64,000 nt of DNA from Candidatus Thiodiazotropha sp. CDECU1 (lineage in GTDB: Bacteria > Pseudomonadota > Gammaproteobacteria > Chromatiales > Chromatiaceae): positions 3,348,001-3,412,000 of the forward strand of contig NZ_OY734020.1 in assembly GCF_963455295.1 (NCBI RefSeq), read 5' to 3'. Position numbers and translations under genes: made by a program. Shown here one piece after another: positions 1 through 64,000 of the stretch; the stretch's first letter is position 1, and every line of letters begins with the position of its first letter. The notes under the pieces were generated by a model. The model saw nothing but the letters and a program-made list of their open reading frames with translations. It was not told the DNA's origin and did not search any database.

Positions 1-939
1 GATCTGATCGGCCTCGTTGATCTCACCCAGGCTGGCCGCGGCCATCTCCAGGGCCATCTCCCAGCTGACCTCCTTCCACTCACCGCTCTTTTTGATCATC
101 GGCGAGGTCAGGCGGTCACTGCTGTAGAGTCCCTCATAACTATAGCGGTCACGATCGGAGATCCAGGTCTCATTGATCGATTCGTTGTCCCGGGGATGAA
201 CCCGCATCACCCGGTTGCCACGCAGGTGCAGATTGAGGTTCGAACCCAGGCTGTCGTGGGGCGCCACCGCCTCCACTTGAGTCAGTTCCCAGGCCCGCGC
301 ATTGAAGCGGAAGGGTTTGGAGGTAAGCGCACCCACCGGACAGAGGTCGATGACATTGCCGGAGAGTTCGGAGTCGACGCTCTTCTCGATATAGGTGCCT
401 ATGACCATATGCTCACCGCGCCCGGTGGCCCCCATCTCGCGGATGCCCGCGATCTCATCTCCAAACCTCACACAACGGGTACAGTGGATGCAGCGGGTCA
501 TATCGGTGGCAATCAAGGGGCCGATATTCTTATCCGCCACCACGCGTTTGCCCTCGTTATAGCGTGAGACATCCCGGCCATAACCGATGGCCACATCCTG
601 CAGTTCACATTCGCCACCCTGATCGCAGATCGGGCAATCCAGGGGATGGTTGATAAGCAGAAACTCCATGGTCCCCTTCTGTGCGGCCAGCGCCTTCGGG
701 GAACGGGTAAATACCTTCATGCCGTCTGAAACAGGGGTTGCACAGGCCGGCAAGGGTTTCGGCACCTTCTCGACCTCGACCAGACACATCCGGCAGTTGG
801 CGGCAATAGAGAGTTTCTTGTGATAGCAGAAGCGCGGTATACGAATCCCTGCCGCATCGGTGACCTCGATGAGCATGGTGCCGGCCTTTGCCTGCAGCGC
901 TTGACCGTCTACTTCAATGGTGACTGTAGAATCTGTCAT
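1..939 (-). CDS. nuoG: NADH-quinone oxidoreductase subunit G, N-terminal part (runs off left edge)
   Basis: Large iron-sulfur subunit of the peripheral arm of respiratory complex I. The frame is open for 313 codons from an ATG at 939 to the window edge, so the C-terminal molybdopterin-oxidoreductase-like part is missing here. The N-terminus is a plant-type ferredoxin fold with 2Fe-2S cysteines at about C38, C49, C52 and C66. It is followed by the His/Cys-rich HPLDCPICDQGGECELQD segment and a further Cys motif (TRCIHCTRCVRFGDE) for 4Fe-4S clusters. It starts 25 bp after nuoF in the same operon. Identity is secure; the total length is unknown. Confidence 0.96.
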   Translation of the reverse strand, partial: MTDSTVTIEVDGQALQAKAGTMLIEVTDAAGIRIPRFCYHKKLSIAANCRMCLVEVEKVPKPLPACATPVSDGMKVFTRSPKALAAQKGTMEFLLINHPLDCPICDQGGECELQDVAIGYGRDVSRYNEGKRVVADKNIGPLIATDMTRCIHCTRCVRFGDEIAGIREMGATGRGEHMVIGTYIEKSVDSELSGNVIDLCPVGALTSKPFRFNARAWELTQVEAVAPHDSLGSNLNLHLRGNRVMRVHPRDNESINETWISDRDRYSYEGLYSSDRLTSPMIKKSGEWKEVSWEMALEMAAASLGEINEADQI

Positions 940-964
940 CTTCGTGTTCTATCTCTTCAAGACC

Positions 965-2239
965 TCAGCCAACCCCGACCAAGCAGCGCTTGTGGTCGAT
1001 GTGATGCTGAAATTCGTGTCGAAAATGGCGCAACATTCCCTGTACCGGCATCGCCGCCGCATCTCCCAGGGCACAGATGGTTTTGCCACTGATCTTGTCC
1101 GCCACATCATCCAGCAGATCCAGATCCTCCTGTCGCCCCTGGCCGGTTTCGATGCGATGTACAATCCGATAGAGCCAACCTGTACCTTCCCGGCAGGGTG
1201 TGCACTGGCCACACGACTCTTCATGGTAGAAATAGGACATGCGCTCAAGGACCTTGACCATACAGTTGGTGTCATCCAGGACGATGACGGCACCGGAGCC
1301 GAGCATGGAACCCGCACCGGCGATGGAATCGTAATCCATGTTCAGTTGCATCATCTCTTCGCCCGGTATCACCGGTGCGGATGACCCGCCGGGAATGACC
1401 GCCTTGATCTTACGCCCATCCTTCATACCCCCCGCCATCTGCAACAGTTCGGAGAACGGGGTACCCATGGGGATCTCAAATACACCCGGATTGTTGATGT
1501 TGCCCGAGATGGAGAAGAGTTTGGAACCGCCGCTGTTTTTCACCCCGATATCGGAGAACCACTCACCCCCCTTTTCCATGATCATCGGTATCGATGCCAG
1601 GCTTTCGGTATTGTTGATAATGGTGGGGCAGCCATACAGACCATAGTGGGCCGGAAATGGCGGTTTGTAGCGGGGTTGTCCCTTTTTACCTTCAATGGAC
1701 TCCAGCAGGGCCGTCTCTTCGCCGCAGATGTAGGCACCCGCGCCGAGATGGCTGTGCAGTTCGAAGTCAAATCCGGATCCGAGCAGATCATTACCCAAAA
1801 AGCCGGCCTTTCGCGCCTCTTCCAGGGCCTGTTCAAAGCGCTCGTAGGGTTCCCAGAACTCACCCCGGATATAGTTGTAGCCACGGGTGGCACCGATGGC
1901 ATAGCCGGCAATCACCATCCCCTCGATCAATTGATGGGGGTTATAGCGCAGAATATCCCGATCCTTGAAGGTACCGGGTTCACCCTCGTCTGAGTTACAG
2001 ACCACATATTTCTGCCCAGGTGCATTGCGGGAGATGAAGCTCCATTTCAGTCCGGTCGGGAAGCCGGCGCCGCCACGTCCGCGCAATCCCGATTTCTTGA
2101 CCTCTTCGATAATCGAATCAGGTGCGGTCTTTTCAGTGAGAATTTTTTTCAGCATCTCGTAACCGCCACGACTCTGATACTGCTCAAGCAGCCAGGGGCG
2201 TTCGAGATCCAGGGTGCGTAAACAGACTTCGTTGGCCAT
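965..2239 (-). CDS. nuoF: NADH-quinone oxidoreductase subunit F
   Basis: NADH-binding, FMN-containing 51-kDa subunit where electrons enter complex I. At 424 aa it has normal family length. The [13 protein letters not shown] segment near residue 55 is the NADH/FMN-binding glycine-rich loop. The [14 protein letters not shown] motif near residue 345 supplies three of the four cysteines of the N3 4Fe-4S cluster, and the fourth lies in the C-terminal [10 protein letters not shown] segment. It is preceded by nuoE after only 5 bp and followed by nuoG. No oddities were seen. Confidence 0.97.
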
Positions 2240-2244
2240 CCGAT

Positions 2245-2751
2245 CTACTCCAGGCCTTCCAGGATCGCATCCACGATCTCTGGGGTCAGGTTTTCATAAT
2301 ATTGTCTACCGATCTGCATCATCGGTGCGCCACCGCAGGCACCGAGACACTCCACCTCTTTGAGTGAAAAGCGGCCGTCTTCCGTCACTTCACCGAAGCC
2401 GATGCCTAGTTTCTTTTCAAGATGATCCACAATAAGGTCTGATTTATTGGTCATACAGGAGACATTGGTACAGACACAGATTTTATGCTTACCGACCGGC
2501 TTCAGCTCATACATGGAGTAGAAGGTCGCCACTTCATATACCGCGATCGGCGGCATCTCCAGATACATCGCAACCTGATCCATCAACGGGGTGGTGAGCC
2601 AACCACCGTTCTCCTCTTGCACGATCATCAGTGCACCCATCACTGCGGACTGTTTCCACTCCGGTGGGTATTTGGCTATCCAGCGGTCTATCTCCTCCCG
2701 GACTTCCGGGGTGAAGAGCTCCCTATTCTCATTTACAGTAGTTGTCGTCAT
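2245..2751 (-). CDS. nuoE: NADH-quinone oxidoreductase subunit E
   Basis: 24-kDa thioredoxin-like 2Fe-2S subunit of complex I, which pairs with NuoF in the NADH dehydrogenase module. At 168 aa it has the usual length. The 2Fe-2S ligands are visible as CTNVSC in the middle and CLGACG near the C-terminus. It lies between nuoD and nuoF with short spacers, consistent with one transcript. Confidence 0.96.
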
Positions 2752-2763
2752 CTAATCTCTTTC

Positions 2764-4017
2764 TTAACGATCTATTTCGCCGAACACCACATCCATGGTG
2801 CCGATAATTGCCACCACGTCGGCCAGCATGTGACCTTTGACCATCTCATCCATGGCCGCAAGATGGGGAAATCCCGGTGCGCGTATCTTCAACCGGTAGG
2901 GTTTATTGGCGCCATCGGAGATGATGTAGCAACCGAACTCTCCCTTGGGGGCCTCTACCGCGGCATACGCCTCACCTACGGGAGGACAATAGCCCTCGGT
3001 AAACAGCTTGAAGTGGTGGATCAGGCCCTCCATGTCCTCTTTCATATCAGTCCTGGTGGGTGCGACTATCTTGTTGTCATCCAGCATCACCGGACCCGGG
3101 TTTGCGCGCAACCAATCGATACACTGTTTGATGATGCGATTGGATTGACGCATCTCCTCGATCCGCACCAGATAACGATCATAACAATCGCCGTTTTTCC
3201 CCACGGGGATATCGAAATCCACCTTGTCGTAGGCCGCATAGGACTGTTTCTTACGCAGATCCCAAGCCACCCCTGAACCGCGTATCATGGGACCGGTAAA
3301 ACCCAACTGCAACGCCCGCTCAGGTGAGACCACACCAATGCCGACAGTACGCTGTTTCCAGATGCGATTGTCGGTCAACAGGGTCTCATACTCGTCGACC
3401 AATCCGGGAAAGCGGTTGCTGAAATCTTCGATGAAATCGAGCAATGAGCCCTGCCGTTTCTCATTCCGCACCGCTACATCGCGTCCTGTGACCCACTGGC
3501 TTGCCTGGTACTGGGGCATCTGCTCCGGCAGATCCCGATAGACGCCACCAGGCCGATAATAGGCCGCGTGCATACGTGCGCCGGATACTGCTTCATAGCA
3601 GTCAAGCAGATCCTCACGTTCACGAAAGGCATACAGGAAAACGGTCATCGCCCCCACATCGAGGGCATGGGTACCCAGCCACATCAGGTGATTGAGGATA
3701 CGCGTGATCTCATCAAACAAGGTGCGGATATATTGCGCACGGATCGGTACATCTATCCCCAGCAGTTTCTCTATCGCCCTGACATAGCCGTGTTCGTTAC
3801 ACATCATCGACACATAGTCGAGACGGTCCATGTAGGGAATGCTCTGGTTATAGGGTTTGCTCTCGGCCAATTTTTCTGTAGCGCGATGCAGCAGCCCGAT
3901 GTGCGGATCGGCGCGTTCGATCACCTCGCCATCCATCTCCAGCACCAGGCGTAGAACACCGTGGGCCGCCGGATGCTGGGGTCCGAAATTCAGGGTGTAG
4001 TTATGGATCTCAGGCAT
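2764..4017 (-). CDS. nuoD: NADH-quinone oxidoreductase subunit D
   Basis: 49-kDa subunit that helps form the quinone-binding chamber of complex I and is related to the large subunit of NiFe hydrogenases. I place the start at the ATG at 4017, giving 417 aa beginning [20 protein letters not shown]. That is where family similarity begins and it overlaps the nuoC stop by 8 bp. A longer frame opens at 4068 but would extend deep into nuoC. NuoC and NuoD are separate proteins here, unlike the fused NuoCD of E. coli. Confidence 0.96.
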
Positions 4018-4729
4018 CGCTGGCGTCCTGGGTGGCGCTATCCTCATTGAGATAGCGGTTGTCATCACGTGTCACCCGCGGCACCAGGGTGCGTGGATCG
4101 ATGCTCACGGGTTCATAGATGACCCGTTGCAGATTTGGATCGTAGCGCATCTCAACCTGGCCGATAAGCGGGAAATCCTTGCGGAAAGGGTGCCCGATAA
4201 AACCGTAGTCGGTAAGAATACGCCGCAGATCGGGATGCCCTTCGAACAGGATACCGTAAAGATCGAAGGCCTCCCGTTCAAACCAGTCTGCGCTTGACCA
4301 CACAGCCACCAACGAGGCCAGGATCGGCTGTTCGGTATCGACGAAGACCCGCAGCCTCAAGCGTGTGTTATGGCTGACGGAGAGCAGATGATAGACCGCT
4401 GCATAGCGGTTCGACTCCATCGATTCCAACTCACCAAGTGGCGTCACACCGCGTCCGAACCCGCTATTGGGTGCGCTATCGGTCTGCCATTCGGATTGGC
4501 CATAGGAAGAGTAGTCGACGCCGCAGACATCGATCAGCTGCTCAAATGCAAACTGCTGGTCATCCTTGAGACCTAAGGCCACATCGCTGAGGTGTTCCAC
4601 CGGCACCACCAGGGTTACCTCACCACAGCTTCGTTCCACACTGCAGCCTAGCTCTGCGAACGCTTGGGTAAGATCCTCGGCCAGCCGATCAAGACGATCA
4701 TGCATCCCGTTTTGCGCACTGCTGCTCAT
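4010..4729 (-). CDS. nuoC: NADH-quinone oxidoreductase subunit C
   Basis: 30-kDa subunit of the complex I connecting module. The family signature [15 protein letters not shown] is present around residue 150, followed by the conserved [13 protein letters not shown] and HPFRKDFPL segments. At 239 aa it is slightly long, because of a central stretch with little family character around residues 85-110. It overlaps nuoD by 8 bp, suggesting translational coupling. Confidence 0.95.
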
Positions 4730-4741
4730 GTCATCTCCACC

Positions 4742-5218
4742 TTAGCGTGCAATGGTACTGGTACGACGAATCTTGTCCTGCAGCTGGAGCACCCCATACA
4801 GCAGTGCCTCGGCGGTTGGCGGACAACCTGGGACATAGACATCGACCGGGACCACCCGATCGCATCCCCTTACCACCGAATAGGAGTAGTGATAGTAACC
4901 GCCTCCGTTGGCGCAGGAGCCCATGGATATGACCCAGCGTGGTTCTGCCATCTGATCGTAGACCTTACGCAATGCGGGAGCCATTTTATTGACCAGGGTA
5001 CCCGCCACGATCATCACATCGGATTGGCGGGGACTGGGACGGAAAACGATACCGAAGCGGTCCATGTCATAGCGTGCGGCAGCGGCATGCATCATCTCCA
5101 CTGCGCAGCAAGCCAAGCCGAACGTCATCGGCCACATCGAACCGGTCCTTGCCCAGTTGATCAGCTTATCCGCAGAAGTGGTGATGACACCCTTCTCCAG
5201 AATACCTTCAATTCCCAC
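4742..5218 (-). CDS. nuoB: NADH-quinone oxidoreductase subunit B
   Basis: 20-kDa PSST subunit that carries the terminal N2 4Fe-4S cluster next to the quinone site. The tandem cysteines in [12 protein letters not shown], the GSCANGGG motif and [11 protein letters not shown] give the four cluster ligands. The length of 158 aa is typical. It sits between nuoA and nuoC. Confidence 0.97.
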
Positions 5219-5264
5219 TAGCTACCTCCAGAAGCAGATGAATATACCCCAGATACCGGGCCGA

Positions 5265-5621
5265 TTACTCCCATTCCAAGGCTCCCTTCTTCCATTCGTA
5301 GATGAAGCCGATAACAAGAATGGCGAGGAAAATCATCATGGCGATGAATCCGACCATGCCGATCTGATCCAAAACCACGGCCCAGGGGAAGAGAAAGGCG
5401 ATCTCGAGATCGAAAATGATGAACAGGATGGCAACCAGGTAGTAACGCACATCGAACTTCATGCGCGAATCCTCGAACGCTTCAAAACCGCATTCGTAGG
5501 GAGAGTTTTTTTCATCATCGGGTTTGCGCGTACCCAATAGAAAACCGATTCCGATAACCACACCACCCATCACGAAGGCTACTGAGAGAAAAATCAGGAT
5601 GGGTAAGTAGTTTTCGAGCAT
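5265..5621 (-). CDS. nuoA: NADH-quinone oxidoreductase subunit A
   Basis: Small membrane subunit of complex I at the junction of the two arms. The 118-aa sequence has three hydrophobic segments (near residues 5-27, 60-80 and 85-108). It also has the conserved loop with the acidic/cysteine element [20 protein letters not shown] between the first two segments. It is the first gene of the nuo operon; a promoter-like sequence lies about 65 bp upstream. Confidence 0.96.
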
Positions 5622-5684
5622 CAGAGTGCCGCCCCCGTGTTGTTTAGTCGTTGTGTAATTAGATAATCATCCGGGAAGGTCAGC

Positions 5685-5714
5685 AGTCTATCCTTAGCCA
5701 CATTCTCGTGTCAA
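5685..5714 (-). promoter_or_regulatory. Candidate sigma70 promoter for the nuo operon
   Basis: On the minus strand there is TTGACA-N18-TAGACT. The -35 matches consensus exactly and the -10 matches four of six positions, with the longer 18-bp spacer. It lies between tRNA-Leu and nuoA. This is read from sequence only; no transcription data support it. Confidence 0.4.
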
Positions 5715-5824
5715 GTGGAAACTAAATTAAATACTTCAATTAATTCATGCAGTTACGATACTTTTTTTTAGTATTCCGATTCACTTGGTTTGTTATATAC
5801 CAAACATCGTCCTGCCTTGAATTT

Positions 5825-5909
5825 TGGTACCGATGGCCGGATTTGAACCGGCACGGCTTTCGCCACTACCCCCTCAAGATAGCGTGTCTACCAATTCCAC
5901 CACATCGGC
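5825..5909 (-). tRNA. leuU: tRNA-Leu (anticodon GAG)
   Basis: An 85-nt cloverleaf reads on the minus strand. The 7-bp acceptor stem starts GCCGATG and closes with a G-U first pair. The D arm contains GGTAGACAC, and the anticodon stem CTATC/GGTAG carries loop TTGAGGG, giving anticodon GAG. A class-II long variable arm follows, then the T arm GGTTCAAATCC, with discriminator A and an encoded CCA. Its position directly after secG matches leuU in enterobacteria, where it is also tRNA-Leu(GAG). Confidence 0.95.
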
Positions 5910-5930
5910 AAAAACTCGTCCTGGCCAGGC

Positions 5931-6404
5931 CTACTCCCTGACCTGCTCCGTTGACTCCTCTGCAGTCGCACTGCCCGCCTCCTCCGAGGTCATCGGCTCT
6001 GCTGCAGGTGTCACTGCTTCTACCGCAGGCGTCGCCTCAGCTGGTTCAGCCGCCGGGGCAATTGCAGGAATATCGCTCTCTACCGGAACCGGTGGGATGT
6101 CACTCCGTTGGACCTCTTCCACCTGAACTCCCGGGGCCTGATCCAAAACTTCCATGACGCCCACCTGTTCGTTTCTCTGGGCAGCGAAATAGGCCATCAC
6201 CATACTGGTGACGAAGAAAATTGTCGCCAGCAAGGCGGTTGTCCGGGTGAGAAACGAGGCCGACCCCTTGGCACCAAAAACGGTACCCGAGGCCCCACTG
6301 CCGAAGGCAGCCCCCATATCCGCGCCTTTCCCGTGCTGTATCAGGATCAATCCCACCAGGCCAACGGCCAGGAAGATATGAAACACGGTCAATATTGTTT
6401 GCAT
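5931..6404 (-). CDS. secG: Preprotein translocase subunit SecG
   Basis: Small accessory subunit of the SecYEG protein-export channel. It has two transmembrane helices (about residues 2-20 and 52-72) with the typical linker containing IQHGKGADMGAAFGSGASGTVFG, split here as a glycine-rich loop of the family. At 157 aa it is longer than the usual ~110. The extra C-terminal ~60 residues are rich in Ala, Glu, Pro and Val and look low-complexity. It is followed after 21 bp by tRNA-Leu. Confidence 0.9.
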   Translation of the reverse strand: MQTILTVFHIFLAVGLVGLILIQHGKGADMGAAFGSGASGTVFGAKGSASFLTRTTALLATIFFVTSMVMAYFAAQRNEQVGVMEVLDQAPGVQVEEVQRSDIPPVPVESDIPAIAPAAEPAEATPAVEAVTPAAEPMTSEEAGSATAEESTEQVRE

Positions 6405-6416
6405 TTGCTTAAGTCC

Positions 6417-6433
6417 TAGTGCCTGTTAACACT
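6417..6433. repeat. Solo remnant resembling the end of the foldback element at 21109-21377
   Basis: The 17 bp TAGTGCCTGTTAACACT differs at one base from the outer end of the 269-bp foldback element (TAGGGCCTGTTAACACT). It occupies half of the 32-bp gap between tpiA and secG. It could be a decayed insertion end or chance similarity around the GTTAAC palindrome. Confidence 0.4.
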
Positions 6434-6436
6434 GTT

Positions 6437-7189
6437 TCAATCCGCAGCGGTGCAGATACCCAGGAAATCCTCAGCCTTAAGGGAGGCTCCACCAATCAAG
6501 CCCCCATCGATATCGGGCTTTCCGATCAGTTCAGCGGCATTTCCCGGTTTCATCGAGCCACCATAGAGGATTCGTACCGCTTCCGCTACCTCACCACTCT
6601 TCTCGGCCACCCGGGCACGAATGAAGGCATGCACCTCCTGTGCCTGATCGGGGGTTGCGGTCTTACCTGTGCCAATGGCCCAGACCGGCTCGTAGGCGAT
6701 GACGCCTTCAGCCAAGGCCTCGACACCCTCAAGCGCTATAACCGCATCCAGCTGACGTGCCACCACTTCATTGGTGGTGCCTGCCTCCCGCTCGTCCAGG
6801 GTCTCGCCGATACACAGGATGGGTATCAATCCCGCTGCCCGCGCCACCGCAAATTTCTTTGCCACCAACTGATCGCTCTCTGCATGGTAGGTGCGGCGTT
6901 CAGAGTGCCCGACAATCACGTACTTGCAGTCGAAATCGTTGAACATGGACGCTGCCACCTCACCGGTGAATGCGCCGGAGGACTCTGTAGACAGATCCTG
7001 GCCGCCCCAAGCGATAGCGCTGCCTGAAAGCAGTTTCTGCACCTCGGGGATATAGACAGCAGGCGGACAAACCGCCACTTCCGCAGCCTTGACCTCATCA
7101 ACACCTTGTTTGATGCCATCGAGTAAGCTGCGGACACTCTCGAGTGAACCGTTCATCTTCCAGTTTCCGGCAACCAATGGTCTGCGCAT
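6437..7189 (-). CDS. tpiA: Triose-phosphate isomerase
   Basis: Interconverts dihydroxyacetone phosphate and glyceraldehyde 3-phosphate in glycolysis and gluconeogenesis. The catalytic lysine is in the N-terminal GNWKMNGS, the electrophilic histidine in VIVGHSERR, and the general base glutamate in [14 protein letters not shown], followed by the mobile loop 6. The C-terminal phosphate-binding ILYGGSMKP and GLIGGASLK are intact. At 250 aa it is a typical (beta/alpha)8 barrel. It lies between glmM and secG, a common gammaproteobacterial arrangement. Confidence 0.96.
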
Positions 7190-7321
7190 GCCTTCACTCC
7201 TGCGATCAAAAGAAAGCGCGCTAGCTTAACGGTCAATGGGATTTAAATCAATCTCAATCGGCACCAAACCAGGTGAATATCGCATTCTTACCAGGCCCTG
7301 TAGGCACTATTGCAAGCGGTC

Positions 7322-8665
7322 CTAGCTGGTGACCAACTCCTTCACCGTGGCGGCTATATGGCCTGACAGGTCATCAACCTGTGCCCCGTCACTGCCCTCC
7401 ACCATCACCCGGATCAGCGGTTCCGTCCCAGAGGGCCGGAGTAAGACGCGCCCACCGCTGCCCATTTCGACTTCAGCTTCGCGGACCGACCGTCTCACCT
7501 GCTCAGAATCCATGATCTCTTGCGGGTTTCTGCTGCCAAGATGGATATTCGTCAGTTTTTGAGGATATTTACTCATCCCGGCACACAACTCTCGCAAGCT
7601 GCTGTTGGTTGCGTACATCTCTTCCAATACCTGCAGGGCGGCGATGATCCCGTCACCTGTGGTGGTGCGGTCCAAACAGATGATATGCCCGGATTGTTCA
7701 CCCCCAAGCACCCAGCCTTTTTCAGTCAGACGCTCCATGATGTAGCGATCACCCACTTGGGTGCGCTCAAAAACCACCCCATGATCCCGCAATGCATGTT
7801 CCAGTCCGAGATTGCTCATCAGGGTGCCTACAACCGCACCTTTGAGCACACCATGTCTCATCCTGGAACAGGCGATGATATAGAGTATTTCATCACCATC
7901 CACCTCCTGGCCCTGGTCATCGACCATGATCAGTCGATCGCCGTCACCATCCAGGGCAACACCCAGATCCGCTTCATGCTCCAGTACCGCCTTCTTCAGA
8001 TACTCGGGATAGGTCGATCCGACGCCATCATTGATATTGAATCCGTTGGGTTGGTTACCGATTGCGATTACATCGGCACCCATCTCATCGAATACATAGG
8101 GGGCAATGTTGTATGTTGCGCCATTGGCGCAATCGACCACGATCTTCAACCCTTTGAATCGGGTCTTCAGGGGAATCGTGCTCTTGCAGAATTCTATATA
8201 GCGCCCCTCCGCCGCCATCTTCTCTGCTCTGCCCAGGTTGGATGAGTCTACCGTCAGCAGCGGCTTCTCCATCTGTGCCTCGATCGCGGACTCCACCTCA
8301 TCCGGGAGTTTGAGGCCCTCGGCGGAGAAGAACTTGATACCATTGTCCTGATAGGGATTATGGGAGGCACTGATGACGACCCCTGCCTGGGCGTGCAATG
8401 TTCGGGTCAGATAGGCAACACTCGGGGTCGGCATGGGACCCAACAGGGTGATATTGACACCTGCCGCCGTCAGTCCGGCCTCAAGGGCCGATTCCAGCAG
8501 ATAGCCTGAGATGCGGGTATCTTTTCCGATCAACACCCGGCTTTTGTCCTCGGTACCCAGTACCTTGCCTACGGCCCAGCCTAACTTGAGGACGAATTCA
8601 GGGGTAATTGGCCCCTCACCGAATCGCCCCCGCACCCCATCTGTTCCAAAATATTTCCGACTCAC
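7322..8665 (-). CDS. glmM: Phosphoglucosamine mutase
   Basis: Converts glucosamine 6-phosphate to glucosamine 1-phosphate on the way to UDP-GlcNAc for peptidoglycan and lipopolysaccharide. The active-site phosphoserine is Ser101 in [17 protein letters not shown]. The metal-binding loop ALDGDGDRL, the sugar-specificity loop GGEQSGHI and the C-terminal phosphate loop [11 protein letters not shown] are all present. The length of 447 aa is typical. It lies 17 bp after folP, in the usual folP-glmM pair. Confidence 0.96.
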
Positions 8666-8682
8666 TGAATCATCCTCACTCG

Positions 8683-9516
8683 CTATGTGGCCGATCTGAC
8701 CGCTGCCACCACTTTGAGGGCATCAACCGTCTCACGCACATCGTGGACCCTGATAATCGCGGCGCCTCCCATTACGGCAACCACGGCCGCCGCGACACTG
8801 CCCATGAGTCGCTCGTTAACGGCCTGATCCCCAATTATCGACCCGATCATCGATTTTCTTGATATCCCAACCAGAACCGGGGCTGCGAGTTCGTGCAACG
8901 CCCGCAGCTCTTTCAACAAGGTAAGATTATGCGCAAGTGTCTTACCGAAGCCAAAACCCGGGTCTACGATCATATTGTGACGCGCAATACCAGCTGCCTC
9001 CCCCGCATCCAGACGCTGGCGCAGAAAGGTTTTCACCTCTTCCACCACATTCTCATACCGAGGTGCATTCTGCATGGTTCTCGGTTCCCCCTGCATATGC
9101 ATGATACAGACCGGCACACCCACCTCGGCCGCCGCCTCCAGCGCACCGGGTTCCTGCAGGGCCATGATGTCATTGATCATACCGGCACCGGCAGAGACTG
9201 CCTCACGCATCACCAGAGGTTTGTTGGTATCAATCGAGATCGGTACAGGAACAGCCTGTACAAGCCTTTCAATGATGGGAATGACACGGTCCAGCTCCTC
9301 TTCGACCGATACAGGCTGCGCACCAGGGCGGGTCGACTCTCCACCGATATCGATGATGGTCGCACCCTCCTGCACCATTTCCAGGGCATGCTTTAAACCC
9401 AGATCCGGATTCAGGAAACGCCCACCATCGGAAAACGAGTCGGGGGTCAGGTTGAGGATACCCATGACCTGGGGGGTACCCAGGTCAAGTGGTTTTCCTG
9501 CACAATCGAGAATCAA
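8683..9516 (-). CDS. folP: Dihydropteroate synthase
   Basis: Joins p-aminobenzoate to dihydropterin pyrophosphate in folate synthesis and is the target of sulfonamides. The signatures [16 protein letters not shown] and [12 protein letters not shown] are intact, with the pterin-binding DPGFGFGKT region and the C-terminal IRVHDV. At 277 aa it is normal for the family. It is 15 bp downstream of ftsH. Confidence 0.95.
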
Positions 9517-9531
9517 TGATAATGCGCTTTA

Positions 9532-11463
9532 TCAGTGCTGACCGGCAGGACCACCAATGGTCCCGGAGACATCATCCGAAGAGGGGGACTCACCGGATGG
9601 CCGGGTATCATCATCGGAACCGATATCGCTCTCATCCCAATCCTTGGGTGCTCTTGGGGTCTTACCCTCCATGATATCGTTGATCTGCTCCGTATCGATG
9701 GTCTCGTACTTTATCAGGGCCTTGGCCATGATATGAAGCTTCTCGATATTATCGTTGAGAATCTTCTCCGCACGCTCATAGTTGCGGTCTATAAAGTTGC
9801 GAATCTCCTCGTCGATGGTATGTGCGGTATCATCCGATACATTTTTGTGCTGGGTTACCGAGCGTCCGAGAAAGACCTCCTCTTCCTCCTCACTGTACAT
9901 CAGTGGGCCGAGACGTTCCGACAATCCCCATTTGGTCACCATGTTGCGTGCCAGATCAGTGGCGCGCTTGATATCGTTGGAGGCACCGGTGGTGACCTTG
10001 TCGATACCGAAGATCAACTCCTCGGCGATACGGCCACCGAACAGGCTGGAGATCTGGCTCTCAAGATGCTCCTTGCTGTAGCTGTAGCGATCGGCCTCAG
10101 GGAGAAACATGGTTACGCCCAAAGCCCTGCCGCGGGGTATTATGCTTACTTTATAGACAGGGTCATGGGATGGCACCAGGCGTCCGACGATGGCATGACC
10201 AGACTCATGGTAGGCAGTCAGCTTCTTCTCATCTTCACTCATTACCATGGTACGGCGCTCCGTACCCATCATAATCTTGTCTTTCGCCTTCTCCATCTCC
10301 TCCATGCCGACCAGGGTCTTGTTGGCGCGGGCGGCAAACAGGGCCGCTTCATTCACCAGATTGGCCAGATCGGCACCGGAGAAACCGGGCGTACCACGGG
10401 CGATAATGCCGGCTTTCACATCTTCGGATGCGGCTACTTTGCGCAGATGTACTTTAAGAATCTGTTCACGTCCACGCACATCGGGCAGGGGCACCACCAC
10501 CTGGCGATCGAATCGACCTGGGCGCAGCAGTGCGGGATCCAACACGTCAGGACGGTTGGTTGCGGCAATGACGATAACCCCTTCATTGCCCTCGAAGCCG
10601 TCCATCTCCACCAATAGCTGATTCAGGGTCTGCTCACGCTCATCGTGACCGCCGCCGAGTCCCGCGCCACGATGCCGACCCACGGCATCGATCTCGTCGA
10701 TGAAGATAATGCAGGGTGCATGTTTCTTGGCCTGCTCGAACATGTCGCGTACCCGGGAGGCGCCGACACCCACGAACATCTCTACGAAATCAGATCCGGA
10801 GATGGTGAAGAAGGGAACCTTGGCCTCACCGGCGATCGCCTTGGCGAGCAGGGTCTTACCGGTTCCGGGGGAACCGACCATCAACACCCCCTTGGGGATC
10901 TTGCCGCCAAGTTTCTGAAACTTGGAGGGGTCACGCAGGAAATCGACCATCTCAGAGACCTCTTCCTTCGCCTCTTCGACACCGGCCACGTCGTTGAAGG
11001 TCACCTTGACCTGGTCTTCGCTCAGCATCCGCGCCTTGCTCTTGCCGAATGACATGGCACCACGGCCAGCACCGCCACCCTGCATTTGACGCATGAAGAA
11101 TATCCATAGTCCGATGAGTACGAACAGTGGGAACCAGTTGATCAGGATATTCATCAAGAGGGAGGGTTTCTCTGGAGGGTTGGCCTTGATCTCAACATTA
11201 CTATTGAGCAGGTCGCTAACCAGCATATCGTCACCCGGGCTGTAGGTAGAGAAACGCTGCCCGGAAGTGAGCGATCCGGTGATATCGTTCCCACTACCGC
11301 TGAACTCGACCTCTTTCACCTGCCCCGCTTTCACATTCACGATGAACTCGGAGTAGCTCATCGGCTGGGACTTCGGCTGGGTAGTTGAGAAGTTATTGAA
11401 GACCGTCATCAAAACAATGGCGATCACTACCCAAAGAATCAAATTTTTTGCCATGTCGTTCAA
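9532..11463 (-). CDS. ftsH: ATP-dependent zinc metalloprotease FtsH
   Basis: Membrane-anchored AAA+ protease that degrades LpxC, sigma32 and misassembled membrane proteins. Two N-terminal transmembrane helices (about residues 5-23 and 104-124) flank a periplasmic domain. The AAA module has Walker A GSPGTGKT, Walker [12 protein letters not shown] and the second region of homology; the protease site is HESGHA. The 643-aa frame starts with TTG at 11463, preceded by AGAGG at a 10-nt spacing. An ATG three codons later (11454) is the alternative. The C-terminal tail is acidic and Ser/Gly-rich. Confidence 0.96.
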
Positions 11464-11629
11464 AATGAAAAAACCTCTTGTATTAATCCCATTATCTTGT
11501 GGGATCTATTCACCCAGATCAGCATTAATATTTTGGGGGAGTACGCTTAACCCCATCCAGTCAGGCCAATCCATCAATGATACCCCGAAAAAACCTTAAA
11601 CTTCTGTGCAAATTACTGATTTTTTGGAT

Positions 11630-12268
11630 TTACTGGTTGGTACGGTACACCATCTTAAAGTTCCCTGCTACCAGATAGACCTCACGGCTTTTTGCCCGTG
11701 ATGAGCTGGGTTTACGGCTTACCACCCGCTCAAAATCACTCCGAAGCGCCTTCAAATAGGCATCAAATCCCTCGCCTTGGAATACCTTAACGACAAAGCA
11801 GCCTCCCGGCTTTAGCACTTCCCGGGCAAAGTCGTGGGCCAACTCGCAAAGATAGATGGACCTTGGCTGATCAACGCTCGTTACACCTGTTACATTGGGT
11901 GCCATATCTGAAATTACAAGGTCCACAGCCTCTCCATCCAAACATTTCTCAAGCGCTTCAAGGGGTTGCGACTCACGAAAATCCCCCTGAATAAATTCCA
12001 CACCGGCTATGGGATCCATCGGGAGTATGTCCATCGCCACGATACGACCCTTCTCCCCCACCAGCTCCCTGGCCACCTGACACCAGCCCCCAGGGGCGGC
12101 GCCCAGATCCACGACCTTCATCCCAGGCTTGAAAATTCTATCTTTTTGCTGAATTTCCAGTAACTTAAAAGCAGCCCGCGAACGGTATCCCGCCTTTTGC
12201 GCCTGCTTCACATATTCGTCTTTGAAATGACGATCCAGCCATTGGCGACTGCTTTTACTGCGTTTCAT
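11630..12268 (-). CDS. rlmE: 23S rRNA 2'-O-methyltransferase RlmE (FtsJ/RrmJ)
   Basis: Heat-shock-linked SAM-dependent enzyme that methylates the ribose of U2552 in the 23S A-loop. The N-terminal [20 protein letters not shown] carries the first catalytic lysine. [14 protein letters not shown] is the SAM site, DMAPNVTG supplies the aspartate, and the K and E of the K-D-K-E tetrad lie in the C-terminal third ([11 protein letters not shown] and SREVYLVAG). It is 212 aa and lies upstream of ftsH as in E. coli. Confidence 0.95.
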
Positions 12269-12389
12269 GAGACTGCCGAGCCCTCAGCGACTGCATAACC
12301 TACAGATTAGATGATAATTGACGCCGATTTCATAGGAAAATGCATGGATTGAAAGTTCTGACAGGGTCCATTCTCAATAAACACATTCA

Positions 12390-12603
12390 ATTAACCGCAA
12401 ATGAACGCAGATCACCGCAAATATACGCCAATATTATATTTGTCTTACACAATGGCAATGAGTACGTAGGGTGCGGCTCGCCGCACCAGCCGGTTATGCA
12501 TTAGCACGATCTGTGTATTGGATTTGAAGGTGCGGCAAGCCGCACCCTACACAATATTCGCGATCATTTGCTGTGATTGGCGTGCATTCGCGGTTTATTT
12601 CCC
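12390..12603. repeat. Composite palindromic repeat block between rlmE and yhbY
   Basis: This block occupies most of the 412-bp gap between the divergent genes rlmE and yhbY. It contains two inverted copies of a 22-bp REP-like palindrome, GTAGGGTGCGGCTCGCCGCACC at 12466-12487 and its reverse form at 12529-12550. These are bracketed by ACCGCAAATGAACGC-type sequence (from 12394) and its approximate inverse near 12570-12597. The same modules recur at 13862-13935 and 17174-17559. Promoters for rlmE and yhbY must lie in or beside this block, but none is clear by eye. Confidence 0.85.
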
Positions 12604-12680
12604 CATTTTAAACGGTTCTGTTCCACTCTAGAGGGAAAAGATATAGAATCCGCCTCCCCATTCCCTACAAGATAGCTGTC

Positions 12681-12977
12681 ATGCCGCTCACTACCGCGCA
12701 AAACCGTACATTGAAAAAACTCGCCCATGACCTAAAACCGGTGGTCATCGTCGGTCAGCACGGCCTCAGTGAGGGGGTGCTCAACGAAATCGACACCACC
12801 CTCAACACCCATGAACTGATCAAGGTCAAACTGGCGGGCGCGGACAAAGAGGATCGCATCCAACTCAGCGGCGATATCGTAGAACGCCTATCGGCGGAAC
12901 TGATCCAGATCATCGGCCGGGTGGCGATATTCTATCGGCCCAATCCGAAAAAGAAGAAAAACAGGGTTGTTATTTAA
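12681..12977 (+). CDS. yhbY: CRS1/YhbY-domain ribosome-associated RNA-binding protein
   Basis: Small (98 aa) protein of the YhbY/CRM-domain family, which associates with pre-50S ribosomal particles. The family features LKKLAHDLKPVVIVGQ.GL near the start, the basic HELIKVKLAG segment and the C-terminal IGRVAIFYRPN are intact, ending in a lysine-rich tail. It is the only plus-strand gene in this part of the window. It diverges from rlmE and converges on greA, its usual neighbours. Confidence 0.93.
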   Translation: MPLTTAQNRTLKKLAHDLKPVVIVGQHGLSEGVLNEIDTTLNTHELIKVKLAGADKEDRIQLSGDIVERLSAELIQIIGRVAIFYRPNPKKKKNRVVI

Positions 12978-12990
12978 ACCAGGTTGGGTT

Positions 12991-13223
12991 TATAACGCAA
13001 AGTACGCAATGGTGACGCATAGCCCGCAAAGGGTATTAATGCAGAAACGCCCCTGGGTAATAAGCATTTTTAACTTGGCGTCCATTGCGTCTCCCTATAA
13101 CGCAAAGTACGCAATGGTGACGCATAGCCCGCGAAGGGTGTTAATGCAGAAACGCACCTGCACGGAAAGCATTTTTTTGACTTGGCGTCCCTAGCGTCTT
13201 GCCTTTGCGATCTTTGCGTTATA
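12991..13223. repeat. Two-copy ~105-bp tandem repeat with short terminal inverted repeats
   Basis: Copy 1 (12991-13095) and copy 2 (13096-~13200) share long identical blocks, beginning TATAACGCAAAGTACGCAAT and continuing through GGTGACGCATAGCCCGC. They diverge mainly in the second half. The array ends with CTTTGCGTTATA (about 13212-13223), the inverse of its first 12 bp. It fills the yhbY-greA gap of 268 bp. Short open frames through it are translated repeat, not genes. Confidence 0.88.
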
Positions 13224-13245
13224 AACAAACCAGCGCGATCGGTAC

Positions 13246-13722
13246 TCACACGTAGCGTACTTCCAGAATCTCGAACTCCCTTGGTCCGCCCGGGGTCTCG
13301 AGGAATACATCATCCCCCTCCTGCTTGCCGATCAGGGCACGTGCAATCGGCGAGCTGATCGAAACCAGGCCATGTTTGATATCGGCTTCGTCATCACCGA
13401 CGATCTGATAGGTGAACTCCTCATCATTGTCCAGTTCCAACACCACCACCGTAGCACCGAAAACCACCTTTCCACCCGCATCCAATTTGGTGACATCGAT
13501 GATCTGGGCATGGGAGAGTTTGCCTTCGATATCCTTGATCCGGCCTTCGATGAAACTCTGCTGATCACGGGCGGCATGATACTCCGCGTTCTCCTTCAGA
13601 TCGCCATGCGCTCTCGCCTCGGCAATCGCCTTGATGACTTTCGGCCGCTCGATGGTTTTCAACTGCTTCAGCTCATCCTGCAGCTTAGCCGCGCCTTTGG
13701 CCGTCAACGGTACCTTGCTCAT
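13246..13722 (-). CDS. greA: Transcription elongation factor GreA
   Basis: Stimulates intrinsic RNA cleavage by backtracked RNA polymerase. The 158-aa protein has an N-terminal antiparallel coiled coil (residues 1-75) with the acidic tip ...[12 protein letters not shown]-terminal FKBP-like globular domain follows, with the family signature around [16 protein letters not shown]. It lies downstream of carB in the typical carAB-greA order, but a 228-bp gap containing a palindromic repeat separates them. Confidence 0.96.
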
Positions 13723-13861
13723 CGAATATATCCTCTATATCCTGGTTTTCAGAAATAACGCTATCGTGTTAACACGAATAGACGTAGATCAAAAAATGTT
13801 TATTAGCATTCCACATGATCCAGCATCAATAAGGACAACATTTAATAAATCAACCACCCAC

Positions 13862-13935
13862 GGTGCGGCTAGCCGCACCCTACGTATTTAAATTATTTGC
13901 GACTATTGGGGTGATTTGCGTCCATTTGCGGTTTG
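13862..13935. repeat. REP-like palindrome plus CGCAAATG-type module, downstream of carB
   Basis: GGTGCGGCTAGCCGCACC with the attached CCTAC flank (13862-13883) is the same palindrome family as at 12466, 12529, 17491 and 17538. It is followed at about 13911-13935 by GTGATTTGCGTCCATTTGCG, the second module of the composite repeat. It lies 16 bp beyond the carB stop and may act as a processing or termination structure, though no U-tract follows. Confidence 0.8.
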
Positions 13936-13950
13936 CTCACCAATTTCCAT

Positions 13951-17160
<3,210 letters not shown>

Positions 17161-17173
17161 TTAATATTTCAGT

Positions 17174-17202
17174 CCGCAAATGAACGCGAATGAACGCAAA
17201 TT
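17174..17202. repeat. CGCAAATGAACGC-type direct repeat upstream of carB
   Basis: The 29 bp from 17174 contain three tandem degenerate units of AACGC(A/G)AATG, matching the module at 12394-12420 and, inverted, 13911-13935. It lies immediately upstream of carB. Together with the palindromes at 17491-17559 it flanks the GxxExxY remnant. Confidence 0.7.
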
Positions 17203-17209
17203 AAAAAAA

Positions 17210-17485
17210 TCAGATTATGGAAGCGTCGTCATGCCGCCATACAAGTCTGCGCACACCCAATCGAGGTGTGCCGAAATTGAGTAACAACGCAACTCTCAAT
17301 CCTGTTGCACAGAGATAGTTCATCACCTGTGCATCATGTTCTTTGGTCAGAGCCGACAAGGTCTTGAGTTCCACCAACAGATTGTTCTCCACAACAATAT
17401 CCGCAACATAATTTCCCACAACATGGCCCTTGTATCCGACCTCTAAATATTTCTGCCTTTCAAAAGACAACCCCTTTCTCTTAAG
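17210..17485 (-). pseudogene. 5'-truncated GxxExxY-family gene between carA and carB
   Basis: The 86-aa open part (17210-17470) matches the C-terminal two thirds of the GxxExxY family: FERQKYLEVGYKGHVVGNYVAD, VENNLLVELKTL and ...NYLCATGLRVALLLNFG are recognisable, and full-length members are roughly 120-130 aa. Homology-like residues (LKRKGLSFERQ) continue in frame upstream of the open frame's first possible start to 17485, where they meet a TGA. The palindromic repeat begins 3 bp beyond. The N-terminal segment that names the family is missing. A truncated product from TTG at 17470 cannot be ruled out. Confidence 0.75.
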
Positions 17486-17490
17486 TCAAT

Positions 17491-17559
17491 GTAGGGTGCG
17501 GCTTGCCGCACCGAATGACTCTGAAATTTCTCACACCGGTGCGGCAAGCCGCACCCTAC
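17491..17559. repeat. Inverted pair of REP-like palindromes just after carA
   Basis: Two 22-bp palindromes, GTAGGGTGCGGCTTGCCGCACC (17491-17512) and its inverse (17538-17559), face each other across a 25-bp spacer and so form a larger foldback. The pair begins 3 bp from the carA stop codon and abuts the truncated GxxExxY frame. It resembles BIME-type repeats. Confidence 0.85.
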
Positions 17560-17562
17560 AAT

Positions 17563-18717
17563 CTAATCGGGGTTTGAATCTCTTGTTTTCATCAATTCGA
17601 TAAAGTGATCGAACACCGGTGCGACATCATGCGGCCCGGGACTCGCTTCCGGATGACCCTGGAAACTGAAGGCGGGCCTGTCGCTGCGATGGATGCCCTG
17701 CAGCGTGCTGTCGAACAGGGAGCGATGGGTGGCACTCAGGTGATCGGGCAGGCTCTCCTCGTCTACCGCGAAGCCATGGTTCTGGCTGCTGATCATGACC
17801 GTGCCTTTTTCCAGATCCTGGACCGGATGGTTGGCGCCGTGATGACCGAACTTCATCTTCATTGTCTTGGCGCCGGATGCCAGCGCCAGCAACTGGTGAC
17901 CCAGGCAGATCCCGAATATGGGCAGTCCGCTATCGACGATCTTGCGGATGGAATCGATGGCGTAGTCGCAGGGCTCCGGATCACCAGGCCCGTTGGAGAG
18001 GAACACCCCGTCGGGCTGCATCGCCAGCACCTCTTCCGCCGGCATCTGCGCCGGTACCACGGTGATCCGGCACTCCCGATCGACCAGCATGCGCAGGATG
18101 TTGCGTTTGATACCGTAGTCGTAGGCGACCACATGATAGGGCAGCTTCTCTTCGACGGGATGGGGCGCCTCGGGATGGCCCTCTTCAAGGGTCCAGGTGC
18201 CCTGGGCCCACTCATAGGGTGACTGGGTGGTCACCTCCTGTGCCAGGTCCATGCCCTTCAGCCCCGGGAATCCCTTGGCAAGCTCCAGACCTTTTGCAGG
18301 ATCGGGATTATCCCCCGCGATAATGGCGCCGTTCTGCGCCCCTTTCTCCCGCAGGATGCGGGTCAGTTTGCGGGTATCGATACCGGCGATGGCCAGGATG
18401 CCGTGACGCTCCAGGTAGTGCTCCAGGCTCTCCTCGGAGCGCCAGTTGCTGGTGATCAGCGGCAGGTCCCGTATCACCAGGCCGGCGGCATGAATATGTC
18501 CCGACTCCTCGTCCTCCTGGTTAATACCCGTGTTACCGATATGGGGATAGGTCAGGGTGACGATCTGCTTGCGATAGGAGGGATCGGTAAGAATCTCCTG
18601 ATAGCCGGTCATCGCGGTATTGAAAACCACCTCGCCGACGGTCTCACCCTCGGCACCGATGGCTTCTCCCCTGAACTGGCTGCCATCCTCCAGGACCAGA
18701 ATTGCGGGTTTTCTCAA
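17563..18717 (-). CDS. carA: Carbamoyl-phosphate synthase small (glutaminase) subunit
   Basis: Hydrolyses glutamine and channels ammonia to CarB. The N-terminal domain has the family start [19 protein letters not shown]. The class-I glutamine amidotransferase domain has the nucleophilic cysteine in [17 protein letters not shown] and the His/Glu pair in [13 protein letters not shown] prefer a TTG start at 18717: family similarity begins there, and GGAG sits 6 nt upstream. The frame can extend to a GTG at 18729. A promoter, a small leader frame and an intrinsic terminator precede it. Confidence 0.95.
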
Positions 18718-18728
18718 GAGTCTCTCCA

Positions 18729-18821
18729 CTACAGGCGTGCAAAAAGGGGCAGGTCACGAAGTGCCTGCCCCAGTGTATGCGATTTCAGTAGGTTCCGAGC
18801 GCGTCGATCAAAGAGGTGCAC
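18729..18821 (-). CDS. Possible 30-codon leader peptide in the carA leader
   Basis: A GTG at 18821 opens a 30-codon frame that begins after the predicted carA promoter. It passes through the terminator hairpin and stops with TAG at 18729-18731, 11 bp before the preferred carA start. The ribosome-binding site is weak. Its placement is what a transcription-attenuation peptide would need, but short frames also arise by chance. Confidence 0.3.
18741..18771 (-). terminator. Intrinsic terminator in the carA leader (candidate attenuator)
   Basis: On the minus strand GGGGCAGGCAC-TTC-GTGaCCTGCCCC forms a GC-rich stem (11 pairs with one bulged base) followed directly by TTTTT. It lies between the candidate promoter and carA. 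It would therefore stop transcripts before the structural gene unless relieved. Confidence 0.75.
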
Positions 18822-18840
18822 CCGAAATAATTGAATCGGT

Positions 18841-18869
18841 ATTGTACTGATGGCAAAGGTGACTGTCTA
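18841..18869 (-). promoter_or_regulatory. Candidate sigma70 promoter for carA
   Basis: TAGACA-N17-TACAAT on the minus strand has five of six matches in each hexamer and optimal spacing. Transcription would start near 18834, giving a leader of about 115 nt before the TTG start of carA. The rest of the 18730-19096 gap, upstream of the divergent CHAD gene, shows no further clear element. Confidence 0.6.
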
Positions 18870-19096
18870 TCCTCTAGGGATCATGGTGAATCACATTCCC
18901 GCTCCTGCAGGCGGATCACAGGCGGCGATTGCGGTCACGGAACGCTTTCTTCATGAACCAGTTCAAGCTCCACTTATTGACTGCCATATCTGCTTATTTC
19001 TGCTAGAGTCATGTTGATAGTATGACGCGATTGCCTGGCAGTTTTTTAACAGGGCCTTTGATATAGAACCTGTTATTTCAACGTACTTATTCGTCA

Positions 19097-20023
19097 ATGA
19101 TAAAAAAAACCAAATCAGCAGCACCCATCGATACTGAACAAAGCGTCAGCGAAGCCGTTCAGATCATTCTCCAACATAATTTCAACTATCTGCTGGCATG
19201 GGAACAGAGCGCACGTTCCTGGGACGATATCGAAGGCGTACACCAGACACGGGTAGCGTTCAGACGAATGCGTTCCGCCCTGTCTGCCTTTCGCGCAGCC
19301 ATCCCCCGCAAAGTCGCCAAGCCCTGGTCCAACGAGTTACGGGATCTCGCCAGCCAGTTGGGAATGGCAAGGGACCTGGATGTCTTCATTGAGGAGGGAC
19401 TTGGTGCAATTCGAGGCAAACTGCCGTTACGTGGTGAAGAAGGCGTCACCCTGATCACCCATCGTCACAGGGAACAGGCCTACCAGCAAGTCAACACCAT
19501 GCTCGACAGCGACCAATACAAACACTTCAAAGACAATTTCCCCAAATGGATCGACGCCAGGGAGTGGGAGCAGGCGGAATTGAAGACCAAGCATCGCAAC
19601 AACTTATCAATAAACATTGTCCCCTTTTCCCGTAGGTTGCTGGACAACCTGGAACGAGGCGTATTGGAGGCTGGCAGCGATGTGAACAAGGAATCAGCTC
19701 AAGAGATGCATAAGTTACGCATCGAATGCAAAAAACTTCGTTACGCTGCCGAATTCTTCATTCCAATATTGAAAGGTTTGGATGACTTTATAGGCCACAT
19801 GAAAAGTTTGCAGGATCTGCTGGGTATCCTGAACGATATATCGGTCATGAAGCATCTTCTGGATATCATGATGGAAAATGAAAACAACCATGAAGTTCTG
19901 GAATATGCCGGAGGCCTGGTCGGTTGGCGCACGCGTCAGTTTTATGAAATGCTGGACACCTTTGATGATCGCTGGGAGGAGTTCGTCAATGCAAAGCAAC
20001 CCTGGTGGAGAAAAGAACCCTAG
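19097..20023 (+). CDS. CHAD domain-containing protein
   Basis: A 308-aa protein consisting almost entirely of a CHAD (conserved histidine alpha-helical) domain. The family's basic-histidine helices are visible as VHQTRVAFRRMRSALSAFR (His49) and MHKLRIECKKLRYAAEFF (around residue 205). CHAD domains bind inorganic polyphosphate and can localise to polyP granules. No CYTH triphosphatase domain is fused, though the two often occur together. It is divergent from carA and converges with the metallophosphoesterase gene, 3 bp apart. No signal peptide was seen. Confidence 0.88.
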   Translation: MIKKTKSAAPIDTEQSVSEAVQIILQHNFNYLLAWEQSARSWDDIEGVHQTRVAFRRMRSALSAFRAAIPRKVAKPWSNELRDLASQLGMARDLDVFIEEGLGAIRGKLPLRGEEGVTLITHRHREQAYQQVNTMLDSDQYKHFKDNFPKWIDAREWEQAELKTKHRNNLSINIVPFSRRLLDNLERGVLEAGSDVNKESAQEMHKLRIECKKLRYAAEFFIPILKGLDDFIGHMKSLQDLLGILNDISVMKHLLDIMMENENNHEVLEYAGGLVGWRTRQFYEMLDTFDDRWEEFVNAKQPWWRKEP

Positions 20024-20026
20024 CGT

Positions 20027-21298
20027 TTATTGGATCTCTGCCGTATATCCACTCTGATTGGCGCCAAGATATTCAGAGATGATTCTCCGCTGCTTTTTAG
20101 ACTTGTTTTTGGTATTGATGAATACAATATCGATCTTCCCGTCTGTACATGACCGAAGCACGGTTGCACCCAAACCCTTACGTCCCACCATTGTATCATT
20201 GCAGATCATTCTTACACTCGGAAGCCACTTCCTGAATTCATAATCAAGCTGCACACCTGAACGCTGCGGTCTGTGTCCGTGGATGACAATTTCTATCTTC
20301 AATGCCTTAAACAGCATATCAATCGATTTGCCGTGTTTTTTATAATATTGCACCGCATTCTTAACATCATAGAGCAGATAATTACTCTGTTTATTGTCTC
20401 GCGTGTAGGTATATAGCTGCATTGCCTCAGGGCTTTTGAAGGCCTTCTCATAGTGATCTGAATTAAATCGATTCAGATCATTTCCCGTTACCTCACAATA
20501 GTGTTGCAATGTACGTAAAAACTCCAGGGTTGGATAACCATGGATGAAAAGAACGCCTCCCTCCAGATGAAACAGATCCAATGATTCAATAAACAGTCTC
20601 AACTCTGCCAATTGATCTTTTCCCAGACCAATTTTTTTACCGGCTTCAATTTTTTGCCAGACCTCCTGCTCGTGGTTGCCGACAACTATTTTCACACGCC
20701 CTCCGTTCAACTCCGCTTGTCGCCGAGTCTGCCGCCAGAAATCCACAACCGAAGGATCAGGTCTTTTCTTATCCAGCAGGTCACCCGTGTGGATTATTGC
20801 GATACCGTTCAAATCATCCACCAGCTTTCCCCGGTCATTGATGATCGTCGCGTAACGCAATGTGTTTTCGACCGAGACTATTTCATTTTCAGTATCAGAG
20901 AGCACAATACATCTGAGCTGGTTTTCTACGGATTCAGCGGGGGATTGCGGTTTTTCCTCTTGAACCGATGCCGGGGATTGCGGTTTTTCCTCTTGAATCA
21001 ACGCTGGTGATTGCGTCGATGACTGAGTGTCATTCTGTCCCTTTTTGGAAAGGGGGTATAAGCGTGTCAACAGGTACCTGACAAGCTGTAATGATCGTCG
21101 GAAAAGGCTAGGGCCTGTTAACACTAATCCAATGCACTCTGCTGGGACTGTTTTTGCACCCAGCAAGGCAGAATGAGCGTGGTGTAGCCCGGCTACATGA
21201 GCGAATAATAACGCCGCTGGGCACAAAAACAGCCCCAGCCCTCCGGGTTGCGCCTGAAAAAGCGCCACTCGGCGTTGCTCGTCGCTCATTTGGAACAA
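20027..21298 (-). CDS. Calcineurin-like metallophosphoesterase with element-derived 5' end
   Basis: The body of the protein has metallophosphoesterase motifs: an aspartate in LSDTEN (motif I, lacking the usual histidine), HTGDLLDKK (motif II), VVGNHEQ (motif III) and VIHGHRPQ near the C-terminus. Before the domain is a Pro/Glu/Lys-rich linker with an 11-residue repeat (SPASVQEEKPQ, 33-bp DNA units near 20941-21006). The first ~63 codons of the open frame, including its only TTG/ATG starts with no visible ribosome site, lie inside the foldback element at 21109-21377. The gene is probably 5'-truncated or has acquired a new start. Substrate unknown. Confidence 0.6.
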   Translation of the reverse strand: MFQMSDEQRRVALFQAQPGGLGLFLCPAALLFAHVAGLHHAHSALLGAKTVPAECIGLVLTGPSLFRRSLQLVRYLLTRLYPLSKKGQNDTQSSTQSPALIQEEKPQSPASVQEEKPQSPAESVENQLRCIVLSDTENEIVSVENTLRYATIINDRGKLVDDLNGIAIIHTGDLLDKKRPDPSVVDFWRQTRRQAELNGGRVKIVVGNHEQEVWQKIEAGKKIGLGKDQLAELRLFIESLDLFHLEGGVLFIHGYPTLEFLRTLQHYCEVTGNDLNRFNSDHYEKAFKSPEAMQLYTYTRDNKQSNYLLYDVKNAVQYYKKHGKSIDMLFKALKIEIVIHGHRPQRSGVQLDYEFRKWLPSVRMICNDTMVGRKGLGATVLRSCTDGKIDIVFINTKNKSKKQRRIISEYLGANQSGYTAEIQ

Positions 21299-21377
21299 CC
21301 AAACCTCGCTCCTCGCGCCTTGATTGGCGCTTTTTCAGGCACAACAGAGTGCATTGGATTAGTGTTAACAGGCCCTA
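21109..21377. mobile_element. 269-bp MITE-like foldback element with 33-bp perfect terminal inverted repeats
   Basis: The ends 21109-21141 and 21345-21377 are perfect 33-bp inverted repeats (outer sequence TAGGGCCTGTTAACAC). Two further inverted pairs are nested inside: 21141-21164 with 21216-21239 (21 of 24 matching), and 21252-21266 with 21326-21340 (15 of 15). Each end begins with TA, so a TA target duplication of the IS630/Tc1-mariner kind is possible. No transposase frame is present, and the ORFs in it are translated repeat. It adjoins the 5' end of the phosphoesterase gene. Confidence 0.85.
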
Positions 21378-21402
21378 AGACCTGCCTCCTCAGTCCGTTT
21401 AT

Positions 21403-21603
21403 TCATCGATCAGAAAAATTGGTCAGCTGCGACTCATAAACTGCACCGGCAGTGAAATAGTGCACGTCGTCGTCCAGATCCAAGTCCAACATGATTATTC
21501 CCTGACCGCCGGCAAAGGCGATCCGGTAATCCTCACTATCTTCACGTTTATCGTACTTGTTGCTACACCATCCGGTGATTCCACTCGACAGTCTGTTGCC
21601 CAT
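21403..21603 (-). CDS. Small hypothetical protein
   Basis: A 66-aa frame starting with ATG at 21603, preceded by a good ribosome-binding site (AGGTGAGG just upstream). The sequence is acidic in the middle (LDLDLDDDVHY) with no membrane segment or recognised motif. It lies upstream of the foldback element in the same direction as the phosphoesterase gene. The ribosome site is the main reason to believe it. Confidence 0.5.
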   Translation of the reverse strand: MGNRLSSGITGWCSNKYDKREDSEDYRIAFAGGQGIIMLDLDLDDDVHYFTAGAVYESQLTNFSDR

Positions 21604-21831
21604 ATCCTCACCTGAAAATGATCTGTTCGTCTTGGCTACAGTATTACCATAACCGATATCAACGACCTACAAAATGGGGGGTTCATTTTCTGATCAAGAT
21701 AGAACTGGCCAAGCGGACCGGCTCGCCCAACTTCGCAATTGCTTGCAAGATGCTCTAATCGGGATCAACCAGCGAAAACGGCAGTCGTTTTTACCTTTAG
21801 CGTAAGGGCCTTGGTAGCCTGTAGTGGTTTA

Positions 21832-22272
21832 CTATCCTGTGAGGTGCTGACGGGTCCATTGCACAATCCCCCCCTGATCCATGGCCCCTGCCTGGCGCGC
21901 AACCTCTCTACCGCCGCGCATCAGCATCAGTGTGGGAATACTGCGTATGCCGAAACGGGCGCCCAGCTGTTGTGCCTCTTCAGTGTTGACCTTGACCAGC
22001 CTGACCGCCGGTTCGAGTTGGGCGGCCGCCTGCTCGAAGGCCGGGGCCATCATCTGGCAGGGTCCGCACCAGGGCGCCCAGAAATCGATGAGCAGGGGGA
22101 TGTCGCTCTTCTGCGCATGGCGCGGGAAGCGCCCCTCATCCAGGGCCAGGGGCTGGCCCATGAAAAGCGGTTGGTGGCACTTGCCACATTTGGCTCTGTC
22201 CTGCAGCCGCTCGGCAGGGACCCGGTTGATGCCGTCGCAATGGGGACAGACGATATGTAGGGCTTCACTCAT
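21832..22272 (-). CDS. trxC: Thioredoxin 2 (zinc-finger thioredoxin TrxC)
   Basis: Cytoplasmic disulfide reductase with an N-terminal zinc-binding module. C9/C12 in CPHC and C29/C32 in CGKC are the zinc ligands, and WCGPC with C69/C72 is the redox site of the thioredoxin fold. The length of 146 aa matches TrxC. In E. coli trxC responds to oxidative stress. It is divergent from the CnoX-like gene, so the two may share a 129-bp control region. Confidence 0.94.
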   Translation of the reverse strand: MSEALHIVCPHCDGINRVPAERLQDRAKCGKCHQPLFMGQPLALDEGRFPRHAQKSDIPLLIDFWAPWCGPCQMMAPAFEQAAAQLEPAVRLVKVNTEEAQQLGARFGIRSIPTLMLMRGGREVARQAGAMDQGGIVQWTRQHLTG

Positions 22273-22401
22273 GATACTGATTCTATACGTTTGGATTATG
22301 CCTTAAATGGGGCGTGACGAGGGGGATTTCAAGTCCAACATTCTGGCTTGAATTCAGTATAATGGCGCCCCTTATCGGCTTATGCACAGGAGCTTTCACT
22401 T

Positions 22402-23265
22402 ATGGCGGACCAATCCTATGTCTTTGATGTCACCACAGACCGCTTTCAACAGCTGGTGCTGGAAAACTCCATGCATGTACCGGTACTGGTGGACTTCTGG
22501 GCCGAGTGGTGCAATCCCTGCAAGAGCCTGATGCCGACCCTGGCGAAACTGGCGGATGAATATGCGGGTAAGTTCCTAGTGGCGAAGGTCAACACCGAGC
22601 AGGAACAACAGCTGGCCGCCCATTTCCAGGTACGCAGCATCCCCAGCGTAAAGCTGTTCCATCAGGGCCAGGTGGTGGATGAGTTCATGGGGGCATTGCC
22701 GGAAGCGGAGATCCGCAGCTTCCTCGACAAGCATATTCCCCGCGAGTCGGATGCCCTGCTGGACCAGGCCGATGCCCTGCTGCTGCAGGGGGATGCGGAG
22801 GGGGCCGAGGCCCTGCTCAAACAGGCCAGTGAGACCGATCCGGAAAGCCCTCGGGTCAGACTCTCTTATGCGCGCTATATGGCCACCCTGGGCAAGCTGG
22901 ATGAGGCTGAAAAACTGCTTAAGGCCCTGCCCCCTGAAGAGAGGAACAAGCCGGAGGTGGCCTCCATGTTGGCGCGGATCGAAATCGATCGCGCAACCGC
23001 TGACAGCCCGCCGGCAGCGGAACTGGAGAAACGTCTGCAGGCAAATCCCGCTGACAGCGAAGCCCTGCATCTTCTGGCCACCCACAAGGTGATGGAAAAC
23101 GATTTCGAAAGGGCCCTTGAACTGCTCATGACCCTGTTACAGAAGGATCGCAGTTATGGGGACAATGCGGCGCAGAAGGAGATGTTGCGGATATTTGAGT
23201 TGTTGGGTGGACAGGGTGAACTGGTGAAGCGTTATCGCAACCGGATGTTTAATTTTCTTCACTAG
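22402..23265 (+). CDS. cnoX: Thioredoxin-TPR chaperone-like protein (CnoX/YbbN family)
   Basis: 287 aa: a thioredoxin domain (about 1-110) followed by tetratricopeptide-like helices (about 115-285). This is the layout of CnoX/YbbN, a holdase that passes oxidised or chlorinated clients to GroEL and DnaK. Here the active site is WCNPC (C37, C40), a complete CXXC, whereas E. coli CnoX has lost one cysteine. Redox activity is therefore plausible. A GGAG ribosome site precedes the ATG. It overlaps the stop of the convergent GIY-YIG gene by a few bases. Confidence 0.9.
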   Translation: MADQSYVFDVTTDRFQQLVLENSMHVPVLVDFWAEWCNPCKSLMPTLAKLADEYAGKFLVAKVNTEQEQQLAAHFQVRSIPSVKLFHQGQVVDEFMGALPEAEIRSFLDKHIPRESDALLDQADALLLQGDAEGAEALLKQASETDPESPRVRLSYARYMATLGKLDEAEKLLKALPPEERNKPEVASMLARIEIDRATADSPPAAELEKRLQANPADSEALHLLATHKVMENDFERALELLMTLLQKDRSYGDNAAQKEMLRIFELLGGQGELVKRYRNRMFNFLH

Positions 23266-23717
23266 CCTTTAACTTGCTGCCGGGTCTCCTCACAGGACCA
23301 TGATTCAACACAACATCCAAGGGTCTTGGCAAGCCCAGCCAAGGTTGGCGCCTGCCTGAAATAGAAGAGGTGGGAATCGCAATTGCAGTCACTACAGCCA
23401 AAACCCGGCAGCGACTCTGCCTTGCTCCATTTAGCCAATGCCTTCGCCCAGCGGTGTTCCAGGCGAGTCTGACTGTGGCTGTACCAGACTGATTCGATGA
23501 TTGCCATCTCTCTTAAATAATCGATATGCCAATGCTTCGACTTCGACTCCCGGCAATGTCTAGAGACACGCCCACGAACACCGCCTGGGCCGAATGCACT
23601 GCCCACATAAAGATAGTAACCAGGTCTGACATGCAGGACTCCCCAACGCCCTATCTCCACAGCACTGTTTTCGTCTGTCCTCAATAATATGGCGTAGGTA
23701 CCGGATTCAGTTTTCAT
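23262..23717 (-). CDS. GIY-YIG nuclease-fold protein of the DUF123 family
   Basis: The 151-aa version starting at ATG 23717 (MKTESGTYAILL) begins where similarity to DUF123/GIY-YIG-like proteins begins. A longer frame opens at 23798 but its first residues look non-coding. The GTYAILL and YYLYVGSAFGPGGV segments correspond to the GIY and YIG motifs. A C-terminal cysteine cluster (FGCSDCNCDSHLF) may bind metal. Its function in bacteria is unclear. It is co-oriented with and 46 bp downstream of the methyltransferase gene. Confidence 0.8.
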   Translation of the reverse strand: MKTESGTYAILLRTDENSAVEIGRWGVLHVRPGYYLYVGSAFGPGGVRGRVSRHCRESKSKHWHIDYLREMAIIESVWYSHSQTRLEHRWAKALAKWSKAESLPGFGCSDCNCDSHLFYFRQAPTLAGLAKTLGCCVESWSCEETRQQVKG

Positions 23718-23763
23718 GCAACCGCTGCCATGCTTGTTTTCAACCGGCCTGCAGGGGTGACGG

Positions 23764-24354
23764 TCAACGATTGGCACGGTTGGCAAGAAACTCGCCATTG
23801 CCGACCGGTAGGGTACAAGTAGAGAAAGCCGGGTCTGCGGAAACGATGCCGATAAAATGTGCGACTTCCTCGGCGTGGGATAGGGCGTTGTCCATCACAA
23901 GCAAACCACCCGGGCGGAGTATGCGACGGATGTTCGGCCACCAGTCAAGGTATTCACTCCGTTCGGAGTCGAGAAACAGCAGATCAAAACTGCTGTCGCT
24001 CTTCGCCTCGAGAAGATCTGCAGCATTGCCTTCCACTTGGGTAATGAAGTTGGATATACCCGAGCGTGCAAAATTCCTGGCAGCCAGCTCTATTTTGTAA
24101 TCGGATAACTCAACAGTGATGACTTGACCATCGATGGCCTGTGCCGCTTGCGCAAGCCAAAGGGTTGAATAACCGTTTGAGGTGCCGATTTCAAGTATAC
24201 GCCTGGCGTTGGTTGCCTGTACCATAACTGAAAGAAATTCACCCGTGTCGCGGGTAATGTTGAGCATACGCCGGGGTCGATCCGAGATGGCTTGATCGTT
24301 ATTTTGCCCAAACGCTTCGAGTTCGCTCAACAGATCTTGTAGTGATTGATTCAT
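23764..24354 (-). CDS. Class I SAM-dependent O-methyltransferase
   Basis: A 196-aa Rossmann-fold methyltransferase of the caffeoyl-CoA/catechol O-methyltransferase type. ILEIGTSNGYSTLWLA is the SAM-binding motif I, VITVELSDYKIELA the acidic post-I loop, and FDLLFLDSERSEYLDWW carries the metal-binding aspartate region. GGLLVMDNALSHAEEV completes the family pattern. The substrate cannot be inferred. It forms a probable two-gene unit with the GIY-YIG gene. The 245 bp upstream to the Usp gene show no gene. Confidence 0.85.
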   Translation of the reverse strand: MNQSLQDLLSELEAFGQNNDQAISDRPRRMLNITRDTGEFLSVMVQATNARRILEIGTSNGYSTLWLAQAAQAIDGQVITVELSDYKIELAARNFARSGISNFITQVEGNAADLLEAKSDSSFDLLFLDSERSEYLDWWPNIRRILRPGGLLVMDNALSHAEEVAHFIGIVSADPAFSTCTLPVGNGEFLANRANR

Positions 24355-24599
24355 CGAACTTTACACTATGGATTGTTAGATAGGGTGGATTGCAGGCCCA
24401 GGTCCAGGCTCCAAGACAACCAGCGGACTGCCCTCTCCTTTGCTGGCGAAAACTACTTTACGCTCGTTTATTTCCTGCTATGACCTGTTTGGCAAGCCTG
24501 CACAGTCTGTTAGGGATAGTAGCAGTAATGGGGCAAGTAGCGTTTTTACAGATCACGCCTCGGGCTTTGCATGCCATATCCTGGATCCATTCGCTGCTG

Positions 24600-25040
24600 T
24601 CATACCTGTTTCCGTGTCGGGACTATCAGGACCGGACACGTTGCCGCATGGAGCACACCTTCAGTAACACTCCCCATAAGAAGCTGATACATGGCTCCTC
24701 GCCCGTGCGAGCCTATGACAATCATATCCACACCCAACCTTGAGGCCTCTTGCAGAATGGTTTCTGCAGTTGATCCTTGCATCAGAAGTGCAGTTACGTC
24801 CAGCTTCTTCTCTCGCATACTATCAGCCATCTCTTGGATCTGGCGATGTTCATCATGGAATTTCTGCGAGAGTGAATCCCGAACCGATTGCGGTCCCACT
24901 TCATAACCGACGAAATCCGGTTCAGGTTCTGCGACATGCAGCAGCCAAATAGTTGCTGACAATGCTTGTGCGATCTCTTCAGCCTTTGTGACGATCTTTT
25001 GTGACGACTCGGAAAGATCAACGGCCACCAGAATCTTCAT
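24600..25040 (-). CDS. Universal stress protein (UspA superfamily)
   Basis: Single-domain Usp of 146 aa. MKILVAVDLSESSQKI is the N-terminal beta strand with the nucleotide-contacting aspartate. IVIGSHGRGAMYQLLMGSVT matches the ATP-binding G-2x-G-9x-G-S/T pattern, which places it among the ATP-binding Usps. Such proteins are usually induced by starvation or energy stress; no regulatory site was seen here. Confidence 0.93.
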   Translation of the reverse strand: MKILVAVDLSESSQKIVTKAEEIAQALSATIWLLHVAEPEPDFVGYEVGPQSVRDSLSQKFHDEHRQIQEMADSMREKKLDVTALLMQGSTAETILQEASRLGVDMIVIGSHGRGAMYQLLMGSVTEGVLHAATCPVLIVPTRKQV

Positions 25041-25139
25041 ATTACATTCCCATTAGACATGTAAGAAAGTATTGATCCATTGATTGAATATTGACACGGT
25101 AAATAGATTGCACAGCCCACGCATATAGGTGCTTATCGA

Positions 25140-25769
25140 TTACTTATGCAACAGATCTCCAACCCTGTCATCAATATGACTGTGCATTCGCACCCTTTCA
25201 TACAGAGTATATCCAAACGAGTCCTTGAGGCTTTTATCTGCCCCATGATTCAATAGCAACTCCACACATTCAGGCATATTTTTCATGACACAATAGTGCA
25301 GGGCTGTCTGCGGATGTTTTTTCCCGTTTAAAGCATCGATATCCGCGCCATTGGCCAACAATTCCGTTGCAACAGCATACTTTTTCCAGGCAACCGCTTG
25401 AAATAATATTGACCGCTCATTTTCATCTTTGGTGTTTACATCACTACCGGCGCTCAATAGCATTTTGAAGATATGCGGCTTCTCATTCCAAAGAGCGTAA
25501 TAGAGCGCAGTCCGTCCCCAGTTGTCCTTAAGCTCTAACTCTTTCCCATTGTTTAGGTAACCAGTAAGACCATCGATATCCCCATCACGGACTAAACAAT
25601 GTAACGGCATGGTCAGGCAATCCAGCTTGGACTTTTCCCGCAAATCAACAAAGTTCCTATTCTCTGACGACAGGTATATTTGCGGCGCGGCAATAAACAG
25701 CAAAACCAGCACTCCGACTATGATGCCTACTCCGAAAAACAATCCGTTTGAGAAGCTTCTTCTGCCCAT
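25140..25769 (-). CDS. Membrane-anchored ankyrin-repeat protein
   Basis: 209 aa with an N-terminal hydrophobic segment (about residues 9-30, FFGVGIIVGVLVLLFIAA) that should act as a membrane anchor. About four ankyrin repeats follow, recognisable by G-TALYYAL, LLSAGSDVNTKDENERS, LLANGADIDALN, TALHYCVM and LLLNHGADKSLKD. Ankyrin repeats mediate protein binding; the partner is unknown. The bulk would face the periplasm or cytoplasm depending on anchor topology. It stands alone between the Usp gene and tilS. Confidence 0.85.
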   Translation of the reverse strand: MGRRSFSNGLFFGVGIIVGVLVLLFIAAPQIYLSSENRNFVDLREKSKLDCLTMPLHCLVRDGDIDGLTGYLNNGKELELKDNWGRTALYYALWNEKPHIFKMLLSAGSDVNTKDENERSILFQAVAWKKYAVATELLANGADIDALNGKKHPQTALHYCVMKNMPECVELLLNHGADKSLKDSFGYTLYERVRMHSHIDDRVGDLLHK

Positions 25770-25886
25770 GCCTTATTACTTTCCACACCAATGTCAGGGT
25801 CCAAATAACGATTCACGGGAGCTGGATTTAATGCAATGATTGTATAGGAACCCTTGTTGCAAAACCAAACATGCAGAATTCAAAAG

Positions 25887-27212
25887 CTAAACCTTTATCC
25901 ATTCAATAAGGATGGCATCCTCGCTCACTCGCGCCTGAAAAGGCTGACAGATACAGAACCCTGGTATCACCGCTAATTCACCATCCAGGTAGACCAGTGG
26001 CATACGCTCCCGTTCCCAGGTCGGCACACCCCACTCCTGGAAGAGTTTTTTCAGCGGCCGATGGTGGGACTGATTGGGCAGCAGACATCGCTCACCACCC
26101 TGTCTGAATCGTACCTCCACTTTGGCCTGCTCCCAACGGGTTACTGAGACACCGCCTTCACCGGGTTGCGCAATCAACCGTCCTAAACCTTTGGGGAGTA
26201 TCAGTTCGTTCCCTCCGAGCCAGGCCAGCGGCTGGGCGGGTAGATCTATCATCTGGGCGGGATTGAGAAACAGCCGGTCACGATAGCGTCGCACCTCCCA
26301 ACCCTCCCAACTGATCAGCGGTACCGCATCGATGCGGCCATGCACCGCCTCTTGTTCCATGCGCACGAGCTTTTTCGAACTGGGCAGGGGGGCGCCGCTG
26401 GCGCTGATCCAGTGGCGCAGCAGGTTTCTGAGGCGAACGGAGTTCAGCTGTTTCAGGGCTGAGATCGAGAGGGTATCGCCATCTTTAGTGCGGGCCTTGG
26501 CCAGGTCCTCTTCGGCCTCCTCTCTTACCAGCATCAGCATTTCACCGCTGAAGCGGGCCGCCCGGGATAGGGTGGTGGCCGCTGCCGGCCAGCGGGAACG
26601 GAGCAGGGGCATCACCTGATGGCGGATGAAATTGCGATCGAAGCGCTGATCCTGGTTGGAGGGGTCCTCCTGCCAGGTCAGGTCATGTCGCCTGGCATAC
26701 TCTTCCAGGGATTGGCGTGAGCAATCCAATAGTGGCCTGGCCAACCAGCCGGGATCGAACCGGGCCAGGGGCGGCATGGCGGCGAGTCCGGCGGGTCCGC
26801 TGCCGCGCAGCAGTTGCAGTAGCAGGGTCTCCGCCTGATCGTCCCGATGCTGGGCGGTCAGCAACAGCTCCCCCTCCCTCATCTGATCGGCCATTGCCTG
26901 GTAGCGGGCCTCCCTGGCGACCGCCTCCAGACTCTCGCCGCTGTCGACGTTGAGGGTCAGATGTACGCTTTTCAGGGGAATGTCATAGCCATTGCAGAGC
27001 TCTTCGCAGAAGTTCTGCCAGCTATCGGCCTGATGTTGCAATCCGTGGTGCACATGGATCGCCCTAAGTTCAAAGGGAAGTTGGGGTCTGAGTTGGACCA
27101 GCAGGTGGAGCAATACGCAGGAGTCGAGTCCACCGCTGAGGGCGAGATGGCATCTGGATGCAGTCGGCAGCTGCCGCAGCGTCTCTAGCAGCCGGCTGGC
27201 TGTGAGGTTCAC
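25887..27212 (-). CDS. tilS: tRNA(Ile)-lysidine synthetase
   Basis: Ligates lysine to C34 of tRNA-Ile(CAU), switching its identity from Met to Ile decoding; essential in most bacteria. The PP-loop LALSGGLDSCVLLHLL lies at the N-terminus. The tRNA-recognition middle domain and the C-terminal FRQGGERCL..NQSHHRPLKKLFQE region are present. At 441 aa it is of the long, E. coli type. It starts with GTG at 27212, with AGGA 8 nt upstream, 15 bp after accA. Confidence 0.95.
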   Translation of the reverse strand: MNLTASRLLETLRQLPTASRCHLALSGGLDSCVLLHLLVQLRPQLPFELRAIHVHHGLQHQADSWQNFCEELCNGYDIPLKSVHLTLNVDSGESLEAVAREARYQAMADQMREGELLLTAQHRDDQAETLLLQLLRGSGPAGLAAMPPLARFDPGWLARPLLDCSRQSLEEYARRHDLTWQEDPSNQDQRFDRNFIRHQVMPLLRSRWPAAATTLSRAARFSGEMLMLVREEAEEDLAKARTKDGDTLSISALKQLNSVRLRNLLRHWISASGAPLPSSKKLVRMEQEAVHGRIDAVPLISWEGWEVRRYRDRLFLNPAQMIDLPAQPLAWLGGNELILPKGLGRLIAQPGEGGVSVTRWEQAKVEVRFRQGGERCLLPNQSHHRPLKKLFQEWGVPTWERERMPLVYLDGELAVIPGFCICQPFQARVSEDAILIEWIKV

Positions 27213-27227
27213 AAGGGATTCCTGCTA

Positions 27228-28187
27228 TCAGTCTCCAGCAAACTGACCATACTGCATGAGCCGCTGATAGCGGGTATCGAGCAGTTTGTCGACGGCCATG
27301 CTGGTGATGTTGTCCAATCCCTCCACCAACGCATGTTTGAGGCTCTTGGCCATGGTCTCGATGTCCCGATGGGCGCCGCCCAAGGGCTCCGGCACGACCT
27401 CGTCGACCAGTCCCAGCTCCTTCAGCCGATCTGAGGTGATCGCCATGGCCTCGGCAGCCAGGGGGGCCTTTTCCGCGCTTTTCCAGAGGATCGAGGCGCA
27501 CCCTTCCGGTGAGATCACCGAGTAGGTGCTGTATTGCAGCATCAGGATGCGATCGCCGACACCCACCGCCAGGGCGCCACCGGATCCGCCCTCCCCGATC
27601 ACGGTACAGATGATCGGTGTACGCAGGCCCGACATCACCTTGAGGTTACGCGCGATGGCCTCGCTCTGCCCCCGCTCCTCGGCGCCGACACCGGGATAGG
27701 CGCCCGGGGTATCGATGAAGGTCATGACCGGCAATCTGAAACGCTCCGCCAGCTCCATCAGGCGCAGGGCCTTGCGATAGCCCTCGGGACGGGGCATGCC
27801 GAAGTTACGAAACAGTTTGTCCTTGGTGTCTCGGCCTTTCTGATGGCCGATCAACATCACCGGCCGCCCCTCGAGACGCGCCACGCCGCCGACGATGGCA
27901 TGATCGTCGGCAAAGGCCCGGTCCCCGTGCAGCTCGTGGAACTCGTCGAATATGCGGTCGATATAGTCGAGCACATAGGGCCGCTGGGGATGACGTGAGA
28001 GCTGTGAGATATCCCAGGGCTTGAGGTTGGAGAAGATCGATTCGGTCAGGGTCTGACACTTGTTCTCCAACCGGGCAATCTCGTCCTGGATGTTGATCTC
28101 GTTGTCGGTACCCACCAAGCGGAGTTCTTCGATCTTCGCTTCAAGTTCGGCGATCGGTTGTTCAAATTCTAGAAAATTCAGATCCAT
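27228..28187 (-). CDS. accA: Acetyl-CoA carboxylase carboxyltransferase subunit alpha
   Basis: With AccD, transfers the carboxyl group from biotin to acetyl-CoA to make malonyl-CoA, the committed step of fatty-acid synthesis. At 319 aa it matches the E. coli length. The N-terminal [19 protein letters not shown], the [14 protein letters not shown] segment and the oxyanion-region [10 protein letters not shown] motif are characteristic. It follows dnaE and precedes tilS, the standard order. Confidence 0.96.
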
Positions 28188-28255
28188 GCGCGAAATATAC
28201 CGGATTCAAATAGGTTAGGACAGCCTCTAAATCAGGAAATCTCAGGCAGGCTTCA

Positions 28256-31804
<3,549 letters not shown>

Positions 31805-31836
31805 GGTTGCCTATTCTACCCCGAATCGGTCTCAGG

Positions 31837-32424
31837 TCATGAGCCTGATAGCAACCGTTTTACCGGTGCGAATGAGCGCCGGTGAATCGGGGTGACGCCC
31901 AGAGAGCGCAGACCCTCCAGGTGCTGCTTGGTTGGATAGCCCTTATGGCGCGCGAGTCCATAACCGGGATAGCGGCTGTCCAAATCGACCATCTCACGAT
32001 CCCGAGCCACCTTGGCAATGATAGATGCTGCGCTGATTGCCTCCACAAGGGCATCCCCGCCAATCACCGTATCCACCCTACAGGCCAGCTGCGGAGCGTG
32101 TTTGCCATCCACCATGGCCAGACTGGGCAGGCAAGGCAGGCCCTCCACCGCCCGCTGCATGGCCAACAGGCTCGCCTGCAGGATATTGATCCGATCGATC
32201 TCTTCCACTTCCGCCCGTCCCAGACACCAGCTATGGGCCTGCTCCTTGATCAGCTGGGAGAGCTGTTCCCGGCGTTTCTCACTCAACTTCTTGGAATCGG
32301 CCAATCCCTCGATGGGTCGCTCAGGATCGAGTATCACGGCTGCCGCGACAACCGGTCCTGCCAAGGGGCCCCTTCCCACCTCATCGACACCTGCAACCAG
32401 GGTAAGTGCTTTTGCCATGCTCAT
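31837..32424 (-). CDS. rnhB: Ribonuclease HII
   Basis: Removes single ribonucleotides and RNA from RNA-DNA hybrids. The start region [20 protein letters not shown] holds the D-E catalytic pair, with further acidic residues in MVDGKHAP and [14 protein letters not shown] chose the ATG at 32424, 3-4 nt after AGGTG; an in-frame GTG at 32430 and an ATG at 32418 are alternatives, giving 193-197 aa. It precedes dnaE. Its usual upstream partner lpxB is separated from it by an inserted ligase gene. Confidence 0.94.
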
Positions 32425-32549
32425 AGTCACCTAAAATCAGCGTTACACACCCGTGCCATCACCCCAATCAGAGTGGCAACACATCAAATCATATGACCAA
32501 GGTCATGAGTTTATTTGTCAAACAGACGGAGATCGATAGGGAGTTCAGC

Positions 32550-34133
32550 TCATTCTGAGATCGACTCCAATACCTCCAGCCTAAGCTGTTTTCTATCGAC
32601 CTTGCCATTGGGATTGGTTGGCAAACTGGTACGAAAAATCACTTCAGCCGGCATCATATAACTTGCCAATCGCTGTTTACAATTATCCAGCAACTGCTTT
32701 TCCGTCACTTCGATACCGCTTTTAAGCGTAGCTACAAGCACGATCGACTGGCCTATCGTGGTGTGAGGAATACCCAATGCAATCACCTCGGATACCAGGC
32801 CCGAACGGTAGAATATCTCTTCGATCTCGTTTGGGCTGACCCGATAACCCATTGTTTTGATCAAATCATCATCTCTGCGCATGAAATAGAGATAGCCTTC
32901 GCTGTCCATCTTCACGATGTCCCCCGACCAGACTGCCAGCTCATTGCCTGGTATGGCATCATTGCGATTGGGTATTGGTCTGAATCGCTGATTTGTCGCC
33001 TCCACATCGTTCCAGTAACCCATTGAGACCAGCGATCCACGATGAACCAACTCACCGGGTTCATCCACGCCACAGGGGCTTCCGTCGCTGCGTAACACCA
33101 GTACCTCGGCATTCGGAATCGCCTTGCCAATGGAGGTGGGTCTTTTCTTGACCTGATCCGGCGCCAGGTAGGTCGATCGAAACGCCTCAGTAAGCCCATA
33201 CATGAGATAGATCTCGGTATCGGGCAGTACCTGGCGCAGCAGCTCCGTGGTCTCTACCGGCACCACGCCACCGGAACTGGTGATATAGCGCAGGTGGGAT
33301 GCAACTTCGCCGGGCCAGGGCAGCTCGACCAGCAGATTCCATAATGGTGGCACCGCGGCCAAGCCGGTGATCTGCTCCTGGGCAAGGGTGTTGAGCACTT
33401 CCATAGGCAACAGGTAGTTGATCAATACGACAGTAGCGCCGACCAGAAATGCGGTTGTCAACTGGCTCATGCCATAGTCGAAGCTGAGGGGAAGTACTGC
33501 AAGGATCCTGTCAGACGAGCTGTTTTTCAAATATTGGGCGACACTTTTCGCGCCATTCACCATGTTCCTATGGGAAAGGATTACACCCTTCGGATCACCA
33601 GTGCTGCCCGATGTATAGATGAGCGAGACCAAATCCGTATCGATCACCCGATGTCCGCGAGGGGCGACAGGATTCGCGATCAACTCATCCCAGGCGATCA
33701 AACGCTGGGCATGCATTCCCTCCTCCTCGCTGTCTACCCCATCAATCAAAACCACGCTTTGTAGATCGACGCAATACCCAAGGGCGGTTTTCAGCGAACG
33801 GCATTTACCCTGGGTGGTAATCAGGACCTTGGCATCGCAGTCCAGCAGAATATGCGAAACCTGATGGGCCTTGAGGGCCGGATTGATTGGCACGAATACG
33901 GCACCCGCCGCAGCCGTGGCGAAAATAGAGACCACATCCTCCAGGCACTTTGGCAGATAGATTGCGACACGGTCCTGTTTATCGATTCCGATATCGATCA
34001 GAGCCCGGGATATGTGATCGACCTGTTGTGCAAGTTCAGCATAGGTCAGAGAGGTTGATTTGTACTTGAGGGCCGTTTGTGACGGAGTGCGGCTGGCCGA
34101 TTCGTATATAAGATCATGGAGAAGTACAGCCAT
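32550..34133 (-). CDS. AMP-forming acyl-CoA ligase/synthetase, resembling the exosortase A-associated subfamily
   Basis: A 527-aa ANL-superfamily adenylating enzyme. Motif A3 is LIYTSGSTGDPKGVI, A5 is YLMYGLTEAFRSTY, A7 is VWSGDIVKMDSEGYLYFMRR, and the catalytic lysine A10 is in NPNGKVDRKQL. The segment LPLSFDYGMSQLTTAFLVGA followed by TVVLINYLLP is what I recall of the acyl-CoA ligases of exosortase A/PEP-CTERM loci (TIGR03098-type). That assignment is from memory. It lies alone between lpxB and rnhB, normally adjacent, with gaps of about 120 bp on each side. Confidence 0.85.
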   Translation of the reverse strand: MAVLLHDLIYESASRTPSQTALKYKSTSLTYAELAQQVDHISRALIDIGIDKQDRVAIYLPKCLEDVVSIFATAAAGAVFVPINPALKAHQVSHILLDCDAKVLITTQGKCRSLKTALGYCVDLQSVVLIDGVDSEEEGMHAQRLIAWDELIANPVAPRGHRVIDTDLVSLIYTSGSTGDPKGVILSHRNMVNGAKSVAQYLKNSSSDRILAVLPLSFDYGMSQLTTAFLVGATVVLINYLLPMEVLNTLAQEQITGLAAVPPLWNLLVELPWPGEVASHLRYITSSGGVVPVETTELLRQVLPDTEIYLMYGLTEAFRSTYLAPDQVKKRPTSIGKAIPNAEVLVLRSDGSPCGVDEPGELVHRGSLVSMGYWNDVEATNQRFRPIPNRNDAIPGNELAVWSGDIVKMDSEGYLYFMRRDDDLIKTMGYRVSPNEIEEIFYRSGLVSEVIALGIPHTTIGQSIVLVATLKSGIEVTEKQLLDNCKQRLASYMMPAEVIFRTSLPTNPNGKVDRKQLRLEVLESISE

Positions 34134-34258
34134 CGCTAACTAAAGGTATCCCTGCCGCAGGTAAATGATATGTGATTATATTTTCCGCATAGCCAATAAG
34201 AGCAAAAAAATCACCCTCTGTCTAATCAAATAATGAGTGACCGCCGGAATGCCAGGCT

Positions 34259-35425
34259 CTAATTTTCAGCCAGCAAATCCAGGACTGCATCGGCGGCGGC
34301 CTGGGCGGCATCACGACGCAGATTCCTGTGGATTTCCATATAGGCGCGGGTAATCTGCGCACGCTTTGTCGCGTCTTCGAGAAACGCCAGCACCGCCCTA
34401 CCCAGGGCGCCCGGTTTGCACGCCTCCTGGATGAATTCAGGGGCGTAGGGTTGATCGGCAAGCAGATTCGCCAATGCCACATGGGGAGTTTTCAATAACT
34501 TAAAGCGGCGAATCAACCAAACCGTGAGCGGTGAAAGTCGATAGGCCACCACCATGGGACGCTTCAGTAACAGGGTTTCAAGGGTAGCCGTACCCGATGC
34601 GGTCAGCACCACATCTGCTGCACGAATCGCATCTCTGGGTCTACCATTGAGCAGCGTTACCTGCAATTCAGGCGCAGTCGCTTCAATCAGTTCCTGAAAA
34701 AGCTGTTTGAGCTTCTGATTCACCATCGGCGCGACAAACTGCAGATCCGGCCTTTGCTGTTGCAGCCACAACGCTGTTTGCAGGAACACCGGGCCAAGCC
34801 TGCTCACTTCACTCATCCGGCTTCCTGGCAATAGGGCGACAACAGGCCTTTCCCTCACCAGGCCCAACCCATCCCTGTTCGCTGCGGGTTCTGACGGCTC
34901 CAGGGGAATCTGGTCCGCCAGTGGATGCCCCACATAGACTGCAGGCACCTTGTGTCGAAGCAGAAAATCGACCTCGAAGTCAAAGATACAGAGCATCAGG
35001 TCAACCGCCCTTTGCAGCTTCTTCACCCGGCCCTGCCGCCAAGCCCAAACCGTGGGACTGACAAAATGCGCTGTTGTTACACCGGCCGCTTTGAGCTTGG
35101 TCTCCAGTGCCAGGTTGAAATCGGGGGCATCGACCCCTAACACGAGATCGGGGGGATTGGCGAGAAAGTAGGCCAGCAGGTTTTTACGTGTGCGTAGCAG
35201 TCCAGGCAGATGACCGATGACCTCGGCAAACCCCATCACCGGATCCATCTTGGCAAGAGAACGGCAACCTGCCGCCTCCATCAACGGCCCTGTCATACCC
35301 TCGAACTCGATATCCGCATGCTTGGCGTGCAAGGCTTCGATCAATGCCGCTGCCAACTGATCACCCGACACCTCATTCGCCAGGATGCCGATCCTTGGGG
35401 GTCTCTTTGCTTGTCTCTGTTGCAT
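34259..35425 (-). CDS. lpxB: Lipid-A-disaccharide synthase
   Basis: Condenses UDP-2,3-diacylglucosamine with lipid X to form the lipid A disaccharide at the inner membrane. The 388-aa protein has the family features IGILANEVSGDQLAAALI, MTGPLMEAAGC, the VSPTVWAWRQGR segment and LLPGSRMSEVSRLGPVF. It is a GT19 glycosyltransferase with a GT-B fold. It follows lpxA by 24 bp. Confidence 0.96.
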   Translation of the reverse strand: MQQRQAKRPPRIGILANEVSGDQLAAALIEALHAKHADIEFEGMTGPLMEAAGCRSLAKMDPVMGFAEVIGHLPGLLRTRKNLLAYFLANPPDLVLGVDAPDFNLALETKLKAAGVTTAHFVSPTVWAWRQGRVKKLQRAVDLMLCIFDFEVDFLLRHKVPAVYVGHPLADQIPLEPSEPAANRDGLGLVRERPVVALLPGSRMSEVSRLGPVFLQTALWLQQQRPDLQFVAPMVNQKLKQLFQELIEATAPELQVTLLNGRPRDAIRAADVVLTASGTATLETLLLKRPMVVAYRLSPLTVWLIRRFKLLKTPHVALANLLADQPYAPEFIQEACKPGALGRAVLAFLEDATKRAQITRAYMEIHRNLRRDAAQAAADAVLDLLAEN

Positions 35426-35449
35426 AGACGGAAATAGAAATACCCAAGG

Positions 35450-36244
35450 CTAACGTAAAATACCTCGACCCTTATGTTTGAGGAAATCGGTCAGGATCTC
35501 AAGTTCAGGGGTATCGCTCAGCATCGCATCGATCCCTTCCCTGGCCTCTTCCAGGCGTTTCTTGGAGAGATAGATCAGTTTATAGGCTCGTTTGATCTGT
35601 TGGATGGCGTCATCGTTGAATCCCCGGCGGCTCAATCCCTCCCGGTTGATACCATGCGGTTTGGCCGGTTGCCCCGAGGCCATGACGTAGGGCGGCAGAT
35701 CCATGCTGATTGCCGATCCCATCCCGGAAAAACTGTGTGCCCCCACCCGACAGAATTGATGCACTTTCGTGAACCCCCCCAGGATAGCGTGACGCCCAAT
35801 CTGCACATGCCCGCCCAGGGAGGCCGCATTGGCCATAATGATATGGTCCTCCAGTACACAATCATGGGCCACATGGATATAGGCCATCAGCAGATTGTCA
35901 TTGCCGATCCTTGTCACACCCTGATCCTGTACGGTGCCGCGATGCAGGGTGGCAAATTCACGGATCACATTGCGATCACCGATCTCCAGGGTGGTCGGCT
36001 CACCGGCATATTTCATATCCTGGGGATCTTCCCCTACCGAGGCAAACTGGTAGATCCGGTTGTCCCGGCCTATCTGGGTCGGTCCCTTGATCACTACATG
36101 AGGACCGATTTCAGTCCCGGCGGCGATCTTGACCCCGGCGCCGATGATTGTGAAGGGACCCACGCTGACCCCTTCATCAAGCTCAGCATCCGGATCGATA
36201 ACTGCGCGTGGATCTATCAGTTGCCTATCTCCCGTGCCGTACAC
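35450..36244 (-). CDS. lpxA: UDP-N-acetylglucosamine acyltransferase
   Basis: First step of lipid A synthesis, moving a 3-hydroxyacyl chain from ACP to UDP-GlcNAc. Left-handed beta-helix hexapeptide repeats run through most of the sequence, with the catalytic histidine in [13 protein letters not shown]. The start is ambiguous. A GTG at 36244 gives 264 aa but overlaps fabZ by 28 bp. Family similarity begins at the CTG at 36220 ([10 protein letters not shown]), which overlaps the fabZ TGA as CTGA and has GGGAG 8 nt upstream. Confidence 0.95.
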
Positions 36245-36666
36245 ATGATATCCGCGGTGGCCACGGTTTTGTCCCCGACCTTTGCGGTGCAGGCGAAAAA
36301 GCCGATACCACGTTTCATCTTGTTCTGATTGACTTCGATGATGAGTTGATCACCAGGCTCCACCTGATGCTTGAATCGGGCCTTATCGATACCGACGAAA
36401 AGATAGATGGTCGTCTCATTGACTGTTTCCGGATTGGACTCCATCGCCAACAGGCCGGTCGCCTGTGCCATCGCTTCGACGATCAGTACACCCGGCATCA
36501 CCGGTTGAATGGGAAAGTGGCCGTTGAAAAAGGGTTCGTTGTAGGTGACATTTTTCAATGCCAAGAGCCGTGTATCCTTCTCATACTCAAGCACCCGATC
36601 GATAAGCAGAAAAGGATAGCGGTGCGGCAGCAAGCTCAGCACCTTATTGATGTCCATTGCGATCAA
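36217..36666 (-). CDS. fabZ: 3-hydroxyacyl-[acyl-carrier-protein] dehydratase FabZ
   Basis: Dehydrates 3-hydroxyacyl-ACP in fatty-acid elongation and competes with LpxA for the same substrate pool. The hot-dog fold signature [21 protein letters not shown] contains the catalytic histidine and glutamate. At 149 aa it has normal length. It is positioned between lpxD and lpxA as in most gammaproteobacteria, and its stop is embedded in the lpxA start region. Confidence 0.96.
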
Positions 36667-36707
36667 ACCGCCCTCCAGTTTCTCATGCCATTCATCTCAA
36701 CGGCTCT

Positions 36708-37745
36708 CTACAGGTCGTCTAGATGTTTTTTCTTAAGGAATTTCATCTGTTTTGCCATCGACTCCAGATTTCGGAGTCTTGCAACCACTCTTTTCCATGC
36801 GCCATTTTCCATAGCCGGAAGGTTACCACTGTAGTATCCCGCCTCTCTGAATGAGCGGGTAACCAGGGTGGCCGCTGAAAAATGCACATTATCACCTATC
36901 GTTAAATGCCCCACCAGGCCTGTCTGACCGCCGATGGTGCAGTGACTGCCGATCTTGGTTGAGCCAGCCACCGCTGAGCAACCGGCCATCGCCGTACTCC
37001 TGCCAATTTCCACGTTATGGGCAATCTGAATAAGATTATCCAGCTTGACCCCATCATGCAGAATCGTATCCTCCAATGCACCTCGGTCGATGGTGGTATT
37101 GGCACCAATCTCCACATCGTCCCCAACCCACACCCGACCGAGCTGCGGCACTTTGAGCCAATGCCCCTCATCATTGGCCAGGCCGAAGCCATCCGCACCC
37201 AGCACAGCGCCTGGGTGGATCAGGCAACGTTCACCCAAGCGGGTGTCATGGCACAGGGTCACATTCGCCACCAAGCGGGTATCGGCGCCAATCCTGCAAT
37301 TGTCCTCGACCACGCAGCCAGGGCCAATATAGACTCCCGATTCGATCCTCACCCCCTCCCCGATCACACTACAGGGTCCAATCCAGGCACCGCTGTCAAT
37401 CGAAGAAGATCCAGCTACGACCGCGGTTACATCGACACCGGGCGTAAAGGTTTCATGGGGAAATAGTTTTTCAGCCACCTTGGCATAGGCTAGATAGGGA
37501 TTGTCGGAGACCAATGCGGAAACCGGGCAATCAGCAGCATCCTTTTCATAAAGGATCACCGCCGATGCCTGGGTCGTGGAAAGGTAGCGACGATAGGCGG
37601 GATTACTGAGAAAACTGATCTCTCCGGGTTTTGCGCCCTGTAGTGTCCCAACCCCGGTAATCGTCGTTTTCGGATCACCTAGCAGTTTCGCCCCAACAGC
37701 ATCTGCCAGGTCACCGAGACTGGATCCAGATGATCTTGATACCAC
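36708..37745 (-). CDS. lpxD: UDP-3-O-(3-hydroxyacyl)glucosamine N-acyltransferase
   Basis: Third step of lipid A synthesis, N-acylating UDP-3-O-acyl-glucosamine. The N-terminal uridine-binding domain (about 1-100) includes AKPGEISFLSNPAYRRYLS. A left-handed beta-helix with hexapeptide repeats follows, with the catalytic histidine in LIQIAHNVEIG. At 345 aa it matches family length. It follows skp by 1 bp. Confidence 0.96.
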   Translation of the reverse strand: MVSRSSGSSLGDLADAVGAKLLGDPKTTITGVGTLQGAKPGEISFLSNPAYRRYLSTTQASAVILYEKDAADCPVSALVSDNPYLAYAKVAEKLFPHETFTPGVDVTAVVAGSSSIDSGAWIGPCSVIGEGVRIESGVYIGPGCVVEDNCRIGADTRLVANVTLCHDTRLGERCLIHPGAVLGADGFGLANDEGHWLKVPQLGRVWVGDDVEIGANTTIDRGALEDTILHDGVKLDNLIQIAHNVEIGRSTAMAGCSAVAGSTKIGSHCTIGGQTGLVGHLTIGDNVHFSAATLVTRSFREAGYYSGNLPAMENGAWKRVVARLRNLESMAKQMKFLKKKHLDDL

Positions 37746-37746
37746 C

Positions 37747-38262
37747 TTATTCCGCTTTCAGCTGACGTAACTTTTCCAGCACCTTATCGGAAATGTCGAT
37801 CTTTTTGCTAAAGTAGACGACACCATCTGAAACGATAAGGTCTATGTTCTCACTCTTGCCCACTTCCCGGATCACTTCACGCACCTGCTGACGAAGTTTC
37901 TTGAACTCCTCATTCTGGCGCAGATTGAGATCCTCGCGAAACTCGGTCTGGGCGTTCTTTAACTTACGGCTTCGACTGAGAATGTCCCGTTCCAGCCTCT
38001 TGACCTCAGACTCACTCATCACCGAACCATCCCGCTGCAGCTTCTCTTCGAGCTGCTTGAGCTGTTTCTGGGAGGCAAGCAGATCCTTCTCCCGACGGGA
38101 AAACTCGGTTTGCAACCTCTCCCTGGCCGTTTTGTATTGCGGTGACTCCTCGAAGACTTTTGTGGCGTTCACAAAGCCAATACGATACTCCTCAGCAGAT
38201 ACACTGAAGGTCACGAACAATCCTAAGGTAATAACAATTAAAATTTGTCTTAGCGAATTCAC
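37747..38262 (-). CDS. skp: OmpH/Skp family periplasmic chaperone
   Basis: Periplasmic chaperone that shields unfolded outer-membrane proteins on their way to BamA. I place the start at GTG 38262 (VNSLRQILIVITL), preceded by GGGAG at 7 nt; an upstream in-frame GTG at 38298 would overlap bamA. A signal peptide (hydrophobic to about residue 20, cleavage after VSA) is followed by beta-strand residues EEYRIGFVNATKV. Long charged coiled-coil arms (about 40-130) follow, rich in Lys, Glu and Arg. Confidence 0.92.
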   Translation of the reverse strand: MNSLRQILIVITLGLFVTFSVSAEEYRIGFVNATKVFEESPQYKTARERLQTEFSRREKDLLASQKQLKQLEEKLQRDGSVMSESEVKRLERDILSRSRKLKNAQTEFREDLNLRQNEEFKKLRQQVREVIREVGKSENIDLIVSDGVVYFSKKIDISDKVLEKLRQLKAE

Positions 38263-38281
38263 CCATTCACTCCCAAACTGA

Positions 38282-40579
38282 TTAAAAACCACCACCAATC
38301 CTGAATTGAAGGTTCTTTATATCATCACCCTCTTCCTCTTTGATCGGATACCCCCAGCTAAATGAGAGGGCACCCACTGGTGAGAACCAGGATAACATCA
38401 GACCGGTGGAAGCCCTAAACAGGTCCCACTCGATCTTCTCACCCCCTGCCAGATCAAATACGTTGCCCGCATCGACAAAGAAACCGGCACGCACCGTATC
38501 CTTGAAATCATCGCCAAAGGCGGGAAAGAGTAACTCCATCTGACCCACGATTCTAGCATTTGCTCCCAAAGCATCATCCTGGGAGTCCTGTGGCCCCAGG
38601 GTATTCTCCTCGAAACCCCTTACCGAACCAATGCCGCCGGCGTAGAAGTTGCGGAAAAAGGGCAACTCGTCATCTTCCCCATATCCGTCTCCATATGCCA
38701 ACTCCCCATTCAGCTTCAGGGTCAGCGAGTTGGTGAGTTGGAAATAGTGGGCATTTGAATATTTAACACGGTAATACTGCAGGTCACTGCCGGGGGTATT
38801 GGCCTCGACACTGAATACCTGCCGGCCACCGCGATTGGGGAATATGGCGCGATCCCTGGTATCGTGAATCCAGCTACCCACGATTTCGAAATCGTCAAAC
38901 TCATCGCCATTGGTATCGATGAACTCCTCGATTTCATCAGAAGGGGAGGAACCAAGGAAGAAGGTCGTACGCTCATAGGCCAGACTGAATCTAAGCCGAT
39001 CGTATTCGGTCAAGGGTATACCGTAGTGGACCCCAAGACGTCCCACATCGGTGGAATAGCTGGAGATATTGAGTTCGGAGAAATCAGTCTTCCGATAACT
39101 CATCTCATAACCCTGACTCACACCATCGATGGTGTAGTAGGGATTGGTATAGGAGAGGGAGAGCTTTTTGGTCGCGTCACTGGTATCGAAGCCGGCACTG
39201 AATCTATTCCCTGTGCCGAGAAAGTTGTTTTCACTGATACTGGCATTGAAGATCACACCCTGGGTCTGGGTAAATCCCACACCGGCACTGAACTGCCCGG
39301 ACGCGGCCTCGGTCACCGCCAGGTTAACGTCCAACTGATCCGTTGAGCCGGGTACCGCAGGGGTCTCCATGTTCACATCACTGAAAAAGCCCAAACGCTG
39401 TAGCCGTTCCCGGGAGAGGCGGGTCTTTTCACCGGAAAACCAGGCGGATTCCATCTGCCTCAACTCTCTGCGCAGCACCTCATCGCGGGTGTTGGTATTA
39501 CCCGATATATTGATGTAGCGGACATACACCCGCTTACCCGGATCGACGAAGAAGGTGATCCCCACTTGCTTGTTTTCACGATCGATGTCCGGAATGGTGT
39601 TGACGTTGGCGAATGCGTATCCCACATCGGAATAGTGACTGTTCAACCTATCTGCGCTGGCGGTCAGTTTTTTGCGCGAAAAGACCGCTCCCCGTTTAAG
39701 GTGGATCAGGGGGAATAGCTCTTCCGGGGGAATTTCCAGATCCCCGGCCAGCTTGATATCGTTTAGGGTGAAAACATCGCCCTCGTCCACCACCACGGTA
39801 ATGTAGATATCCTTCTTGTCCGGTGTAATGGATACCTGGGTAGACTCGATCTTGAAGTCGATGTAACCCCGGTCGAGATAGAATGAACGCAGTGTCTCCA
39901 GATCGCCGGAAAGCACTTGTTTGGAATATTTGTCCCGGCTGGAGAAGATGGCATACCAGGAGGGTACACCCAGGGCAAACTCATCCAACAACAGATCATC
40001 CTCATAGGCCTGGTTGCCAATAATATTGATGTGCTTGATCCTGGCGGTCAGGCCCTCGGAAATCTCGATATCCAGGCCGACACGGTTTCTCTCCAGCGGG
40101 GTAACGGTGGATTGGATCTTGATGCCATATTTGCCCCGGGCGAAGTATTGACGGTTGAGCTCCTGCTCCACCTTCTCCAATAATGCCCGCTTAAAGACCC
40201 GCCCCTCCGCCAGGCCGATGTCCTTTAACCCGGCCATCAATGGCTCGGTATCCAGCTCCTTGTTGCCAGAGATATTTATCTCCGCAATGGCGGGACGTTC
40301 ACGGACGAATACGATCAGAACATTGGCGTCGCTTTCGAGCCTTATATCCTTGAAAAAGCCTGTTTTGTAGAGGGTGCGGATAATGTGCGAAGTGTTGCCC
40401 GCGTCGACCACATCCCCGGTCTTGATGGGCAAGTAATTGAACACTGTCCCAGCCGAGATCCGCTGCAGACCTTCCACCCGTATATCCTCCACCACAAAGG
40501 CGGCAGCCTGCTGGGTCAACAGCTGTCCACCAAGCAGAACAACAAGGATTAAAATCCGGGAAATTAGAGGCATTATCAA
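38282..40579 (-). CDS. bamA: Outer membrane protein assembly factor BamA
   Basis: Central Omp85 component of the beta-barrel assembly machine. A signal peptide ends near AAAF. Five POTRA domains follow (about residues 25-420; the first begins [20 protein letters not shown]), then a 16-strand C-terminal barrel. The barrel includes the conserved [12 protein letters not shown] (lid-loop VRGF motif) and ends with the aromatic QFRIGGGF. At 765 aa it is slightly shorter than E. coli BamA (810). It lies between rseP and skp. Confidence 0.96.
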
Positions 40580-40742
40580 TAACTACAACAGTGTTTTTTC
40601 AAATTATCCGTACTGGACGGTTCACATTCAGAACGATTTCGGTTGCGAAACAGCGCGTTAGTATAAGTGATCTTCAGAGATCAGGATACCGATAGCCTTC
40701 TGCGACGTTCACGGCCCATACTCTGTGACAACAGCGATATCT

Positions 40743-42107
40743 CTACCCCAGAAACCGGTTTATATCGACATAGAAGGCCAAACTCATAATCGCCAATAGG
40801 ATTAATAATCCGATTTTTTGGCCTTGTTCAAGGAAGCGATCCGATAGGGGCCCGCCCTTGATCCCTTCAATGAGGAAGAAAAACAGGTGCCCGCCATCCA
40901 GAACGGGTATCGGCAGCAGATTCAGCACACCCAGACTGATGCTCACCACCGCAAGAAATTTCAAAAAATAACTGAAGCCGTAACTGGCTGATTTTCCTGC
41001 AGAATCAGCAATAGATATCGGGCCGCTGAGATTTTTAACTGAAACCTCGCCGACAATCATCTTACCCAGCATACGCAACATCAGCAGGGATAGGTCCCAG
41101 GTCTTGTAGATGGATTGTCCGACTGCATCGATCGGCCCATATTTGACCACCGATCTGTAATCATCCATCAGATCATCGGGTACAGCCACACTTGCGCCGA
41201 TTCGACCATAGCTCTCCCCATCGCCCTCAATCGACAACGGGGTGATGCGCATTGCGATATAATCGCCATTGCGATCGATCTCCAGTTCTAGGGCTTGGCC
41301 AGGTCGCTTACGCACATATTCGACCCAATCACTCCAATCCATCACTTCGATACCGTCAACAGTGACGATACGATCCCCCGGTTTCAGGCCGGCCAAGTCA
41401 GCGGGCTCTCCATCCAGCACCGCATCGATAACAGGTGGCAGGGTGGGTCGATCGGGGGAGAGACCGAGATTCTGCAACAACATGCCATCCTCAGCCAACT
41501 CGGAGAGGCCCAGTCCAGGGAGTTGATGGATATGCTCCACTCCCGTCTGACCACGCACCCGGATATGGAGATTGGTGCTGTCGAGGGATTCTGACAGCAT
41601 CGCATAGACCACACTCTCCCAGGTCGGGGTGGACTGGTCGGCTACCGCGAGTATCTCATCGCCTTGGGCGAATCCCGCCTGTTCCGCGATAGAGCCGCTC
41701 TCCACCTCACCCACTAGCGGTTTGAGACCGGTATCACCGGTGACGAAGATCAGCCAGAAGGCAAAGATGGCAAACAGGAAATTGAACAGTGGACCCGCAA
41801 CAACGATGGCGCTGCGAACGCCCAAAGACTGGCGATTGAATGCGCGGTGCTGTTCCTCCGGTTCTACCGGCGCTTCGCGTTCATCCAGCATCTTTACGTA
41901 ACCACCCAGGGGTATGGCGGCAATCACATATTCGGTGCCATCTGCATCAGCAGTGCGTCGCCACAGGGCTCGGCCGAAGCCAATCGAGAAACGTAACACC
42001 TTGACGCCCAGTTTACGCGCGACCCAGAAATGACCGAACTCATGCACCGCAATTAGAATTGCCAGGGCGACGATGAATGAAACTATTGTGAAAAGTAGTG
42101 AGTCCAT
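40743..42107 (-). CDS. rseP: Site-2 intramembrane zinc protease RseP
   Basis: Inner-membrane protease that cleaves anti-sigma factor RseA in the sigmaE envelope response and clears signal peptides. The zinc site HEFGHFWVA lies in the first transmembrane helix and the third ligand is in LLPIPVLDGGHLFFF. Two PDZ domains lie between (about residues 115-310, with VVGEVESGSIAEQAGFAQGD and GEPADLAGLKPGDRI). The length of 454 aa is normal. The gap to bamA is 163 bp. Confidence 0.95.
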   Translation of the reverse strand: MDSLLFTIVSFIVALAILIAVHEFGHFWVARKLGVKVLRFSIGFGRALWRRTADADGTEYVIAAIPLGGYVKMLDEREAPVEPEEQHRAFNRQSLGVRSAIVVAGPLFNFLFAIFAFWLIFVTGDTGLKPLVGEVESGSIAEQAGFAQGDEILAVADQSTPTWESVVYAMLSESLDSTNLHIRVRGQTGVEHIHQLPGLGLSELAEDGMLLQNLGLSPDRPTLPPVIDAVLDGEPADLAGLKPGDRIVTVDGIEVMDWSDWVEYVRKRPGQALELEIDRNGDYIAMRITPLSIEGDGESYGRIGASVAVPDDLMDDYRSVVKYGPIDAVGQSIYKTWDLSLLMLRMLGKMIVGEVSVKNLSGPISIADSAGKSASYGFSYFLKFLAVVSISLGVLNLLPIPVLDGGHLFFFLIEGIKGGPLSDRFLEQGQKIGLLILLAIMSLAFYVDINRFLG

Positions 42108-42117
42108 TGGAATTTTA

Positions 42118-42135
42118 TAGTGTTAACGTGCCCTA
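42118..42135. repeat. Solo remnant resembling the inverted end of the foldback element
   Basis: TAGTGTTAACGTGCCCTA, read inversely, is TAGGGCACGTTAACACTA. This differs at two positions from the outer 18 bp of the element at 21109-21377. It lies in the 25-bp rseP-dxr gap and its last 3 bp form the dxr stop codon (TAG). It could be a decayed end or chance. Confidence 0.35.
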
Positions 42136-43329
42136 ACCCATACCGCTGCTTAAGACCCTATTTTGCACGACTTGTTCCGCAATGGCCCGTCCCTCCCTAT
42201 CGATTGAGAGCAGGCTGTCGAGATCTTCGACCTTTTCCACCGCCAACCGTTGTAAGGTCTCATCCACCACCCAGGCGATTTCGGTGAAGGCAAGTCGCTC
42301 TGACAAGAACGCCTCCACGGCCACCTCATTCGCTGCATTCAGGATAACACTTGCCGTGCCACCCGCCTGAATCGCCTGATAGGCAAGTTTTAGGCAGGGG
42401 TATCGCTGCAGATCAGGTTGATCGAAGTCGAGCCGGGCGACCTGGAAAAGATCGAGGCTCGCGACGCCGGAATCGATTCGCTGGGGCCAGGCCAGGGCGT
42501 GGGCAATCGGTGTGCGCATATCCGGATTGCCGAGCTGAGCCAGCACCGAGCCATCCACATACTCCACCATGGAGTGGATAATGCTTTGCGGATGCAGTAC
42601 CACCTCGATCTCTTCAGCCTTGGCCTCGAACAGCCAGTGTGCCTCGATGACCTCCAAACCCTTGTTCATCATAGTTGCGGAATCGACTGAGATTTTCCGT
42701 CCCATGTCCCAGTTCGGATGGGCGCATGCCTGTGCCGGTGTGACATCCGCCAACTGCGCAAGTGGCGTGGTGCGAAAAGGCCCGCCTGAGGCAGTCAACA
42801 GGATGCGTTTTACCCCACCTCTGGTCAAACCTTCGCCACCGCTGGGTGGCAGGCATTGAAAAACGGCATTATGTTCGCTGTCGATAGGCAGGATCTCAGC
42901 AGCATGGGCAGCCACTTCGGCCATAAACAGACTGCCCGCGACCACCAGTGCCTCTTTATTTGCCAATAGCAAGCGCTTTCCGGCCCGAACTGCCGCCAGC
43001 GCGGGTAACAGTCCGGCCGCACCTACGATAGCCGCCATCACTATTTCAGCATCGGGAATGGCGGCTGCGATCTCCAGCCCTCTCAAGCCGGATAAGACCT
43101 CTGTTGCCACTCCTCTCTGGTTCAGTCCTTTCGCCAGCAGATTCGCGGCATCCGGATCCGCCATCACCGCGATAGTTGGCTTGAAGCGTTCACACTGAAC
43201 CAGCATGGTCTCCACATCCCGGTTCGCAGTCAGGGCGATGACACGGTATTTGTCAGGATGCCTCGCCACCACATCCAGGGTGCTTACACCGATTGAGCCG
43301 GTGGATCCAAGTACGGTAAGACCCTTCAT
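42133..43329 (-). CDS. dxr: 1-deoxy-D-xylulose 5-phosphate reductoisomerase
   Basis: Second enzyme of the MEP isoprenoid pathway; NADPH-dependent and inhibited by fosmidomycin. The N-terminal nucleotide-binding loop [17 protein letters not shown], the [13 protein letters not shown] segment and the metal-binding [12 protein letters not shown] are present, as is the flexible-loop region around [19 protein letters not shown], given here in part. At 398 aa it is typical. It overlaps cdsA by 4 bp. Confidence 0.96.
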
Positions 43330-44147
43330 TGCGCTTCTCCCAGCAGGATCAAACCAAACAGAAAAACCGGTGCGGCTGCGGTAAGGCTGTCGATTCGATC
43401 CAGCATACCGCCATGTCCGGGTAGCAGTTGCCCACTATCCTTGACACCCCGTTGGCGTTTAATCAGGCTTTCAAACAGATCTCCAACAACAGATGCGAGC
43501 ACGGTGGCCAGACAGAGCATGACAATCAATAGGGTTTGAGTTACATCACTACCCAACCAAATGCCCAGACCAATGGCGCAAAGCAAGGCGCAGGCCATGG
43601 CGCCATACACACCCTCGCGGGTCTTTCCCGGACTCACTTGAGGAGCAAGTTTGTGCTTTCCCCAACGATGTCCCGCAAAATAGGCGCCGATATCCGCACT
43701 CCAGATCAGGATCAGCACAAACAGCAGGAGCCCGGGACCGGTGGTTGGAATCCGATGTATCGAGACCAGTGCAAGCCAGGCAGGCAGGAGCACGATAAAA
43801 CCCTCGACCGCCCGAAGTGGCACGCTGTCAGATTGTGGCTGGTCGGCACGATAGCGAACCAGGCGTAGAAGTGCGAGTAACCACCAGGCCACAGAGAGCA
43901 GCATAATCCCTGGCACCCAGCCGGGCGGTACTAGATAGTAGAGCGCTAGCAGGCAGATCAATAATGAAAATGAGTAGCCAATCTGCAGCAAGGTGGCTTC
44001 AATACCACTCAGCCTGACCCACTCCATACTGCCGACTGTGATCACTAAAGCGGCAATCAATGCCAGGTAACCATTAGGCAGCAACAATACCGCCGCGACA
44101 ACCAAAGGTGCCAGGATGAGGGCAGTGATGACGCGCTGTTTCAACAT
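43326..44147 (-). CDS. cdsA: Phosphatidate cytidylyltransferase
   Basis: Makes CDP-diacylglycerol, the precursor of all phospholipids, in the inner membrane. The 273-aa protein has about eight hydrophobic segments and ends with the family signature [20 protein letters not shown], preceded by [19 protein letters not shown] and SPGKTREG. It overlaps dxr by 4 bp and follows uppS after 111 bp. Confidence 0.95.
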
Positions 44148-44258
44148 AGATGAGTATTGGACATCTTACCCTTCAGCGGCTTGCAGGCTGCATGCCGTCT
44201 CTTTTGCCCTGTATGGATACGACCGCTATCATTGCATCTATGCCTCATATCGTCAGCC

Positions 44259-45032
44259 TTATGAGGCCTCTGCGGTCTGATCCCGTACCTGCTCATCGGT
44301 GCGGCCAAAGCGTCGTTGTCGACGTGAAAAGTCATGCAACGCATCTTCCAGGGCCTTGCGGTTGAAATCCGGCCAAAGCAGGTCGGTAAAGTAGAGTTCA
44401 GTATAGGCACACTGCCACAAAAGAAAGTTGCTGATCCGTTGCTCACCACCAGTGCGGATAAACAGGTCCGGTTCAGGTACACCGGTGAAGCAGAGGTTCT
44501 GGGATAGTAGCTCCTCATCAATCTGATCTGGTGATAATTCACCTTGCTGCACCCGTTCAGCCAGGTGTTTTGCGGCCTGTGTAATGTCCCAACGTCCACC
44601 GTAGTTGGCAGCCACTTGTAACAACAAACCCTGATTGGATGCGGTGCGGTTTTCAGCCTCGGCAATCTGTTCCCGGAGATTGCCGGGGAAGGCGCTGCAA
44701 TCACCGATCACCTTGAGTTTGACATGGTTGCGGTCCAGGCGCCGAACCTCTTTCTTCAGCGACCTTAAAAACAGGTCCATGATGAGATTGACTTCCTTTT
44801 GAGGCCGTTGCCAGTTCTCACTACTGAACGCAAACAGAGTCAATACTTGAATCTGTCGTTCGACACAGACCTCGACCACCCCGCGAACGGCCTCCACACC
44901 TGCCGGATGACCGGCATAACGGGGAAGACCACGCTTTTTCGCCCAACGACCGTTACCGTCCATGATGATCGCGATATGCTTCGGCAATCGATTTTCGACA
45001 GGTACGGACTCCTTTGTCTTGCCGTTAGTCAT
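44259..45032 (-). CDS. uppS: Undecaprenyl diphosphate synthase
   Basis: cis-Prenyltransferase that produces the C55 lipid carrier for peptidoglycan and polysaccharide assembly. HIAIIMDGNGRWAKKRG carries the catalytic aspartate, with LTLFAFSSENWQRP, the EPDLFIRTGGEQRISNFLL signature (part) and DLLWPDF also intact. It is 257 aa, with an N-terminal hydrophilic extension of about 18 residues. Its product probably also serves the polysaccharide locus at the right end. Confidence 0.95.
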   Translation of the reverse strand: MTNGKTKESVPVENRLPKHIAIIMDGNGRWAKKRGLPRYAGHPAGVEAVRGVVEVCVERQIQVLTLFAFSSENWQRPQKEVNLIMDLFLRSLKKEVRRLDRNHVKLKVIGDCSAFPGNLREQIAEAENRTASNQGLLLQVAANYGGRWDITQAAKHLAERVQQGELSPDQIDEELLSQNLCFTGVPEPDLFIRTGGEQRISNFLLWQCAYTELYFTDLLWPDFNRKALEDALHDFSRRQRRFGRTDEQVRDQTAEAS

Positions 45033-45084
45033 TTAGTCCTCAATAGAGCGTTGCAACCGGCGTGATGCTGTATACGGCCACAGA

Positions 45085-45642
45085 TTAGATTTCCATGAGG
45101 TCCTTCTCTTTCTCTGCCAACAGTTCGTCAACCTGTTTAATATGCTGGTCAGTCAGGTCCTGGATGACATCCTGACCACGATGCTCGTCATCTTCGGAAA
45201 TCATCTTCTCCTTAACCAGGTCCTTGAGATCATGATTGGCATCACGCCGGATATTCCGTACCGCGACTTTAGCCCCCTCCGCCTCATGCCGTACAACCCG
45301 AATCAGGTCTTTGCGCCGCTCTTCAGTCAGCGGTGGCATGGGAACGCGGATGACGGTACCGGCGCTCATGGGATTGAGACCCAGATCGGAAGTAAGAATC
45401 GCCTTCTCGACCACTGCCACCATGGGCTTTTCCCAAGGGACCACGGTCAATGTACGCGCATCCTCCACATTGATATTGGCGACCTGGCTGATTGGCACCT
45501 CCGAGCCGTAGTAGTCAACCCGAATGTGATCCAACAGACTGGGATGAGCCCTACCGGTACGCACTTTGGCCAATTCATGCACCAGTGACTCAACACTCTT
45601 GCCCATACGGGTTTTAGCATCTTTCTTAATGTCGTCTATCAT
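45085..45642 (-). CDS. frr: Ribosome recycling factor
   Basis: Splits post-termination ribosomes together with EF-G. The ATG at 45642 gives [13 protein letters not shown] and exactly 185 aa, the common family length. An in-frame GTG three codons upstream overlaps pyrH and is less likely. The signatures [21 protein letters not shown] and [15 protein letters not shown] are present. It begins 1 bp after the pyrH stop. Confidence 0.96.
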
Positions 45643-45643
45643 G

Positions 45644-46366
45644 TCAGCCACCCTTTACCACTAGTGAACCAATCTCCTCGCCCTGCATCAAGCGCATAAG
45701 GGCTCCGGGATCATTGATATTCATGATGCGTAGCGGCATCTCATTGTCCCGGCAGAGCACGATCGCGGTTGCATCCATCACCTGCAGGTTTTCCGCTAAT
45801 GCACGATCATAAGTCAATTGGGGATAAAACTCAGCTTGTGAATCCTTTACCGGATCAGCCGAATAGACGCCATTGACCTTTGTCGCTTTGATCATCAAAT
45901 CGGCTTGAATCTCCACCGCGCGGAGACTGGCAGCCGAATCGGTGGTGAAATAGGGGTTGCCGGTACCAGCGGAGAGGATAGCCACCTTACCGTCTTGCAG
46001 CGCGTGTCGCGCATCCCTGGCAGTGAAGGTCTCACAGACATCGGGCATCTGTAGCGCCGAAAATACCACAGCATCGACACCGATCCGTGACAGCGCATCC
46101 TGCATCGCCAGCGAATTCATGACCGTTGCCAACATGCCAATGTGATCACCTCGCACCCTGTCAAAGCCACCCTGGGCCAGACCCGCGCCGCGAAAAATAT
46201 TTCCGCCACCGATCACCAATCCTATCTGAATGCCTGCATTCACCAGATCCTTGATCTCATCGGCAACCCGCCGCATGACAGCCGGGTCAATACCGAAATC
46301 CCCTCCTCCCATGAGGGCTTCACCACTGAGTTTAAGTAGAATGCGTTGGCAAATCAGATCAGTCAT
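45644..46366 (-). CDS. pyrH: Uridylate kinase
   Basis: Phosphorylates UMP to UDP and is allosterically controlled by GTP and UTP. Members of the amino-acid kinase fold show [12 protein letters not shown] near the N-terminus, [25 protein letters not shown] and the [13 protein letters not shown]-like loop, here [15 protein letters not shown]. At 240 aa it has standard length. It sits between tsf and frr. Confidence 0.96.
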
Positions 46367-46378
46367 CTATTATCCAGG

Positions 46379-47263
46379 TTACATTTTCGCCTGTGCCATA
46401 ACCTCTTCAGCAAAGTTTTCCTGCTTCTTCTCGATGCCTTCACCAACCTCGAAGCGGGCATATTGAACGATTGTGGCAGCCTTGCTCTTCAGCAGTTTTT
46501 CCACCGTGGTGTCCGGATCTTTGACAAAGGCCTGACCAAGCAAAGTGTTCTCAGCCAGGTACTTGCGCATCCGGCCATCCACCATTTTGGCAACGATCTC
46601 ATCCGGCTTGCCACTCTCCTTTGCCTGAGCGGTGACGATTTCACGCTCCTTGTCGAGCAGATCCTTGGGCATCTGATCCGCAGAGAGACAGATCGGATTG
46701 GTGGCTGCAATGTGCATTGCCAGATCCTTGCCCAGATCCTCGTCTCCTCCGTCGAGTTCCACCACGACACCTATGCGTGCTCCATGTTGATAGCTCGACA
46801 GCTTACCGCTGCTGGCTTGGATACGGGAGAATCGACGCACATTCATATTCTCTCCGAGCTTCGATACCAGCGCTTCTCGGGCTTGGTCGACAGTAGTCTC
46901 CTCGCCCTCGTGCAGTGGTAACTCCATCAGTGCGGTGACATCATCCACTGCACCCACCAATACCCGCTCGGCAACCGCCTTTGCGAAAGAGGTGAAATTG
47001 TCATCTTTTGCGACAAAATCGGTTTCGCTGTTAACCTCAACCATCGCAGCTTGACCGCAATCTTCGCTGAAGCTGATGACAATCACACCTTCAGCGGCGA
47101 TGCGCCCAGCCTTTTTGGCCGCTTTGGCCTGGCCGGACTTGCGCATCTGCTCAATGGCGGCGTCAATGTCGCCATTGGTCTCAACCAGTGCCTTTTTACA
47201 TTCCATCATGCCTGCGCCTGTACGCTCGCGCAGCTCCTTAACCAGAGAGGCTGTAATCGCCAT
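46379..47263 (-). CDS. tsf: Translation elongation factor Ts
   Basis: Guanine-nucleotide exchange factor for EF-Tu. The N-terminal UBA-like domain has [19 protein letters not shown], and the core has the [10 protein letters not shown] motif that disrupts the Mg2+ site of EF-Tu. At 294 aa it is slightly longer than the E. coli protein (283). It lies 96 bp after rpsB and is likely co-transcribed with it. Confidence 0.96.
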
Positions 47264-47359
47264 AGTCTGTCTACCTTAAATTATAAGCTTAAAAAATTCT
47301 TACTTGCGGATAGCGGCATATTTGGTCAACAACCGCTAAATCGTTTCGTAATCAATGCT

Positions 47360-48109
47360 TCAGGAACCGCTTTCCGATACCTCAACGAACTCTTCGGTAC
47401 CGTTGCCGCCAGCCATGGTTGCGGCACTCGCACGGCCCTCGAGAATGGCTGCAGAAGCCCCCTGTACATAGAGCTGAATGGCACGAATCGCATCATCGTT
47501 GCCTGGAATCACATAGTCGATACCATCTGGATCGTTGTTGGTATCAACCACGCCAATCACGGGGATACCCAGTTTGCGAGCCTCGGCAACAGCATTCTTC
47601 TCATGCCCCACATCGACGATGAAAAGTGCGTCAGGTAGGCCGTTCATGTTCTTTATTCCACCCAAGCTCCGCTCCAGCTTTTCCAGCTCCCGGCTCAGGC
47701 CCAGCGCTTCCTTCTTGTTGAAGCGTTGCTCCACACTGCCGTCTTCAAACATCGCCTCCAGCTCTTTCAGGCGTTTGATGGACTGCTTGATGGTTTTGAA
47801 GTTGGTCAGCATGCCGCCCAACCAACGATGGTTAACAAATGGCATGCCGCAACGATCAGCCTCTTCGCGCATCACATTCTGTGCCGCACGCTTGGTACCT
47901 ACAAAGAGAACTTTACCGCCGTTAGCGGAGAGGGAACCGACGAAATTCATCGCATCCTTGAACAGAGGCATGGTCTTTTCAAGATTGACGATATGAATCT
48001 TATTGCGATGACCAAAGATGTAAGAACCCATTTTTGGGTTCCAATAACGGGTCTGATGCCCGAAATGCACGCCAGCCTCAAGCATTTGGCGCATTGATAC
48101 TTCACTCAT
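47360..48109 (-). CDS. rpsB: 30S ribosomal protein S2
   Basis: S2 of the small-subunit head-body junction. I place the start at ATG 48109 ([20 protein letters not shown]), where AGGAG lies 7 nt upstream; a longer frame from 48160 is inconsistent with the family. The signatures [14 protein letters not shown] and [21 protein letters not shown] are present. It is 249 aa. It is the first gene of rpsB-tsf-pyrH-frr and diverges from map. Confidence 0.97.
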
Positions 48110-48190
48110 GAGTGACTCCTGATTGTATCGGGTTATACCTCCACATATCCCATGGTCCAACCATAAGACACTGATTTATAAGTAATTACT
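48110..48190 (-). promoter_or_regulatory. rpsB 5' leader, possible S2-responsive autoregulatory RNA
   Basis: The leader between the candidate promoter and rpsB can fold into a hairpin, GGTT...AACC, enclosing GGACCATGG and GTGGAGG in the 48130-48165 region. Gammaproteobacterial rpsB leaders are known to be bound by S2 for feedback control (the t44/rpsB leader family). I could not align this to the family by eye, so the assignment rests mainly on position. Confidence 0.35.
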
Positions 48191-48232
48191 ACTTATAATC
48201 GCGACATCCCGTGGCACCCAGGCCCATGTGTC

Positions 48233-48261
48233 GATATGTGTGTGTGGTTTGCCGCTGTCAA
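48233..48261 (-). promoter_or_regulatory. Candidate promoter for rpsB-tsf-pyrH-frr
   Basis: TTGACA (perfect -35) on the minus strand is followed after 17 bp by CATATC, a weak -10. A better -10-like TATAAG occurs near 48195 but lacks a recognisable -35. The position in the rpsB-map divergent gap is appropriate for this ribosomal operon. Confidence 0.3.
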
Positions 48262-48401
48262 TACCTTAATTAAGCAGCGGATTTAGTCTGCCGAAGCGTT
48301 TGCGATTCGGCGGGGCGTTTTATACCATAACCTGCTTGTTGCGACAAACACGCCGCACCCCCCTAGCCCCTATATTTCCCCGGATTCTTAAACATTTTCA
48401 A

Positions 48402-49178
48402 ATGGGTATCACAATAAAAACCACCGAAGAGACTGCTAAGATGCGCGTTGCCGGAAAACTGGCAGCGGAGGTCTTAGAAATGATCGCCCCCCATGTCCAG
48501 CCCGGCGTAACCACCCTGGAACTGGATCGAATCTGTCACGATTACATCGTCAATGAGCAGGATGCCATCCCCGCACCGCTCAATTACCGGGGTTTTCCCA
48601 GATCGATCTGTACCTCGGTAAATCAGGTGGTCTGTCACGGCATACCCGGAGAAAAGAGACTTAAAAAGGGCGATATCGTCAATATAGACATCACCGTCAT
48701 AAAAGATGGATTTCATGGGGATACCAGTAAAATGTTCTGTATCGGTCAACCGTCAGTGTTGGCCAAACGGTTGATTGAGGTAACACAGCAGGCGCTTTGG
48801 ATCGGGATTAATCAAGTCAAACCCGGACGCCGCCTTGGAGATATCGGTCATGCCATTCAGACCCATGTGGAGAGTTACAATTACTCCATTGTGCGTGAAT
48901 ATTGCGGGCATGGCATCGGGCGGGAATTTCATGAGGATCCCCAAGTTCTCCACTATGGGCAACCCGGTACGGGTATTGAACTACAACCGGGGATGTGCTT
49001 TACCATTGAACCTATGGTGAATGCAGGCAAACAACAGGTGAAACTTAAACCTGATGGTTGGACAGTGGTAACCAAGGATCGCAGTCTCTCGGCACAATTT
49101 GAACACACCATACTGGTAAAGGATAATGGATTTGAAGTACTCACCTTACGGGATGAAGAGCACGGCAAAGTCCCATAG
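48402..49178 (+). CDS. map: Methionine aminopeptidase, type I
   Basis: Removes the N-terminal methionine from nascent proteins; essential cytoplasmic metalloenzyme. The start at ATG 48402 (MGITIKTTEETAKMRVAG) gives 258 aa; an upstream frame from 48300 is not family-like. The metal ligands fall in NIDITVIKDGFHGDTSKMF (two Asp), GHGIGREFHEDP (His), FTIEPMVN (Glu) and the C-terminal QFEHTILV (Glu). There is no clear ribosome site. It is divergent from rpsB and 22 bp upstream of glnD, as in E. coli. Confidence 0.95.
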   Translation: MGITIKTTEETAKMRVAGKLAAEVLEMIAPHVQPGVTTLELDRICHDYIVNEQDAIPAPLNYRGFPRSICTSVNQVVCHGIPGEKRLKKGDIVNIDITVIKDGFHGDTSKMFCIGQPSVLAKRLIEVTQQALWIGINQVKPGRRLGDIGHAIQTHVESYNYSIVREYCGHGIGREFHEDPQVLHYGQPGTGIELQPGMCFTIEPMVNAGKQQVKLKPDGWTVVTKDRSLSAQFEHTILVKDNGFEVLTLRDEEHGKVP

Positions 49179-49200
49179 CTGGGATTGAGCTGGTTATATA

Positions 49201-51834
49201 ATGATAGATTTTTCGGCTCTGAATCAGGCGTTCGCAGAGGATGGCTCCCCCATTCAACCCTGCAAGGTCATTCTGAAACACTATACGGAAGGCGCTAAGC
49301 AACGCTTCTCCACCGGCCAAACCCCCATCAGCAAGCTAGTTGCGGAACGCGCCCTAATGATCGATGAGATCCTGATACGCGCTTGGAATCGCTATCTGGA
49401 TACCTCTATCGATGCCTGCCTAGTGGCCGTTGGAGGCTATGGTCGCGGTGAGTTACACCCAGCTTCGGACATTGATCTGCTGATCCTACTCGACCACGAA
49501 GATCAGTTTGAATCTTTCAAGGACTCCCTGACAGAGTTTCTTACCCTGCTTTGGGACATTGGCCTTGATGTCGGCCATAGCGTTCGCACAATCGACGACT
49601 GTGTGCGGGAGGGCGATCAGGATATCACCGTAATGACCAACCTGATCGAATCCCGAAGTCTTGTGGGTTCGACCCAACTATTCACTGCAATGTTGGAGGC
49701 TACCGGGCCTGAGCGGATGTGGAACAGCCACGATTTCTTCGAGGCGAAATGGAATGAGCAACGTATTCGCCACGCAAAACAGGACGACACTATCAGCAAT
49801 CTGGAGCCCAACATCAAAGAGAGTCCCGGCGGATTGAGGGACATCCATATGATAGGTTGGGTGGCCAAACGCCATTTCAAAATCGACAACCTGCACGATT
49901 TGGTTGAACATGCCTTTCTCACGGAAGCTGAATACCATACTTTGATCGAGGGTCAGGAGCATCTGTGGCGGGTTCGATTCGCACTTCATCTGCTAACCGG
50001 TCGTCACGATGATCGTTTGCTTTTCGACCACCAACGCACACTCGCATCATATCTGGGCTATGACGCAGATCACGCCAACATGGCAGTTGAGTTTTTTATG
50101 CGTGATTACTATCGCACAGTGATGGAGTTGAGCCGACTGAATGAAATGTTACTACAACATTTTCAGGAGGATATACTTTTCAAGAATGAGTTGGGAGACC
50201 CGATTGAAATAAACAAACGTTTTCAAAAACGCGGCTACTTTCTAGAAGTCACTCATAAAAATATATTTAAGAATTACCCTACTGCACTATTGGAACTTTT
50301 TCTGGTTATGCAGGAAAACCCTGAATTGAGGGGAGTCAGAGCCAGTACTATTCGTTTAATACGCAATCATACCTATTTAATAGACGAAAAGTTCCGCCAG
50401 GACATACGTGCTAAAAGCCTGTTTATGGAGATATTGCGTCAACCGGTTGGTATCACCAGTGCTCTGCGACGCATGAATATCTATGGTGTACTAGCTGTCT
50501 ACATTCCTATCTTCGAAAATATAGTCGGTCGTATGCAATACGATCTTTTTCACGTCTATACCGTGGATGAGCACACACTCATGGTAGTGAGAAACCTACG
50601 CCGCTTGACAACAAAAAAGTATGCAGATGAACACCCTGTCTGCACACAGCTGATGAATACCCTACCAAAGGAAGAGATAATTTATCTCGCTGCACTATTT
50701 CACGATATTGCCAAGGGGCGAGGCGGCAATCACTCAGAACTTGGCGCCATAGACGCTTACGATTTTTGTCGATTACATCAATTAAGTGAATATGACAGCC
50801 ACTTGGTAGCTTGGCTTGTGCGGCATCACTTGGTTATGTCGATGACTGCGCAACGCAAGGACATCACCGATCCCGAAGTTGTACAGAGTTTTGCTTCACT
50901 AGTCGGCGACATCAATCGATTAACCTATCTCTACCTGCTTACATTTGCCGATAGCAGAGCAACAAACCCTGCAGCTTGGAACTCTTGGAAAGACTCACTA
51001 TTGCGGGATCTGTTCAATGCAACGCGACGTGCGCTTTTAAGGGGACTCGATAATCCACTTGCACAGGATGATTTGATACGGGAAAAGCAAACCGCAGCTC
51101 TACATCAACTTTTGCAGCAAAACATCTCTAGCGAAGATATCAGTAATCTATGGACGACTTTCACCAAGGAGTACTTTCTTACACATTCGCCAAATGCGAT
51201 AAAACGTCACACTAAAGCAATAATAGAAACACCAAATAGTGATTTACCACTGATACAGATGCGTCAGACAGAAAAGCGTGGCGGTAGTGAAGTACTCATT
51301 TACTGCTTGGATAGAGACAATCTTTTTGCAGTCACGACCACTATGCTCGATCAACTCGCACTGTCTATTGTCAATGCCAGGGTAATGAGTACCACTGATG
51401 GGTTTTCTTTAAATTCATACTTGGTGCTTGAGCAGGATGGCAGCCCTGTTGAAATCGGGCGCCGCAGCGATGAGATAATCACAACCCTCTCTGATGGCCT
51501 TTCCCTGGAAGGCACCCAACCTTTCAAGGTGAGTCGGCGTATTCCTAGAAAAAATAAACATTTCGACAATAAAACCTCTATCTACTTTACACAGGAACCA
51601 AAACTGAAAAGAACAGCCATGCGCTTGGTAACAATGGATCGTCCTGGACTTTTATCCAATGTTGGACGGGCATTCGCAGAATGCAAAATCAGACTGAAGC
51701 ATTCAAAAATAACCACTCTCGGCGCACAGGTGGAAGATATATTTTTTATTACGGATAGAGATGACAGGCCAATATTGGATGAAGATAGACTGAATTGTCT
51801 CAGAAGCACTGTTACACAAAAAATGACAGAGTGA
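49201..51834 (+). CDS. glnD: Bifunctional uridylyltransferase/uridylyl-removing enzyme GlnD
   Basis: Senses glutamine and (de)uridylylates PII proteins to control nitrogen assimilation. The nucleotidyltransferase site AVGGYGRGELHPASDIDLLIL lies near residue 85. The HD hydrolase domain has ALFHDIAKGRGGNHSELGA near residue 500, and two ACT domains occupy the C-terminus (about 710-785 and 805-877). At 877 aa it is full length. The 5' half has the base composition of the housekeeping region; the 3' half is visibly more AT-rich, approaching the island that follows. Confidence 0.96.
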   Translation: MIDFSALNQAFAEDGSPIQPCKVILKHYTEGAKQRFSTGQTPISKLVAERALMIDEILIRAWNRYLDTSIDACLVAVGGYGRGELHPASDIDLLILLDHEDQFESFKDSLTEFLTLLWDIGLDVGHSVRTIDDCVREGDQDITVMTNLIESRSLVGSTQLFTAMLEATGPERMWNSHDFFEAKWNEQRIRHAKQDDTISNLEPNIKESPGGLRDIHMIGWVAKRHFKIDNLHDLVEHAFLTEAEYHTLIEGQEHLWRVRFALHLLTGRHDDRLLFDHQRTLASYLGYDADHANMAVEFFMRDYYRTVMELSRLNEMLLQHFQEDILFKNELGDPIEINKRFQKRGYFLEVTHKNIFKNYPTALLELFLVMQENPELRGVRASTIRLIRNHTYLIDEKFRQDIRAKSLFMEILRQPVGITSALRRMNIYGVLAVYIPIFENIVGRMQYDLFHVYTVDEHTLMVVRNLRRLTTKKYADEHPVCTQLMNTLPKEEIIYLAALFHDIAKGRGGNHSELGAIDAYDFCRLHQLSEYDSHLVAWLVRHHLVMSMTAQRKDITDPEVVQSFASLVGDINRLTYLYLLTFADSRATNPAAWNSWKDSLLRDLFNATRRALLRGLDNPLAQDDLIREKQTAALHQLLQQNISSEDISNLWTTFTKEYFLTHSPNAIKRHTKAIIETPNSDLPLIQMRQTEKRGGSEVLIYCLDRDNLFAVTTTMLDQLALSIVNARVMSTTDGFSLNSYLVLEQDGSPVEIGRRSDEIITTLSDGLSLEGTQPFKVSRRIPRKNKHFDNKTSIYFTQEPKLKRTAMRLVTMDRPGLLSNVGRAFAECKIRLKHSKITTLGAQVEDIFFITDRDDRPILDEDRLNCLRSTVTQKMTE

Positions 51835-52110
51835 AGAATCAGAAGTTAACTCTATAATCTGTTTACAGTTTTTTCTTGTCATACTAAACGGCTTGAGTTT
51901 AAGCAATAAGATATTAACATATTAAGTAGAGGGTCCTGATTAGATGCTTAGCTTATCGTTATATTCTTATTTTATGATAATGCTTCGCAGCTCTTTACTG
52001 TATATATTTTGTACAGTGTGGTGGTAATCTTTCACTAAACAGGATTTATTCACTAAACCTGGAACAACTTATGTGATATCAATGTCTCTATAGATTCATT
52101 GGAGAGTCTT
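51835..52110. other. AT-rich gap between glnD and the polysaccharide island
   Basis: These 276 bp hold no convincing gene. Composition drops sharply to AT-rich. The lipoprotein promoter should be here, but no hexamer pair stands out. No tRNA, integrase or obvious attachment repeat marks the boundary. Confidence 0.6.
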
Positions 52111-52503
52111 ATGTATCACAAACATACTTTATCAATCATCATTTTTATTGTTTTTTTTGCACTTCAGGGATGCGGTGGAGGTGGTGGTGGTAGCAATGTT
52201 AGCAGTGATACTCAGACTCCTGGTACGTATACCGCATACACGGACCTGATCTGGATTCCTCCCAAGACCAGGGAAGATGGTAGCTATCTGATCTCATCCA
52301 ATATTGCCGGTTATAAGGTTTACTACGGTACTGATAGTGACAATTTAAAAATGTTAGTTGATTTACAGGAAGCCGGTATTGATGAGTATCGGATTGGAGT
52401 TCCCTCTTCCGGAAGCTATTTTTTTGCTATCTCTGTTTACGATACAGAAGGGGTTGAAGGAGAGTTATCCAATATTGTACTTAAAGATGCTATCCCTTTT
52501 TGA
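52111..52503 (+). CDS. Putative lipoprotein with fibronectin type III-like domain
   Basis: The ATG at 52111 has GGAGAG 4 nt upstream and gives 130 aa; an in-frame TTG at 52099 is less likely. The signal sequence (about residues 5-20) ends in the lipobox LQGC, followed by a run of glycines typical of lipoprotein linkers. The rest (about 35-130) has an immunoglobulin/FnIII-like pattern: YTDLIWIPP, IAGYKVYYGTDSDNL and YFFAISVYDTEGVEGELSN. Proteins of this kind are common near polysaccharide or cell-surface loci. It converges on the ATP-grasp gene. Confidence 0.7.
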   Translation: MYHKHTLSIIIFIVFFALQGCGGGGGGSNVSSDTQTPGTYTAYTDLIWIPPKTREDGSYLISSNIAGYKVYYGTDSDNLKMLVDLQEAGIDEYRIGVPSSGSYFFAISVYDTEGVEGELSNIVLKDAIPF

Positions 52504-52524
52504 TGAAATACAGTCGAGTACCTT

Positions 52525-52544
52525 AAGTTTATTTTTTTAAACTT
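52525..52544. terminator. Weak bidirectional terminator-like hairpin
   Basis: AAGTTTA-TTTTTT-TAAACTT is a 7-bp A/T-rich stem, followed by TTTAT on the plus strand and A-rich on the other. It lies between the convergent lipoprotein and ATP-grasp genes and includes the ATP-grasp stop codon. The lack of G/C pairs makes it weak. Confidence 0.35.
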
Positions 52545-53731
52545 TTTATCCATTGTTTACTTTCAAATAGCCAGGGTTTTATATCGCTCAATCTTAGAAC
52601 CTCATAAAACATATTTTTTCCAAATGGATTTAGTATATTTATTATCACCTTCCATTTAGGACCATAGTCCTTTGGAAGGTTGAGTTGATTACCGCTCTTG
52701 AAGAGCAGCATTAACATTAGGTCTATATCGCCCCACAGCCAGCGTGTTTTTATGCCAACTTTATACGTTTGAGCATTTGATATTTCTATATTCTTCGCAA
52801 TACTGACTAGATGATCAGGAAAATCAACACCTGCATCTATAGCAAGTTGTAAAGAACCCCAGAATCTTCCATTGATTTCCATGAAGTATGGTATACCCCT
52901 ATTCTCATCATTTTTATATTCTACCATTGCCACACCATGCCAATTTAAATGACTTAACAGTAATTGGCTGTGCTTGTCTATCAGTGGGTCAATTTCTACA
53001 CTCTCTCTTAGTACACTCACACCGCCAGATGGTGGTTTTTCTCGAATTCTCTTATGTGCAAATTTAGCAATGCACTTACCGTGTTTGTAACAATAAAATG
53101 CACCAACACCATTGCCAAGCACTCTCTCTTGTAAAATTATTGGATAAATTTCTTGATGCGTGTTTTTTAGAATTGTAGATAATTCTTCTCCTGTCTTTGC
53201 ATAAGTAACACTGGTGAAATGCCATTTACCATCAATCATAACTCTTGATCGGGAGGGTTTAATAACAATTGGATAAGTAATATCAGCGTAGTCAATTGAG
53301 ATATCATTTTTTGATTCAATTATTTGAGAATTAGGTACATTTACACCTAATTCTTCAGCCACTTTTATAAGTTTACTTTTATTAGCGGCCAGACTGACAG
53401 TCTCATCACTTGCTATAGGTGTGATGCAGTTTAACTCATTGTCCTTAAATAATTTTGAAATTGGAAAAACACAAACATCAGTTACTGGAATGATAAGATC
53501 TATTTTGAACTCATTGACAATTTTTTTTATTGATGAGCAAAATTCATTGAAATTGTTTACAGGGTCTGGATAAACAATAGATTGCGAACAATATTTTGAA
53601 TTGGATGCCAGTGATGTCTCCGCACTATCAGCTACAAAAACCTTGTACCCTTTAGAACCTAATGACCTTGTAACTGCAAGCGCCGCTCTGCTATTTCCAT
53701 CTGTAACTAAAATATTTTTAATTATATTCAT
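52529..53731 (-). CDS. ATP-grasp domain protein (carboxylate-amine ligase-like)
   Basis: A 400-aa ATP-grasp enzyme. ILVTDGNSRAALAVTRSLG is the N-terminal Rossmann-like pre-ATP-grasp motif. YPIVIKPSRSRVM contains the ATP-binding lysine, and YFMEINGRFWGSLQLAIDAG is the C-terminal metal/ATP-binding segment (E-I-N-G-R). ATP-grasp enzymes join a carboxylate to an amine through an acyl phosphate, so it may form an amide linkage on the polysaccharide or a precursor. It is the last gene of the minus-strand locus. Substrate unknown. Confidence 0.85.
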   Translation of the reverse strand: MNIIKNILVTDGNSRAALAVTRSLGSKGYKVFVADSAETSLASNSKYCSQSIVYPDPVNNFNEFCSSIKKIVNEFKIDLIIPVTDVCVFPISKLFKDNELNCITPIASDETVSLAANKSKLIKVAEELGVNVPNSQIIESKNDISIDYADITYPIVIKPSRSRVMIDGKWHFTSVTYAKTGEELSTILKNTHQEIYPIILQERVLGNGVGAFYCYKHGKCIAKFAHKRIREKPPSGGVSVLRESVEIDPLIDKHSQLLLSHLNWHGVAMVEYKNDENRGIPYFMEINGRFWGSLQLAIDAGVDFPDHLVSIAKNIEISNAQTYKVGIKTRWLWGDIDLMLMLLFKSGNQLNLPKDYGPKWKVIINILNPFGKNMFYEVLRLSDIKPWLFESKQWIKSLKK

Positions 53732-53799
53732 TGATCTTTATTTTAAATTTAATTATTTTAGTCACGAATATTTATCTAGCTATGTAATTATATATTATT

Positions 53800-55005
53800 T
53801 TATGAATGCTGAGAATTATATATGAGATTATTTATACTTTTTCTATCCTCATTTTTTATATACATTTGAGTTGGCAAAGTAATAATTTGTTGTGATATCT
53901 GTTCTGCACCTGCAAATGTATTATTGTTAACGATATACTCTTGTATTTCTTTGAGCATATTTAATGACTTCGGATATGATACGGTCAATCCATATCTCTT
54001 ACCGTTCACTATTAGCGTATTTCTTGTAATTGGATCTGAAATCATTAAGGGATATCGTAAATAAGCAGGTTTAGTTGTATTAAATTCATTAATCTTCGTT
54101 ACTATCTTGTTTTCTTGTATATTTAATTTATACCATAAGCCATTATTTACTCTTATATCCATAATATCTTTCGACCTCTTTATCTGCTTCAATGCAAGAG
54201 GAGCTAATTTTGCAGGATATTTTTGAATTTCAATCTTCTCCTCATATCTGGTCTTTCCTAGGTTTAAAAAAGGAAGAGAGGCCGGCAACCAATAAAGAAA
54301 GGGGTTTAAAAAAGTATAATATATAAATACTTTTAGTGCAGTAATCAGACTATGTTTTGCAGATACATTAGTTAATAATTTGTATCTATTCTCAAGAATA
54401 TCCGCCAGCTGACTGTTATTTGTGACAAGTACGCCACCATCAATTGAAGTAATGTTTTTTCCTTTATCGAAACTATATAGACCAGCTATACCAAAGGTTC
54501 CAACCTGCCTTCCAGCATAGCTGGCATCAAATGATTGCGCTGCGTCATCAACCAAATATATGTCGTTTGCATTTGCGATTTCTTCTAATTCATTCAGTTG
54601 ATTGGGAATACCATATAAATTTGCTGTTATCATACATAACACATTGTCAAAAGGTAAATCATTCAACTGTTCTATGTTGTATGACAAAGTCTTTGGATCT
54701 ACGTCACATAATCTGATTTTTAAACCCGCATTAATCACAGCGCTTGCTACTGAATAACATGTGTATGCAGGTATAACTACTTCGTATTTTGAATTATCTT
54801 GCTTGAGCTGTTTTAGAGAACTTAACAAAGTTGTCATTGCTCCCCTGCCGGTAGAGAACAGAAAACAATTATCAACTTTGTACTTACTTTTAATTTCTTT
54901 TTTTATCTCCTGACGTTTATCGATAGATAGTAAGTAACATACTAACCAGTATAATAATTCAGACGTATTGATGGGTGAACCACTTGGAGCAATATACTTG
55001 AACAC
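53800..55005 (-). CDS. DegT/DnrJ/EryC1/StrS-family aminotransferase-like protein
   Basis: A 401-aa fold-type I PLP enzyme. The PLP-contacting aspartate is in YLVDDAAQSFDASYAG, and the Schiff-base lysine is most likely in YSFDKGKNITSIDGG, matching the SFDKGK pattern of the family. FSTGRGAMTTLL forms the N-terminal phosphate-binding segment. Members usually aminate keto-sugar nucleotides. The unusually hydrophobic N-terminus and lack of a sugar-dehydratase partner in the window leave the substrate open. It lies between the FemAB-like and ATP-grasp genes. Confidence 0.85.
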   Translation of the reverse strand: MFKYIAPSGSPINTSELLYWLVCYLLSIDKRQEIKKEIKSKYKVDNCFLFSTGRGAMTTLLSSLKQLKQDNSKYEVVIPAYTCYSVASAVINAGLKIRLCDVDPKTLSYNIEQLNDLPFDNVLCMITANLYGIPNQLNELEEIANANDIYLVDDAAQSFDASYAGRQVGTFGIAGLYSFDKGKNITSIDGGVLVTNNSQLADILENRYKLLTNVSAKHSLITALKVFIYYTFLNPFLYWLPASLPFLNLGKTRYEEKIEIQKYPAKLAPLALKQIKRSKDIMDIRVNNGLWYKLNIQENKIVTKINEFNTTKPAYLRYPLMISDPITRNTLIVNGKRYGLTVSYPKSLNMLKEIQEYIVNNNTFAGAEQISQQIITLPTQMYIKNEDRKSINNLIYNSQHS

Positions 55006-55017
55006 AGTAAAGTCGCC

Positions 55018-56082
55018 TTATGGGATGTACTTAGATATTAGTGGCCCGATCAATTGAGTGATTTTTAACGGCAGTTTTCTCCATACCCTGATCGCCAGTT
55101 TGTATTTAGGATTTGAAGGGTTGAGATTTGGTAATTCGTCTGTTGTGTTGAGATAGAATTGCCAGTAAAGCTGTCGAACATCGGCATTCCATTTTTTCTT
55201 GAATGATTCACCCCCGGAATCAACGCTTGATCGTCCTAGATGATATTGTTTATAACCGCTGTCACAAGCATCTTTAATCATTTCCCAATATAGAACATAA
55301 CTAGGTTGGTATTTTCTGAATTCATTGTTTATACCCAACCACATACCTTCTACCGTTCCCTTATAGTAGCCATTCAAAGCAGCCGCCACAGGGATTTCAT
55401 CCTTATACGCAACAAATATTTTAATATCATTTTTGAAGTATTTAAATATTTGTTTAAAATATTCGATGGAATATATAGGAGTGCCCAAGTCTCTCCATGA
55501 CATTGAAATGACCTTGTAGAATGCCGCTAAGAGCTCCTCACCCCCTTTCTTTACAGTTATCCCGTTTTTATATACCCTTCTTATGTTTGTTCTGTGTTTT
55601 GATTTGTAATTGTTCCATATATTTTCGCTTTCACTATCTAGATTTATTGTTAGAGATATTTTATTTGTTGATTCCTTTAAACTGTTTTCAGAAGGTTTCT
55701 GGCTCCTTATCTCAAGATATCTAGCATCTCTGTCATTTACCATTTGACAGGCAAATTGTATTAATTCTTTTTCAATTTCAATCGTATCTGTACAGCTTGA
55801 TCCATAATTCACGAATGGCATTGAGCAAATTACATGACCGAATATCAGACTTTTTAACGATACAAACGGAAAAACACCTACTATTTCGTTATTTTTTTCC
55901 GCAACCAGATTAGAGACATCATGTTTAAAATACCTAGAATTTATTAATTGCCACTCAAATAATTGATAAAAATTCGCATGATTGTTCTCTTTTAAGTACG
56001 AATTCCATTTTTCTCGATTCGATTCATCTGCATTATATAATTTTATGGAGATGTTACTTTGGTTCATATAGCTGCCATTCAT
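55018..56082 (-). CDS. FemAB/GNAT-like transferase of the PEP-CTERM/exosortase-associated type
   Basis: 354 aa with a GNAT-type acetyltransferase (BioF2-like) fold. The parts I recognise from the exosortase-associated FemAB subfamily (TIGR03019-type) are MSWRDLGTPIYSIEYF, YHLGRSSVDSGGESFKKKW and the C-terminal NLNPSNPKYKLAIRVWRKLP followed by LIGPLISKYIP. FemAB proteins transfer amino acids from aminoacyl-tRNA to peptidoglycan; these relatives probably modify exopolysaccharide or precursors (inference). There is no membrane anchor. A 136-bp gap separates it from the deacetylase gene. Confidence 0.82.
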   Translation of the reverse strand: MNGSYMNQSNISIKLYNADESNREKWNSYLKENNHANFYQLFEWQLINSRYFKHDVSNLVAEKNNEIVGVFPFVSLKSLIFGHVICSMPFVNYGSSCTDTIEIEKELIQFACQMVNDRDARYLEIRSQKPSENSLKESTNKISLTINLDSESENIWNNYKSKHRTNIRRVYKNGITVKKGGEELLAAFYKVISMSWRDLGTPIYSIEYFKQIFKYFKNDIKIFVAYKDEIPVAAALNGYYKGTVEGMWLGINNEFRKYQPSYVLYWEMIKDACDSGYKQYHLGRSSVDSGGESFKKKWNADVRQLYWQFYLNTTDELPNLNPSNPKYKLAIRVWRKLPLKITQLIGPLISKYIP

Positions 56083-56218
56083 ATGGATTTCTATTGATAA
56101 TGAAATGATATCGATTCACATAATATATTTGGATATAATATACCTTATAAACATGTATTGATCCGATCTCACACAAAGACATGTGATATTTAAATCGATC
56201 GAAAACATTAAAATATAT

Positions 56219-57244
56219 CTAAAATATTCCTAATATTGTTGCAAGAAACATAGGTTTACTATCTGCAATATCGTCATTAATATTGATTCTTTTAAGATTG
56301 TATTTATCTACACTGCTATCAACATGACCAAAGGTGGTACCAAAACCCAACTCATACCCAGTTTTTTTTGCGATTTCTCCAATCTCTTTATTATAATTTC
56401 CGTTCGGATAGGCTATATCTTTTACCTTAATTCTTAATTTATCTTCGATGATTGTCTTTGATTGCTTCAACTCTTCATATATCTCTTTACTGTCAAGTTG
56501 GGTCAATATTTTGTGGCTGCATGCATGCGATCCTATCTGAATGTTGTTTGAATTCAGTTCAACTAATTCTTCCCATGACATATGCTTATCAACTGATGAA
56601 ACCTCATCTAAGCTGATCATTTGAGAGAAATCACTCATAATAGTGTCGATTTCCCTATACGATAGTGATTTAAGCGACCTGACATAATTCATGATGCTTG
56701 ATTGCTTGTTTTTTTCATCTAATTTATCCATTCCGTATTTTTTCAGAGTTATTCGTGAGTCAACGGTATTGATTTCAGTTGATTTCCATATCAAGAACCC
56801 AAGCCTTTCCTGCCAAAATGTTGACGTTGATGAGATGTAATTTACGGGAACAAATATTAATGCAGGACAGTGATATTTTTGAAGTAATGGAAATGCATAC
56901 TCATAGTTATCAGACCATCCATCATCAAAGGTAATTATGCATTTAGGTTCAGATATCTTAGCGTTATTATTTAAAATATCTGCAATCCCTTTAGTATCTT
57001 CTATTGTAAATAATTTTGTTACGATACTAAGGTGCATATCAAAATTGGCAGGATCTACCATAATAGCCTGGTGTGAAAAACTAAGATTTCTTTTTTTATA
57101 GGGTAGTACCCTGTGATACGTAATAATGACTATTTTATTTGATAATTTTGTTTTTATTAAATATTCAGTTATACCGGTATAGTATAAGATATAAGCAATA
57201 ATCCTTTTAATAATACGAAACAGTTTTGAGACTATGTTTCTCAT
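56219..57244 (-). CDS. Polysaccharide deacetylase (NodB-like, CE4)
   Basis: 341 aa. VIITYHRVLP is the entry strand of the NodB fold. TFDDGWSDNYEYAFPLL has the two aspartates of motif 1, IGSHACSHKILTQL the H-x3-x-H metal motif 2, and IAYPNGNYNKEIGEIAKKTG motif 3. The hydrophobic N-terminal ~25 residues could tether it to the membrane. It probably removes N- or O-acetyl groups from the polysaccharide or its lipid-linked precursor. Confidence 0.87.
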   Translation of the reverse strand: MRNIVSKLFRIIKRIIAYILYYTGITEYLIKTKLSNKIVIITYHRVLPYKKRNLSFSHQAIMVDPANFDMHLSIVTKLFTIEDTKGIADILNNNAKISEPKCIITFDDGWSDNYEYAFPLLQKYHCPALIFVPVNYISSTSTFWQERLGFLIWKSTEINTVDSRITLKKYGMDKLDEKNKQSSIMNYVRSLKSLSYREIDTIMSDFSQMISLDEVSSVDKHMSWEELVELNSNNIQIGSHACSHKILTQLDSKEIYEELKQSKTIIEDKLRIKVKDIAYPNGNYNKEIGEIAKKTGYELGFGTTFGHVDSSVDKYNLKRININDDIADSKPMFLATILGIF

Positions 57245-57257
57245 ATGAAAGTATTTT

Positions 57258-58067
57258 TTATTTTTTCCTCAAAATCAATATATTTCCGAATGCTGGGCCC
57301 GGTATTTTTATATATTTAAACCAAATCTTGTTAAAGTAATGGATTACTTTTTTTAATACGCTTGATGATACCACCCAATACAATTCAGTGAATTGACCTG
57401 CTCTCCTTGATACCAGCTCAAGACCATGTTTTTCAAACTCTTTGACGTACCAATCTATATTTGCCTGTCTTGTCATTAAGCGACCATCACCTGTTTCTTC
57501 CCAGTTTTCTATACCTGCATCGACAATATTGACTACCGCTTTTTCGCGTCCTAGGATTTTTTTCAATAACCTGATTGCGATTGTCTGCAATGAATGCATA
57601 TTACCTTCGCTTATCGCAAGTATGCCTCCTCTTTTAACAATTCTCGACAGTTCAGATATCGCTTTATCAACATCAGGAATGTGCATTAATACTCCCCAAC
57701 ATAAAACCTTGCTAAACGATTCGTCTTCTATTGTTAATTTGGTTAAATTTTCACACCTGAGTTCTATCTTGTCGTCATAGTCAGATCCAGCTAATCCCTT
57801 TCTAGCTAAATCAAGTGCGGACTCAGAAAGATCTGTTCCTACGACCTGATAGCCCCGGTCTACTAAATTTTTAGACTTTGCGCAGCTGCCACATCCAGCG
57901 TCCAATACTTGGTCACCGTCTATTTGCTCAAAAGAATCGCGTATGAAGTCAAAAGCCATGTTGTAAAATAACTCATTATCTGGCGTTCTGTAATTATCCA
58001 CCCACTCGTCATGAATCGAATTTTGTTGTAATGTCTTTTCTGCATCATTTGAGTTTTGTGTAGTCAC
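57258..58067 (-). CDS. Class I SAM-dependent methyltransferase
   Basis: A 269-aa methyltransferase (type 11 pattern). VLDAGCGSCAKSKNLVDRG is motif I and VVGTDLSESALDLARKG motif II; SKVLCWGVLMHIPDVDKAI and IVKRGGILAISEGN follow. The C-terminal 90 residues contain an extra helical, basic segment. It is 14 bp upstream of the deacetylase gene within the locus, so sugar O-methylation is the likely role. The substrate cannot be read from sequence. Confidence 0.85.
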   Translation of the reverse strand: MTTQNSNDAEKTLQQNSIHDEWVDNYRTPDNELFYNMAFDFIRDSFEQIDGDQVLDAGCGSCAKSKNLVDRGYQVVGTDLSESALDLARKGLAGSDYDDKIELRCENLTKLTIEDESFSKVLCWGVLMHIPDVDKAISELSRIVKRGGILAISEGNMHSLQTIAIRLLKKILGREKAVVNIVDAGIENWEETGDGRLMTRQANIDWYVKEFEKHGLELVSRRAGQFTELYWVVSSSVLKKVIHYFNKIWFKYIKIPGPAFGNILILRKK

Positions 58068-58112
58068 TGTTGTAGTCTCATCACTAAAGTTTTACAGAGT
58101 AATTTGAGGAAA

Positions 58113-59957
58113 TCATATACTGTAAATATTTCTCCACAGTAAATAATTTACAGTCGTCCAGATTATTTCTGACATATCTGACTTTCCAGACATGTGATCT
58201 TTGTACCGATTTCGAACGTATGCCAGGTCTATATTTTCATCATTTTTTGTATCATATAAAACCTCTTTTACCATTTTACCAAATCCGCTACCATCTCTTA
58301 TCCAGTCAGACAATGGCACACCAAAACCAGATTTTCTACGATAAATCAGTTCTTTTGGTAAATACTTCTCTGCAATGTTTTTTATGAGCATTTTTGTATT
58401 TGTCTTTTCTATTTTTACAGATGAGGGTATCGAGTTTGCAAACTCCACTAATCTGTAATCAATAAATGGTACCCTGGCTTCAACACTAGCACCCATGCTC
58501 ATTTTATCCTGCCTGTTTAGAATTGATACTAGATATGTTAACTGGTCTTGTATCGAAACCATATCCATGGTCTTCTCATAGTTCATCATTGAAGAAGAAA
58601 CATGTTTTCTATAATCAAGATTAATACTTTGATCATTCAACGCAATTTTTTCTACCGAGTCATATTTATTAACAGCAGAATTAAGCATTAATAATAACTC
58701 TTTATCAAAACTTGAATAGTCACTTAATTTTGTAAAGCGATGATCAGATATTACTTTTGATAATAATCTCAATATTGGTGACATCACCCATGATAACCTT
58801 CTGAACTTATTTATTAATTCAGGAATAAAATATCTTGGATAACCCAAAAAGAGTTCGTCTGCCCCCTCTCCAGTTAACACTACTGTCACGTGCTCCTTTG
58901 CCAATTCGCTCAGTGCTAATATGTGTACAGAATTTGAGAAATGAAGCGGTTCATCATTTAACGTTATGGATCTATTGAGTAAACCAGCAAAATCATCACT
59001 ATTCAGTACAAGCTCATGGTGTTTTGTGCCATATTTGTCCGAAACTATCTTTGCGTATCTTGACTCATCATAGTTCTCTTCGTTAAAGCCAACAGAGAAT
59101 GTATTCATATTGTTGCCGGCAATACCAGCAGCTATTGCAGTTACAAGACTGGAATCTATTCCACCACTGCAAAATGTACCAAGCGGTACTTCACTCATTA
59201 ATCGAATGTTTATAGCATCCTTGAGCAAGGATTCAATGCCTTCCATAGCTGAGACTTTATCTAGAGATTTATCCTGCTTTATGGCCTGCAAATTCCAGTA
59301 TTTTACAATATTAACTTGATTGTTTTTCACGACCATATAGTGGCCAGGAAGAAGCGAATGAATCTGGCTGAACATTGTATTTGGACCAGCAACACCTCTA
59401 AACATGAAATATTCATATATAGATTGAGTATTCAATTCACCTCTGATATCACCGTACTCCAGAATTGCCTTAATCTCTGAAGCAAAGTAAAAACCACTTT
59501 CTATATGGCTGTAATAGATAGGCTTGATACCCATCCTATCTCTTGCCAGGAACAATGATTTATCAATTTCATTATAAATAGCAAAAGCAAACATACCATT
59601 TAAATACTTCAAACAGTCAAATCCATACTCAATGTAAAGGTATATAATTACCTCAGTATCTGATTCGGTATTGAACGAATATCCTTTTTTTACCAAATCT
59701 TTTTTTAGCTCTAAGTAATTGTAGATTTCTCCGTTGAATACTATCCAATATTTATTACTACTATCCGTCATTGGTTGGTGGCCAGTGGAAAGTCCTATAA
59801 TACTTAGCCTTCTATGAGCAATGCCAAGTGATCCTGAGACATATTGACCACTGTCATCCGGCCCTCTATAAGAAAATATATCTGTCATTGCTTGCAGCTT
59901 TGACTTGTCGACACTCTTAGATGAGTCTGCATATAGTACACCGGCTATTCCACACAT
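58113..59957 (-). CDS. asnB: Asparagine synthase (glutamine-hydrolysing) family amidotransferase
   Basis: 614 aa. The N-terminal class-II glutaminase has Cys2 exposed after Met removal (MCGIAGVLY), with RGPDDSGQY and FNGEIYNYLEL. The C-terminal synthetase domain has the PPi loop FCSGGIDSSLVTAIA and LTGEGADELFLGYPRY. Copies inside polysaccharide loci, including exosortase-type ones, generally amidate a sugar acid or adjoining amino acid rather than make free asparagine. It follows the CapK-like gene by 15 bp. Confidence 0.9.
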   Translation of the reverse strand: MCGIAGVLYADSSKSVDKSKLQAMTDIFSYRGPDDSGQYVSGSLGIAHRRLSIIGLSTGHQPMTDSSNKYWIVFNGEIYNYLELKKDLVKKGYSFNTESDTEVIIYLYIEYGFDCLKYLNGMFAFAIYNEIDKSLFLARDRMGIKPIYYSHIESGFYFASEIKAILEYGDIRGELNTQSIYEYFMFRGVAGPNTMFSQIHSLLPGHYMVVKNNQVNIVKYWNLQAIKQDKSLDKVSAMEGIESLLKDAINIRLMSEVPLGTFCSGGIDSSLVTAIAAGIAGNNMNTFSVGFNEENYDESRYAKIVSDKYGTKHHELVLNSDDFAGLLNRSITLNDEPLHFSNSVHILALSELAKEHVTVVLTGEGADELFLGYPRYFIPELINKFRRLSWVMSPILRLLSKVISDHRFTKLSDYSSFDKELLLMLNSAVNKYDSVEKIALNDQSINLDYRKHVSSSMMNYEKTMDMVSIQDQLTYLVSILNRQDKMSMGASVEARVPFIDYRLVEFANSIPSSVKIEKTNTKMLIKNIAEKYLPKELIYRRKSGFGVPLSDWIRDGSGFGKMVKEVLYDTKNDENIDLAYVRNRYKDHMSGKSDMSEIIWTTVNYLLWRNIYSI

Positions 59958-59972
59958 CTTTTATTATTCCTG

Positions 59973-61376
59973 TTAAATATTCATGTCTACATTGGAAATA
60001 ACCCACTTAAACTTACCTGTTGCTGTGCGTTCAAGTTCTTGTACCATCTCTATAGAGACTTTGGTATCTTTTCCCAACCTTTCTGATAGGCTGTGTAACA
60101 ATTCATTTTTATCGTGTTCAGTAAAATTGTCATCTGTTCTAAGTTTGACAGTTATATTGTCAATATCATTTTGGATTATCTGAGACTCCAATATGGAAGT
60201 CAGCGGCTTAAAAGGGTGGGTAAGTACTGATGGCGATATCAGCCTTCCATCCTTAAGCACTATTGTATCTTCTGCCTTTGTGGTCACCTCATTAAGTAAA
60301 TAATGAGCTCTACCGCATGCACACTTCTCTTGCTTAATAGCTGACATATCATTCGTTTTATAACGTATTAAAGGCATTGCAAGATTGTGTAATGAAGTTG
60401 CTACTACAGTACCTGTTTTTCCACGCTCTAATGAATTACCATCGCTATCGCATATTTCAGTAATGCCATACTCCATCCCAATGTGACCACCAGAGTGAGA
60501 GCATTCTGTTGTAAATAGTACTCTTTCAGCTGAACCGTAGTAATCATAAACCTTACAATCAAAACTTTGTTCGATTGTTTCTCTTTGAAAATCATACAAA
60601 GTTTCTGATGATGTCAGTACAGATTCCAGCTTCAGTTGTTCACCGATACTTTTCAAGTATTTTGCTAAAATGTAAACAGTTGATGGGTAACCATCCAGGG
60701 TCTTTGGTGAGAATCTTCTAAGCTCATCCAGGTAGTAATTTATATATTCAGGTTTTAAATGAAAGGATGATAGTAACAATTGATTATGAAAATAGTTGTA
60801 TCTCCAAAATGGCGGGGTTTGATTGCTCAACGGTACTATGATGTTACCTCTGATCACGGCAACTTTATCGCCGAATTTACCAAGATTTACCCCAGCCCAA
60901 TTATATTGCCTGTCTAACATGGCATAGTTAAAGTTAATAAGATTTTTACTATAACAAATTTCAAGTGGAGAGCCTGTTGTTCCACTTGTATGACCTCTAT
61001 CAACAGTATTCATATTATATTCGTCAGACAGCAGAGCATTGAAATTATTTTTAATATTTTCCTTTGTCAAGATAGGCAGTTTTTGCAGATCATCGATAGT
61101 AGTAATATCTGATGGTTTTAATTTAAGTTTTTTCATCAATAAAGAATAATATTCTACATGCTCATAACTATACTTTATGAGGTCTCTAAGCATTGTTTCC
61201 TGATAATCTATAATTTCATTTTCATCGTACCACTGGCTCTTATCCAAGAAACTTTTTACTTTTTTGAATTCCCCACCGTACCTTTTTTTATCCAAAATAA
61301 TACTATAAGTTGTTACAGCTAAATTTTGAATTGGAGCTGGTAATAAATCATATATATTCTTAAATGGGGTATCCAT
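59973..61376 (-). CDS. CapK/PaaK-like adenylate-forming enzyme
   Basis: 467 aa related to phenylacetate-CoA ligases and the capsule protein CapK. GHTSGTTGSPLEICYS is the AMP-binding P-loop. YDYYGSAERVLFTTECSHSG is the A5-like region and IRYKTNDMSAIKQEKCACGR the A7-like region with the CapK cysteine pattern. A C-terminal lid domain ends with RTATGKFKWVIS. Enzymes of this group activate an acyl group as an adenylate; in polysaccharide loci the acceptor is usually unknown. Confidence 0.87.
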   Translation of the reverse strand: MDTPFKNIYDLLPAPIQNLAVTTYSIILDKKRYGGEFKKVKSFLDKSQWYDENEIIDYQETMLRDLIKYSYEHVEYYSLLMKKLKLKPSDITTIDDLQKLPILTKENIKNNFNALLSDEYNMNTVDRGHTSGTTGSPLEICYSKNLINFNYAMLDRQYNWAGVNLGKFGDKVAVIRGNIIVPLSNQTPPFWRYNYFHNQLLLSSFHLKPEYINYYLDELRRFSPKTLDGYPSTVYILAKYLKSIGEQLKLESVLTSSETLYDFQRETIEQSFDCKVYDYYGSAERVLFTTECSHSGGHIGMEYGITEICDSDGNSLERGKTGTVVATSLHNLAMPLIRYKTNDMSAIKQEKCACGRAHYLLNEVTTKAEDTIVLKDGRLISPSVLTHPFKPLTSILESQIIQNDIDNITVKLRTDDNFTEHDKNELLHSLSERLGKDTKVSIEMVQELERTATGKFKWVISNVDMNI

Positions 61377-61397
61377 GGTCTATCTTAATTATTCAAA

Positions 61398-62612
61398 CTA
61401 GTGTATTACACTTTTATACGCTGCTATTAAACCTTCAGCTATAGAAGGCCATGCATACTTCTGTTCCGCAAGAAGTCTTGCTTGTTTACCCAATTCATCT
61501 CTTCTTTCTTCATCGTTTATTAATTCGATAATACTGTTAGCGAAACCTTCATCAGTATCTTCTAAATAAACATTCAATCGATCAGTCACTTCAATTCCTT
61601 CACTACCTATTGAAGTCGACACAATTGCCTTTCCTTGTGCAAGTGCATCCAATACCTTCAGCCTTGTTCCACCGCCAACCCTTAATGGCACAACATATAT
61701 GGCTGATTTAGCAACGTATGGCCTGATGTCATCAACGAATCCCAAGACTTTTATACCACTATCTTGAGATGCAATAGATAACAATTCTTTTGGCGGATCC
61801 TGACCTATTATATAAAAGTTAATTGCTGGTATTTTCTTCTTTACCATCGGCCAAATATCATTAATCAAATGCATGACTGCATCCTTATTAGCAAACATAT
61901 TCATACCACCGGTATAAATAATCGCTTGCTCTTCCTTATCACCAAGCTTGGTAAAATAGTTTACATCAACACCATTTGGTACAATTGCAGTATTAACGCC
62001 TGGTGACATTTGGTTCAACTCTTCTGCATCTGTTTTTGACATCATCACATTGACGGGGTATTTTTCGCTTTCTGTTGCCTCATATTCTCTTAATCTTTTT
62101 GACTGTTTTGCAACGTAATATCTTGCAAACCAATTAGATTCAACCTTTGATCTCCTGGCCATCAAAGATGATTCTATATTGTGATGAGTAACAATACATG
62201 GAATATCACCTATACATTCTCTGTACTGAGATAAACCCACGGTATCAATATGGACAATATCGATTTTATTTTTTTCTAGAATTTCTCTAATCGTTTTTTT
62301 ATATGCCGAGCTTTTATGAGCAAGCACACTAAATGGTAATGGATAGAAGAAGCCCAACAAAAACGCCAGGAATTTGTGAATCTTTGATTGCTTTGGCCAC
62401 AGCTTGAAATAGTGCACCTGAGAACATATTTTCTCTAACTCCTGTTTGCTCTCTTCCAACAGCGATTCTGTGGCTATTGTATCGGGATGATGAAATGCGA
62501 GTAGGTAGACTTCATTCTCTTTTCCGATCTCTCGAATGATATTGTAGCCTCTTTGTAAAACTCCACCATGCGGAGGGTAAGGTATGATTTGTGATAAAAA
62601 TAAAACTTTCAT
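61398..62612 (-). CDS. Glycosyltransferase, GT4-type (exosortase-locus-like)
   Basis: A 404-aa GT-B glycosyltransferase. The N-terminal LFLSQIIPYPPHGGVLQRGY resembles the donor/acceptor loop of the PEP-CTERM/EpsH1-associated sugar transferases (TIGR03087-like; from memory). VPNGVDVNYF and VPLRVGGGTRLKVLDALAQGKAIVSTS (given by its key segments) match the GT4 retaining signature, with Glu in SEGIEV. It probably adds one residue to a lipid-linked repeat unit on the cytoplasmic face. Confidence 0.88.
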   Translation of the reverse strand: MKVLFLSQIIPYPPHGGVLQRGYNIIREIGKENEVYLLAFHHPDTIATESLLEESKQELEKICSQVHYFKLWPKQSKIHKFLAFLLGFFYPLPFSVLAHKSSAYKKTIREILEKNKIDIVHIDTVGLSQYRECIGDIPCIVTHHNIESSLMARRSKVESNWFARYYVAKQSKRLREYEATESEKYPVNVMMSKTDAEELNQMSPGVNTAIVPNGVDVNYFTKLGDKEEQAIIYTGGMNMFANKDAVMHLINDIWPMVKKKIPAINFYIIGQDPPKELLSIASQDSGIKVLGFVDDIRPYVAKSAIYVVPLRVGGGTRLKVLDALAQGKAIVSTSIGSEGIEVTDRLNVYLEDTDEGFANSIIELINDEERRDELGKQARLLAEQKYAWPSIAEGLIAAYKSVIH

Positions 62613-62623
62613 TTATTGGCTAC

Positions 62624-63751
62624 CTAAACATTTATTAATTTTTGATACAGATCTGCATATCTAGAAGACATCTTAGCTGCCGTGAAATGCTCTTCATATC
62701 TTAACCTTGCATTTTTTCCAAGCTGTTCTCTCAACTGCTTTTTTTCTATCATTTCTGTCAAAGATGAAATCATTGCTTGGATGTTACCCGGCTCAACCAC
62801 TACTCCATATTCCGGACTGTTGATGATTTTTGGCGTCTCTCCTACACTCGTTGTGACTATTGCCTTACTTGATGCCATGGCTTCAAGTAAAACCATTGAC
62901 ATTGCTTCCCATAGCGATGGCTGAAAGAATATATCTATTTTCGGTAGAATAACTGACGATGCTGAGTCTACCCAGCCCAAAAGATGGACATAATCCTCTA
63001 GATTGTATTTGGCTATCTCTGCTTCCAATTTAGATCTGAGAGGTCCATCTCCTGCAACAACAAAGACAAACTTGTCAGGTAGATTGTCTTTTAAAACCTT
63101 GGATACCTCAATCAAATCAAACATGCCCTTCTGTTCTATAAGTGTATTGACTGAACCAATAATCACCTTGCCTTGTTGCCTGTATCCTTCTATAGCATCA
63201 AGTTTTTTATTCTCTGTTAAAATATCCACCCCATTCCAAACAGTTGTTACTCTATTCTCCGGGATTTTATAAAATTTACATAAATCACTCTTTTGTTTCT
63301 CTGATACGGAGACTAGCTTATCAGGTACTCTCCAAAATAATTTCTCAAGTTTTGCCCTTTTCGGTTCTCTGTGTGGATAATTCCCAAAGTGAAATGTATG
63401 TACCAATTTTAGTGATGGCATCGTTAGCCTACATATTGATGCATCAATTAGAGAGTGAATGTCATGTGTATGTACAATACTGAATTGCTCTTTCTTTATA
63501 AGGTTTCTAAGGCGTAGTGATGTTAAATAGTCTGTTTTATTTATAGATTTTTTTGCAACCCCAATTACATCTGTACCTTGTTTTGCAATTCTTTCTCCTA
63601 CCAAACCCATCTCTTTAAGATAACAGACCGTAATATCAAATAAATCTTTGTCGATTGTTTTGCATATATTTGCTGTAACCTCTTCGGCACCACCTATATG
63701 TAAAGTTGAATGCAATATGCATATTTTGATTTTGCTGTTATTCATGGCCAC
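62624..63751 (-). CDS. Glycosyltransferase, GT4 family
   Basis: A 375-aa GT-B glycosyltransferase. LHIGGAEEVTANICKTI is the GT4 N-terminal glycine loop. VWNGVDILTENKK, VVAGDGPLRSKLEAEI and FFQPSLWEAMSMVLLEAMAS follow, the latter with the E-x7-E retaining motif. It begins 10 bp after the upstream partial gene and ends 11 bp before the next GT gene, so all three are likely one transcript. Confidence 0.9.
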   Translation of the reverse strand: MAMNNSKIKICILHSTLHIGGAEEVTANICKTIDKDLFDITVCYLKEMGLVGERIAKQGTDVIGVAKKSINKTDYLTSLRLRNLIKKEQFSIVHTHDIHSLIDASICRLTMPSLKLVHTFHFGNYPHREPKRAKLEKLFWRVPDKLVSVSEKQKSDLCKFYKIPENRVTTVWNGVDILTENKKLDAIEGYRQQGKVIIGSVNTLIEQKGMFDLIEVSKVLKDNLPDKFVFVVAGDGPLRSKLEAEIAKYNLEDYVHLLGWVDSASSVILPKIDIFFQPSLWEAMSMVLLEAMASSKAIVTTSVGETPKIINSPEYGVVVEPGNIQAMISSLTEMIEKKQLREQLGKNARLRYEEHFTAAKMSSRYADLYQKLINV

Positions 63752-63761
63752 TGTTTTTAAC

Positions 63762-64000
63762 TTATTTATCGGTTGCTAAACTTTTATTAATATTCTTTTC
63801 TTCCAGATCCAATTTATACATAAATTCAGCTGCCACAAATAACCCCACTAGCACAAATATATGAGGATAATATGTAACAGATAGGAATGCACCACCGACG
63901 GAGAATGCTACAAGGCTGGCATTCAACATTAGAAATAACTTTCTGTACTCAGACTCCACTCCAGAATCTCCTCCAGAGTCTGCATACTCCCTCATTGTTT
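63762..64000 (-). CDS. Partial C-terminal end of a membrane protein, likely O-antigen ligase/polymerase-like
   Basis: The frame is open to the window edge; the 77 residues from the last Met are MREYADSGGD through a hydrophobic stretch to a charged tail. Two membrane segments are visible around ASLVAFSVGGAFLSVTYY and IFVLVGLFVAAEFMYKLD. FSVGGAFLS followed by an aromatic pair resembles the C-terminus of exosortase A-associated O-glycosylation ligases (Wzy/WaaL-like, TIGR03097-type). This is recalled from memory and only a fragment is visible. A short complete protein starting at 63995 is less likely. Confidence 0.55.
   Translation of the reverse strand, partial: TMREYADSGGDSGVESEYRKLFLMLNASLVAFSVGGAFLSVTYYPHIFVLVGLFVAAEFMYKLDLEEKNINKSLATDK

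Follow-up and report, generated by a model that had tools for sequence, protein, structure and literature searches.

A probable exosortase-associated polysaccharide island with a FemAB gene cassette in Candidatus Thiodiazotropha

Introduction

To what do exosortases attach the proteins that they release? In the legend to its Figure 4, Haft 2006 (PMC1569441) described the acceptor as 'an unknown periplasmic nucleophile'. An island in the genome of Candidatus Thiodiazotropha, a symbiont of lucinid clams, bears on this question. To our knowledge, the product of an exosortase has never been worked out by chemical analysis. One syntenic block of the island combines an exosortase with a FemX-like putative aminoacyl transferase, a deacetylase and an amidotransferase, and in oral Bacteroidota enzymes of such kinds make an amino-acid-bearing sugar that is joined to sortase-released proteins. 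The window, a 64-kb stretch of the chromosome, contains one end of this island, for which an original prediction had proposed the edge of an exosortase A-type locus with amide-forming chemistry.

Results

The region 52529-64000 comprises nine complete ORFs and the 3′ portion of a tenth (63762-64000), all on the minus strand, in agreement with the ten genes predicted. Successive genes are separated by 68, 12, 136, 13, 45, 15, 21, 11 and 10 bp; the spacing of mostly 10-70 bp noted earlier applies to eight gaps (10-68 bp) and is exceeded by the one of 136 bp. The region was also said to be more AT-rich than its flank, and its GC content is indeed 34.5% compared to 54.3% at 1-50000. It represents the glnD-side part of an AT-rich island of about 30 kb, which is flanked by glnD on one side and by thrC-hom-alaC on the other and extends about 19 kb beyond the window end. 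Since the same gene order is kept in four other Thiodiazotropha genomes (protein identity about 47-84%; five genomes including this one), the gene run is not due to chance.

The gene identities proposed earlier were confirmed by Pfam, NCBIfam or PDB matches. The first gene (52529..53731) encodes an ATP-grasp ligase (PF15632; PRK06849/PRK12767-like), for which a PDB sequence search gave no match. Its AF2 model (pLDDT 92.7) shows an ATP-grasp fold, matching 2pn1, PurK and the L-amino acid ligase 3vot with Z scores near 26-28; as 2pn1, PurK, biotin carboxylase, L-amino acid ligase and PylC lie within about 2 Z units, the structure does not point to one product. It is followed by a DegT/DnrJ/EryC1 aminotransferase (53800..55005) with the PLP lysine motif SFDKGK at residues 178-183, a FemAB-family putative aminoacyl transferase (55018..56082; TIGR03019, 293 bits, cut-off 260) and a CE4 polysaccharide deacetylase (56219..57244; PF01522; TFDD at 105, HxxxH at 240). 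The deacetylase is probably cytoplasmic, because hydropathy reveals no membrane segment. Further genes encode a SAM-dependent methyltransferase (57258..58067; Methyltransf_11), an AsnB-type amidotransferase (58113..59957) with the glutaminase nucleophile Cys2 and a TIGR01536 score over cut-off, a PaaK/CapK-like adenylate-forming enzyme (59973..61376), which has no Pfam match and is PaaK-type by NCBIfam and PDB, and two GT4 glycosyltransferases (61398..62612 and 62624..63751), nearest to TIGR03087 stp1 and TIGR03088 stp2, respectively. The predicted Wzy/WaaL-like tail (63762..64000) turned out to be the C-terminal part of a TIGR03097-like O-glycosylation ligase (180.6 bits, cut-off 188.1), whose whole gene lies at L004:1762-3015. 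From genome position 3412001, just outside the window, to about 3430785 the island continues with genes for a GT4, a GT2, a VOC protein, an exosortase-EpsI, hydrolases 1 and 2, an LMW phosphatase, an XrtA-type deacetylase, a GT4, an AsnB-like protein, a beta-helix protein, Wzx and a second AsnB-like protein.

The exosortase with fused EpsI (genome 3416314-3417843, plus strand) is located 4.3 kb past the window end. The original prediction is thereby supported: it had asked for an exosortase within about 20 kb together with family-level matches, and both are present. The protein exceeds the cut-offs of TIGR02602 (133.5 versus 105.55 bits) and, with its C-terminal EpsI domain, of TIGR02914 (83 versus 42.8 bits), and in C185, R230 and H251 it keeps the catalytic Cys, Arg and His that are invariant in these enzymes. 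The XrtA model TIGR03109 was missed (173 bits, cut-off 208). Besides TIGR03019, the XrtA-type family TIGR03006 is represented over cut-off by the second island deacetylase (397 versus 276 bits), whereas the XrtA-specific cut-offs were missed by AsnB (TIGR03108, 497/817), the glycosyltransferases (TIGR03087, 220.6/316.65; TIGR03088, 153.9/409), the ligase (TIGR03097, see above) and hydrolases 1 and 2 (TIGR03100, 92/168; TIGR03101, 143/203). Outside the island, at 3.11 Mb, PrsK (TIGR02916, 774 bits), PrsR (TIGR02915, 722 bits) and PrsT (TIGR02917, 479 bits) are encoded, all over cut-off, and chain-length and tyrosine-kinase genes are found elsewhere on the same chromosome. A genome search for PEP-CTERM tails, as the original prediction had suggested, revealed six proteins over the Pfam cut-off, which are encoded outside the island and have VPEP tails with basic ends and, judged by eye, signal-peptide-like N-termini. 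A sigma-54 site upstream of PEP-CTERM genes was predicted by Haft 2006 (PMC1569441). Two of the six genes are preceded by a clear sigma-54-like site at 76-118 bp (equally good in 1 and 3 of 500 shuffles); a general rule for all PEP-CTERM genes was dropped.

On these data the region 52529-64000 is very probably part of an exosortase-associated EPS island. An ordinary O-antigen or capsule cluster, functionally unrelated to the nearby exosortase, would equally contain Wzx, glycosyltransferases and a WaaL/Wzy-like ligase, and the contents of the island at the glnD-thrC site differ among sister genomes, as is the case for O-antigen loci. Such a cluster is nevertheless very improbable and was rejected: exosortase and XrtA-type genes lie inside the same syntenic block (TIGR03019, TIGR03006, TIGR02602 and TIGR02914 over cut-off, TIGR03097 near cut-off, and homologues of hydrolases 1 and 2), which largely refutes it. 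The label 'exosortase A' is too specific, because exosortase, glycosyltransferases, ligase, AsnB and hydrolases all remain under the XrtA-specific cut-offs; this is a divergent XrtA-like system. With the XrtA (EpsH1)/PEP-CTERM system (Haft 2006, PMC1569441) it shares the exosortase with EpsI domain, the TIGR03019 FemAB, the TIGR03006 deacetylase, the TIGR03097-like ligase, AsnB, CapK, hydrolases 1/2, PrsK/PrsR/PrsT and the PEP-CTERM proteins. It differs in that the exosortase falls into its own Thiodiazotropha clade, the parts are spread over three chromosomal loci, the island is AT-rich and variable, and a DegT-CE4-ATP-grasp cassette is added. Among cultivable floc-formers, Aquincola tertiaricarbonis RN12 and Zoogloea resiniphila MMB are also reported to possess a PEP-CTERM/exosortase system.

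In a structural comparison with the FemAB model, each of the first 22 matches is an enzyme that uses aminoacyl-tRNA, with Z scores of 28.2 for FemX (1ne9/4ii9), 25.8 for FemA, 25.6 for Sbb17/Sba18 and about 20 for MprF/A-PGS. Lys295, within the sequence FKKKW, is invariant across 19 sequences, and a profile aligned F294-K295 to the FK of FemX 6snr; the catalytic lysine of FemXWv is Lys305 (PMC12945691). The protein thus shares with FemX/FemA peptidoglycan transferases the double-GNAT fold and the FK motif with the catalytic lysine, but identity is only about 17-18% and its substrate is presumably a glycan precursor instead of a muropeptide. Its probable role is to aminoacylate a sugar. An acyl-CoA N-acyltransferase using an acid activated by the CapK/PaaK-like enzyme, with an N-acyl sugar as product, seems rather improbable. 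In its favour, one of the neighbouring genes codes for a PaaK-like adenylating enzyme and acetyl-CoA GNATs belong to the same superfamily, but these GNATs score below Z 19, i.e. 9-10 under FemX, most cassette loci lack CapK, and both the aminoacyl-tRNA-using structural neighbours and the invariant lysine speak for the aminoacyl transferase.

Genes for FemAB, DegT, a CE4 deacetylase and ATP-grasp are repeatedly found next to one another in different phyla, at times without an exosortase. A CE4 deacetylase lies within 3 kb of FemAB in 32 of 36 FemAB rows (some loci counted twice), and a fused ATP-grasp/Acetyltransf_6 protein exists (L081). A search of the available literature found nothing relevant on FemAB with ATP-grasp and deacetylase, FemAB in the Myxococcus spore coat, or Thiodiazotropha exopolysaccharide. 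The combination of AsnB, CapK and FemAB, by contrast, had been considered unfamiliar and is not new: it is also present in XrtA loci from within the same bacterial family (L064, L067, L068; the L064 exosortase passes the XrtA model), and CapK is listed in Table 2 of Haft 2006 (PMC1569441). The less usual part of the locus is the FemAB-DegT-CE4 deacetylase-ATP-grasp cassette.

Discussion

The Wbp/Vim linking-sugar pathway of the Porphyromonas/Tannerella T9SS offers a precedent (Veith 2020, PMC7468200). There VimE acts as deacetylase, VimA, a TIGR03019 match, attaches Ser/Gly, and WbpS, an AsnB, carries out an amidation; the C-terminus of released cargo is joined to the amino acid added by VimA. 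The island shares a TIGR03019 FemAB, a CE4 deacetylase, an AsnB, a DegT-family aminotransferase and a sortase-type enzyme, and its FemAB (55018-56082) adjoins the deacetylase (56219-57244) as a VimA-like and VimE-like pair. An exosortase takes the place of PorU, and ATP-grasp, CapK and methyltransferase are additional; counting against a Wbp/Vim-like mechanism, no WbpA/WbpB/WbpD-type enzymes were present among the island ORFs scanned. Together with the FemX-like fold, this precedent supports the originally predicted amide or aminoacyl chemistry on the polysaccharide as a putative activity of the locus. With moderate confidence we suggest that deacetylase and FemAB together produce an aminoacylated 'linking sugar', like VimE and VimA in Porphyromonas; this sugar may be the exosortase acceptor.

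According to this model, a nucleotide- or lipid-linked sugar in the cytoplasm would receive its free amine from DegT and/or have it exposed by the CE4 deacetylase, and FemAB would transfer an amino acid from aminoacyl-tRNA to this amine. AsnB could amidate a uronic acid, while other acyl, amide or methyl substituents might come from the methyltransferase, ATP-grasp and CapK-like enzymes. The repeat would be built by the GT4/GT2 enzymes and flipped by Wzx. In the least certain step, the exosortase would cut PEP-CTERM tails and couple the C-terminus left by the cut to the amino group that the aminoacylated sugar offers; sorted proteins would thereby become covalently part of the polysaccharide. 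That the aminoacylated sugar is the acceptor is possible but rather doubtful taken by itself. As a whole, an aminoacylated-sugar island whose sugar may accept exosortase-released proteins is our best explanation, to which we give somewhat less than an even chance.

Quite conceivably, though also short of an even chance, the modification is decoration only: aminoacyl or amide groups would adjust how charged or cohesive the slime is or how the host recognises it, and the exosortase would attach PEP-CTERM proteins to another target or merely share the island. The distribution of the cassette fits this alternative and counts against our best explanation. Two Zixibacteria chromosomes carry it and gave no match in an exosortase search; FemAB of one of them (L083) passes TIGR03019, so that a match to this family does not prove that an exosortase is present. 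In several Thiodiazotropha genomes (G002, G008, G011, G013) cassette and exosortase are at separate positions, and eight genomes of the genus lack a TIGR03019 FemAB over cut-off (seven have none at all; G014 reaches 55 bits) and still possess an exosortase and 3-8 PEP-CTERM proteins each, so FemAB is not obligatory. The absent exosortase of same-species G056 was not used as evidence, as its contig ends within the island DegT gene (broken assembly). HfsK, moreover, is a FemX-like GNAT that acts on an adhesive polysaccharide and affects holdfast cohesion in Caulobacter (PMC5362036); it has no exosortase link and has a c-di-GMP-binding C-terminus. Against mere decoration, TIGR03019 was named for its co-distribution with exosortases, in XrtA loci of the same bacterial family FemAB and exosortase are no more than a few kb apart, and the VimA/VimE precedent yields a protein-attachment sugar (PMC7468200).

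An amino-acid linking sugar for exosortases was already proposed by Veith 2020 (PMC7468200). It appears unlikely that the cassette represents an undescribed mobile cross-phylum pathway for an aminoacylated or amide-bearing sugar made from aminoacyl-tRNA and that, in exosortase bacteria, this same sugar accepts PEP-CTERM proteins. Thiodiazotropha provides a natural comparison set: some genomes of the genus have the FemAB cassette and others lack it, PEP-CTERM proteins are present in all of them and an exosortase in nearly all. As these symbionts live in clam gills, their surface glycan may also matter for the association with the host. The same chromosome harbours a second exosortase locus (XrtD/VPLPA-CTERM, 2.975-3.015 Mb), which likewise combines an exosortase with EpsI domain and EPS genes; its XrtD passes TIGR04152 (570 bits, cut-off 400), in contrast to the island exosortase with 95.6 bits.

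Island site and gene content

The AT-rich island reaching the end of the window is a variable polysaccharide locus on a complete chromosome of 4.46 Mb, of which the window spans bases 3348001-3412000. Its segment within the window (52529-64000, minus strand) comprises nine whole genes plus the final part of a tenth, separated by gaps of 10-136 bp, and has a GC content of 34.5% versus 54.3% in the first 50 kb of the window. In order of transcription, from 64000 downward, an O-glycosylation ligase (tail), two GT4 proteins, a CapK/PaaK-like protein, AsnB, a methyltransferase, a CE4 deacetylase, a FemAB protein, a DegT protein and an ATP-grasp protein are encoded, in agreement with the gene list of the original prediction. 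The island is flanked by glnD on one side and thrC-hom-alaC on the other; about 19 kb more, mostly of 32-42% GC, lie outside the window. The nearest named records belong to Candidatus Thiodiazotropha and other lucinid-symbiont MAGs, the ATP-grasp protein being 96% identical to that of one Ctena orbiculata MAG. Gene order is kept in four sister genomes (G010, G004, G020 and G003) with protein identities of about 47-84%, and 82-97% for the flanking housekeeping genes. In other sister genomes this site is occupied by different glycan genes.

A small lipoprotein-like ORF (52099-52503, plus strand; LQGC followed by poly-Gly) is retained next to glnD in most Thiodiazotropha genomes; its match to the lipo-invert anchoring domain is weak (20 vs 37 bits). 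Within the island, a NosD-like (beta-helix type) protein of 465 residues, also present in G003 and G004, is encoded at L004:14711-16108 (minus strand; L004 is an extracted locus beginning near the window end), with a GC content of about 42%, above that of the surrounding island. Two more AsnB-like proteins (genome 3422903-3430785) are encoded at L004:12903-14618 (plus) and from L004:18875 to L151:785 (minus). The Cys2 glutaminase nucleophile is apparently absent from both (MFLISITGS...; ...VGFAGV...), and the syntenic loci in G010, G004 and G003 showed neither protein. Like asparagine-synthetase-like cyclases, both may use other amines in amide formation.

Exosortase and associated proteins

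An exosortase A-type locus had been predicted here, and an exosortase with a fused EpsI domain (509 residues; L004:6314-7843, genome 3416314-3417843) indeed lies 4.3 kb beyond the window. It exceeds the cut-offs of the general exosortase and EpsI models, and its Cys185, Arg230 and His251 are invariant in twelve homologues. The FemAB protein is slightly over the TIGR03019 cut-off (293 bits, against about 500 for relatives of the usual type) and a second deacetylase of the island passes TIGR03006, but the exosortase misses the XrtA cut-off (173 of 208 bits) and is hence termed XrtA-like. The XrtW and XrtD models are likewise not passed, and homologues of hydrolases 1 and 2 stay below cut-off. 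Thiodiazotropha exosortases of the island type form one supported clade, separate from XrtA of the same bacterial family and from XrtD, in a tree with long branches and an unsure deeper order. The island is almost certainly an exosortase-associated EPS island.

In two sister species (G017, locus L038; G007, locus L040) the exosortase is unfused (290 residues; in G017 at the XrtA cut-off with 208.1 bits), and a more usual FemAB adjoins a TIGR03006-like deacetylase. A distant second FemAB-like protein of the window's own genome (G000:C1:451583-452173) reaches 55 bits to TIGR03019.

The set of AsnB, CapK and FemAB is not new: three XrtA-type loci of the bacterial family (L064, L067, L068) carry all three, with CapK and AsnB about 10 kb or less from FemAB. 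With 354 bits, the exosortase of L064 is over the XrtA cut-off, and a CapK protein is listed among the profile partners by Haft (2006).

Conservation of the FemAB-DegT-CE4-ATP-grasp cassette

Genes for FemAB, DegT, the CE4 deacetylase and ATP-grasp are close same-strand neighbours well beyond the genus. All four occur together in Steroidobacter, Zixibacteria and a Chloroflexi MAG, and partial or more scattered versions in Deltaproteobacteria, Acidobacteria and Desulfobacterales; one Acidobacteria genome encodes ATP-grasp fused to Acetyltransf_6, a GNAT domain type also present in FemAB. Among ATP-grasp relatives with enough flank, FemAB was found nearby in 6/6 of the closest, 7/13 of the middle and 1/43 of the distant set, so this association is characteristic of one clade. 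When 13 loci and the proteins of the window itself are compared, the four proteins have pairwise distances that correlate at 0.91-0.97, as shared species history would likewise give. The cassette is a portable module without a strict tie to exosortases, because it lies apart from the exosortase in G002, G008, G011 and G013, and two Zixibacteria chromosomes carrying it gave no exosortase match; FemAB of the one checked passes TIGR03019. Many distant ATP-grasp relatives (L097, L103, L105, L106, L111, L135, L144 and others) have about 580 residues; in the two inspected, L135 and L144, the protein carries a fused low-molecular-weight phosphatase domain.

Proposed chemistry and the exosortase acceptor

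The FemAB structure model (pLDDT 92.5) matches FemX best (Z 28.2), followed by FemA, Sbb17/Sba18 (25.6) and MprF; acetyl-CoA GNATs stay below Z 19. Sbb17/Sba18 are aminoacyl-tRNA-dependent peptide synthases, with structures containing the antibiotic intermediate streptothrisamine. The FK motif bearing the FemX catalytic lysine is conserved. The CE4 deacetylase and FemAB would work in the cytoplasm on a precursor, which suits their hydropathy, since the deacetylase lacks a membrane segment and FemAB has only one borderline segment.

In the Wbp/Vim pathway of Porphyromonas and Tannerella, which yields an amino-acid-bearing uronic acid, deacetylation is proposed for VimE (CE4), VimA (matching TIGR03019) decides serine or glycine addition, WbpS (AsnB, TIGR03108 family) forms the uronamide, and the cargo C-terminus becomes joined to the sugar (Veith 2020, PMC7468200). 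An N-alanyl deoxyhexose was later shown in Prevotella intermedia, a species lacking VimA and VimE (PMC11969387). The main idea, a similar amino-acid-bearing sugar for exosortase systems, was already suggested in 2020 (PMC7468200); the island fits it and offers a testable route toward the exosortase acceptor question. That a sugar aminoacylated by FemAB is the attachment point for PEP-CTERM proteins is a tentative proposal, short of probable. In eight sister genomes, all with exosortases and PEP-CTERM proteins, no FemAB exceeds the TIGR03019 cut-off. The acceptor in those genomes would therefore come from a different enzyme, or else FemAB serves only to decorate the polysaccharide. Decoration without acceptor formation is a slightly likelier reading, though also short of probable.

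System components elsewhere on the chromosome

The exosortase system is spread across at least three loci, as the island, PrsK, PrsR, PrsT and a tyrosine kinase at 3.11 Mb, an XrtD locus at 2.975-3.015 Mb (L006/L007; XrtD over cut-off, PrsT, chain-length, kinase, rhamnose and WcaJ genes) and the PEP-CTERM genes lie apart. Six PEP-CTERM proteins exceed the Pfam cut-off, and two of their genes are preceded by a near-consensus sigma-54 site, 76-118 bp ahead of the start codon. Such sites agree with the PrsR/RpoN model of Haft (2006), and pepA of Aquincola is likewise RpoN-dependent (PMC9850573). Close to the XrtD locus, L014 encodes a small protein whose tail is of the IPLPA type. L007:15627-18299 (minus) encodes an 890-residue protein combining an XrtA-associated ATPase-like domain (TIGR03015, below cut-off) with a C-terminal OmpA-like domain.
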